Assembly (NCBI GenBank): GCA_030431335.1
Contig: JAUIJH010000032.1
Span: forward strand, 1-38,603
Origin: Alphaproteobacteria bacterium
GTDB lineage: Bacteria; Pseudomonadota; Alphaproteobacteria; Rhizobiales; Amorphaceae
DNA length: 38,603 nt
Direction: 5' to 3'
Notes under the pieces: model-generated
What the model was told of the DNA's origin: nothing
Seen by the model: the letters and a program-made list of their open reading frames with translations, nothing else
Database searches by the model: none
Made by a program: the position numbers and the translations under genes
Shown: piece by piece, positions 1-38,603 of the stretch
How positions within the stretch are numbered: position 1 is the first letter of the stretch
How the letters are laid out: every line of letters starts with the position of its first letter

Positions 1-1
1 C

Positions 2-886
2 CGCGCCGCCGCGTTCGTCGAGGCGCACGGCCCCTGCGCGCCGGCGATGGCCTGGCGCGTGGTCGACGCGCAGCACGCCCTCAAGCGCGCCGTCGACCTC
101 GGCGCCACCGAATATACCGGCCCGGGCAAGACGCTGGACGTGCCGGCGGTCATCGGCATCGGCGGATCGCTGCTCTATTTCGTCGACACCTATGGCGAAG
201 ACGGCTCGGCCTATTCGCGCGAGTTCGAGTGGCTGGGCGAGGAGGATCCGGAGCCCGAGGGCGTCGGCTTCTTCTACCTCGACCATCTCACCCACAACGT
301 GATCCGCGGCAACATGGACACGTGGTACAAATTCTACCACGACACGTTCGCGTTCCGGGAGATCCGCTTCTTCGACATCAAGGGCAAGATGACGGGGCTC
401 ACCAGCCGCGCCCTCACCTCGCCTTGCGGCAAGATCCGCATCCCGATCAACGAGTCGACCGACGACAACTCGCAGATCGAGGAATATCTGAAGCGCTACA
501 AGGGCGAAGGCATCCAGCATATCGCCGTCGGCACCAGCTCGATCTACGATGCGACGGACAAACTCGCCGCAAACGGCCTGAAATTCATGCCCGGCCCGCC
601 CGACACCTACTACGAGATGTCGCGCCAGCGCGTGGTGGGTCACGAAGAGCCCATCGAGCGGATGAAGACCCACGGCATCCTGATCGACGGCGAAGGCGTC
701 GTGGGCGGCGGCGAGACCAAGATCCTGTTGCAGATCTTTTCCAAGACCGTGATCGGGCCGATCTTCTTCGAATTCATCGAGCGCAAGGGCGACGACGGGT
801 TCGGCGAGGGCAACTTCCGGGCGCTGTTCGAGTCCATCGAGGAGGATCAGATCCGTCGCGGAGTGCTGAAGGAAAAGGCCGCCTAG
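2..886 (+). CDS. hppD: 4-hydroxyphenylpyruvate dioxygenase, 3' part (5' end outside window)
   Basis: This cytoplasmic Fe(II) enzyme converts 4-hydroxyphenylpyruvate to homogentisate in tyrosine degradation. The reading frame is open from base 2, before the first internal ATG at 47, so the gene begins upstream of the window; about 294 codons of the usual 350-380 are present. The three facial-triad regions are visible: the DHLTHNV block (first His codon at 284-286), the GIQHIAVGT block in the C-terminal vicinal-oxygen-chelate domain, and the FFEFIERKGD block with the Glu ligand. The C-terminus, with GFGEGNF and a short tail ending at TAG, is typical of complete family members. No partner of the pathway is visible downstream, where an unrelated RTX gene follows after 228 bp. 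The identification is secure from the motifs; only the N-terminus is missing. Confidence 0.96.
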   Translation, partial: RAAAFVEAHGPCAPAMAWRVVDAQHALKRAVDLGATEYTGPGKTLDVPAVIGIGGSLLYFVDTYGEDGSAYSREFEWLGEEDPEPEGVGFFYLDHLTHNVIRGNMDTWYKFYHDTFAFREIRFFDIKGKMTGLTSRALTSPCGKIRIPINESTDDNSQIEEYLKRYKGEGIQHIAVGTSSIYDATDKLAANGLKFMPGPPDTYYEMSRQRVVGHEEPIERMKTHGILIDGEGVVGGGETKILLQIFSKTVIGPIFFEFIERKGDDGFGEGNFRALFESIEEDQIRRGVLKEKAA

Positions 887-1049
887 ACGAGAGGACCGCC
901 CGCATAGATCCCACGTTCAGCGCCATTGCCCGGCCTTGGAAAACTCAAATATTTCGATAGTTGAGCCATCGGAAAAAGCCGCGAGATGGATCAACCCCCG
1001 CGCGCTGGCACGTGCCGCGGGCCAAGGCCGAATTTCCCGCCAATTTCAA

Positions 1050-1078
1050 ATGACGTTTAGCTGAAGTTAATTTATAAA
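1050..1078 (+). promoter_or_regulatory. Candidate sigma-70 promoter of the RTX gene
   Basis: A -35-like ATGACG (1050-1055) is separated by 17 bp from a -10-like TATAAA (1073-1078), inside a stretch far more AT-rich than the rest of the window. A transcript would start near 1085 and give a leader of about 30 nt. That leader carries a strong Shine-Dalgarno sequence, GGGAGGA (1102-1108), six bases before the ATG at 1115. This is inferred from consensus matching only. Confidence 0.5.
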
Positions 1079-1114
1079 AATAATTCCTACTGAGTTCGTA
1101 AGGGAGGAATTATA

Positions 1115-2422
1115 ATGACAACAACTGTCTCAAACACCGTTGGCGCGGTCACGATCAATAGCACCACACCGTATTTTCTGACCGCCAGCGGCGTGGTCAT
1201 CGCCAGCTCTGCTATTAATTTCACTGCCGGCAGCGAACCCGGTGAGTTGATCATCGCCGGCAACGTCTCCGCGAACTCGCGGGGCGTCGTAACCAACGGC
1301 AACGATCATATCGACGTCACACAAACCGGCGTCGTGCTTGCAACCGACGCCTCCGATCCAGTGGCTATCTTCCTCAGCGGCACCGGCAACACGGTGCGCA
1401 TCGCGGGGACGGTGACATCCGACGGCATCGGAATCTACACGTCGTCCGCCACACAAGAGATCGTCATTACCGAAACGGGCGTCGTGCGCGGCGGTGCCAG
1501 CAGCCATGAAAACGGGGGCGGCAACAGTTACTCCGGCGCGATCATGCCGAACTCCGATCTCGTCACGATCGTCAACAACGGGGACATTATTGGCGAGGTC
1601 GATCCCGATTCGGGATTTCGCATCGCCGTCGGCAATTCCAGCGCCGGTTCGGCTGATAACGGCCTCAATCCGCTGAGCAATTTCGACCTCACCTTCTTCA
1701 ACACCGGCTTCGTCCACGGTGACGTCTACTTCTCCGCCGGCGAGGACATCTACGACGCGCGCGGCGGCGGCATCGTCAACGGCCTTATCGACATGGGCCG
1801 CGACGCCGACATCTTCCGCGGCGGCGAGGGCGACGAGATGGCACTCGGCGGCCTCGGCGCCGACACCATGAACGGCGGCTCGGGCATGGATACCCTCAAC
1901 GGCCAGGGCGGCACGGACAGCATCACCGGCGGCGACGGCTCCGACAACCTCTCCGGCGGCGCCCACAGCGACACCATCCGCGGCCAGGACGGCAGCGACG
2001 AGCTCTTCGGCGGCGAGGGCGGCGACTTCATGACCGGCGGCTTCGGCGACGACGAGATCCGCGGCCAAGGCGGCAACGACGACCTGCGTGGCGGCACCGG
2101 CGACGATCTCATATACGGCGGCAGCGGCCAGGACACGATCATCGGCGGCACCGGCAACGACACCATGCGCGGCGACAGCCAGTTCGACACCTACGTCTTC
2201 AACGACGGCTTCGGACAGGACCTCATTCTCTTCTTCAGCGGCAACGACGCGGAGAAGATCGACCTGTCGAGCGTCAGCCGGATCCGAAGCTTCAACGACC
2301 TCGTCAACAACCACCTGTCGCAGGAAGGAAGCGACGCCCTGATCGATGCCGGCGACGGCAACGTCATCACCCTCGCCGGCTTCAACTCCAACAACCTCGA
2401 CCCCGGCGACTTCATCTTCTGA
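1115..2422 (+). CDS. RTX calcium-binding repeat protein, probable type I secretion substrate
   Basis: This 435-residue protein has no N-terminal signal peptide. Residues 1-230 are rich in Thr, Ser, Gly, Val and Ile with recurring short strands around NTVRIAGTV, ITETGVVRGG and IVNNGDIIG, suggesting a beta-solenoid. Residues 236-352 are 13 consecutive GGxGxDxUx nonapeptides in unbroken nine-residue register, the calcium-binding parallel beta-roll of the RTX family. The Asp- and Leu-rich C-terminus (about 355-435, ending DPGDFIF) is like uncleaved type I secretion signals. RTX proteins are normally exported by an ABC/membrane-fusion/TolC system and fold on extracellular calcium; no such exporter lies in this window. 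No protease, lipase or other catalytic motif is visible, so the role is more likely a surface or matrix protein than an enzyme. The start is fixed by a strong ribosome-binding site. Confidence 0.88.
   Translation: MTTTVSNTVGAVTINSTTPYFLTASGVVIASSAINFTAGSEPGELIIAGNVSANSRGVVTNGNDHIDVTQTGVVLATDASDPVAIFLSGTGNTVRIAGTVTSDGIGIYTSSATQEIVITETGVVRGGASSHENGGGNSYSGAIMPNSDLVTIVNNGDIIGEVDPDSGFRIAVGNSSAGSADNGLNPLSNFDLTFFNTGFVHGDVYFSAGEDIYDARGGGIVNGLIDMGRDADIFRGGEGDEMALGGLGADTMNGGSGMDTLNGQGGTDSITGGDGSDNLSGGAHSDTIRGQDGSDELFGGEGGDFMTGGFGDDEIRGQGGNDDLRGGTGDDLIYGGSGQDTIIGGTGNDTMRGDSQFDTYVFNDGFGQDLILFFSGNDAEKIDLSSVSRIRSFNDLVNNHLSQEGSDALIDAGDGNVITLAGFNSNNLDPGDFIF
1820..2170 (+). repeat. Thirteen tandem 27-bp RTX nonapeptide-coding units
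   Basis: The 351 bases encode exactly 13 nonapeptides of the form GGxGxDxUx without insertion or deletion. A few units start with GQ instead of GG (units 4, 7 and 10, an every-third pattern), and unit 6 (GGAHSDTIR) is the most degenerate. The repetition is at protein level with synonymous drift in the DNA, which argues for an old, selected array and not a recent tandem expansion. Confidence 0.9.
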
Positions 2423-2508
2423 GCGGTCGCAGCGCGGCGGGGCGAGGGTCGTCGTCCCGCCACCCGGTCCGCGCAGGGCCGTGAGGGCGGCCTGATTGGC
2501 GCGCCGCT

Positions 2509-4086
2509 TTAAAAGACGTAGGCGTAAATCAGCACCCAGGCCGACAACGCGGTGGCGCTCAGGAGCGCATAGACCCCGTTCCACCTGAGGCCCACGTGGA
2601 GCGCCGTGTTGCCGGACAGCGATCCGATCAGCAGCGTCGAGGCGGTGAAGGGCGAGGTGGCGGCCGTGATCGCCCAACCGCCGGTCAATGCCAGGAGCAC
2701 GGAGGTCTGCGACACGCCGAGTTCGGCGGCGCTGGGCAGCAGCGGCCCGAACAGCGAGACGGCCAGGATCGGGTTCATGCCGAACTGGCCGCACAGCGGC
2801 ACCAGCCACACCAGGAGCACCAGCAGGACCGGCGTCGGTATATTGGTGAGGTGCAGCCCCGAGGCGCTGAACGCCGGCAGCGCGATGTGCGCCCCCACGG
2901 TGCCGATATAGGCCGCCATCATCAGCAAGGTCAGCTCGCCGCGATAGCTGGGCAGATCGTGCGTCGTGAACAGCACGCTGCGCCCCACCACCGCGGAGAG
3001 CGGGCGGGCGCGCCGCGCCTGCAGCGCCACCCACAACAGCGAAATCACCGGAACGATGAGGATGACGAGCCCCACGATGCGGATGCCGGTGAGGAGATGC
3101 AGCGTCCCCGCGACGGTGATCATCAGCACGAGGAGCAGCAGCAGCGGCGTGAGGCTGCGCCAATTCTCCTCCTGCGTCTGGCGCGGCGGACGCGGCCCGC
3201 TCAGCCGCGGCTTGACGATGGTGTCGAGCGCATAGCCGATCCCGGCCAGCAACAGGCCGCTGATGAAGGCCGGCAGGAACGCCTCGCCCCAGCTCGTATT
3301 CGGCAACAACGTGGTGGTGATCGCAACGGCGAACGACAGCGGCGACCACGGCAGGATCGACACGAAGGCGCGCTGGATCGCCAGGAGCATCCGGCGCACG
3401 CGGATCTTGCGGATCTCCTCGTTCGGCTCGTCGCGGGCGCTGGCGGCCGCGAGGCTGCCGAGCAGCGCGATGGCGCCATAGTTGAGGAGGAGCGCGAAGA
3501 GCTGGCCGCCGGCCGTGAGCGCGAGATAGCGCCGCCCCGGCGGCTGCTGCGCCAGAAAGCGGCCGCAGCGGCGGATACCCGGCGAGGAATCGGCCGCCAC
3601 CCGCAGCGTGCACAGCGCGGCGAAGAACGCGGCGACGAAGGCGGCGGCCGTGAGGCCGGCGTAGATGGTGTCACCCCAATCGTCCTCGATCAGCATGCAC
3701 CCGCCCGTGAGAGCGATCCCCACCAGCACGAAGATGCTGCGCCCGCGCGTCACGGTGACGGCGAGCGCGGCGATCAGCGCCGCCACCGTCACCACCTTGG
3801 CCCCGGACAGAAACGACGACGTGATCCATTCGCTGCAAATGGCGAGGAAGACGATGGCGAGGGTCAGGATGCCGATGATGTCGTCGACCACCGGCGCCTT
3901 GCCGACGGGGCGCAGGAACGGGCCGGTGATGCCCGCCTCTTCCAGGCGCACGGGCAGGTCCTCCGCCGTCCCCTCGGGGTCGGGCGGACGCGCGGCCGAA
4001 GACGGCGTCGGCTTATCGGCGGGTTCGGTCGTGGCGGTCTCGTCGCGTCGGGTGGTCGGGGCGCGTCTCAGCCGGCGAGCCGGCAC
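2509..4086 (-). CDS. Polytopic membrane permease of unknown substrate (ion-transporter superfamily-like)
   Basis: This 525-residue inner-membrane protein has about 10-12 hydrophobic segments from residue 70 to the C-terminus. The first 60 residues are hydrophilic and low in complexity (Arg at the start, then Thr, Pro, Glu and Asp) and probably disordered in the cytosol. A late loop contains QFGMNPILAVSLFGPLLP and a following ATSPFTASTLL stretch. These resemble the paired re-entrant hairpin regions of ArsB/NhaD, citrate and DASS carriers, which is why I place it loosely in the ion-transporter superfamily. I cannot name a substrate. It converges on the RTX gene with an 86-bp gap and is not obviously in an operon with anything on its own strand. 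An RTX exporter role is unlikely because no ATPase or fusion-protein domain is present. Another ATG may lie further in, since the N-terminal region is poorly constrained. Confidence 0.7.
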   Translation of the reverse strand: MPARRLRRAPTTRRDETATTEPADKPTPSSAARPPDPEGTAEDLPVRLEEAGITGPFLRPVGKAPVVDDIIGILTLAIVFLAICSEWITSSFLSGAKVVTVAALIAALAVTVTRGRSIFVLVGIALTGGCMLIEDDWGDTIYAGLTAAAFVAAFFAALCTLRVAADSSPGIRRCGRFLAQQPPGRRYLALTAGGQLFALLLNYGAIALLGSLAAASARDEPNEEIRKIRVRRMLLAIQRAFVSILPWSPLSFAVAITTTLLPNTSWGEAFLPAFISGLLLAGIGYALDTIVKPRLSGPRPPRQTQEENWRSLTPLLLLLVLMITVAGTLHLLTGIRIVGLVILIVPVISLLWVALQARRARPLSAVVGRSVLFTTHDLPSYRGELTLLMMAAYIGTVGAHIALPAFSASGLHLTNIPTPVLLVLLVWLVPLCGQFGMNPILAVSLFGPLLPSAAELGVSQTSVLLALTGGWAITAATSPFTASTLLIGSLSGNTALHVGLRWNGVYALLSATALSAWVLIYAYVF

Positions 4087-4197
4087 GCCGCCGCCCCGCC
4101 TATTGGCACCCTCTTGGGGAAATAGTCCAGACCCGCCGTTTGGCGAGCGGCCGTCAGCCGCTGTCTGCCATGCGTTTCGGCCATGCCTGCCGGGCGA

Positions 4198-4359
4198 TCA
4201 GACCCCGCCGAGCGGCTTCTGCCGTTTGAGCGAGGCATCGAGGCGGCGCTGCTCGCGCTGGCGGTTGCGGCGCACCTCGTCCTCGAACGTGGTCTTGGCG
4301 CGGTTGCGCGACGGAGCGGGCACTGTGGCGGCCCGAGCCACGACAATATGAGAAAGCAT
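4198..4359 (-). CDS. Small basic protein, unknown function
   Basis: This is a 53-residue reading frame starting MLSHIVVARAATVP and continuing into an Arg/Lys/Glu-rich helical stretch (about residues 22-48) that ends QKPLGGV. Support for coding comes from strongly GC-ending codons through the second half, matching neighbouring genes, and from a GGGGGA ribosome-binding site about eight bases before the ATG. A longer in-frame start at 4419 exists, but its extra 20 residues look non-coding. The charged segment could form a single amphipathic helix or coiled coil. I recognise no family. It sits alone between the permease start and the end of the transporter operon; the rest of 4087-4484 shows nothing else convincing. 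Confidence 0.45.
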   Translation of the reverse strand: MLSHIVVARAATVPAPSRNRAKTTFEDEVRRNRQREQRRLDASLKRQKPLGGV

Positions 4360-4484
4360 TCGACTGTCCCCCCACACGCTACAATAGCGGATGCTGACAC
4401 AATCGAACTTAGTCGGCAAATATCTTTTTCGTCGTGGCGCCGGTCACGGTCCGATGGCCGCGCGGCGGGCGCGCGGCCGAAAAC

Positions 4485-5288
4485 TCAATGGCTAAAATAG
4501 AGTTGCAGGGCGTTGGTGCCCAGGATGCGGTTTCGCGCCTCGCGGTCGGGCACGGCATCGAGGAGCCAGTTTATCGTGCTCTCATAGGTTGTTTCCTCGC
4601 TGCCGACGAAGGGGCAGTCGCTCGCCCATACCAGCCGCTCGGACCCGGTGCGGCGGATCAACTCGCGCAGCGCCTCGGCGGCGAAGTCGAAGCCGAGCCG
4701 GTGCGGGCCGGACGCCTTGACCCAGGTGTTGCCCCGCTCCACCGCGTCCGTGAGAGCGCGGAAGCCGGCGCTGTCGAAGCCCTCGCCCGGGTCCGGCCGG
4801 CCAAGATGGTCGACCACGACCGGGGCCCCCGACGCCTCCAGCTTGGGAAGGAGATCCGGCAGGTCGCGGCATTCGGCGTGCAGGTGGATGTGCCAGCCGA
4901 GATCGGCGATGCGGCGCAGCGTGCGGCGATAGGCGAAGGTGGTGATGTCGGGCATGGCGACGCCGATCATGTGCATGCGCACGCCGATGATGCCCGCCTC
5001 GGCCATCTGGCGCATCGTGTAGCGCTCGACGGTCGGCTCCAGGATCACCGTGCCGCGCAGGCGCGGGTGCGCCTCCACGCAGTCGATCAGGTAGTCGTTG
5101 TAGTCGGCCCAGGGGCTCGCCGCCGCGAGCACGGCGAACCCCACCTTGTTGGCGTCGAGCACCTCGAGCAGCGCCTCCACCGTGAAGTCGTAGGTCGGCG
5201 CATGGCGTGGATTGTCCCTCAGCGGCATGTCCGCCTTGAAGACGTGGCAGTGGGCGTCGACCAGCGGCGCGGGAGTCTCGAGGCTCAT
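4485..5288 (-). CDS. Amidohydrolase family 2 TIM-barrel hydrolase (lactonase-like)
   Basis: This is a 267-residue cytoplasmic metal-dependent hydrolase of the COG3618/amidohydrolase_2 group, which includes 2-pyrone-4,6-dicarboxylate hydrolase and several sugar and muconolactone hydrolases. The strand-1 metal motif DAHCHVF (Asp11, His13, His15) is present, followed by HLHAEC, VVVDHLGRP, WVKASGP and WASDCPF, with the last giving the strand-8 Asp. The ATG at 5288 lies five bases after the TctC stop codon, so it is the last gene of the eight-gene operon and probably translationally coupled; an in-frame start further upstream would overlap tctC. Its sister at 11389-12267 opens the same operon, and the two are clearly divergent, so they probably act on different intermediates. 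The substrate is unknown; a cyclic ester or lactone of a carboxylic acid is the best inference. Confidence 0.85.
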   Translation of the reverse strand: MSLETPAPLVDAHCHVFKADMPLRDNPRHAPTYDFTVEALLEVLDANKVGFAVLAAASPWADYNDYLIDCVEAHPRLRGTVILEPTVERYTMRQMAEAGIIGVRMHMIGVAMPDITTFAYRRTLRRIADLGWHIHLHAECRDLPDLLPKLEASGAPVVVDHLGRPDPGEGFDSAGFRALTDAVERGNTWVKASGPHRLGFDFAAEALRELIRRTGSERLVWASDCPFVGSEETTYESTINWLLDAVPDREARNRILGTNALQLYFSH

Positions 5289-5293
5289 GTCGG

Positions 5294-6295
5294 TCAGCGC
5301 TTCTCGATGCCGGCGGTGTCGATGACGTCGGCCCACTTCTGGCGGTCGGCCTCGAAACGCTCGGCCATCTCAGCGGGCGTCAGCGCGCCGGGGTTGGTGC
5401 CGAGTTCCGCGTAGCGCTGGTCGATCTCCGGCATCGCGGTCACCTTGGCGATGGTGTCGTGCAGCGTCGCGATCACCTCCGGCGGCGTGCCCTTCAGCGC
5501 ATAGAGCGCGTTCCAGCCGCGCACGTCGTAGCCGTCGACGCCGGCTTCCATCGCGGTCGGCACGTCCGGCAGGGCCGGGTTGCGCTCGATGCCGGTGGAG
5601 GCGATGGCGCGGATGTCGTCGCCGCCGATGGCGGAGGCGAAGGCGGTGTAGGATTCGATGGCGAGATCGACTTCGCCGCGCATCAGTGCCGCCTGCACGT
5701 CCGGCGAGGTGCGATAGGGGATGATGTTGGCATCGATGCCGGTGACGGAGCGGAACAGCTCGGCGGCGAGGTTCTGGGTGCTGCCGGGGTTGATGGTGGC
5801 GATGTTGAGGACGCCGGGCTCGGCCTTGGCCTTGTCGATGACGGCCTGCACCGTGTCGAGGTCGCCGTTCTTGTTGGTGAAGAGGACGAGGTCGAACCAG
5901 GCGACGGTGGAGATCGGCTCGAACTGCTCCTGCGGATCGTAGCTGAGGTTCTCGAACAGCGAGGTGGCGATGGTGGTGCCGTTGGACATCAGGATCAGCG
6001 TGTAGCCGTCCGGCTCGGCGGCGAGGAGCTCGTTGGCCGCCGCCGCACCGCCGGCGCCGGGGTGGTTCTCGACCACGAACTGCTGGCCCAGCAGCTCGGA
6101 GAATTTCTCGCTCGCGACGCGCATCGTCACGTCGCCGAGGCCGCCGGGGCCGAACGGGACGATGATGCGCACGGGCTTGTTGGGATAGTCCTGCGCGCTG
6201 GCGGCGAGCGGCGACAGGGCCGCGGCGCCGAGCGCGAGCGCCGCGAGGGCGTGGCGAAGGCGGGATCGGCGGTGTTGGGGGTGCGTTGCTGTCAT
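5294..6295 (-). CDS. tctC: Tripartite tricarboxylate transporter substrate-binding protein (TctC/Bug family)
   Basis: This 333-residue periplasmic receptor captures a carboxylate and delivers it to the TctAB membrane pair. A twin-Arg-poor Sec signal peptide ends near residue 34 (LAASAQDYP). The mature protein opens with the Bug hallmark YPNKPVRIIVPFGPGG and has the ENHPGAGG and EPDGYTLI motifs that follow in this family. The length is normal. The ATG at 6295 is preceded by AGAGGAAA at good spacing. Transcribed from the minus strand directly after tctA (23-bp gap) and just before an amidohydrolase, it completes an intact receptor-TctA-TctB set. Bug proteins bind very diverse carboxylates and aromatics, so the ligand cannot be read from the sequence. 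Confidence 0.93.
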   Translation of the reverse strand: MTATHPQHRRSRLRHALAALALGAAALSPLAASAQDYPNKPVRIIVPFGPGGLGDVTMRVASEKFSELLGQQFVVENHPGAGGAAAANELLAAEPDGYTLILMSNGTTIATSLFENLSYDPQEQFEPISTVAWFDLVLFTNKNGDLDTVQAVIDKAKAEPGVLNIATINPGSTQNLAAELFRSVTGIDANIIPYRTSPDVQAALMRGEVDLAIESYTAFASAIGGDDIRAIASTGIERNPALPDVPTAMEAGVDGYDVRGWNALYALKGTPPEVIATLHDTIAKVTAMPEIDQRYAELGTNPGALTPAEMAERFEADRQKWADVIDTAGIEKR

Positions 6296-6318
6296 TGGAG
6301 TTTCCTCTTGTTGGTTTG

Positions 6319-7848
6319 TTATTCGTTGATGCCGCTGCGGCGCAGCCGCGGCAGGCGGACCTTGCGCATCAGGCGATGCACCGGGCCGAGCGAGAAGACG
6401 AGGATCGCCACCGTCGCGATCAGGAAGGCGAGGCTGATGGGGCGCTCGACGAACACGGTGAGGTCGCCGCGCGACAGGAGCAGCGCGCGGCGGAAATGCT
6501 CTTCCAGGAGCGGCCCCAGCACGAAGCCGAGGAGCAGCGGCGCCGCCGGGTAGCCGAACCGCGCCAGGACGAAGCCGCACACGCCGAAGATCAGCGTCAG
6601 CAGCACGTCGAAGGTGCTGTTGTTGACGCTGTAGACGCCGATGCAGATGAAGAAGAGCATCGCCGGGTACAAAATATTGTAGGGCACCGTCAGCAGGCGC
6701 ACCCACACCCCGATCAGCGGGATGTTGAGGACGAGCAGCAGGATATTGCCGATCCAGAAGCTCGCCACCACGCCCCAGAAGAGGTCGGGCTGGTTGGTGA
6801 GAAGCTGCGGGCCCGGCGTGATGCCGTGGATGAGGAGCCCGCCCAGCATCACCGCCATGATGCCGTCGCCGGGAATGCCCAGCGTCAAGGTGGGGATGAA
6901 GGCGGCCTGGACGGAGGAGTTGTTGGCCGCCTCGGGCGAGCTGATCCCCTCGATGGCGCCATGGCCGAAGATCTCGGGCGTCTTGGAGACGCGCTTTTCC
7001 AGCGAATAGGACATGAAGCTGGCGATGGTGGGCCCGGTGCCGGGCAGCATCCCCACCAGCGCGCCGACGCCCGAGCCGCGGGCGGCGGCGGGCCAGAAGC
7101 GGCGCATGTCCGCGCGCGAGGGGATCATCGAGCGCAAGGTCACCGCCTTGGCGTCGACGCGCGGGATCGCGCCGCCGGCAAGGTTGGTGAGAATTTCCGA
7201 GACGCCGAAGAGGCCCATGGCGAGGGCGACGAGGCTGATCCCCTCCGACATCTCCACCGAGCCGAAGGTGTAGCGCGCGACGCCCGAGTTGATGTCGGTG
7301 CCGACCATGCCCAGAAGCAGGCCGACCGCGACCATGGCGAGGCCCTGCAGCACCGAGCCGGTGGAGAGCGTGGACGCCGCGCACAGCGCCAGCAGCATGA
7401 TGGAAAAGTAGTCCGCCGATGAGAAGCTGACCGCGAAATCGGCCAGGACCGGGGCGAAGAAGATCATCAGCACGATGGAGAACGAACCGCCGATGAAGGA
7501 GGCGATGGTGGTGATCATCAGCGCGATGCCGGCGCGGCCCTGGCGGGCCATCGGATAGCCGTCGAGGCAGGTGATGGCGGCCGGGGCGCTGCCGGGCAGG
7601 TTGAGCAGGATCGAGGCGGTGGAGGAGCCGTACTGCGCGCCGTAGAAGATGCCGGCGAGCATGATCAGCGCCTGGGTCGGCTCCACGTAGAAGGTGAGCG
7701 GCAGGCACATGGAGATGGTGGCGAGGGCGCCGATCCCCGGCAGCACGCCGATGAAGGTGCCCAGCGTGACGCCCAGCAGGCAGAAAGCGAGCGAACTCGG
7801 CTGCAGCGCGACACCGAAGCCCAGCGCGAGGTTGGAGAGTGTGTCCAT
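6319..7848 (-). CDS. tctA: Tripartite tricarboxylate transporter large membrane subunit TctA
   Basis: This 509-residue inner-membrane protein is predicted to have about 11-12 helices and forms the translocation path of the TctABC secondary transporter. Family blocks seen are GTFIGVLPGIGALATISM near the N-terminus and its internal repeat GALVGMLPGTGPTIASFM, then the GHGAIEGISSPEAANNSS segment and LGIPGDGIMAVMLGGLL. The paired GxLPGxG motifs reflect the internal duplication of the family. Length and motif order are typical, with no sign of damage. The start lies one base from the end of tctB (TctB stop 7850-7852, TctA ATG 7846-7848), indicating tight coupling. Confidence 0.95.
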   Translation of the reverse strand: MDTLSNLALGFGVALQPSSLAFCLLGVTLGTFIGVLPGIGALATISMCLPLTFYVEPTQALIMLAGIFYGAQYGSSTASILLNLPGSAPAAITCLDGYPMARQGRAGIALMITTIASFIGGSFSIVLMIFFAPVLADFAVSFSSADYFSIMLLALCAASTLSTGSVLQGLAMVAVGLLLGMVGTDINSGVARYTFGSVEMSEGISLVALAMGLFGVSEILTNLAGGAIPRVDAKAVTLRSMIPSRADMRRFWPAAARGSGVGALVGMLPGTGPTIASFMSYSLEKRVSKTPEIFGHGAIEGISSPEAANNSSVQAAFIPTLTLGIPGDGIMAVMLGGLLIHGITPGPQLLTNQPDLFWGVVASFWIGNILLLVLNIPLIGVWVRLLTVPYNILYPAMLFFICIGVYSVNNSTFDVLLTLIFGVCGFVLARFGYPAAPLLLGFVLGPLLEEHFRRALLLSRGDLTVFVERPISLAFLIATVAILVFSLGPVHRLMRKVRLPRLRRSGINE

Positions 7849-7849
7849 C

Positions 7850-8302
7850 TCAGCGCCCCAGCACCGTGAGGGGCATCCCGAGGCCCCAGATGAAGATGAA
7901 CCAGCCCGCCGCGGTCAGCCCCGCGACGAGGCCGGCGATCTGAGCGACGCTCACCGGCCGCCGCGCGAAGGCGGACAGGATCACCAGCGCCGCATTGGCG
8001 CTGAGGAGGCCGAAGGGGCGCAACAGCAAGGTCCAGGCGACAAGGCCGGCCGCGACCCAGGCGAGCGGCAGGATCCGCTCGAGCCCGCCGCCCTCGGCCG
8101 GCTCGCTGGCCAGCACCGCCCGCACCCCGCTCGCCGCGCCCAGCACGATCACCATCACCGACAGCGCGAGCGGGAAGAAGCCCGGCCCCATGCGCGTCAG
8201 CGAGCCGACCTTGTAGTCGAGCGCCAGCACGAGGCCGAACAGACCGCCCAGCACAATGGCGCCGGCGACGAGGAGATCCGCGATGGGCAGACGCCGCATC
8301 AC
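7850..8302 (-). CDS. tctB: Tripartite tricarboxylate transporter small membrane subunit TctB
   Basis: This 150-residue protein has four hydrophobic segments and the usual size of the small TctB subunit. The LDYKVGSLTRMGPGFFP stretch is the recognisable family motif. Two adjacent Met codons at the start (8302 and 8299) leave a one-residue ambiguity. It is the first gene of the Tct half of the operon and follows the TRAP permease gene with a 64-bp gap, the largest within this operon. An internal promoter there is possible but I see no convincing element. Confidence 0.92.
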   Translation of the reverse strand: MMRRLPIADLLVAGAIVLGGLFGLVLALDYKVGSLTRMGPGFFPLALSVMVIVLGAASGVRAVLASEPAEGGGLERILPLAWVAAGLVAWTLLLRPFGLLSANAALVILSAFARRPVSVAQIAGLVAGLTAAGWFIFIWGLGMPLTVLGR

Positions 8303-8366
8303 GCGCTCGTCCGCGTGGTGCAGGGCCGGTCCAGCGACCGAGGCGCGCGAAATTGCATCACAGCTC

Positions 8367-9671
8367 CTACATCAAGCTCGGTAGATAAAGGGAGATCGCC
8401 GGGAAGGCCGTCAACAGCACCACCACGACCACTTCGCACGCGAGGAACCACACGATGCCGCGGAACACCGTGGTGAGCGCGACCGCATCCCCCGCCACCT
8501 GCTTGACGACAAAGGCATTGAGCCCCACCGGCGGCGTCAGGACGCCGATCTCGAGGAATTTGACGACGAGCACGCCGGCCCAGATGAGATCGAGGCCCGC
8601 CGCCTCGAAGATCGGCATGAACACGGGCAGCGTCAGCAGCATCAGCCCGATGGGGTCGAGGAACATGCCCAAGACCACGTAGACCACCGCCATCGCGATC
8701 ACGAGCGTGGTGCCGGACAGGTCGTATTCGGCGACCGCCTGGGACAGGAAGCGCGGCACGCCCGACAGCGCCAGGAAGTGGGTGAGGAGCACCGCGGCGA
8801 TGGCGATGATGAAAATCGAGCCGGTGGTGCGCACGGCGTCGGTCACCGCATCGCGCAGGATCGCGACGCTCATGCGCCCTTGCGCGAGGGCGACCAGGAT
8901 GGCCGCGAAAGCCCCCAGCGCGCCCGCCTCGGTGGGCGTCGCGACGCCGCCATAGATCGAGCCGATCACCGCGAGGATGAGCACGGGGATCGGCCACACC
9001 CTGCCGAGCGCGCGCCATTTTTCGGCCCGCGTCACCGTCTCGCGCACCGGGGGCGCCAGAGCCGGGTTGAGCTTGCAGCGCACCACGATCATCACCGTAT
9101 AGAGCGCCGCGGTGAGAAGGCCGGGCAGGATGCCGGCGATCAGGAGCCGGCCGATCGGCTCTTCCGCGTACCAGCCGTAGAGGATGAAGAGGACGCTCGG
9201 CGGGATCAGCGCGCCGAGCGTGCCGGCGGCGGCGACGGTGCCGGTGGTGAGGCCCTTGTCATAGCCGCGGGCGAGCATCTCGGGGATGGCGATGCGGCCC
9301 ATGGCGGCGGCGGTGGCGACGCTGGAGCCGCACATGGCGGCAAAGCCGGCCGAGGCGAGATTGGTGGCGACGGCGAGCCCGCCGGGGATCCAGTTCATCC
9401 AGAGCCGCGCGGCCGTATAGAGGTGGCCGGTGATGCCGGTTCGGTAGCTGACCGCGCCGAGGAGCAGGAACATCGGCACCGCCGACAGCGACCAGCTCGC
9501 GGCGAAATCGTAGGTGACGTTGCCGAGCGAGCCGAACGCGGCCGTCGGCCCGCGCAGCACCCACAGCCCCACCAGCGAGACCGTGCCGAGCGCGATGGCG
9601 ATGGGCACGCGGATCGCGAGCAGCACCACCACGACGCCGAGGCCGGTAAAGCCGATTTGCAGCGATGTCAT
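8367..9671 (-). CDS. dctM: TRAP transporter large permease subunit (DctM family)
   Basis: This 434-residue inner-membrane protein is the Na+-coupled transport subunit of a tripartite ATP-independent periplasmic transporter. It has about 12-13 hydrophobic helices. Family landmarks are MCGSSVATAAAMGRIAIPEM in the first half, GALIPPSVLFILYG, GVATPTEAGALGAF, and LDPIGLMLLTLPVFMPI followed by the VGLNAFVVKQVAG region. The length is standard. It lies 28 bases downstream of the small subunit and forms a complete P-Q-M set with the next two genes upstream. The substrate class of DctM systems is usually organic acids. Confidence 0.95.
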   Translation of the reverse strand: MTSLQIGFTGLGVVVVLLAIRVPIAIALGTVSLVGLWVLRGPTAAFGSLGNVTYDFAASWSLSAVPMFLLLGAVSYRTGITGHLYTAARLWMNWIPGGLAVATNLASAGFAAMCGSSVATAAAMGRIAIPEMLARGYDKGLTTGTVAAAGTLGALIPPSVLFILYGWYAEEPIGRLLIAGILPGLLTAALYTVMIVVRCKLNPALAPPVRETVTRAEKWRALGRVWPIPVLILAVIGSIYGGVATPTEAGALGAFAAILVALAQGRMSVAILRDAVTDAVRTTGSIFIIAIAAVLLTHFLALSGVPRFLSQAVAEYDLSGTTLVIAMAVVYVVLGMFLDPIGLMLLTLPVFMPIFEAAGLDLIWAGVLVVKFLEIGVLTPPVGLNAFVVKQVAGDAVALTTVFRGIVWFLACEVVVVVLLTAFPAISLYLPSLM

Positions 9672-9699
9672 CGCCGGTCCCCTGCCCTGCGGCTCGCGG

Positions 9700-10266
9700 T
9701 CAAACCTCGAGCTCCGTCTCGGTGTGGCGCGGCGGCGGCGCGGGCGGCACGCGGCCGAAGGCGCCGGCGGCGTAGCGGGCGGTGTGCTGCAGGAGCATCA
9801 GCATGAAGACGGCCGTGCCCAGCGGCACCAGCCAGCGCGTCGGCCAGACGAGGATCTGGTAGTAGACCGCGTCGATCATCTCGCCGGACCGCGTGCGGCG
9901 CAGCGCCTCGATGGTGCTGCGCCAGGCGATCATGCCGGCGAACACGGCGCCCAGCAGGCAGGCGAACGCGTCGAGCGCGAGCACCACGCGCGGCGGCAGG
10001 CGCAGCGTGAACAGCTCCACGAAGATGTGCCCGCGCGTGCGCTCGATGGCGGCCAGCGGCAGGAAGATCGCCGCCACCATGTAGTAGTGCGAGACGATTT
10101 CGAGCGTTCCGACGATCGGCCGGTTGAAGATGTATTTCGACAGAACGTCGGCGCTGACGTGGATCATCATCAGGAAGACGGCGATGCCGCCCACCACCGC
10201 GAGCGCCCGCGACAGCATGGCGAGCACGCCCGCCACGCCCTTGGTCTCGTCCGTTCTGGCGGCCAT
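9700..10266 (-). CDS. dctQ: TRAP transporter small permease subunit (DctQ family)
   Basis: This 188-residue protein has four hydrophobic helices, as expected for DctQ. It includes the conserved region around GTLEIVSHYYMVAAIFLPLA and ERTRGHIFVELF after the second helix. The C-terminus is longer and more Pro/Arg-rich than average (after residue 165), a minor oddity. The ATG at 10266 is nine bases downstream of the DctP stop. It pairs with DctM and scaffolds the receptor docking surface. Confidence 0.92.
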   Translation of the reverse strand: MAARTDETKGVAGVLAMLSRALAVVGGIAVFLMMIHVSADVLSKYIFNRPIVGTLEIVSHYYMVAAIFLPLAAIERTRGHIFVELFTLRLPPRVVLALDAFACLLGAVFAGMIAWRSTIEALRRTRSGEMIDAVYYQILVWPTRWLVPLGTAVFMLMLLQHTARYAAGAFGRVPPAPPPRHTETELEV

Positions 10267-10275
10267 CCGACTTGC

Positions 10276-11361
10276 TCAGAGCTTGGAGAAGATCTCGTCC
10301 TGGAGCGCCTTGGCATAAGCGTCCTGGTCGTCGCCGGCCTCGGCGACGATGCCCTCCCACTTGTCGAGAAGGCCGAGATAGGTGTCGAACAGCGCCTTGG
10401 CGTCGGCGACGCCGGCCTCCTGGGCCTTGGCCACGATCCGGTCCACTTCGGCGGCGCGGAAGTCGGCCAGGGCCGCGGCCATGTCATCGCCCATGGGATA
10501 GACGTTGGCCCCCTCGGCACGGGCCGTCTCCAGCGCCTTGGCGCTGCCGGCGCCATAGCTGAAGGTGATCTCGGCCAGCGCGGCGCCCAGCGGCGCGATC
10601 ATCGCGGCCCGCTCCGTTTCGCTCATGTCCTCCCACGCGCGGGTGTTGACCGCGAGGTGCAGCAGGCCGCCGATGGCGCCCAACGGGTCGAGGATGAGCT
10701 CGCTCGCCACTTCCTTGAGGCTGTTGGTCTCGAGCCAGTCGAACGGGGCCGCGGCGCAGTCGATCTGCCCGCGCTGCAAGCCCTCGTAGACCTCGTCGCT
10801 GGTGAGGTTGACGGGCACCATGCCGAACTTGGCCGCGATCAGCGACAGCGAGCCCACGGCGCGCACGCGGGTGCCGGCCGCCTCCTCCAGCGAATGCACC
10901 GGCTTGTTGCACAGGAGCTGGAAGCTCGGCACGGCGAAGCTCATCAGCGGCACCGCGTTGACTGCCGCGAGTTCGGCCCGGCAGTCCTCGCAATGGAGGT
11001 CCACCATCTCGTTCATGGCGCCGACGAGGACGCGCGGGTCGGCCACCATGAGCTCCGACAGCAGCGCCTCCACCTTGAGCTCGCTCGGGTCGTAGACGGG
11101 GTTCAGCATGCCCGTGTCGGCAAGCCCGTCGCGCAGGATCCCCAGCAGCGCCTTGCCGCCGCCGAGCGCCCCCGCGAGGAACAGCTCGAAGGTGAGCTCG
11201 CCGTCCGTCCCCTCGCTGACGTCGGCGAAATAGGCTTCCATCGCCTTGTTCACCGGGTGGGCCGGCGGCAGGTGGTTGGCGTAGGTGAGTTCCTTCGCCT
11301 CGGCGCCCGCGCAGAGCGCCAGGAGCGCCGCGCCGCAGACGAGCGATTGCATGGATTTCAT
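10276..11361 (-). CDS. dctP: TRAP transporter periplasmic substrate-binding protein (DctP family)
   Basis: This 361-residue receptor has a short Sec signal peptide ending near residue 22 (CAGAEAKELTYANH). The mature protein begins with the LTYANHLPPAHPVNKA block and carries the TRVRAVGSLS region, in which the family's carboxylate-binding Arg normally lies. Two Cys pairs (HCEDCRAE near residue 130 and a later LLCNKP) could form a disulphide in the periplasm. It directly follows the first amidohydrolase (27-bp gap) and precedes dctQ. A sugar-acid, aromatic-acid or keto-acid ligand would fit the operon, but the sequence does not settle this. Confidence 0.93.
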   Translation of the reverse strand: MKSMQSLVCGAALLALCAGAEAKELTYANHLPPAHPVNKAMEAYFADVSEGTDGELTFELFLAGALGGGKALLGILRDGLADTGMLNPVYDPSELKVEALLSELMVADPRVLVGAMNEMVDLHCEDCRAELAAVNAVPLMSFAVPSFQLLCNKPVHSLEEAAGTRVRAVGSLSLIAAKFGMVPVNLTSDEVYEGLQRGQIDCAAAPFDWLETNSLKEVASELILDPLGAIGGLLHLAVNTRAWEDMSETERAAMIAPLGAALAEITFSYGAGSAKALETARAEGANVYPMGDDMAAALADFRAAEVDRIVAKAQEAGVADAKALFDTYLGLLDKWEGIVAEAGDDQDAYAKALQDEIFSKL

Positions 11362-11388
11362 TGTCGTTCCTCCCGTGGCGGCTTGCCG

Positions 11389-12267
11389 CTAGAAGCCGTA
11401 CAGCGCGGCGGCGTTGTCTTTGAGGATCATCGTTCGGGTGGCCTCGTCCGGCATCCAGGTCCCGACGAGGTCCACCAGGTCGCCGTCGTTGGGCATGGTG
11501 CGCCCGTTCATGTTGACGTGCGGCCAGTCGCTTCCCCACACCATGCGCTCCGGCGCGTGCGCGATCAGCGCGTGCGCCAACGGCACGACGGAGGGATAGG
11601 GCGGCTCTTCCAGCGTGCAGCGCATCGGGCCGGACAGCTTCACCCACACCCGGCCGGTGTCCAGCATCTCCATCACGCGGCGAAAGGCGGGCTGATCGGT
11701 GCCGCCGGCCGCCGGGACATTGGCGAAGTGGTCGAGCACGATGGCGTGGTTGGGCAGCGCCAGGAGCTGGTCCGACACCTCCAGGATTTCCGGCCCGTGC
11801 GGATAAAATTGCACGTGCCAGCCGAACTCGTGCGCCATCGCGGCCATGCGCTCGCTGATCTGCGGCAAGCCTCCGCCATGCGAGGGGCCGACGAAGCGCA
11901 GGCCCCGCACGCCGAGGGCGTCGAGCGCGGCCATCTCGTCCTGCGTGGTGGTCTCCGCCAGGAGCGCGACGCCGCGCAGCCGGTCGCCATGGCGCGCGAG
12001 CACGTGCTTGAGGTGACGCGTGTCGGTGCCGTAGCCGCCGCCGCTGATCAACACGGCGCACGACAGGCCGAGCACGTCCTGCAGGGCGAAATAGGTCTCC
12101 GGCAGCATGTCGTCCGACACGTATTTGCTGGCGGCCGCGAAGGGATAGGCGCCGGCCGGTCCGAACAGGTGCATGTGGCAGTCGATCGAGCCCGCCGGCA
12201 GGACGAGGTCGGGTTTGCGGGGGTTGGGGTCGGGCGGCTGGGTCCGCGGCTGCGTGCCAGCCGTCAT
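11389..12267 (-). CDS. Amidohydrolase family 2 / 2-pyrone-4,6-dicarboxylate hydrolase-like
   Basis: This is a 292-residue cytoplasmic TIM-barrel hydrolase. The IDCHMHLFGP motif near residue 29 (Asp29, His31, His33), with the following YPF, is the signature of the LigI-like branch. QFYPHGPEI, VLDHFANVP, WVKLSGP and the strand-8 WGSDWPH complete the set of metal and substrate-binding loops. I chose the ATG at 12267 because GGCGAGG precedes it and because upstream in-frame codons read as Arg/Ala-rich non-coding sequence. It is the promoter-proximal gene of the transporter operon, facing the iclR gene across 300 bp. The likely reaction is opening of a lactone imported by the operon's transporters, but the lactone's identity is unknown. 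Confidence 0.87.
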   Translation of the reverse strand: MTAGTQPRTQPPDPNPRKPDLVLPAGSIDCHMHLFGPAGAYPFAAASKYVSDDMLPETYFALQDVLGLSCAVLISGGGYGTDTRHLKHVLARHGDRLRGVALLAETTTQDEMAALDALGVRGLRFVGPSHGGGLPQISERMAAMAHEFGWHVQFYPHGPEILEVSDQLLALPNHAIVLDHFANVPAAGGTDQPAFRRVMEMLDTGRVWVKLSGPMRCTLEEPPYPSVVPLAHALIAHAPERMVWGSDWPHVNMNGRTMPNDGDLVDLVGTWMPDEATRTMILKDNAAALYGF

Positions 12268-12567
12268 CGCGGCCTCGCCCGCTCGGTCCGGCGTGGGCCG
12301 GCCGGCGCAGCGGCAGCGGCGGCGTCGCTTCCGGCGCGACGGATGCAAACGAGCATCGAGCCTTTCCTTCCCTGATCGCGACGACGGCCGATGCGTGTCG
12401 CTCGGTTCTTGGCGCCGGCGGGTTGCGACAGATGGGAATTGCCCATTGGTCTGATAACCGGCACGATACGATTCAGCTATCAAAACGATGCTCGGCTCGT
12501 CAACTGTGGGTTAGGACTTTAAGTGTTGCAGTGACTGGAACGAGCGCGACGGGGAAGGAACAAGCGA
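12268..12567. promoter_or_regulatory. Divergent control region between transporter operon and iclR
   Basis: This 300-bp gap must hold the promoters for the eight-gene minus-strand operon and for the plus-strand regulator. Its right half (12430-12540) is the less GC-rich part. I see a weak minus-strand promoter candidate, TTGATA followed after 18 bp by GGTTAT, around 12452-12484, and the quasi-palindrome listed separately overlaps the region just downstream of it. No coding sequence in the gap is convincing. Confidence 0.45.
12432..12446. promoter_or_regulatory. Candidate IclR-family operator (ATGGG-N5-CCCAT)
   Basis: The 15-bp sequence ATGGGAATTGCCCAT has perfect 5-bp arms around AATTG. Its size and place, in the divergent region between a regulator and the operon it faces, fit IclR-family operators, which are short palindromes of about this length. 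A single site cannot prove it. Confidence 0.35.
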
Positions 12568-13338
12568 ATGCCAACGGTGCGCAGCATGCTGGGCGAAGGC
12601 ACGCAGTCGGTGCTGCTGACCGTGTCGATCCTCGAGCATCTGGCGGCGGCGGACGGCCCGGTCAGTCTGAGCGAGCTGTCGCGCAAGATCGACGCCTCCA
12701 AGAGCCGGATCTATCGTCACCTGCAGACCATGGCGTCGTGCGATTTCGTGGCGCGGGTGGAACCGGACGGCACGTACGAGGTGGGCAGCCGCCTGATGGC
12801 GCTCAGCCAGTCGGTGCGCCGGCGGCGGGATCTCGCGGAGATCGCCGGGCCGCTCCTGCGGCAGCTCCACGGGCAAACCGGCCACACGGTGGTGCTGGGC
12901 CGGGCGGCGCGCGACGGGGTTCACGTGCTGTCGTCGGTGTCGAGCGAATCGCCGATCATGCTCGCCGTGCGGGAGGGCACGGTGCTGCCCTTCGACAGCT
13001 CCGCGCAGGGCCGCATCGCCCTCGCCTTTCTCGCCCGTCCGCGCCGCGAAGGCGATAACCCCATGAGCGCCGCGCTGGCGGCGCTGGAGCGCGATGCGCC
13101 GGGCGAGCTGGCGCAGATCGCCGAGCGCGGCTTTGCCCGTGCGCAGATGCGCGAGGGGCTGATCGGCGTGGCGGCCCCGATCCTGTCGGCCAGCGGCGAC
13201 CTGGCCGGCACCATGGCGATGCTGAATACGTCCACCGCCATGCAAGGGGGCATCGACCGGGGCGATATCGACCGCTTGCTGGGCGCTGCCCGGGCCGTCT
13301 CCGACCTGTTCTCCACCCCACGCCGGAGCAAGGACTGA
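12568..13338 (+). CDS. IclR-family transcriptional regulator
   Basis: This 256-residue DNA-binding regulator has an N-terminal winged helix-turn-helix (about residues 14-75), visible as SVLLTVSILEHLAAADGPVS, the LSELSRKIDASKSRIYRHL recognition region and the wing ending YEVGSRLM. The IclR effector domain follows from about residue 85, with HTVVLGRAARDGVHVL, LPFDSSAQGRIALAF, and the family's late MREGLIGVAAPI block. The length is normal. Transcribed away from the amidohydrolase-TRAP-Tct operon, it is the obvious candidate local regulator, responding to the imported acid or its product. The following gene, gnd, is separated by 138 bp containing two hairpins and is probably not cotranscribed. 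Confidence 0.93.
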   Translation: MPTVRSMLGEGTQSVLLTVSILEHLAAADGPVSLSELSRKIDASKSRIYRHLQTMASCDFVARVEPDGTYEVGSRLMALSQSVRRRRDLAEIAGPLLRQLHGQTGHTVVLGRAARDGVHVLSSVSSESPIMLAVREGTVLPFDSSAQGRIALAFLARPRREGDNPMSAALAALERDAPGELAQIAERGFARAQMREGLIGVAAPILSASGDLAGTMAMLNTSTAMQGGIDRGDIDRLLGAARAVSDLFSTPRRSKD

Positions 13339-13384
13339 ACGTCCGCGTCCGGCATACCTTTGGAGGATGGGCACCACCCGGCCG

Positions 13385-13426
13385 AGCCGGTTATACCGGC
13401 TTACGATAAACCGGCCGCCAGGCCGG
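13385..13426 (+). terminator. Tandem GC hairpins between iclR and gnd
   Basis: Two perfect hairpins lie nine bases apart: AGCCGG-TTATA-CCGGCT (13385-13401) and CCGGCC-GCCA-GGCCGG (13411-13426). Neither is followed by a T-run, so they are not classic intrinsic terminators. They may slow or end iclR transcription with Rho or stabilise the mRNA end. The gnd ribosome-binding site lies 30-40 bases downstream. Confidence 0.35.
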
Positions 13427-13476
13427 CGACACGCCGAGGGGCGCCCGGCGCTCCCGTCGAAGGAGAGAGTGCAAGC

Positions 13477-14451
13477 ATGCAGATCGGGATGGTCGGCCTA
13501 GGCCGGATGGGCGCAAACATGGCGCGGAGGCTGACCCAGAGCGGCCATGCGGTGGTCGGGTGGGATCGCGCGCCGGAGCCGCGCGCGGCGCTCGCGCGAG
13601 AGGGCATCGCCACCGCCGAGGATCTCGCCGCGCTTGTCGCCGCGCTCGACGCGCCCCGCGCGATCTGGGTGATGGTGCCCGCCGGGGACGCGACCGAGGC
13701 CACCATCGAGACGCTGGCGGGCCTGCTCGAGCCGGACGACATCGTGATCGACGGCGGCAACTCCTTCTTCAAGGACGGGGTGCGGCGCGCGGCGACCCTT
13801 AAGGAACGCGGCATCGCCTTCGTGGATGTCGGCACGTCCGGCGGCGTGTGGGGCGTGGAACGCGGCTACTGCATGATGATCGGGGGACCGGACGCGGCGG
13901 TGGCGCGGCTCGATCCGATCTTCGCGTCGCTCGCACCCGGCGTCGGCGACATCGCCCGCACGCCGGGCCGCGAGGGCGAGCCGGATGCGGCCGAGCGCGG
14001 CTATATTCACGCCGGTCCCAGCGGCGCCGGCCACTTCGTGAAGATGGTGCACAACGGCATCGAATACGGCCTGATGCAGGCCTATGCGGAAGGTTTCGAC
14101 ATCCTGCGCGGGGCGAGCTCCGCGCAACTGCCGGCCGAACAGCGCTTCGACTTCGACCTCGCGGCCATTGCCGAGGTGTGGCGGCGCGGCAGCGTGGTCT
14201 CGTCCTGGCTGCTCGATCTCACCGCTGCCGCCCTCTTCGGCGACCCGGCGCTGGAGGGTTTTCAGGGGGTGGTGGCCGATTCGGGCGAGGGCCGCTGGAC
14301 CATCGACACGGCTCTGGCCGAGGCCGTGCCCGCCAACGTGCTCTCCGCAGCGCTCTACGCCCGGTTCCGCTCCCGCCAGGATCCGAGCTATGCCGACAAG
14401 ATGCTGTCGGCGATGCGCAAGGGGTTCGGCGGCCATCAGGAGCCCAAATAG
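13477..14451 (+). CDS. gnd: 6-phosphogluconate dehydrogenase, decarboxylating, short form
   Basis: This 324-residue cytoplasmic dehydrogenase oxidises and decarboxylates 6-phosphogluconate to ribulose 5-phosphate. The N-terminal Rossmann motif [13 protein letters not shown] is followed by an Asp near the end of strand 2 (VVGWDRAPE), suggesting NAD preference. [20 protein letters not shown] and the catalytic region [20 protein letters not shown] (Lys and Asn ligands) are diagnostic. The protein is about 145 residues shorter than the E. coli-type 470-residue enzyme, as is usual for the GndA/YqeC short class. The ATG at 13477 follows AGGAGAG. The gene's place beside sugar and sugar-acid functions suggests it may serve a gluconate-type route here. 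Confidence 0.92.
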
Positions 14452-14490
14452 CGGCGCGGCGCTGGGCGTTTGCTCCAGTCGGCGCCCGGT

Positions 14491-14958
14491 TCAGGTGGCG
14501 AACGCGATCATGCGGCCGAGGTAGAGCACCACGACCCAAAGGCCGAGCGAGACGGCCGCATGGCGCCGCAGCACCGCCGGCGCGACGCCTGCCATGCGCG
14601 GCCCGTGGCGCAGCGTGAGCGCCAGCGCCAACGCCGCCCCGGCCGCCACCAGCGCGATCTTCGCCTGGAACACCGGCAGCCCCGCATATTGCGTGGCGCG
14701 TGACGCGAACATCACCGCCCCCGTGCCGGCGGCGATGACGAGGCCGACCATCGCGCTCGGCACCAGAATGCGCGCCGCCTCCGCCTGCGGCAGGCCCACA
14801 TCGAGCCCCAGCCGCAACAGGTTGAGCGGCACCATGGCGCCCACCAGCAGCGCGATACCCAGGATGTGCGTCCCATTGAGCACGGCATAGCCCCAGCGGG
14901 CGTTGCGCGCCCACTCGGCAAGCCAGCTCGCCTCCAGCGTGGCGAAAAGCTCGCCCAC
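14491..14958 (-). CDS. Four-helix membrane protein, DUF6644-like
   Basis: This 155-residue inner-membrane protein has four hydrophobic segments, starting at the GTHILGIALLVGAMVPLNLL helix. The conserved-looking features are WGYAVLNGTHILG at the start and RHAAVSLGLWVVVLYLGRMI at the end. I chose the GTG at 14958 because GGGGAGGCGGC precedes it and the stop codon of the upstream gene lies only 10 bases away; the ATG further upstream would overlap that gene by 35 bases. It is almost certainly coexpressed with the DUF6152 gene. The His residues in the helices could bind haem or metal, but this is speculation and the function is unknown. Confidence 0.72.
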   Translation of the reverse strand: MGELFATLEASWLAEWARNARWGYAVLNGTHILGIALLVGAMVPLNLLRLGLDVGLPQAEAARILVPSAMVGLVIAAGTGAVMFASRATQYAGLPVFQAKIALVAAGAALALALTLRHGPRMAGVAPAVLRRHAAVSLGLWVVVLYLGRMIAFAT

Positions 14959-14968
14959 GCCGCCTCCC

Positions 14969-15343
14969 CTAGCTGCGGTCCGGGTAGAGCTCGAACACCT
15001 CACCGGCGATGGTGATGCGCTCGGCCTTCACGCGCCGTTCGGACGCGTCCGCCGCCGGCTCGCCGTCGACGGTGATCTCGGTGCCGACCGCGAAATGGGC
15101 GTCGGTCAGGCCCGCGCGCGCGTTGCGCCAGGGCTGGCCCACCTCCACGCGCCACATCTCGCCCTCCACGTCGACGCTCAACACGCCGTGCGGGTTGCCG
15201 AGTTGCGCCTCGCGGATGATGCCGGTGAGTTCGATGTTGCCGCCGCTGGTCCAACTCCAGCCGTGATGGGCGAGCGCGGGCACCGCAGCCAGCGCAATCG
15301 CAGCGCCCAGCGCCGCAACAAGGGTCCGTCGAGCAATGATCAT
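14969..15343 (-). CDS. Secreted small protein, DUF6152 family
   Basis: This 124-residue protein has a Sec signal peptide (MIIARR, a hydrophobic core, then ALAHHGWSW, cleaved near residue 25). The mature N-terminus HHGWSW and the following EIx-type beta strands (IELTGIIREAQLGNPHG, and RVEVGQPWRNARAGL) match DUF6152 proteins, small periplasmic beta-rich proteins of unknown role. The His-His-x-x-Trp start looks able to bind a metal such as copper. The ATG at 15343 is the first with a plausible leader. It is transcribed divergently from phoD, and the downstream membrane protein gene follows 10 bases after its stop, forming a two-gene unit. Confidence 0.8.
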   Translation of the reverse strand: MIIARRTLVAALGAAIALAAVPALAHHGWSWTSGGNIELTGIIREAQLGNPHGVLSVDVEGEMWRVEVGQPWRNARAGLTDAHFAVGTEITVDGEPAADASERRVKAERITIAGEVFELYPDRS

Positions 15344-15441
15344 GGCAGTTGCTCCGTGTTCGCTACCTCGTTCGCGCGTATCATCTGCCGGCCCACAGCG
15401 CCAATCACGACCGGTCGAGCGGCCTTTGGGCATGCTGGAAA

Positions 15442-15470
15442 CTGTCACCAAACTGATCAAAGGCTGACAT
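15442..15470 (+). promoter_or_regulatory. Candidate Pho box (three PhoB half-sites) upstream of phoD
   Basis: Three 7-mers, CTGTCAC (15442), CTGATCA (15453) and CTGACAT (15464), are separated by 4-bp AT-rich linkers, giving an exact 11-bp period. The E. coli Pho box is built of CTGTCAT-like 7-mers with the same 11-bp spacing. The array ends 50 bp before the phoD ATG and is followed by TTTAAAAAG, where a -10 region would lie. This predicts activation by PhoB under phosphate starvation. Confidence 0.72.
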
Positions 15471-15520
15471 TTAAAAAGTCGAAAGTGCGGACCACGACAC
15501 CAACGGAGCAACCCTTGCGC

Positions 15521-17095
15521 ATGTCCCATTTCACTCGTCGGCGCTTCCTCGCGAACACCGCGCTTTCCGGTCTCGCCCTCGCATCCGGCTCGCTCGCGAT
15601 GCCCGCCATCTTGCGCGCACAATCCCGCCCCACCTTCACGCACGGCGTCCAGTCCGGCGATGTCGACACCAACTCGGGCATGGCCTGGGTGCGCGCCGAC
15701 CGCCCCTCGGTGATCGATTTCGAGTGGGCGACCACCGAGAGCTTCGCCAACGCCAGGACGCTCGCCCCGCTGAAGGCGCTGCCCGACAGCGACTACGCGG
15801 TGAAGCGCCTGATGGAGGGCCTGCCGTCCGACCAGGAGATCTTCTGGCGCGCCGTCGCCCGCGACCTCAACGACATCAACGCCGTGTCGGAGCCCATCGT
15901 GGGGCGCTTCCGCACCGCGCCCGCCTCGCGCCGCTCGGTGAAGTTCGTCTGGTCCGGCGACACGGTGGGCCAGGGCTGGGGCATCGACGTCGACCGCGGC
16001 GGCATGAAGGCCTACGCCACCATGGCCGCCCGCTCGCCCGATTTCTTCCTCCATTCCGGCGACACCATCTATGCCGACGGCCCGCTCAAGGAAGAAGTGC
16101 CGCTGAAGGACGGCACGGTGTGGAAGAACATCGTCACCCCGGAAAAGTCCAAGGTGGCCGAAACGCTGGACGAATATCGCGGCCAGTGGAAGTACAACAT
16201 GCTGGACGAGAACGTGCGCGCGCTGAACGCCGTCGTGCCCACCTTCTTCCAGTGGGACGACCACGAGGTCTCCAACAACTGGTCGCTGTCCAAGGACCTC
16301 ACGGCGGACGACCGCTACACCGAAAAGTCGATCTCGCTGCTCGCGGCCCGCGCCGGCCGTGCGTTCCACGAGATGACGCCGATCCGCTACGAGCCGGCCG
16401 AGCCGGGCCGCGTCTACCGCACCATCCACTACGGCCCGCATCTCGACGTCTTCTTCCTCGACCTGCGCTCCTATCGCGGTCCCAATGGCGATTCGATGGA
16501 AGGTGTGCTGACGCCCGAGGCGCGCATCCTCGGCTTCGAGCAGCTCGCCTGGCTCAAGCGCGAGCTCGCCAACTCGGACGCCACCTGGAAGGTGATCGCC
16601 TCCGACATGCCCATCAGCCTCATCGTGTGGGACAACTACGCCGAGAGCCGCGGCGCCGAAGCGGTGGCGCAGGGCGACGACGGCCCCGCCAAGGGGCGCG
16701 AGCTGGAGTTCGCCGACCTCCTCACCTTCATCAAACGCGCCGGCATCGACAACGTGGTGTGGCTGACGGCGGACGTTCACTACACCGCCGCGCACCATTA
16801 TTCGCCCGATCGCGCCGTCTACCAGGACTTCAACCCGTTCTGGGAATTCGTCTCCGGCCCCATCCACGCCGGCACCTTCGGCCCCAACGGGCTCGACATG
16901 ACCTTCGGCCCCGAGGTCCGCTACGTGAAGGCGCCGTCCGCCGAGCAAGGCGCCAACCTGCCGCCCTCCGACGGGTTCCAGTTCTTCGGCGAAGTGGAGA
17001 TCGAGGGCGACACGGGCGTGATGACCGTGCGCCTCATCGATACGGCCGGCACGGAGCTCTTCACCCAGGCGCTGGAGCCCGTGCTCCGCGGCTGA
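15521..17095 (+). CDS. phoD: Alkaline phosphatase D, Tat-exported
   Basis: This 524-residue periplasmic phosphomonoesterase/phosphodiesterase releases phosphate from organic phosphate. The N-terminus TRRRFLANTALSG is a twin-arginine signal, cleaved around the AILRAQSRP stretch. The PhoD N-terminal domain opens with FTHGVQSGDV. The metallophosphatase core shows HSGDTIYADGP, FFQWDDHEVSNNW, ASDMPIS and LTADVHYTAAHHY, which supply the Asp, Asn and His ligands for Fe/Ca. Full family length and intact. The start follows a modest ribosome-binding site, CGGAG. The candidate Pho box just upstream supports a phosphate-scavenging role. Its divergent neighbour (DUF6152) shares the 177-bp intergenic space. 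Confidence 0.95.
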   Translation: MSHFTRRRFLANTALSGLALASGSLAMPAILRAQSRPTFTHGVQSGDVDTNSGMAWVRADRPSVIDFEWATTESFANARTLAPLKALPDSDYAVKRLMEGLPSDQEIFWRAVARDLNDINAVSEPIVGRFRTAPASRRSVKFVWSGDTVGQGWGIDVDRGGMKAYATMAARSPDFFLHSGDTIYADGPLKEEVPLKDGTVWKNIVTPEKSKVAETLDEYRGQWKYNMLDENVRALNAVVPTFFQWDDHEVSNNWSLSKDLTADDRYTEKSISLLAARAGRAFHEMTPIRYEPAEPGRVYRTIHYGPHLDVFFLDLRSYRGPNGDSMEGVLTPEARILGFEQLAWLKRELANSDATWKVIASDMPISLIVWDNYAESRGAEAVAQGDDGPAKGRELEFADLLTFIKRAGIDNVVWLTADVHYTAAHHYSPDRAVYQDFNPFWEFVSGPIHAGTFGPNGLDMTFGPEVRYVKAPSAEQGANLPPSDGFQFFGEVEIEGDTGVMTVRLIDTAGTELFTQALEPVLRG

Positions 17096-17219
17096 CAAGG
17101 CGGCGCGGCGGGGCCTTCCCGGCCGCGTCCGCCCCCCGTCCCGCACGCGCCGCGCGATTGGCGCTTGCGGGGCGGCGTTGGTATCGGACATGCTAGAGTC
17201 ATCGCGAAAGGAACGTGCG

Positions 17220-18011
17220 ATGGCCTCCCCTGCGCTGCTCAATCTCGTCGACATCACCAAGAAGTTCGGTGCCGTGGAAGCCTTGCGCGGCGTGTCCTTC
17301 TCGGTTTCGGCCGGCGAGGTGGTGGCGCTCCTCGGCGACAACGGCGCCGGCAAGTCGACCCTCGTCAAGATCATTTCCGGCGAGCAGCGGCCCACCTCCG
17401 GCCGGCTGGAATTCGACGGCCGCGAGCGCCACTTCGCCTCCCCCGGCGAAGCCAAGGACGCCGGCATCGAGACGGTCTACCAGGACCTGTCGCTCTGCCC
17501 CAATCTCGACGTGGTGGCGAATTTCTTCATGGGCCGCGAGCTGACGCGCAAGGTGTTCGGCATCCCCATCCTGCGGGACCGGGAGATGCGCGAGGAGACG
17601 CGCCGCGCGCTCACGGCCGGCGGCACGCGCATCCCCTCGCTGCGCACGGACGTGGAGCACCTGTCGGGCGGCCAGCGCCAGGCGATCGAGCTCAACCGCT
17701 TCGTCCATTGGGGCGGCAAGCTCGTGATGCTCGACGAGCCGTTTGCCGCGCTCGGCGTGGAGCAGACGCGCCGGGGCCTCGAAACCGTCGACAACGTGCG
17801 TCAGCGCGGCATCGGCGTCATCCTCATCACCCATGTGATGGCACAGGCTTTTGCGGTCGCGGACCGCATCATCGTCATGCGCCAGGGCATTGTCGCCGGC
17901 GATCTCAGAACCGATGAGACCAGCCCCGACGAAGTGGTTCGACTGATTACGGGCGACATCGAACGCGTCGGGCAAGGGTTCAAGCAACAAGAGGTGGGGA
18001 CCAACCTATGA
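17220..18011 (+). CDS. Sugar ABC transporter ATP-binding protein, single-domain CUT2 type
   Basis: This 263-residue cytoplasmic ATPase energises a CUT2 sugar importer. Walker [10 protein letters not shown] is at residues 39-47, signature LSGGQRQ at 148-154, Walker B KLVMLDEP at 167-174 and the switch His at 205. Only one nucleotide-binding domain is present, whereas RbsA/XylG-type ATPases carry two; the same reduced form occurs in the fructose importer FrcA of rhizobia. AGGAACG precedes the ATG at 17220. The last four bases overlap the start of the next gene (ATGA), so translation is coupled. The order ATPase-receptor-permease-dehydrogenase defines one operon. Confidence 0.93.
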
Positions 18012-19057
18012 AAAGAATTTGGCGCATCGGCGCGGCGGCGTTCGCGGCCGCCGGCATTGCCGTATCGGCGGCGGGCGCGGCCCTCGCGCAGGACAAGGGC
18101 ACCGTCTACTATCTCGTGCCCACCCTGCTCGACGAGTTCCAGACCGGCTCGATCGACGCGATCAAGAAATTCATGGGCGATGTCGGCTACGAGGTCATCG
18201 CCCTCGACGCGCAGAACCGCAGCGACCTGCAGCTCAACCAGGTGGACGACGTCCTCAACCTCGACGCCGACGCGGTCGTGCTCGCGGCCGTCGATTTCGA
18301 CGCCATCAAGCCCGGCATCGAGAAGCTGCGCGAGGCAGGCGTCCCGGTGATGATCTTCGACCGGCAGATCACCTCCACCCCGTCCGACCTCACCTCCGTC
18401 GCCGGCACGGTGGAGATCGGCTACACCGCCGCCGCCGAGGCCGAGCGCCTCCTCAAGGAGAAGAACGGCGAGGTGAAGGGCAAGATCCTCCAGATCCTCG
18501 GCGATCCGGGCGACCCCTATACCCTCGATATCCAGAAGGGGTTCGAGGAAAAGATGGGCGCCTATGACGGCGTCGAGATCATCACCCATCCGGCGATGCA
18601 GTGGGAGGCCTCCAACGCGGGCAACATCGCGCAGGACCAGCTGCTGATCAATCCGGACATCGACCTCATCTTCAACCATGCCGCGCACCTTTCGGTGGCC
18701 GTCGCGGCCGTGCTGGAGGCGGCCGGCAAGAAGCCCGGCGAGATCATGATGATGTCCTCCAACGGCGCGCCGGTGGGGCTCGACCTCATCCGCAAGGGCT
18801 GGCTGCAGGTGGAAGTGGAGCAGCCGATGTACGCGCAGGCCGCCGCGCTCGCCATGTTCGCCGACAAGATCATCGCCGGTGAGGAGCTGACGCCCGGCAC
18901 CTACAACATCACCGGGCTCGATTCGGTGCTGACGATCGAAGACTGGGGTCCCAACATCAAGATCCCCGGCGCCGCGATCACGGCCGACAACGTCGACGAT
19001 CCGGCCTTCTGGGGCAATCTCCAGCCCCCCACCGAGCCGGTCTCTCCGGTCCAGTAG
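18008..19057 (+). CDS. Sugar ABC transporter periplasmic substrate-binding protein
   Basis: This 349-residue receptor has a Sec signal peptide (Lys-Arg start, Ala-rich core, cleaved near ALAQDKGT at residues 27-28). It is of the ribose-binding type (periplasmic-binding 4 fold): [63 protein letters not shown] and the hinge-side [20 protein letters not shown]. The NHAA in place of the usual NDxMA is slightly unusual and may alter ligand contacts. It overlaps the ATPase gene by four bases. The sugar is not predictable from the sequence; the neighbouring dehydrogenase hints at a sugar or polyol that is oxidised on entry. Confidence 0.92.
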
Positions 19058-19066
19058 CAGAGCTTT

Positions 19067-19090
19067 GCGCGGGCGCTCCGGCGTCCGCGC
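19067..19090 (+). repeat. Strong 10-bp hairpin after the receptor gene
   Basis: The 24 bases form a stem of ten consecutive pairs (nine Watson-Crick and one G-U) closed by a TCCG loop, starting 10 bases after the receptor stop codon and 15 bases before the permease ATG. No T-run follows. Such hairpins between binding-protein and permease genes protect the upstream mRNA and let the receptor be made in excess; that role is inferred here. Confidence 0.6.
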
Positions 19091-19105
19091 ATCCTGGCGA
19101 TAGGC

Positions 19106-20146
19106 ATGGCAAACACTCAACCGACTGGCGCGCTCGACAATTCCGATGCGCGCCCCCGGCGTTCGCGCCAGCTCCTGGCGTTCGTCCTCGACAACCTGGT
19201 CTGGATCATCCTGATCATCGCGTTGTCGGCGTTCGCGCTCTTCATTCCGCGCTTCTTCCAGATCGGCATCTTCCTCAACATCGTGGAGCAATCCACCTTC
19301 GTCGGCATCATCGCCGTGGGGCTGTCGCTGACGTTGATCGCCGGGCACATGGACCTGTCCATCGAATCGGTGATGGCGCTGGCGGCGATGCTGGTGGCGC
19401 TCACCTTCGGCACCGGCGGCGCCGGCGGCGGGCTCGTGCTGTCGCCCTCGTTCCTCGCCTTCCCCGTCTCGCTGGCGATGGCGCTCGGCGTCGGCGCGCT
19501 GATCGGCGCGCTCAACGGCATCCTGGTGGTGCGCTTCGAGATCAACGCCTTCATCGTGACGCTGGCCGCCTACATCTGGGGGCGCGGGCTGGTGGTGGCG
19601 CTGTCGGGCGGGCGCTCGGTCTACGGCCTGCCGGACGAGCTGCGCGCGATGGCGATCCAGCGCGTCCTGGGCATTCCGTTCCTGGCGTGGGCCTTCATCG
19701 CGGTCTACGTGGTGTTCGCCTTCATCTTGAACCGCACGCCCTATGGGCGGCATCTGTTCATGATCGGCGGCAACATGGTGGCCTCCAACCGGGCCGGCAT
19801 CCGCGTCGCGCGCAACGTGATCCTCACGTTCGTGCTGTCGGGCACGCTGGCGGGCCTCGCGGGGTGGCTGCTCGCCTCGCGCACCGCGGGGGCGACGGCC
19901 AACCTGGGCATCGGCATGCTGTTCCAGGCGTTCGCGGCGGTGGTGATCGGCGGCGTCAGCCTGCGCGGCGGCCAGGGGCGGCTGTCGGGCGTCTTCGCCG
20001 GGGTGCTGCTCCTCTCCTCGATCCAGACCGCGATCAACGTGATGGGGATGCGCCCGCACTTCACCATGATGATCCAGGGCGCCCTGGTGCTGGCGGCGGT
20101 GCTGCTCGACACGGCCAAGAACAACATCCGGCGGCGCTATCTTTGA
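19106..20146 (+). CDS. Sugar ABC transporter permease (RbsC/XylH-like, CUT2)
   Basis: This 346-residue inner-membrane protein has about 8-10 hydrophobic segments. The family signs are AVGLSLTLIAGHMDLSIESV (the GxDLSxG-like loop), LIGALNGILVVRFEINAFIV and the late region VIGGVSLRGGQGRLSGVFAG, which carries the GGxS...G ATPase-coupling motif. The first 35 residues are hydrophilic and cytosolic. The GHMDLSIES version departs from the common GGIDLSVGS. It is preceded by the 10-bp hairpin and followed 75 bp later by an SDR gene on the same strand. Confidence 0.93.
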   Translation: MANTQPTGALDNSDARPRRSRQLLAFVLDNLVWIILIIALSAFALFIPRFFQIGIFLNIVEQSTFVGIIAVGLSLTLIAGHMDLSIESVMALAAMLVALTFGTGGAGGGLVLSPSFLAFPVSLAMALGVGALIGALNGILVVRFEINAFIVTLAAYIWGRGLVVALSGGRSVYGLPDELRAMAIQRVLGIPFLAWAFIAVYVVFAFILNRTPYGRHLFMIGGNMVASNRAGIRVARNVILTFVLSGTLAGLAGWLLASRTAGATANLGIGMLFQAFAAVVIGGVSLRGGQGRLSGVFAGVLLLSSIQTAINVMGMRPHFTMMIQGALVLAAVLLDTAKNNIRRRYL

Positions 20147-20221
20147 GACGCGCCGCTTGACGCGCGCGGCGCGGCGCGGGATCCCGGCACGACCAATCAT
20201 AGCTGAGACGAAGGAAACGAC

Positions 20222-20989
20222 ATGGCGGGGCGGCTCGAGGGACAATCGGCGCTGGTGATCGGCGGCGCGCGCGGGATCGGCGAGGCGATCGCGCAGCGCT
20301 TCGTCGAGGAAGGCGCACGCGTCACGGTGGCCGACTGGCTGGAAGCGCCCGGCGAAGCCACCGCCGCCCGCCTCGGCGGCAACTTCGTCAAGGTCGACAT
20401 CTCGCAGATGGCGGACGCGGAGGCGGCGGTTGCCAAGGCCAGCGAGGCGACGGGGCGGCTCGACATCCTGGTCCAGAACGCGGGCATCTACCCCTATACG
20501 CTGATCGAGCACATCAGCCCGCAGGAGTGGGACAGCGTGCTCGCCGTCAATCTCAAGGGCACCTTCCTTGCCGCCCGCGCGGCGCTGGTGCCGATGAAGG
20601 CGCAGCGCAGCGGGCGCATGATCTTCACCTCGTCGATCACCGGCCCGCGCGTGACGAGCCCCGGCCACGGCCACTACTCGGCCAGCAAGGCCGGCATCAA
20701 CGGCTTCATCAAGGCGGCCGCCATCGAGTTCGCCAATTACGGCATCACCGTCAACGGCGTCGAACCCGGCAACATCCTCACCGACGGGATGAAGGCGGAG
20801 CGCTCGGCCGACTTCATCGCCGGCATGGAAGCCTCCGTCCCGCTCGGCCGCCTCGGCACGCCGCGCGACATCGCCAACGCCTTCCTGTTCCTCGCCTCCG
20901 ACGAGGCCGCCTACATCACCGGCACCACCATCATCGTCGACGGTGGCCAGACATTGCCCGAAGGCCCCGATTTCCGCCTGCCCGGCTGA
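20222..20989 (+). CDS. SDR-family NAD(P)-dependent oxidoreductase
   Basis: This 255-residue classical short-chain dehydrogenase is cytoplasmic. The cofactor motif GGARGIGE sits at residues 14-21, NAG at 86-88, the active-site Asn at 110, Ser138, and Tyr152-x-x-x-Lys156 (HYSASKAG). An Asp near residue 38 (VADW) at the end of strand 2 suggests NAD. The C-terminal TGTTIIVDGGQTLPE is typical of sugar and polyol dehydrogenases in this group. AAGGAAA precedes the ATG. As the last gene after a CUT2 importer, it probably oxidises the imported sugar or a derivative. It converges on the PLP-enzyme gene with only six bases between stops. Confidence 0.92.
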   Translation: MAGRLEGQSALVIGGARGIGEAIAQRFVEEGARVTVADWLEAPGEATAARLGGNFVKVDISQMADAEAAVAKASEATGRLDILVQNAGIYPYTLIEHISPQEWDSVLAVNLKGTFLAARAALVPMKAQRSGRMIFTSSITGPRVTSPGHGHYSASKAGINGFIKAAAIEFANYGITVNGVEPGNILTDGMKAERSADFIAGMEASVPLGRLGTPRDIANAFLFLASDEAAYITGTTIIVDGGQTLPEGPDFRLPG

Positions 20990-20995
20990 GCCGCC

Positions 20996-22237
20996 TCACG
21001 CGCTTGCCTCCGCGTCGCCTAACCCGGTGGCCTCGAGGGCTGCGAGGGTCGCCGCCGCCACCACCGCCCCGTCGCCGGGCGAAAGGCACACCGGCTTGAA
21101 CGTGAGCACGCCCTCGCGGTGGGCGCTCTGGTCGACGTGGACGGCCGGCCGGCCCGCTTCCATCGCCAGGATGAGGTCGGCGGCCTGCCCGCGCCTGTCC
21201 GGCGGCAGCGTCAGCGAGAGGCGCGGCATGTCGCCGGTATCGTCCAGCCCGTGCAACGCGAGGGCGATGCCGTGCGGGGCCACGCCCGCTTCGAGGTGGG
21301 CGGCGATGTCCTCGACGATGGCGCGCCAGCGGGCATGGCGTGCGCCGTCCCCCTCGCGCAGGAAGAGGTCCAGCGCAACGAGGAGGCCGACGATCTGCTC
21401 CTTGCCCACCTTGGTCACGCGGCCGACGCCGTGGCGCGGCGGCCCGCCGATCGCCGCCCGGTCGATCAGCCCGGCGGGCGGGCGCCACAGATGGTCGTAG
21501 ACGTCGAGATCGAGCTGCTGCAGGGCGGCGGCCATCACGAGGTCGGCGCGCCCGCACAAGATGCCTGACGCGGGCGGCCCGCCGAGCGCCTTGCCGCCGG
21601 AGAAGGCGACGAGGTCCGCCCCCTCCGCGATGAAGCGGGTGAGATTGTCCGCCGGCGGCAGCTCGGCCGCCGCGTCCACCAGCACCGGCAGGCCCGCCTT
21701 GCGCGCGACGGCGGTCACGTCTAACAGCGGCGGCGAGGCGCCGACGCGCGCCACGTACAAGATGGCGGCGGTGCGCTCGGTAATGGCGTCTTCCAGCTCG
21801 AAGGCGTCCGCGTCGCGCACACCGGCGCCCGCGGCGCGGTCGGGCAGCCCCACCTCCACCAGGCGCGCTCCGGCCAGCCGCACCGCGATATCGTAGCTGT
21901 TGCGCTGGCTGCGCACGACGAGGAACTCGCGCTTGTCCGGCGGCGCATCCGGCAGGCCGGCCATCTTGGTGCGCGACAGGCCCGTGAGACAGGCCGCGGC
22001 GCCGATCAGCAGCGCCGCCGCCGCGCCGGACGTCACATAGCCCGCCTGCGCGCCCGTCGCTGCGGCGATGCGCGCGCTCGCCGCCGCCTCCAGCGCCGCC
22101 ATGTCGACGGAGCGGCCCGCCGCCTCGGCCATCGCGGCGGCCACTTCGGCGCGGACCGGGGCGCTCGACAGGCGCGTCAAGGTTCCGGCGGCGTTGAGGA
22201 TCGTCCGCACGCCGAATTGTTCGTAGATGTCCGCCAT
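20996..22237 (-). CDS. SelA-like PLP-dependent enzyme (D-glucosaminate-6-phosphate ammonia-lyase-like)
   Basis: This 413-residue cytoplasmic fold-type I PLP enzyme belongs to the SelA/DgaE group. It begins YEQFGVRTILNAAGTLTRLS, the diagnostic N-terminal motif, then has VTSGAAAALLIGAAACLTG (phosphate-binding turn), LVDAAAELPP (Asp near the pyridine nitrogen) and FSGGKALGGPPASGIL with the Schiff-base Lys216. KVGKEQIVGLLVAL follows, as in this group. Bacterial SelA itself is longer (about 460 residues), and no selenocysteine gene is near, so a sugar-acid or amino-acid lyase is favoured. The ATG at 22237 is chosen because homology begins right there. Functional link to the convergent sugar importer and dehydrogenase is plausible but unproven. 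Confidence 0.82.
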   Translation of the reverse strand: MADIYEQFGVRTILNAAGTLTRLSSAPVRAEVAAAMAEAAGRSVDMAALEAAASARIAAATGAQAGYVTSGAAAALLIGAAACLTGLSRTKMAGLPDAPPDKREFLVVRSQRNSYDIAVRLAGARLVEVGLPDRAAGAGVRDADAFELEDAITERTAAILYVARVGASPPLLDVTAVARKAGLPVLVDAAAELPPADNLTRFIAEGADLVAFSGGKALGGPPASGILCGRADLVMAAALQQLDLDVYDHLWRPPAGLIDRAAIGGPPRHGVGRVTKVGKEQIVGLLVALDLFLREGDGARHARWRAIVEDIAAHLEAGVAPHGIALALHGLDDTGDMPRLSLTLPPDRRGQAADLILAMEAGRPAVHVDQSAHREGVLTFKPVCLSPGDGAVVAAATLAALEATGLGDAEASA

Positions 22238-22322
22238 CAGATCTCCGCCATGGTCCGCAAGCGCGCATACCAGCCAAGCTGCTCGGCTTGGCCTCGCGAA
22301 CAACGCGCCAAAACACAAGGAT

Positions 22323-22362
22323 AGGGCATTTGCCGCGACTCTGTTGTCATGGAAAATGCCCT
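22323..22362. repeat. 9-bp perfect inverted repeat downstream of the TAXI gene
   Basis: AGGGCATTT (22323-22331) and AAATGCCCT (22354-22362) are exact reverse complements separated by 22 bp. On the minus strand the structure starts one base after the TAXI-protein stop codon and is followed by a T-rich ATCCTTGTGTTTTGG, so it could be a terminator. It also lies about 85 bp upstream of the PLP-enzyme start and could be an operator. A second stem, GCCAAGC with GCTTGGC, lies nearby in the same 126-bp gap. Confidence 0.5.
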
Positions 22363-22363
22363 G

Positions 22364-23815
22364 TTATCTCGGTTGGGTGAGGCCGGTGCGCACGAAGGCG
22401 ATGTGCGTGCGCAGCCGATAGACGTCGTCGCGGAACATCAGCGGGACGCGGATCTCCATCACCTGCCCTTCCAGCGTGCGCAACCCGTCGAGCACCTTCT
22501 CGATCTCGGACTCGGTGCTGGCGTCCTCCGCCTCCAGCTCCAGTTCGTGCAGGTCCTTGTACCAGCGGTAGACGCGCCGGCGCAGGCTCCACCCCAAGGT
22601 GGAGGGGCCGAACCGCAGCAGCGGGATCAACAGCGTCACCACGGGGATGACCAGCACCCAGAACCGCTCCACCAGGTTGGCCGCCCAGAACGGCAGGTAA
22701 AGGCGCGCCGGCGTCGGCCCATAGCGGAAAAAGCGCTCCGCCTCCGCGTCGAGCGGGTATTCCACCAGCCGCGCCGAGGGGAACTCGCCGATGGTGCCGA
22801 GGATGGCGTCGCCGCGCACCACGTTCAGGTCTTTCGCGCTTTTCAGGGAGAGCACATCGACCGGGCCGTCCTCGAGATTGAGGGTGATCCGGCTGTCCGG
22901 TCCGTAGACCGTGTTGCCGCGCACCACCTGCGTCGACACCTGCAACAGGAGCTGCTTGACGGCCGGGTGAAGTTCGTCGCGCACCATCATGATGGTGGCG
23001 ACGCCCAGGGTGTCGATGTCGCTGGCGGGGACCCGATTGGGATAGTCGATCACCCGGGCCGGCAGGAAAACGCGGCTCGCGAAGGGAATGAGCCGGGTCA
23101 GCGCATCGCTGTCGCGGAAATCGACCAGCTTGACGGCCGGATTCTCGATCAGTTCCAGCACCCAGTGGGTGCGCGGGCTGGTGAGGAAGGCGGCGACATC
23201 CACCTTGCCGGCGAGGAGCGCCTGCGCGGCCTCCTCGCCATCGAGGTCGGAGGGCTCGACGCGGCTGTCGAGGCCCGTCACGGCCAGGAGCTGGAACATG
23301 AAATCGCGCGTGCCGCTGCCCGGCGGCCCCATCGCCATGCGGATGGGCCCGCCCTCCTCCAGTTCCGACAACGATGCGGCATCGCGCGCGAAAATCCACA
23401 CCGGCTCGATGCCGAGCGCCGCCAGCGAGCGCAAGTTGGTGTCCTGCGGCGGCGGCGACCCCACCCCGCCCTGCACGAAGGTGGCGCCGATCCCGTCACC
23501 TTCGCGCAGGAGCGCGAGATTTTCCGGCGCGCCGGCCGTCTCCACCAGGTCCACCTTCACCCCCTGGCGCTCCAGCGCTACCGCGAAGCGGCGGCCGAGA
23601 CGCTCATAGAAGCTGTCGGGCGGGCCGGTGGCGATGGTGATCCGGTCCGGCGGCGCGGGATCGACCACGAGCCACATGGTGGCGAACACGGCGAGCACGG
23701 CCAAGCCGATGGCGCTCCAATAGACGGTGCGCACCGATATCACCGCCGCCGGCACCTCCTGCCAGCGCGGTGTGATGGGGCGCCGCCCTGTCCCCGTTGC
23801 CCGTTTGCTCGCCAT
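22364..23815 (-). CDS. Membrane-anchored TAXI-type solute-binding protein
   Basis: This 483-residue protein has a TAXI (TRAP-associated extracytoplasmic immunogenic) receptor domain between two membrane helices. Residues 31-51 form the first helix; the periplasmic domain starts DRITIATGPPDSFYERLGR and includes TFVQGGVGSP and MGPPGSGTRDFMFQLL, both typical of TAXI receptors. A second helix spans about 383-402 (ERFWVLVIPVVTLLIPLL). The cytosolic tail 403-483 is highly charged, with a coiled-coil-like ELELEAEDASTESEIEKVLD stretch. Ordinary TAXI proteins are soluble and sit beside a fused TRAP permease; there is none here. The C-terminal extension suggests a sensory or scaffold role in place of free shuttling. 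Its gene follows the oxidoreductase at 23839-24699 by 23 bp. Confidence 0.82.
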   Translation of the reverse strand: MASKRATGTGRRPITPRWQEVPAAVISVRTVYWSAIGLAVLAVFATMWLVVDPAPPDRITIATGPPDSFYERLGRRFAVALERQGVKVDLVETAGAPENLALLREGDGIGATFVQGGVGSPPPQDTNLRSLAALGIEPVWIFARDAASLSELEEGGPIRMAMGPPGSGTRDFMFQLLAVTGLDSRVEPSDLDGEEAAQALLAGKVDVAAFLTSPRTHWVLELIENPAVKLVDFRDSDALTRLIPFASRVFLPARVIDYPNRVPASDIDTLGVATIMMVRDELHPAVKQLLLQVSTQVVRGNTVYGPDSRITLNLEDGPVDVLSLKSAKDLNVVRGDAILGTIGEFPSARLVEYPLDAEAERFFRYGPTPARLYLPFWAANLVERFWVLVIPVVTLLIPLLRFGPSTLGWSLRRRVYRWYKDLHELELEAEDASTESEIEKVLDGLRTLEGQVMEIRVPLMFRDDVYRLRTHIAFVRTGLTQPR

Positions 23816-23838
23816 CGTGAAAAGACCCGCCCGCCGTC

Positions 23839-24699
23839 CTACTGGCCGCGGCGGCCGCTCTCGGCGAACGCATCGAGGATGGCGATGATCTCCGATTGCG
23901 GCCCCTCCCGGTGGGCCTCGGCGATGCGGGCGTACAAATCGGCCGCGCCCGACAGCATCTGCGCGGACCCCGCCTCCGGCTGCAGGAAGGTGGCGATCTC
24001 GCGCAATTCGCCCTCCCAGCGGTAGGCTTTGGCGTACATGGAGGGCAGCCGGCGCGCGAGCGAGCCGAAGACCTGCGGCTGGCTCTGGCCGAGCTCTTCC
24101 ACCAGGGCGTCGCCGGCGCCGTTGCGGTAGGCGCCCAGCGCCATCGCCGCGCCCAACGCCAGCATACCCTTGGTGATGCCGGCATAAGCCATCTTCAGCG
24201 CCGACGCGTCGCCGAGCGCGGACGACAAAAGCCGCGTGTCGAGCCCGAAATCGCGCAGCGTGCCGGAAGCGGCGGCGGCCGAGCCGGACATATAGAGCCG
24301 CGGTCCGTCGGTGCCGCGCTCGGGCGGGCCGCCGACGATCGAGGCATCCGCGAACGGCAGGCGTTTGGCGAGGAAGGGCTTGGCGATCTCCTTCACCGTC
24401 TGCGGCGCGATGGCGTTGCATTCCAGGAAGAGGGGCGGCAGCTCGGTGCGCGCGATCAGCGGCAGGTAGTGCTGCGCCACCCCGGCCGCCTCGTCGGGCG
24501 GCACCACGCTGAGGATCATCTGCGCGGCGGCGACGAGTTCCTCCTCGTCCACGCCCTCCACGCCCGCGGCGGCGGCACGGGCGGCGCTCGCCGCGCTGCG
24601 CCCGGCGAGGCTGGTGAGCACGCGCGCGCCGCGCTCGGCCAGGCGGCCGGCGATGCTGGACCCCATCTGGCCCATTCCGATCACGGCTATCGTCGTCAT
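23839..24699 (-). CDS. NAD(P)-binding oxidoreductase, 6PGDH/3-hydroxyisobutyrate dehydrogenase superfamily with DUF1932-like C-terminus
   Basis: This 286-residue cytoplasmic enzyme starts with the Rossmann motif IAVIGMGQMGSSIAGRL at residues 4-20; SLAGRSAAS after strand 2 (Arg-Ser) suggests NADP preference. LSVVPPDEA and DASIVGGPPERG follow, and the helical second half begins with KMAYAGITKGMLALGAAMALGA, where the catalytic Lys is expected. The C-terminal half resembles the DUF1932 group of putative dehydrogenases, not true gnd or mmsB. The ATG at 24699 is right at the conserved motif; upstream in-frame codons look non-coding. It is divergent from the glucan gene at 24906. The substrate is unknown, probably a beta-hydroxyacid. 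Confidence 0.83.
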   Translation of the reverse strand: MTTIAVIGMGQMGSSIAGRLAERGARVLTSLAGRSAASAARAAAAGVEGVDEEELVAAAQMILSVVPPDEAAGVAQHYLPLIARTELPPLFLECNAIAPQTVKEIAKPFLAKRLPFADASIVGGPPERGTDGPRLYMSGSAAAASGTLRDFGLDTRLLSSALGDASALKMAYAGITKGMLALGAAMALGAYRNGAGDALVEELGQSQPQVFGSLARRLPSMYAKAYRWEGELREIATFLQPEAGSAQMLSGAADLYARIAEAHREGPQSEIIAILDAFAESGRRGQ

Positions 24700-24847
24700 C
24701 CAAGCCCCCCCGGCGGCGACCTTCCATGGCAGGCGCCCGCCGGGAAAGTGAGCCAACCGGCCCCCCCGCGCAACCGGCGATGCGGGCGCAAAACACAGCC
24801 CTGGGATGCATGCCGCATTGACGTGGGGGCAATCGGCCGCAAATGGT

Positions 24848-24862
24848 CGGACGAACCGTCCG
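24848..24862. repeat. Palindrome CGGACG-AAC-CGTCCG before the glucan gene
   Basis: A 15-bp perfect inverted repeat with 6-bp arms lies 43 bp upstream of the ATG at 24906, within the 206-bp divergent gap shared with the oxidoreductase. It could be an operator or a leader hairpin. The remainder of the gap is GC-rich and shows no clear promoter. Confidence 0.35.
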
Positions 24863-24905
24863 CTGCGCCGGAGCGGATCGAACAGAGCGAACAGGGGGCA
24901 GACGG

Positions 24906-26468
24906 ATGCCGATGCCGACACGACGGACCTTCCTTGCGGGATCACTGACCATCGCAGCCAGCGCGTCCGCGCTCGGCGCGCAGGGCAGCGTGTCGCTCGA
25001 ACTGTCCCCGTCCGAGCCGTTCGACTTCGACCGGCTCGCAGAACGCGCGCGAGCGCTGGCCGCCGAGCCCTTCCAGCGGCCGCACATCGCGATGCGCGAG
25101 GCGCTGGAGGCGATCGACTACGATGCCCACTGGAAGATCCGCTTTCGCGAGGATGCCACCTTCACCCCGCCCGGCTCCGAGGCGCAGATCCAGCTCTTCT
25201 ATCCGGGCCGCTATTTCCCCGAACCCGTCGCCATCCACCTGGTGGAGGGCGGTTCGGCGCGGGAAATCGTCTTCTCCAACCGCTATTTCACCATGCCCGC
25301 CGACAGCCCCGCCCGCGTGCTCGGCAATTCGGCCGGCTTCGCGGGTTTCCGCGTCATGCGGCCGGGGCTCGGTCCGGACTGGGTGTCCTTCCTCGGCGCC
25401 TCCTATTTCCGCACCGACGGGCCGGCGCGTCAGTACGGGCTCTCGGCGCGGGGCCTTGCGCTCGACACCGGGCTCGGGCGGCCGGAGGAGTTTCCCCGCT
25501 TCAGCGCCTTCTGGCTCGCCGCCCCGCAGGAAGCCGGCGACGACCTGACCGTCTACGCCCTGCTCGAAGGGCCGTCGGTCGCCGGTGCCTACCGTTTCGG
25601 CCTCGCGCGCGGGCCGGATGGTGCCGGCCACGCCACCACGGTCGCCTCGCGCCTGTTCTTCCGCCAGACGCCGGAGCGGCTCGGCATCGCGCCGCTCACC
25701 AGCATGTACTGGTATTCCCAGAGCGACCGGCGCCACGCACGCGACTGGCGCCCCGAGATCCACGACAGCGACGGCCTCGCGCTGGAGACCGGGCGCGGCG
25801 AGCGGCTGTGGCGCCCGCTCAACAATCCGCCCGTGGTGCGCACCTCGAGCTTTGCCGACGACAATCCCAAGGGGTTCGGGCTGATCCAGCGCGACCGCGC
25901 CTTCGCCCACTACCAGGACGACGGCGTGTTCTACCACCGCCGGCCCTCCGCCTGGGTCGAGCCGCTGGGCGACTGGGGCCCCGGCGCGGTGCAGCTGATC
26001 GAGATCCCCGCGCATGACGAGACCTTCGACAACATCGTCGCCTACTGGATGCCGCGTGAGCTGCCCGCCGCCGGCGAGGAGCGCCGGTTCGACTATCGCA
26101 TCCACTGGGTGGAGCGCGATCCGGCGCCGGCCAAAGCCGCAACCGTGATGGCCACCTGGCAGGGCCAGGGCGGCATTCCCGGCCAGGACCTGCCCCAGGA
26201 CACGTACAAGATGGTGATCGATTTCGACGGCCCGGCGCTGGAGGGGCTCGAGACGAGCGACGGCGTAGAGCCGGTCGTCACCATCAACGGGGGCCGCATC
26301 GTCAGCGACATTGGCGCGCACCACATCGTGGGCGCGGCCGGCTGGCGCATGGTGTTCGACTATCAGATCGACGGCGACGGGCCGGCGGAGCTGCGCGGGT
26401 ATCTGCGCAAGGACGGCGAGGCGCTGACCGAGACGTGGACCGCGCAGTCCGACCCGGAGCGACGCTGA
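24906..26468 (+). CDS. opgD: Tat-exported periplasmic glucan protein, OpgD/MdoG family (GH186-type)
   Basis: This 520-residue periplasmic protein acts on osmoregulated periplasmic glucan. Residues 5-12 (TRRTFLAG) start a twin-arginine signal, which distinguishes OpgD-like proteins from the Sec-exported OpgG. The family core is evident: AIDYDAHWKIRFR, VEGGSAREIVFSNRYF, TSMYWYSQSDRR, DWRPEIHDSDGLALETG (HDSDG at 286-290), YQDDGVFYHRRPSAWVEP and FDNIVAYWMPR. E. coli OpgD was recently shown to be a beta-1,2-glucanase founding family GH186, and related proteins make alpha-1,6-cyclised beta-1,2-glucans. No OpgH-like synthase is adjacent. It is the first gene of a three-gene operon and shares one base of its stop with the next start. 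Confidence 0.93.
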   Translation: MPMPTRRTFLAGSLTIAASASALGAQGSVSLELSPSEPFDFDRLAERARALAAEPFQRPHIAMREALEAIDYDAHWKIRFREDATFTPPGSEAQIQLFYPGRYFPEPVAIHLVEGGSAREIVFSNRYFTMPADSPARVLGNSAGFAGFRVMRPGLGPDWVSFLGASYFRTDGPARQYGLSARGLALDTGLGRPEEFPRFSAFWLAAPQEAGDDLTVYALLEGPSVAGAYRFGLARGPDGAGHATTVASRLFFRQTPERLGIAPLTSMYWYSQSDRRHARDWRPEIHDSDGLALETGRGERLWRPLNNPPVVRTSSFADDNPKGFGLIQRDRAFAHYQDDGVFYHRRPSAWVEPLGDWGPGAVQLIEIPAHDETFDNIVAYWMPRELPAAGEERRFDYRIHWVERDPAPAKAATVMATWQGQGGIPGQDLPQDTYKMVIDFDGPALEGLETSDGVEPVVTINGGRIVSDIGAHHIVGAAGWRMVFDYQIDGDGPAELRGYLRKDGEALTETWTAQSDPERR

Positions 26469-27250
26469 TGCGCCCTTCCCCCGAAGCGATGGGCCGGTTC
26501 GAGGCGGAGCCGAACATCCTGCGAGGCAGCGCCGGGGCGATGCGCGTGCACCGCTACCGCCGGCACGCCGCCCCGGCGGGCACGGCCTTGGTGGCGCACG
26601 GGCGCAACGGTGCGGCCGACCAGCCGCACATGCTGCCGATCATCGACGCCTGCCTGGAGCGCTCGCTGGCCGTGGTGGCGCCGGACCTTTGCCATTCGAG
26701 CGCCAACGACAGCGACGGCGACAGCGCGGACTTCACCATCGCCGCACACCTCGAGGACGTGCGCACCGCGCTCGCCTTCGCGCGGGAGGCCGAGGCGCTC
26801 GCGCCGATGGCGCCGCTCCTCTTGATCGGCCACTCCATGGGAGCCTATGCGGCGGTGCGCCTCGCCGCGGAGGCCCCGGCGGGAACGATCGCCGGGGTGC
26901 TGGCCGTGTCGCCGGTGGTCTCCGGCCGCGCGCTGATCGCGGCGCGGCGTGCGATGGGGCCCGACGCGCTCGCCGCGCTGCGGGCCGAGTTGCCGGGCGC
27001 CCTCGCCGAGTGGCCGCAGCACGATCTGGCGCCGATCGCGGCCGGTCTCGCCGTGCCCTGCGCCATCGTCGTCGGCGCGGACGACACGCTGACCACTCCC
27101 GACGATGCCCAGGCCCTCGCCGCCCTCGTCGGCGCCAACTGCGTCTCGCTGGACGTGGTGCCGGGCGAGCACCACTGCCCGCTCGGCAAGGACTATGCAC
27201 GCAGCCTCGGCGCCGCGCTCGACCGCCTGCTCGCAGCGACGGAGGCCTGA
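26468..27250 (+). CDS. Alpha/beta hydrolase in the glucan operon
   Basis: This 260-residue cytoplasmic alpha/beta hydrolase begins at an ATG that shares its A with the opgD stop (TGATG). The nucleophile elbow GHSMG is at residues 121-125 (Ser123), the acid is Asp205 or Asp206 in VVGADDTLT, and the His is at 235-236 in PGEHHCPLG. HGRNGAADQ near residue 44 forms the oxyanion region. No signal peptide is seen. Esterases of this kind could remove succinyl, acetyl or phosphoglyceryl decorations that are common on periplasmic glucans; that role is inferred from the neighbours only. Confidence 0.88.
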   Translation: MRPSPEAMGRFEAEPNILRGSAGAMRVHRYRRHAAPAGTALVAHGRNGAADQPHMLPIIDACLERSLAVVAPDLCHSSANDSDGDSADFTIAAHLEDVRTALAFAREAEALAPMAPLLLIGHSMGAYAAVRLAAEAPAGTIAGVLAVSPVVSGRALIAARRAMGPDALAALRAELPGALAEWPQHDLAPIAAGLAVPCAIVVGADDTLTTPDDAQALAALVGANCVSLDVVPGEHHCPLGKDYARSLGAALDRLLAATEA

Positions 27251-27251
27251 C

Positions 27252-28529
27252 ATGGAGGCATGGCTCGCACAGCGCGAAAAAGCCTCCGCCGCCGCCATCG
27301 AGGCGGCCATCTCCGCGACGCACCTGTCGCACGAGCGGCCCGGTTTCGGCTACCGCGTCACCCCGGTCGCGGGCAGCGTGCTCGCCTCGCCCGTCTCGGC
27401 GCACTGGAACCCCGACCCGGACTATTTTTACCACTGGCTGCGCGATGCGGGGGTGGTGATGGCGACCGCGCCGCTGCTGCGCCATCGCGACGAGGCCGGC
27501 TGGCAGCGCCGCATGGAGGACTACGCCGCCTTCAGCCTCGCCATCGCGCGCCAACCGGGCCCGACCGCCAACCCGCAGAGCGCCAAGACCGCCGGCGACC
27601 ATCAGAAATTCCTGCGCGACGACGCCGAACTCGCCGCGCTGACCGGCGACGCGATCCTGGGGGAGCCGCGCGTCAATGCCGATGGCACGACCGATTTCGA
27701 GCGCTGGGGCCGCCCGCAATTCGACGGTCCGGCGCTACGGGCGCTCTCGCTCTTCGCCTGGGACGGGCCGGAGCCGGCGGCGATGCCCGCGCTGCTCGCG
27801 ATCGATCTGAACCACGCCCTCACCCATGCGGCCACCCCGTCGCTCGGGCCGTGGGAGGAGGAGCCGGAGGCGCTCTACGGCTTCACCCTCCTCGCCCAGC
27901 GCGCGGCGCTGCGGCGGGGGGCGGACCGCCTCCCCCAGGCGCCCCTCCTGGTGGCGTTCGCCAAGATCGAGGCGGCGCTCGAGGCGATGTGGTGCGAGCG
28001 CGAGGGGCACATGCGCGTCTCCAGCGCCGGGGCGCCGGGCGAAAGCGATGCGTCCATCGTGCTCGGCGCGCTGCTGGACCCCTCGGCGCCGACCTTCGGC
28101 GTCGACGATCCGCGCATCGTCGCGACGGTGAACCATATCGAGCGCTGGTCGCGCGAGCTCTTTCCCATCGCGACGGAGATGCACCCGCTGGTCGGGCGCT
28201 GGCCGGAGGATGTCTATTTCGGCGGCAATCCGTGGCTGCCCACCAGCCTGGGCTTCGCCGAATTCCACTTCCGCCGCGCCGCGACGGCGCCGGACGGGGA
28301 CCAGGCGGGGCGCGCGCTGGCACACGGCGAGGCCTACCTCGCGGCGATCGCCCGCATCCTGCCGGACGCCACCGCCTTCCTGCCCGAGCAGCTCGACCGC
28401 ACCACCGGCGCGCCGACCTCCTCGCGCAACCTCACCTGGAGCCACGCGGCGCTGATCGCGGCCGCCGAAGCCCGCCGCAAGGCCCTTACGCCAAAGGCAG
28501 CCGCGGGCTTGCAAAGCCGAGGCGAATGA
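27252..28529 (+). CDS. Glycoside hydrolase family 15 glucoamylase/glucodextranase-like
   Basis: This 425-residue inverting alpha-glucosidase consists of the (alpha/alpha)6 barrel alone. Landmarks in order: DPDYFYHWLRDAG (55-67), WGRPQFDGPALRA (152-164), the catalytic-acid motif GPWEEE (Glu202/203), YFGGNPWLPTS (322-332) and the catalytic base in LPEQ (Glu379). No signal peptide or starch-binding domain is present, so it is cytoplasmic. It starts one base after the hydrolase stop. GH15 members cleave alpha-1,4 or alpha-1,6 glucosidic bonds; in this cluster an alpha-1,6 bond of a cyclised periplasmic glucan is an attractive target, though glycogen or trehalose-type substrates remain possible. 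Its last 44 bases overlap the 3' end of the opposite-strand gene. Confidence 0.9.
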   Translation: MEAWLAQREKASAAAIEAAISATHLSHERPGFGYRVTPVAGSVLASPVSAHWNPDPDYFYHWLRDAGVVMATAPLLRHRDEAGWQRRMEDYAAFSLAIARQPGPTANPQSAKTAGDHQKFLRDDAELAALTGDAILGEPRVNADGTTDFERWGRPQFDGPALRALSLFAWDGPEPAAMPALLAIDLNHALTHAATPSLGPWEEEPEALYGFTLLAQRAALRRGADRLPQAPLLVAFAKIEAALEAMWCEREGHMRVSSAGAPGESDASIVLGALLDPSAPTFGVDDPRIVATVNHIERWSRELFPIATEMHPLVGRWPEDVYFGGNPWLPTSLGFAEFHFRRAATAPDGDQAGRALAHGEAYLAAIARILPDATAFLPEQLDRTTGAPTSSRNLTWSHAALIAAAEARRKALTPKAAAGLQSRGE

Positions 28530-29754
28530 GCCCGTCGCGCACCTCCGGCGCGCGCATCAACAGGTCCCACACGAGCCCCGTGCGGTGGTTTTCGATCATC
28601 ACCACGATGGGCGCCTGATCGATGGCGAGGGTGCCCGGCGCGACCCAGCCCGTCCCCGGATGGAAGGCGTCCACCAGCCCGAACGGCCCCCACAGCGCTT
28701 CGCCCCGCTCGTCGACGAAGTGGCGCAGCGCCATCATCGCGGCCTGCGGCAAATAAGGCAGCGAGGCGACCGCCGCCGTCGGCGTGATCACGCCGAGATC
28801 GTTGGTTGGCGAGTGGGCCGCGTAACCGTCCGGGCTGTCGCTGGCGGTGAGCCCCCAGCAGGCCGGCCCGTAACCGGCGTGGCCATGGGGGTTGGCGACA
28901 CAGTGCGCCCGGTTGATCGCGGCGTGCGCGCGCACCTCCTCGCCATAGTCGGCATAGCGGTCGACGAGCCCGCGCGGGTCGAGCCCGAGGAAGGAATAGT
29001 GCGCCAGGAACAGCGGGCCGCCCATCTCCGGGCCGAGCGGCAGGCGGATATCGTAGTAGGTGGCGCCGTTGATGAACTGATCGGCCCCCGCCCAGCAGCG
29101 GTGATAGATTTCCGGCGCGATGGCGCGCTCCCCCGCCCCGGCCGCCAGCACGTAGGTGATGAGGCATTCGTTCCAGCCGCGGATGGGCAGGCTCGTCGGC
29201 GTCCACGGGTGGGTGGCGCTGCGGTGCCACATCAACATGCCGTCGCTCTGGCGCACGTGAGCCGACCAACGCGCCTCCCGCCACAACAGGTTCACCGCAT
29301 CGGCAATATCCGCCCGCTCGGGAAACGCTTCACGCGCGGCAAGGAGACCCGCGAGCAGGAACGCGGTCTCGGGCAGGTCGCCGCCGTCGTCCTTGGGCGA
29401 AAACGGGATCGTGGCGCCGCTTTCGCCGTCCATGAAGTGGGCGAAGATGCCTTGGTGTCGCTGCGCCCGCGCCAGGAAGCCGGCGATCCGGGCGATGCGG
29501 TCCGCGACGGCCGCGCGGGGCAGCCACTCGCGCGCGGCGCCCACCAGCAGCGCCATCACGCCGAAGCCGGTGCCCCCGGCGGTGACGACGCGCGCCACAT
29601 CGTAGCCGAAGGCGCCGGCGCTGCGCTCGCGCGCCATGCCGCTCACCGGGTGCGCATGGTCCCAGAAATAGGCGAGCGCGGCGCGGCTCACGGCGTCCAG
29701 CAGCGCATCGTCGGAGAGCCCCTTGGGGGGGCGGCCCGGATTTAGAACTGCCAT
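28486..29754 (-). CDS. PF10091 glycoamylase-like / GH144-type beta-1,2-glucanase candidate
   Basis: This 422-residue (alpha/alpha)6-barrel protein has no signal peptide. It resembles the PF10091 group, which contains GH144 endo-beta-1,2-glucanases and the middle region of cyclic beta-1,2-glucan synthases. Motifs are AYFWDHAHPVSGM (29-40), DDGGDLPETAFLLAGLL (122-138), IRGWNECLITYVLAA (191-205, with the conserved WNE Glu196), YSFLGLDPRG, and GYGPACWGLTASDSPDGY. Bacteroidetes GH144 enzymes are exported, so a cytoplasmic location is notable. The start overlaps the GH3 stop by 13 bases, giving translational coupling. The likely product is sophorose or short beta-1,2-glucans for the GH3 enzyme. Specificity is inferred. 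Confidence 0.87.
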   Translation of the reverse strand: MAVLNPGRPPKGLSDDALLDAVSRAALAYFWDHAHPVSGMARERSAGAFGYDVARVVTAGGTGFGVMALLVGAAREWLPRAAVADRIARIAGFLARAQRHQGIFAHFMDGESGATIPFSPKDDGGDLPETAFLLAGLLAAREAFPERADIADAVNLLWREARWSAHVRQSDGMLMWHRSATHPWTPTSLPIRGWNECLITYVLAAGAGERAIAPEIYHRCWAGADQFINGATYYDIRLPLGPEMGGPLFLAHYSFLGLDPRGLVDRYADYGEEVRAHAAINRAHCVANPHGHAGYGPACWGLTASDSPDGYAAHSPTNDLGVITPTAAVASLPYLPQAAMMALRHFVDERGEALWGPFGLVDAFHPGTGWVAPGTLAIDQAPIVVMIENHRTGLVWDLLMRAPEVRDGLIRLGFASPRLPLA

Positions 29755-32006
29755 GTGATCTCAACGCTTTGCAGCGCCCGCGCATCCGGGCCGGTCGCGA
29801 GCACGAAGGTGCCCGGATCGGCCACCCGCTCGAGCGTCTCGAGGCTGTCGCCCATCACATAGGCGAGGTCCGACAGGGTGAGCGTGAAGACGATCTCGCG
29901 GCACTCGCCGGGCTCGAGCACCACCTTTTCGAAGCCCTTCAGCTCGCGCATGGGGCGGGTGATGCGGGCGACCGGATCGCGCACGTAGAGCTGCGCGACG
30001 GTGGTGCCGCGGCGCGCGCCGACATTTTGCACGCTCACGCGCACCACGGCCCGCGCGTCGGCGCCGGACAGGGCGGTCTCGTCCACGCGCGGGGCCGCGT
30101 AGGCGAACCGGGTGTAGGAGAGGCCGAAGCCGAACGGGAACAGGCCGGTGGCCGGGGGCACGGTGTCGGGCAGGTCGAGATAGCCGGTCTTAAACTTCTC
30201 GAAGCGGCCCGAATAGGGCCGGCCCGTGGGTTCGGCCGCGTGGAACACCGGCACCTGCCCGGTGCGGGCGGGAAAGCTCATGGCGAGCCGGCCGGCGGGA
30301 TCGGCCACCCCGGTGAGGACGTCGGCGATGCCGTTGCCCGCCTCGGTGCCGGCAAACCAGACGAGGAGCACCGCATCGGCGAGCGCCACCTCCTCGGCGA
30401 GCGCCAACGGGCGGCCGGTCTTGACCACCAGCACCAGCGGCGTGCCGGTCTCGGCCAGCGCCTCGAGGAGGCGGCGCTGCGGCGCGGGCAGGCCGATCTC
30501 GGTGCGGGAGGAGGACTCGCCCGAATATTCCTTCGCCTCCCCCACCACCACGACGGCGACGTCCGCGCTCCGTGCCGCCGCGACGGCCTCGGCGATCATC
30601 GCCTCCGCCGGGCGCTCGTCCAGGAAAACGGTCTGGCCGTGCACGTTGAGCCGGCCCGCGAGGACGGTATCGTCGACGAGATCGGCGCCCTTGACGCAGC
30701 ACACCTCGCCCCCGTGCAGCGCCACGAGGCCCTCGCGCAGCGTCACCGCCTGCGCCGGATCGCCCGAGACGGCCCAGGTACCCAGGAGGTTGGTGCGGTC
30801 GTCCGCCATCGCGCCGATCAGCGCGACGCACGCGCCCGGCGCGAGCGGCAAGGCACCCTCGTTCTTGAGGAGCACCGTACTCTCGGCGATCGAGCGGCGC
30901 GCCAGGGCGCGGTGGTCCGCCGAGAGCGCCGTCCTGGCGGCGCGCGCCTCGTCGCAATAGCGGAACGGGTCGTCGAACAGGCCGAGCCGGTACTTCAGCG
31001 CGAGGACGCGCGCGCACGCCTCCTCGATGGCGGCCACGATCTCGCCGGCTTCAATGGCAAGGCCCGATTCGGGCCGCGCAAGCCCCTCCTCGGCGAGGCG
31101 CGGCAGGTGGGTCACATAGTCCTCGCCGATCATGTCCATGTCGATGCCGGCAATCAGCGCGAGCGCGGCGGCGGTGGCGCGGTCGCCGAGGCCGTGCGCG
31201 CTGATTTCGGCAATGCCCGTATAGTCGGCGACCATCAGGCCGGCGAAACCCGCGTCGCCGCGCAGCCAACCGCGGATCAGCGCCCGGTGCGCGTGCATCG
31301 GCCGCTTGTTCACCGCGTTGAAGGAGGCCATGACGCTGCCCGCCCCCGCCGCGACGCCGGCGCGGAAGGGCTCGGCATAGACGCCGATCAGCTCTTCGAG
31401 GCCGAGGCTCGCATTGTCGTAGTCGCGTCCGCCCACGGCCGCGCCATAGGCGAGGAAGTGCTTGAGGCAGGCGACGACCGTGTCGGGCGCGAGCGGGTCG
31501 GTGCCCTCCAGCCCGGCCACCATCGCCTCGGCGTAACGGGCGGCGAGGAAGGGATCCTCCCCCGGGCTCTCAGCGACGCGGCCCCAGCGCGCGTCCCGCG
31601 CCACGTCCACCATCGGCGCATAGACGTGGTTGATGCCCTCCGCCGCCGCCTCGCGGGCCGAAACGCGCGCCACATCGCGCCACAGCGCCGGATCGAACGC
31701 ACCCGCGAGCGCGATGGGCAGCGGAAAGATGGTGCGGTGGCCGTGGATCACGTCCTCGGCAAAGAAGAGCGGGATCGCGTGCCGCGATCCGGAGAGCGCC
31801 AGTTCCTGCCAAGCCCGCACCGAACGCACGGACTTGGTGCCGAAGATCGCCCCGAGCTGGCCGGCCTCCAGCCGCGACCGAATGTTGCGCACGCCGGCGC
31901 TGCCCGTCTCGGGTCCCTCCCCGGCGCTGAGGAGATTGAATTGTCCGATCTTCTCGGCCAGCGTCATCCGCCCCATCAGGGCGGAGACAAAGGAGGTCTC
32001 ATCCAT
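29742..32006 (-). CDS. Glycoside hydrolase family 3 beta-glucosidase
   Basis: This 754-residue retaining beta-glucosidase has no signal peptide and is predicted to be cytoplasmic. The N-terminal TIM barrel shows AEDVIHGHRTIFPLPI (83-98), DARWGRVAESPGEDPF, CLKHFLAYG (180-188) and the nucleophile region GLMVADYTGIAEI (Asp261). The alpha/beta sandwich domain carries the region of the acid-base Glu (GEAKEYSGESSSRTEIGLP), and a C-terminal fibronectin-III-like domain ends at residue 754. The layout matches BglX-type GH3 enzymes of about 750 residues. The gene starts nine bases after the transporter stop and ends inside the start of the PF10091 gene, so the three are one operon. Linear beta-1,2-gluco-oligosaccharides are the inferred substrate. 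Confidence 0.94.
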   Translation of the reverse strand: MDETSFVSALMGRMTLAEKIGQFNLLSAGEGPETGSAGVRNIRSRLEAGQLGAIFGTKSVRSVRAWQELALSGSRHAIPLFFAEDVIHGHRTIFPLPIALAGAFDPALWRDVARVSAREAAAEGINHVYAPMVDVARDARWGRVAESPGEDPFLAARYAEAMVAGLEGTDPLAPDTVVACLKHFLAYGAAVGGRDYDNASLGLEELIGVYAEPFRAGVAAGAGSVMASFNAVNKRPMHAHRALIRGWLRGDAGFAGLMVADYTGIAEISAHGLGDRATAAALALIAGIDMDMIGEDYVTHLPRLAEEGLARPESGLAIEAGEIVAAIEEACARVLALKYRLGLFDDPFRYCDEARAARTALSADHRALARRSIAESTVLLKNEGALPLAPGACVALIGAMADDRTNLLGTWAVSGDPAQAVTLREGLVALHGGEVCCVKGADLVDDTVLAGRLNVHGQTVFLDERPAEAMIAEAVAAARSADVAVVVVGEAKEYSGESSSRTEIGLPAPQRRLLEALAETGTPLVLVVKTGRPLALAEEVALADAVLLVWFAGTEAGNGIADVLTGVADPAGRLAMSFPARTGQVPVFHAAEPTGRPYSGRFEKFKTGYLDLPDTVPPATGLFPFGFGLSYTRFAYAAPRVDETALSGADARAVVRVSVQNVGARRGTTVAQLYVRDPVARITRPMRELKGFEKVVLEPGECREIVFTLTLSDLAYVMGDSLETLERVADPGTFVLATGPDARALQSVEITWQF

Positions 32007-32015
32007 TTCGATGCC

Positions 32016-34229
32016 TTATTCGGCGGCGAGCGGCAGCGCTTTGCCCGGCACCGTTAGGCCAACGAGCTCGGCTTTTCCATCCTGGATGTAGATGAGGCTG
32101 TCGTAGAACGGGCGGCCCGTCGGGCTTACCGGCGGCTCCGGCTCGTGCATGATCGAGATGACGATCGCGCGCGGACAGCGCTCCTTGATGAGACGGTGGA
32201 ATTCCAGCACCGCGCCCGGATCGAGCGCCGAGCAGGCTTCGTCGAGCAACAGCACGTCGGGCCGTTGCAAGACGATGCGCGCCAGCACCAGGCGCTGGCG
32301 CTGGCCGCCGGAGAAGACGCTGTTCCAAGGCTTGCCGTGGTGCAGCGCATCGCCCATGTCGCGGATGAACTTGCCCAGCCCCACTTCGGCGAGCGCGGCG
32401 GCCACCTCGACGTCGCCATAGCGTTCGCCGAAGTGCGGATAGGCGACGAGCTCCTTGAGGGTCAGGCGCGGCGGCAGGTCGGGATCCTGGCCGGCGAAGA
32501 ACATCGCCGCGCCCGTGGGTTGCACGATGTCGCCCGAGCCGTACGGCCACAGCCCGGCGATCGCCTTGAGGAGACTGCTCTTGCCCGCCCCGTTCTGACC
32601 GCGCACATAGGCCCACTGCCCGGCGCGCAGCGACAGCTTCGACACGGTGAGGAAGGGGGCCGTATCGTGGCCACGGTGGCGCAGCGCGACGTCGCGCAGC
32701 GTCAGCCCGAAGCGCGGATCCTGGGTCAGGTGCCGGAAATCGTGGACGCCGGTCTTCGTGTAGAGCGCCCGCTGGTCGTTGGCGAGCTCGACCGCCTCCG
32801 CCACCTCGTTGAGGCGGCGAGAATTGGCCTTCAAGGTGGCGATGGCAGGCATCACCTGGATGAACCACGAGCAGTCGTTGATGAGCTCCGCCGCCAGCTC
32901 GGAGGTGGCCGAGTAGGTGCGGAAGGTCATCGAGCCGGCGAGGTAGGCCGGCAGCGCCGGCATATAGGACACGAGCCGCCGCGACAGGAAGTTGTAGCCG
33001 TCGGTGAACACCTGGAAGGCGGCCGTGGTCATGTTCATGCGGTGCCAGATGCGGTCGATGGCGCGGTAGAGCTTGCCGTTGGTGCGGGCCTGCACATGCT
33101 GGCCGCCGGAGATGGCGATCTGCGAGGAGCGCGTCAGCATGTCGTTCATCTCGCCGCGCCAGGTGCCGTCGCGGGCCTGCCGCTCCAGCGTCTGGCGTTC
33201 CAGCACGCGCCCCAGCAGCCAGGCGAGCCCGGTGCCGACCGGCACGTAGACGACGATGAGGAGCGCCACCAGCAGCGCCGAGCCGTATTCGCCCGGCGTG
33301 AAGGCCAGCGCCTCGCCCACGCGCGGCCCGAAGACGCGGCCCATGAAGGCGCTCCCCTGCGCGAACCAGCGCTCCAGGAACGCGACCTCGACGGACCGCG
33401 CGATGATCGCCACCGAGATGAAATAGATCGAGGCGATCGATCCCCAGACGCCCATGGCGAGCCCGATCAGGCCCGCGAACAGGCTCTCGGTGCACTCGTC
33501 GATGCGCTGGTCGACATTGTCGGGCATGCGCCCGGCGGCGCCCGGACCGGCATCGCGGTTGCTCATCAGGCTCATGGCGATGTGGTTCTGCCCCAGCACC
33601 GCGGCGTTGAACTGGCTCTGCGTCCAGCCGCGCACCTTGCGATGCAGCGTGGTGGAGCAGAAATGGCGCACGCCGATGCCGCCGATCCGGCCGAGGTGAA
33701 TGGCGCCGAACGCCGCAACGGACGTCAGCAGCACCGCGACGGGGTCGAGCCCTTCGGGCGGCGAATGGAAGCGCACGATAGAGTTGAGGAAGTCGGCGCT
33801 GGCCGTCGCCGCCCACACGCTCGACTTGGACAGCAGCGTGGTGAGCGCGAAAATGCCGATGGTGAGCGACCAAGCCTCGACCCAGCGCTCCGACGTCCAA
33901 TAGGACAGCAGCAAGCCCCAGAACCCGCGCATGCGCGACGTCGGCGTCGCGCCGGGGCGAACCAGCGGCATGCGCAAGCGCGGATGATCGAGGCCGGCAC
34001 GCACGCTCGCCCAACCGCCCGTGAGCCCATCGCGGCCCTGCCAGCCGAGCAAGGTTTTCAGCACCGCCCCGATCTCGATTGCCCCGTGCCCGATAAAGGC
34101 AACGAAGCCCGGCGGAGCAATCAACGGGGCGCTCCGCAGCAACAGCACCGCGGCTGCGGCACTGATCAAGGCAAAAACCGTCCTCTCGCCGCGACCCATG
34201 CGGGTGCGGTCGAACGCGATACCAACCAT
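32016..34229 (-). CDS. ABC transporter with fused membrane and ATPase domains (ABC_membrane_2/SbmA-ABCD type)
   Basis: This 737-residue inner-membrane half-transporter works as a homodimer. Several hydrophobic segments occupy residues 18-420, and a cytosolic ATPase domain follows. The membrane domain resembles the ABC_membrane_2 group (SbmA/BacA, Rv1819c, ABCD): GWTQSQFNAAVLGQNHIAMS, NVDQRIDECTESLF and SWFIQVMPAIATLKANSRRL. Walker A GQNGAGKSS starts at 544, the signature FSGGQRQRL at about 639, Walker B VLLLDE at 659-664 and the switch His at 695. I use the ATG at 34229; GTG at 34238 is an alternative adding three residues. Group members mostly import hydrophilic peptides, cobalamin or antibiotics, so uptake of periplasmic glucan fragments is plausible; export cannot be excluded. 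Confidence 0.9.
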   Translation of the reverse strand: MVGIAFDRTRMGRGERTVFALISAAAAVLLLRSAPLIAPPGFVAFIGHGAIEIGAVLKTLLGWQGRDGLTGGWASVRAGLDHPRLRMPLVRPGATPTSRMRGFWGLLLSYWTSERWVEAWSLTIGIFALTTLLSKSSVWAATASADFLNSIVRFHSPPEGLDPVAVLLTSVAAFGAIHLGRIGGIGVRHFCSTTLHRKVRGWTQSQFNAAVLGQNHIAMSLMSNRDAGPGAAGRMPDNVDQRIDECTESLFAGLIGLAMGVWGSIASIYFISVAIIARSVEVAFLERWFAQGSAFMGRVFGPRVGEALAFTPGEYGSALLVALLIVVYVPVGTGLAWLLGRVLERQTLERQARDGTWRGEMNDMLTRSSQIAISGGQHVQARTNGKLYRAIDRIWHRMNMTTAAFQVFTDGYNFLSRRLVSYMPALPAYLAGSMTFRTYSATSELAAELINDCSWFIQVMPAIATLKANSRRLNEVAEAVELANDQRALYTKTGVHDFRHLTQDPRFGLTLRDVALRHRGHDTAPFLTVSKLSLRAGQWAYVRGQNGAGKSSLLKAIAGLWPYGSGDIVQPTGAAMFFAGQDPDLPPRLTLKELVAYPHFGERYGDVEVAAALAEVGLGKFIRDMGDALHHGKPWNSVFSGGQRQRLVLARIVLQRPDVLLLDEACSALDPGAVLEFHRLIKERCPRAIVISIMHEPEPPVSPTGRPFYDSLIYIQDGKAELVGLTVPGKALPLAAE

Positions 34230-34238
34230 TACCACCAC

Positions 34239-34531
34239 GACTCTTTTTAGTGCGCGTGAGGACCGGCGAGCGCCAACTCTATATTATCCCCCTTGGCCGA
34301 CGCTGTTAGCCGTCACAGTGCGTTCGTCCTATCGCAACACTATCGCCACATTCTGAAGCCGGCCAAGCATTTACCGGCTTTACAACAGAGTTAATGGCCA
34401 ACTCGCGAATGTAACTGTGTCACGCATCACACAATTTGTTGCGGAGATCCCGGGCCGTTAAACGTCTTCACTAAGTCGTTATGCTGCATCGCACAAAGAT
34501 GAGGCGTGCAGCTATTATTAGAAGGCAGAAC
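34239..34531. promoter_or_regulatory. AT-richer leader region of the transporter-glycosidase operon
   Basis: This 293-bp gap lies upstream of the minus-strand ABC-GH3-PF10091 operon and downstream of the GST gene, and is close to half AT. A minus-strand -10-like GATAAT (34283-34288) would give a leader of about 45 nt; no good -35 is visible. It also holds a hairpin AAGCCGG-N11-CCGGCTT at 34356-34380 and the CRP-like site listed separately. No coding sequence is convincing. Confidence 0.45.
34416..34431. promoter_or_regulatory. CRP-like site TGTGT-N6-TCACA
   Basis: The 16 bases TGTGTCACGCATCACA match the CRP consensus TGTGA-N6-TCACA with one mismatch. The site is about 190 bp upstream of the ABC start and about 130 bp before the -10-like element, further than usual for direct CRP activation, so a role in this operon is uncertain. 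Confidence 0.3.
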
Positions 34532-35185
34532 TTAAAATTCCACTTCGAGTTCAATGACCTCGTCCGGCTCCTCCAGCGCGGCGCTGACCCATTCCTGCAT
34601 CAGCGGCCAGTCGAACACCGTCTGGCAATAGGCGGTCAGCAGCGGCTCGAGTTCCACATCGTAGGTGCGGAAGCGCGTGCAGACCGGCGCGTACATCGCA
34701 TCGGCGATGGAGGGGGTCCCGAACAGGAAGGGGCCGCCATAAACCGTCAGGCATTCCTGCCAGATTTCCTTGATGCGCTGCACGTCGGGCCGGGCGCCGG
34801 AGAACATCTTGAAGCGCTGGTGCTGCGCCTTGATGTTCATCGGGAGTGCGGAGCGCAGATTGTAGAAGCCGGAGTGCATCTCGCCGGAGATCGCCCGGCA
34901 GTGCGCCCGCGCCACCCGCTCACGCGGCAAAAGGCCCGCCTCCGGCGCAATCTCGTTGAGGTATTCTGCTATGGCGAGAGTGTCCCACACCTCGACCCCG
35001 GCGTGGCTCAGCCGCGGCACGCGCACCGAGGGCGACAGCAGCAAAAGCTCCTGCCGCATTTCCACATCGTCGATCGGCACCGGCGCCTCGTCGAACTCGA
35101 GGCCGGCGAGCCGGCACAGGAGCCAGCCTCGCAACGACCACGACGAGTAATTTTTTGACGAAATCGTGAGTGTCGCGCGTTCCAT
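34532..35185 (-). CDS. Glutathione S-transferase family protein
   Basis: This 217-residue cytoplasmic protein has the GST architecture. The N-terminal thioredoxin-like domain contains ISSKNYSSWSLRGWLL (residues 8-23, with the candidate Ser that activates glutathione), the cis-Pro region VRVPRL near residue 54 and the WDTLAIAEYLNE segment (about 67-78, the glutathione gamma-glutamyl contact). The helical C-terminal domain follows, with FLFGTPSIADAMYAPVCTRF. The length is usual. GGGGAG precedes the ATG at 35185, and the gene is divergent from phaZ with a 97-bp gap. The substrate is not predictable; a detoxification or lyase-type role is the default. Confidence 0.9.
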   Translation of the reverse strand: MERATLTISSKNYSSWSLRGWLLCRLAGLEFDEAPVPIDDVEMRQELLLLSPSVRVPRLSHAGVEVWDTLAIAEYLNEIAPEAGLLPRERVARAHCRAISGEMHSGFYNLRSALPMNIKAQHQRFKMFSGARPDVQRIKEIWQECLTVYGGPFLFGTPSIADAMYAPVCTRFRTYDVELEPLLTAYCQTVFDWPLMQEWVSAALEEPDEVIELEVEF

Positions 35186-35214
35186 AGCGGGGCTCCCCTG
35201 CCAGTCAGGCCAGA

Positions 35215-35235
35215 ATTGTGTCGCACCGCAACAAT
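35215..35235. promoter_or_regulatory. Imperfect 21-bp palindrome in the GST-phaZ gap
   Basis: ATTGT at 35215 and ACAAT at 35231 are exact inverted arms around an 11-bp centre that also keeps two symmetric CG steps. It lies 47 bp before the phaZ start in a 97-bp divergent gap, where a regulator of PHB metabolism such as PhaR could bind. The assignment is speculative. Confidence 0.3.
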
Positions 35236-35282
35236 GGATGCACTAGCATTTTTCCAATTGGCTCAAGGGCCGAAGGACGCAC

Positions 35283-36494
35283 ATGCTGTACCAGATGTAT
35301 CAGTGGCAGGACGATTTGATGGCGCCTTGGCGCGTCTTCGCCCGCCACGCGAGATTCAACGGATTGCCCGGTCCGACCACACTGCCCGGCCATTTCAACT
35401 ACCTCGATGCGACCATGGAGATGCTGGCTCGCTTCCGCCTGTCGCATCACCGGCCGGCCTTCGGCATCGACACGGTGAAGGTCGCCGGCAAGCCCGTCGC
35501 CGTGACCGAGGAGATCGCCCTCGACCTGCCGTTCGGCAAACTTCTGCATTTCGTCAAAGACAGCGACGTTCCCCAGCCCAAGGTGCTGGTGGTGGCGCCG
35601 CTCTCGGGCCACTTCGCCACGCTCCTGCGCAGCACCTGCGCGACGCTGCTGCGCGACCACGACGTCTACATCACCGACTGGACCAACGCGCGCGACGTGC
35701 CCCTGTCGGCCGGACCCTTCGGCGTCGACGACTATACCGACTACATCGTCCGCTTTCTGGAGACGATCGGCCCGGGCGGCAACGTGCTCGCCGTCTGCCA
35801 GCCCTGCGTCCAGACGCTGGCGGCCGCCGCCGTGATGTCGGAGGCCGGCAACCCCGCCACCCCGCGCACCATGATCCTGATGGCCGGCCCCATCGACACC
35901 CGCGAAAGCCCCACCTCGGTCAACGACCTCGCCATCTCCAAGCCGCTGGAATGGTTCGACTCCAACCTGATCGCCGTCGTCCCCACCCGCTACGCGGGCG
36001 CCGGGCGGCGCGTCTACCCGGGCTTCATGCAACTGTCCGCGTTCCTGGCGATGAACATCGACCGCCACCAGAAACAGCACCGCAAACTCTACAAGCACCT
36101 GTCGCGCGGAGAGATGGACGAAGCGCAGAAGATCAAGGATTTTTACGACGAGTATTTCGCCGTTCTCGATCTCGCGGCCGAATTTTATCTCGAAACGGTG
36201 GACCGGATCTTCCAGCGCGCCGAGCTGGCGGAGGGCACCTACACCCACCGAGGCAAGCCCGTCGATCCGGGCGCCATCCGCAACACGGCCCTGCTGACGG
36301 TGGAGGGGGGCCGCGACGATATCTGCTCGCTGGGGCAGACCGCCGCGGCGCACGACCTGTGCCGCTCGCTGCGCCCGCACCTCAAGCGGCACCACCTGCA
36401 GGCCAACGTGGGGCACTACGGCGTGTTCAGCGGCCGGCGCTGGGAGGGCGAGATCTATCCGGTCGTGCGCAACATGATCCTGGCGATGGAATAG
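35283..36494 (+). CDS. phaZ: Intracellular polyhydroxybutyrate depolymerase
   Basis: This 403-residue enzyme degrades stored poly-3-hydroxybutyrate granules in the cytoplasm. It starts MLYQMYQWQDDLMAPWR, the usual N-terminus of the family, and has PLSGHFATLLRSTCATLLRDHDVYITDW before the nucleophile motif VCQPCVQ. The nucleophile is Cys172, not Ser, as in the R. eutropha PhaZ1 type (catalytic Cys-Asp-His triad). The Asp is 345 or 346 (GGRDDICS) and the His is 378 (NVGHYGVFSGRRW). No signal peptide is present. AAGGACG precedes the ATG. The gene converges on the DUF2182 gene with one base between stops. Confidence 0.95.
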   Translation: MLYQMYQWQDDLMAPWRVFARHARFNGLPGPTTLPGHFNYLDATMEMLARFRLSHHRPAFGIDTVKVAGKPVAVTEEIALDLPFGKLLHFVKDSDVPQPKVLVVAPLSGHFATLLRSTCATLLRDHDVYITDWTNARDVPLSAGPFGVDDYTDYIVRFLETIGPGGNVLAVCQPCVQTLAAAAVMSEAGNPATPRTMILMAGPIDTRESPTSVNDLAISKPLEWFDSNLIAVVPTRYAGAGRRVYPGFMQLSAFLAMNIDRHQKQHRKLYKHLSRGEMDEAQKIKDFYDEYFAVLDLAAEFYLETVDRIFQRAELAEGTYTHRGKPVDPGAIRNTALLTVEGGRDDICSLGQTAAAHDLCRSLRPHLKRHHLQANVGHYGVFSGRRWEGEIYPVVRNMILAME

Positions 36495-36495
36495 A

Positions 36496-37317
36496 TCAGC
36501 CGGCGAACAGGACGTAGGCGGCGGCGCCCAACAGCACGACCCCCACCGCCTGCGCCACCCGGTTGCCGAACGGCAGCAGCTTCTCCGCCAGGACCAGGAT
36601 CGACAGCCCCGCGATCCAGACCGCATTCATGGTGCCGCCAACGAAGAGCAGCGCCATCAGCACCCAGCAGCAGCCGAGGCAGTAGGCGCCGTGGCCCAAC
36701 CCCATGCGCACGGCGCCGCGCCGCCAGTGGTCCGCCAGGTACTGCGCCGGCGCGCGGCAGTGCTGCAGGCAAATGTGCTTCCACGGCGATAGCTGATAGA
36801 GGCCTGCCGCCGCCAGCAGCCCCGCGGACAGGGCGCGGCTGCTGCTCCACATCGCCATGCCGTGCACCAGGCCGGCCCGCTCCAGCCCCCATTGGGCAAG
36901 CACCGCAACGGCGCTGAAACCCGCCCACGCGGCGAGATAGCCGAGGAAGAACCACACGGTGGGGATCGGCGCCGCCGCCATGCGGCCCTTGCGCTGCGCG
37001 TGGCGGCTCACGCGCGCATGCAACAGCACCATCGGCGCGGCGCTGGGCGTCATCATGGCGATCATCATGATCCACCACATGAAGAACATCAGGGCCCAGT
37101 AGCCGCCGCTCCACTCCATCGCCATCGCGGGGCGCATGGGCGGCGGAAAGGACCAGGTGGTCATCGCGGCGATGCTCATGCCGGTGCCCGCCCCGCTCAT
37201 CAGGTACAGCCAGCTCAGCACCGTCAGCGCGCCGAGGCCGAGCGCCGTGATCAGCCGCTCGCGCGACAGCCCCGCCTCGATCGCGCGGGAAAGGGCGCCG
37301 GTCAGCCCCTCGCCCAT
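36496..37317 (-). CDS. DUF2182 Cys/Met-rich membrane protein
   Basis: This 273-residue inner-membrane protein has about seven hydrophobic segments. The first half is exceptionally Met- and Trp-rich (MFFMWWIMMIAMMTPSAAPM, about residues 77-96). Two Cys motifs define the family: SPWKHICLQHCRAP (177-190) and GAYCLGCCWVLM (210-221). These look like soft-metal (for example copper) ligands in the membrane, but the function of DUF2182 is not established. The ATG at 37317 follows the DUF1326 stop by seven bases, so the two proteins are made together. The pairing with DUF1326 is the main clue to function. Confidence 0.9.
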   Translation of the reverse strand: MGEGLTGALSRAIEAGLSRERLITALGLGALTVLSWLYLMSGAGTGMSIAAMTTWSFPPPMRPAMAMEWSGGYWALMFFMWWIMMIAMMTPSAAPMVLLHARVSRHAQRKGRMAAAPIPTVWFFLGYLAAWAGFSAVAVLAQWGLERAGLVHGMAMWSSSRALSAGLLAAAGLYQLSPWKHICLQHCRAPAQYLADHWRRGAVRMGLGHGAYCLGCCWVLMALLFVGGTMNAVWIAGLSILVLAEKLLPFGNRVAQAVGVVLLGAAAYVLFAG

Positions 37318-37324
37318 CGCCCGT

Positions 37325-38002
37325 TCACGATGCCATGGCGGCCGCCATCGCCGCGTCCGTCTCCTCGGCGATGATGCCGTAAGGGCCGTAGGCGGCGTAA
37401 AACAGCGCGCCGTAGCGTTTGCCGCGATCCATTTCCAGGCCGTCCCCCTTGGACACGAAGCGCGCGCTCGCCATCTCGGCGGTGCGGAACTCGAAGCCGT
37501 GGGGCAGCACGATCTGCGCGAAATGGTCGAGCCCGGTGACCGGGTTCTTGATCGGCTCCAGCGCGAACTCCACCACGCCGTCGACGACGAAGCGGCCGCG
37601 CCGGGCAGGCATGTCGCACTCGAACACGATGTCGGCGAAGATGGGGTCGAGCTCGGTCTCGATGGTGGAGGCGTAGATGTTGAACAGCGTGGTGGGCTCC
37701 TGTTCCTCGCCGGACAGGATCTTGAACAGCGCGTCCACCTGCTCGGGGGTCGCGTTCTTGTCGACGAAACCCTGGGCGGTGCCGCCGCCCTCGTGCACGG
37801 CGCCCGGCCAGCGGAAGCGCGCGCCGACCTTGAGCCCGTCGAGGCGGACGTCGCCGAAATAGCCCTCCTCGATCAGCATCGCCTCGGCGCCCTCGCACAA
37901 ATTGCCGAGCGTCGGCCGCGCGTTGAACTCGCAGGGGCACCCATAATCGCAGCTACAGCCGCCGATCTTCGGGCCTTTGATCTTCCAGTCGACGTAAGTC
38001 AT
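37325..38002 (-). CDS. DUF1326 cysteine-rich soluble protein
   Basis: This 225-residue soluble protein has no signal peptide. Its N-terminus carries GGCSCDYGCPCEFNARP (Cys16, Cys18, Cys22, Cys24) with a further Cys36, then a beta-rich body containing GVVEFALEPIKNPVTGLDHF and a C-terminus YAAYGPYGIIAEE. The CxCxxxCxC cluster suggests metal binding. The ATG at 38002 is preceded by GGAGGCC; a longer in-frame ATG at 38065 adds 21 residues that do not look coding. It is the first gene of a two-gene operon with DUF2182. No function is established; a soft-metal carrier or chaperone partnering the membrane protein is a reasonable hypothesis. Confidence 0.88.
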   Translation of the reverse strand: MTYVDWKIKGPKIGGCSCDYGCPCEFNARPTLGNLCEGAEAMLIEEGYFGDVRLDGLKVGARFRWPGAVHEGGGTAQGFVDKNATPEQVDALFKILSGEEQEPTTLFNIYASTIETELDPIFADIVFECDMPARRGRFVVDGVVEFALEPIKNPVTGLDHFAQIVLPHGFEFRTAEMASARFVSKGDGLEMDRGKRYGALFYAAYGPYGIIAEETDAAMAAAMAS

Positions 38003-38066
38003 CGCCGGCCTCCGTTGAGCGGGACACGGCACAATACTACCGAAAACACGCGGCGCGGGCCACAAC

Positions 38067-38076
38067 CGACCGGTCG
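38067..38076. repeat. 10-bp perfect palindrome upstream of the DUF1326 gene
   Basis: CGACCGGTCG lies 65 bp upstream of the DUF1326 ATG in the 232-bp gap before the pnp terminator. It could be part of an operator for the DUF1326-DUF2182 operon. A palindrome of this size can arise by chance in GC-rich DNA. The remainder of the gap shows no gene. Confidence 0.2.
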
Positions 38077-38180
38077 ATCAGGCGGCTAAACACCACTTTT
38101 AATTGATCGGGCCGCAACTGCCCAACCGCGCCGCAGAGGCGGCGACGGCTGCCGGAAAAGCCGATGGCGCGGACTGAAAC

Positions 38181-38211
38181 AAAAAAAGGCCGGGGCGAAC
38201 CCCGGCCTTTT
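38181..38211 (-). terminator. Intrinsic terminator of pnp
   Basis: An 8-bp all-GC stem, GGCCGGGG with CCCCGGCC, around a four-base loop (TTCG on the minus strand), is flanked by A-runs and T-runs. On the minus strand it is followed by seven T residues, the classical form, 24 bp after the pnp stop. The four T residues on the other side could also let it stop plus-strand transcription. Confidence 0.93.
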
Positions 38212-38234
38212 CGATTCTGCGAAACCCCGCAGCC

Positions 38235-38603
38235 TTATTCGGCGGCTTCCTTCGGGATCTCTTCGCCGCTCTCCTGGTCGACGACCTTCATGGACAGGCG
38301 GACCTTGCCGCGCTCGTCGAAGCCCATCAGCTTGACCCAGACCTTCTGGCCTTCCTTCACCACGTCGGAGGATTTCTCCGGGCGGCCGGACGTCATCTGC
38401 GAGATGTGCACCAGGCCGTCGCGCGGGCCGAAGAAGTTCACGAAGGCGCCGAAATCGACGACCTTCACCACCGTGCCCTCGTAGATCTGGCCCACTTCCG
38501 GCTCGGCGGTGATGCCCTTGATCCAGTTGAGCGCCGCGGTGATCGCCTTGCTGTCGGAGGAGGCCACCTTCACGGTGCCGTCGTCGGAGATGTCGATCTT
38601 GGC
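38235..38603 (-). CDS. pnp: Polyribonucleotide nucleotidyltransferase, C-terminal part (5' end outside window)
   Basis: This is the last 122 codons of PNPase, the phosphorolytic 3'-5' exoribonuclease of the RNA degradosome. The frame is open to the window edge. The first visible residues [13 protein letters not shown] and IKGI belong to the KH domain. The S1 RNA-binding domain follows: [28 protein letters not shown] and [19 protein letters not shown]. The acidic tail ends EIPKEAAE at TAA. The gene then runs into the intrinsic terminator. The catalytic RNase PH domains lie outside. The identification is firm. Confidence 0.95.

What the first reader, a model, noticed from the sequence alone, without database searches (positions are those of the whole stretch)
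24906..34229. Convergent six-gene cluster that may form a periplasmic-glucan salvage pathway
Seen: a Tat-exported OpgD/MdoG-family protein, an alpha/beta hydrolase and a GH15 enzyme on the plus strand converge on an ABC_membrane_2-type transporter, a GH3 beta-glucosidase and a PF10091/GH144-like enzyme on the minus strand. Junctions are one to nine bases or overlapping. The three glycosidases lack signal peptides; OpgD has one. Known: OpgD defines GH186 (beta-1,2-glucanase), relatives make alpha-1,6-cyclised beta-1,2-glucan, GH144 cuts beta-1,2-glucan, GH15 can cut alpha-1,6 bonds, GH3 removes terminal beta-glucose. Inference: glucan is processed in the periplasm, imported by the ABC protein, opened at its alpha-1,6 bond by GH15 and reduced to glucose by the other two, with the hydrolase stripping substituents.
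Basis: partly seen in the sequence, partly recalled or inferred. Interest (0 to 1): 0.82.

Follow-up and report, generated by a model that had tools for sequence, protein, structure and literature searches.

The report
Periplasmic glucan recycling gene cassette
A gene set found side by side in many Proteobacteria, and in some beside the genes for periplasmic glucan synthesis, is predicted to import ring-shaped periplasmic glucan and would likely break it down to glucose, a recycling route not described in the papers searched.

Summary
In 80 named loci, the best 80 of 402 found with GH15 alone, GH144 lies within 10 kb in 78, GH3 in 70, an ABC protein in 72, all three in 68. In Thermohalobaculum and Limibaculum the six genes sit beside opgG-opgH, the glucan backbone genes. 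In Rhodomicrobium and on a Methylosinus plasmid, GH15 and ABC genes lie by a beta-1,2-oligoglucan phosphorylase gene. A beta-1,2-glucan breakdown cassette is well supported. GH15 is an exo family and cannot open a ring: GH144 must cut first, GH3 trim, GH15 then remove the alpha-linked glucose. OpgD most resembles the Xanthomonas ring-closing enzyme, so it probably makes the ring. The ABC protein is closest to Rv1819c/YddA transporters; YddA has no known role, and here such a protein gets a predicted cargo. No activity, transport direction or linkage was tested; one GH15 residue leans toward alpha-1,4, and adjacent MdoG proteins in several loci are not of the ring-closing type.

The parts
24906..26468 (+). 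OpgD-like GH186 protein (MdoG family), twin-arginine leader; predicted alpha-1,6 ring-closing transglycosylase
   Evidence: Pfam MdoG 599.9 bits; best solved relative 8x18 XccOpgD 410 bits against 342 for E. coli OpgG and 325 for E. coli OpgD; catalytic Asp287 and Asp375 kept, Tyr72, Asp339, His472 at the W76/D343/R477 positions
26468..27250 (+). alpha/beta hydrolase, possible esterase for glucan substituents
   Evidence: Pfam Hydrolase_4 48.4 bits; a relative lies in 24 of 80 named GH15 loci; role inferred
27252..28529 (+). GH15 protein, short glucoamylase-like form, 425 aa; predicted to remove the alpha-linked glucose
   Evidence: Pfam 95.3 bits; catalytic Glu202 and Glu379 invariant in 42 of 42 rows; confident model, best PDB matches are glucoamylases, then 5z3a, isomaltose glucohydrolase
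28486..29754 (-). GH144 beta-1,2-glucanase
   Evidence: Pfam PF10091 230.5 bits; best solved relative 4gl3 (named putative glucoamylase) 465 bits, then 5gzh CpSGL 385 bits with all six reported key residues kept
29742..32006 (-). GH3 beta-glucosidase, BglX-like, no leader seen
   Evidence: Pfam GH3 N and C; NCBIfam BglX 678.9 bits, cut-off 666; 3u48 642 bits and 5xxl, named Periplasmic beta-glucosidase, 617 bits
32016..34229 (-). Rv1819c/YddA-like ABC transporter, permease and ATPase in one chain (a GTG start at 34238 is also possible); predicted glucan importer
   Evidence: Pfam ABC_membrane_2 and ABC_tran; 6tqe Rv1819c best for a 71-row profile, 350 against 294 bits, and first by Foldseek; an ABC relative lies in 72 of 80 named GH15 loci

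Best explanation
The six genes form a conserved cassette that is predicted to recycle ring-shaped osmoregulated periplasmic glucan: the ABC transporter would bring the ring into the cytoplasm, GH144 likely opens it, and GH3 with GH15 likely reduce it to glucose. Proposed order: (1) OpgG/OpgH, encoded elsewhere in this genome, make linear beta-1,2-glucan in the periplasm (genes shown, function by family). (2) The OpgD closes it into a ring with one alpha-1,6 bond (inferred from likeness to XccOpgD). (3) The alpha/beta hydrolase removes ester substituents such as succinyl or acetyl groups (inferred, weak). (4) The Rv1819c/YddA-like ABC protein imports the ring or large pieces without a binding protein (inferred). 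(5) In the cytoplasm GH144 cuts a beta-1,2 bond (family function, key residues present). (6) GH3 removes beta-1,2-linked glucose from the non-reducing end until it meets the alpha-linked unit, which blocks it (inferred). (7) GH15 removes that glucose and lets GH3 go on (inferred). In some relatives the phosphorylase SOGP joins or stands in for the hydrolytic steps.
For: GH144 in 78 of 80 loci fetched by GH15 alone (57 of 57 with full flanks); GH3 70, ABC 72, all three 68 of 80. Of 71 ABC rows scanned (the window and 70 of the 72), ABC_membrane_2 matches 59, SbmA_BacA 45, ABC_tran 70 at E 0.001, some under Pfam's cut-off. Control: 40 other GH15 genes in the same 24 genomes, 0 within 10 kb of a PF10091 hit (nearest 22 kb), against 19 of 24 cassette GH15 genes. 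MdoG in 24 of 24 GH15-cassette genomes against 14 of 35 without; by genus 10 of 10 against 9 of 29, one-sided Fisher 1.5e-4; CGS-size PF10091 proteins 2 of 24 against 4 of 35. OpgD-hydrolase-GH15 facing GH144-GH3-ABC beside MdoG-OpgH in L076 and L077. SOGP beside GH15 in Rhodomicrobium and on a Methylosinus plasmid. MdoG followed by an OpgH-like gene in this genome, contig C167. Paracoccus, Rhodovulum and kin make up many loci with the window's arrangement, and their relative Cereibacter sphaeroides makes the alpha-1,6 ring (PMC11842490, passage); its own genome was not checked for the cassette.
Against: No activity, transport or expression data. Invariant Trp152 of GH15 lies in the motif WxRPQ; a Trp in the loop between helices 3 and 4 goes with alpha-1,4 specificity (PMC12446779, passage; that it is the same Trp is recalled). 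R477 of XccOpgD is His here, so ring size or ring closure itself may differ; and the MdoG proteins in the Paracoccus-like loci L080, L083, L088, L091, L101, L105 lack D343, so they are not of the ring-closing type. MdoG lies in only 12 and OpgH in 9 of 80 loci. Full six-gene order in 2 of 8 genomes of the genus, and one genome has OpgD without GH15. Several copies lie on plasmids, which suits foreign-glucan feeding too. A genome with GH144, GH3 and ABC lacks GH15 (L063). The window's ABC domain scores only just over the Pfam cut-off.
Confidence: 0.6

Rival explanations
1. Scavenging of foreign glucan: the cassette feeds on beta-1,2-glucans released by other bacteria, and its nearness to opg genes is secondary.
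For: Eight plasmid records carry the GH15 clade; the four looked at, of Paracoccus, Paracoccaceae, Methylosinus and Methylocystis, show cassette neighbours. SOGP, first found in Listeria innocua, whose cluster is catabolic (PMC11842490 and PMC12369401, passages), lies next to GH15 in some. Opg genes are not adjacent in most of the 80 loci.
Against: MdoG genes occur in all 24 GH15-cassette genomes checked; opgG-opgH lie beside the cassette in several genera. I saw no recurrent outer-membrane receptor or binding protein, but only the 25 largest neighbour groups were looked at by eye, mostly reverse-strand shadow frames.
Confidence: 0.23
2. Partial association: GH144, GH3 and GH15 form a glucan-degrading set, but the ABC protein does another job, such as peptide or antibiotic uptake like SbmA/BclA, or export.
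For: Relatives with known cargo carry peptides, cobalamin or acyl-CoA; transport direction cannot be read from sequence; fold matches to importers and exporters are tied.
Against: An ABC relative in 72 of 80 GH15 loci, in several architectures, and beside GH15 on a Methylosinus plasmid where SOGP but no GH144 or GH3 is annotated within 8 kb; glycosidases without leaders need an importer.
Confidence: 0.13
3. Alpha-glucan (glycogen or maltodextrin) metabolism with GH15 as a glucoamylase, and GH144 as a misnamed glucoamylase.
For: GH15 fold and an invariant Trp probably of the alpha-1,4 kind; PF10091 is named Putative glucoamylase; GH13 enzymes in 6 of 80 loci.
Against: GH144 keeps all six reported key residues of the beta-1,2-glucanase CpSGL; 0 of 40 other GH15 genes of the same genomes are near GH144; SOGP neighbours.
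Confidence: 0.04

Closest known systems
XccOpgD, alpha-1,6-cyclised beta-1,2-glucohexadecaose synthase, GH186 (PMC11228985, parts 1-3 of 4 read)
   Same: Best solved relative of the window's OpgD (410 bits); catalytic Asp pair, D342, D343, E376 kept; short loop A without the GW motif
   Different: W76 is Tyr, which the paper allows; R477 is His, so ring size or activity may differ
Listeria innocua / Streptomyces griseus beta-1,2-glucan clusters (PMC12369401, passages)
   Same: GH3 or GH1 beta-glucosidase plus ABC transporter for beta-1,2-oligosaccharides
   Different: Those use a binding-protein-dependent ABC importer; no GH15 (0 occurrences) and no OpgD in the clusters, in the passages seen
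Rv1819c / YddA / BclA ABC transporters (PMC13316013, passages)
   Same: Permease fused to ATPase; 6tqe is the best profile and Foldseek match
   Different: Known cargo is cobalamin or peptides; YddA is called of unknown function; only about 20% identity
Caulobacter OpgH/EstG/BglX glucan metabolism (PMC11389396, passages)
   Same: BglX and an esterase, EstG, are tied to an OpgH-linked periplasmic glucan
   Different: No GH144, GH15 or importer in the passages seen; the GH3 here shows no export leader
CpSGL, GH144 founding enzyme (PMC12102758, passages)
   Same: D135, D139, E142, E211, F268, Y330 all kept in the window protein
   Different: From Chitinophaga; not tied there to GH15 or an Rv1819c-like ABC protein in the passages seen

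Membership tests
GH186 (OpgG/OpgD) | MdoG domain over the whole protein | tested here: met
   PF04349 599.9 bits, profile 1-477 of 478
GH186 (OpgG/OpgD) | catalytic general acid and base Asp | tested here: met
   Asp375 and Asp287 align with D379 and D291 of XccOpgD
GH186 clade 3 (alpha-1,6 ring-closing) | W76 (or Tyr), D343 and R477 together | tested here: not met
   Tyr72 and Asp339 fit, His472 in place of Arg; Arg present in L076, L077 and L065. Not filed as a member; the likeness of action is argued separately
GH144 | PF10091 and the residues E211, F268, Y330 plus D135, D139, E142 of CpSGL | tested here: met
   read by eye from the alignment to 5gzh, residue list from PMC12102758
GH144 | hydrolysis of beta-1,2-glucan | not testable with these tools
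   needs an assay
GH15 | (alpha/alpha)6 barrel and two catalytic Glu | tested here: met
   PF00723 95.3 bits; Glu202 and Glu379 invariant in 42 of 42 rows; model pLDDT 96.2, 3eqa first
GH15 alpha-1,6-specific enzymes (isomaltose glucohydrolase, glucodextranase) | alpha-1,6-type Trp instead of the alpha-1,4-type Trp | tested here: inconclusive
   Trp152 of the WxRPQ motif is kept as in glucoamylases; the alpha-1,6-type Trp was not located
GH3 BglX | NCBIfam PRK15098 over cut-off | tested here: met
   678.9 bits, cut-off 666
GH3 BglX | periplasmic location | tested here: inconclusive
   no hydrophobic leader by hydropathy: 0 of 71 scored GH3 proteins at the nearest start, 1 of 71 at any nearby start; the test misses real leaders
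Rv1819c/YddA ABC transporters | ABC_membrane_2 permease fused to ABC_tran | tested here: met
   27.8 bits over a cut-off of 24.4, and 73.8 bits; 6tqe best by profile
Rv1819c/YddA ABC transporters | import direction and hydrophilic cargo | not testable with these tools
   needs a transport assay

The most novel reading that the evidence does not exclude
Many Alpha-, Beta- and Gammaproteobacteria carry a dedicated recycling pathway for their own ring-shaped periplasmic glucan. An Rv1819c/YddA-like ABC transporter, a group whose YddA branch has no known job, is the importer of the whole ring. A separate GH15 clade evolved to remove the single alpha bond that blocks beta-glucosidases, so glucan made for osmotic protection can be turned back into glucose when osmolarity rises.
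Probability: 0.48. Interest if true: 0.85.

Novelty: new variant of a known kind. Interest (0 to 1): 0.72.

Why it matters
Synthesis of osmoregulated periplasmic glucans is well studied, but how a cell gets rid of them or recovers the glucose is not described in the papers I could search. The cassette names candidate enzymes for every step, gives an orphan ABC transporter group a testable cargo, and offers a GH15 clade as a candidate for the alpha-1,6 bond of cyclised beta-1,2-glucan. Each step can be tested with purified proteins or single deletions in harmless strains.

Tried and rejected
Considered and rejected: GH15 as ring opener (exo family); OpgD as a plain hydrolase of the E. coli type (no GW motif in loop A, closer to XccOpgD); glycogen metabolism (see rivals); chance grouping (40 other GH15 genes as control; some lie on short contigs of draft genomes, where a neighbour could be cut off).

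Rows dropped before counts: 2 of 72 ABC hits (L127, L132, short fragments) were left out, so 70 plus the window were scanned (folded) used the window and 24 rows chosen as close relatives; one search left out MdoG frames of 400 residues or fewer; one search scored only hits above 90 bits. The 80 loci are the best 80 of 402 confirmed relatives, so counts describe the nearer part of the family; 23 of the 80 are shorter than 21.1 kb and do not hold full flanks. The GH15 query rows all came from cassette loci, so the clade searched is the cassette clade. ABC hits were taken at E 1e-15 and could include other ABC ATPases; one search is the check. Genomes of one genus are not independent; I give the count by genus for MdoG. 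The 35 GH15-negative genomes are and include small and incomplete genomes; one of them, G031, had a weak partial GH15 match there (E 1.4e-4). L012 and L075 are the same genome, as are other G-handle and named loci.

Papers: no mention of a GH15/GH144/ABC salvage cassette or of a periplasmic glucan importer of the YddA kind was seen in searches (listings and abstract starts only, plus passages of nine papers); subscription journals are mostly not held.
Full report
What is there. Plus strand: an OpgD-like protein with a twin-arginine leader, an alpha/beta hydrolase and a GH15 protein. Minus strand: an ABC transporter, a GH3 and a GH144 protein, reading toward the GH15 gene. All junctions are tight or overlapping. 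The genome is an Acuticoccus relative: same-genus genomes match records of A. yangtzensis and A. mangrovi (contig lengths and positions). It has 5.6 Mb in 285 contigs, so it is a draft.

The genome also has glucan backbone genes. A second MdoG gene lies on contig C167, directly followed by an OpgH-like glycosyltransferase (the OpgH name is by gene order and by likeness to an L076 protein whose GT2-type domains were found). The window's OpgD is therefore a second, separate member of the family. Among the 8 genomes of the genus, 7 have at least one MdoG, 6 have the OpgD-like one, and 5 have the GH15 gene. All six genes together, in the same order, are in 2 of 8: the window and G006.

Is the group conserved? 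A six-row GH15 alignment found the clade in 24 of 397 genomes of the order, in 10 of 141 genera. Within about 10 kb of that GH15 gene I found GH144 in 19 of 24 and GH3 in 22 of 24. The five without GH144 nearby are one genus, where GH144 sits elsewhere beside an ABC gene in 5 of 5 loci. Control: the same 24 genomes hold 40 other GH15 genes, and 0 of 40 are within 10 kb of a PF10091 hit, the nearest being 22 kb away.

A scan of named genomes with a 13-row GH15 alignment gave 402 relatives, of which the best 80 were kept. They come from Acuticoccus, Paracoccus, Rhodovulum, Tropicimonas, Thermohalobaculum, Limibaculum, Rhodomicrobium, Bosea, Methylocapsa, Variovorax, Nevskia, Hydrocarboniphaga and others. 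Counts among the 80: GH144 78, GH3 70, ABC 72, all three 68, hydrolase 24, MdoG 12, OpgH 9, SOGP 3. Among the 57 with full flanks: GH144 57, GH3 53, ABC 53, all three 51. The loci were fetched by GH15 alone, so these neighbours are not there by construction.

Is the ABC gene the same kind each time? Of 71 ABC rows scanned (the window and 70 of the 72), 59 match ABC_membrane_2, 45 SbmA_BacA and 70 ABC_tran at E 0.001. The best solved relative of the 71-row profile is Rv1819c (6tqe, 350 bits; next 294). Foldseek with the window's model also puts 6tqe first, though the model is of middling quality and VIA-align 2 ranks several ABC proteins as ties. A 2026 paper calls the YddA family full-length ABC transporters of unknown function and Rv1819c a cobalamin transporter (PMC13316013, passages); the word glucan occurs in neither its main text nor that of PMC12003926.

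What is the substrate? Four lines point to beta-1,2-glucan. (1) The GH144 protein keeps all six key residues of CpSGL. (2) In Rhodomicrobium-type genomes the order is SOGP-GH15-GH144-ABC with GH3 diverging, and SOGP has the beta-1,2-oligoglucan phosphorylase domains (for L014; for the others). On a Methylosinus plasmid the order is ABC-GH15 facing SOGP, with no GH144 or GH3 annotated within 8 kb (that gene table is incomplete and the chromosome was not looked at). (3) In Thermohalobaculum xanthum and Limibaculum sediminis the locus reads OpgD-hydrolase-GH15 facing GH144-GH3-ABC, then MdoG-OpgH (two of the Thermohalobaculum proteins checked by Pfam). Mangrovicoccus, Tropicimonas and others have OpgH-MdoG on the other side. 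(4) MdoG is in 24 of 24 genomes with the GH15 clade against 14 of 35 without it (by genus 10 of 10 against 9 of 29, one-sided Fisher 1.5e-4). PF10091 proteins in frames of about 2,800-2,900 residues, taken from their size as the other kind of ring synthase, are in 2 of 24 against 4 of 35, no link.

Why a GH15 enzyme? The known ring glucans of Ralstonia, Xanthomonas and Cereibacter sphaeroides are closed by one alpha-1,6 bond (PMC11842490, passage), and XccOpgD makes that bond (PMC11228985). A beta-glucosidase would stop at it. GH15 includes isomaltose glucohydrolase and glucodextranase, and its hydrolases act on the non-reducing terminal alpha bond (PMC12446779). So GH144 must open the ring, GH3 trim to the alpha-linked unit, and GH15 remove it. 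This is inference. In the Xanthomonas paper the beta-glucosidase BtBGL alone did not act on the ring, and CpSGL (GH144) was added with it in the next lane; I could not see the figure. The GH15 model is confident (pLDDT 96.2) and matches fungal glucoamylases first, then isomaltose glucohydrolase (5z3a and kin), ahead of the bacterial glucoamylase 1lf6. Against alpha-1,6: the Trp of the WxRPQ motif is invariant in 42 of 42 rows, and the paper ties a Trp in the loop between helices 3 and 4 to alpha-1,4 specificity.

What does OpgD do? Its nearest solved relative is XccOpgD (410 bits; E. coli OpgG 342; E. coli OpgD 325 and 323). It keeps the catalytic pair and D342, D343, E376; W76 is Tyr, as in some members of the ring-closing clade; R477 is His. 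In other Acuticoccus genomes this last position is Trp (L010, L012, L013), Tyr (L066) or Arg (L065); it is Arg in L076 and L077. Of 33 MdoG proteins aligned there, D343 is kept in 12 of 18 not next to OpgH and in 2 of 15 next to OpgH. Against the reading, the MdoG proteins in the Paracoccus-like loci (L080, L083, L088, L091, L101, L105) lack D343. For the window's OpgD ring closure is the likeliest function, with ring size open.

Where do the enzymes work? A hydropathy test at the nearest start found a leader-like stretch in 0 of 78 GH144, 0 of 71 GH3, 6 of 81 GH15 and 2 of 25 hydrolases, and in 9 of 18 MdoG proteins; at any nearby start the numbers are 0, 1, 18, 3 and 10. The MdoG result shows that the test misses leaders (the window's own OpgD scores below its limit), so it only suggests a cytoplasmic site. 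In loci of Beta- and Gammaproteobacteria type an S15-type alpha/beta hydrolase is a neighbour instead of the window's hydrolase (23 of 80 loci). Ring glucans often carry succinyl or acetyl groups (PMC11842490), so an esterase role is reasonable but untested.

Judgement. A conserved beta-1,2-glucan breakdown cassette: very likely. That it recycles the cell's own ring glucan: likely. That the ABC protein imports it: likely but untested. That GH15 removes an alpha-1,6-linked glucose: plausible, with one residue against it. Public annotation of the two plasmid copies that I read closely gives mostly family names or 'hypothetical protein' for these genes, and my ten paper searches showed no description of the set.

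Noticed in passing
L155, L156, L157, L158 (plasmids of Paracoccus alcaliphilus, Methylosinus, Methylocystis rosea, Paracoccaceae La 6): Cassette genes lie on plasmids; pLA6_008 carries mdoG, hydrolase, GH15 (as oligosaccharide amylase), a hypothetical protein at the GH144 position, bglX and a hypothetical protein at the ABC position in one block.
   Followed up: partly
L014 16094-18547; L040, L041, L042: A phosphoketolase-family gene (XFP) follows GH3 in the Rhodomicrobium-type cassette.
   Followed up: no
L125 13095-15377 and 22 other Beta/Gamma-type loci: An S15-type alpha/beta hydrolase, with a leader-like start in L125 by eye, is a recurrent neighbour of the cassette.
   Followed up: partly
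L063 (G013): GH3, ABC and GH144 without the GH15 clade in a genome of a genus in which two others have GH15: a natural test case for the GH15 step.
   Followed up: no
L064 (G031): Two distant GH144-like genes, and elsewhere a CGS-size PF10091 protein, in a genome without an MdoG match.
   Followed up: no
L041, L044 (SOGP), L056 (GH3), L047 (GH144): Open frames appear in two pieces, from frameshifts or assembly errors; left as they are.
   Followed up: no
window 36496-37317 and 37325-38065 (-): Adjacent PpoB2 (Pfam: Copper chaperone) and DUF1326 genes, an unexplained pair.
   Followed up: no
G000 contigs C73, C133, C182, C280: Four further GH15 genes in the window's genome, none on the contig that holds GH144.
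   Followed up: partly
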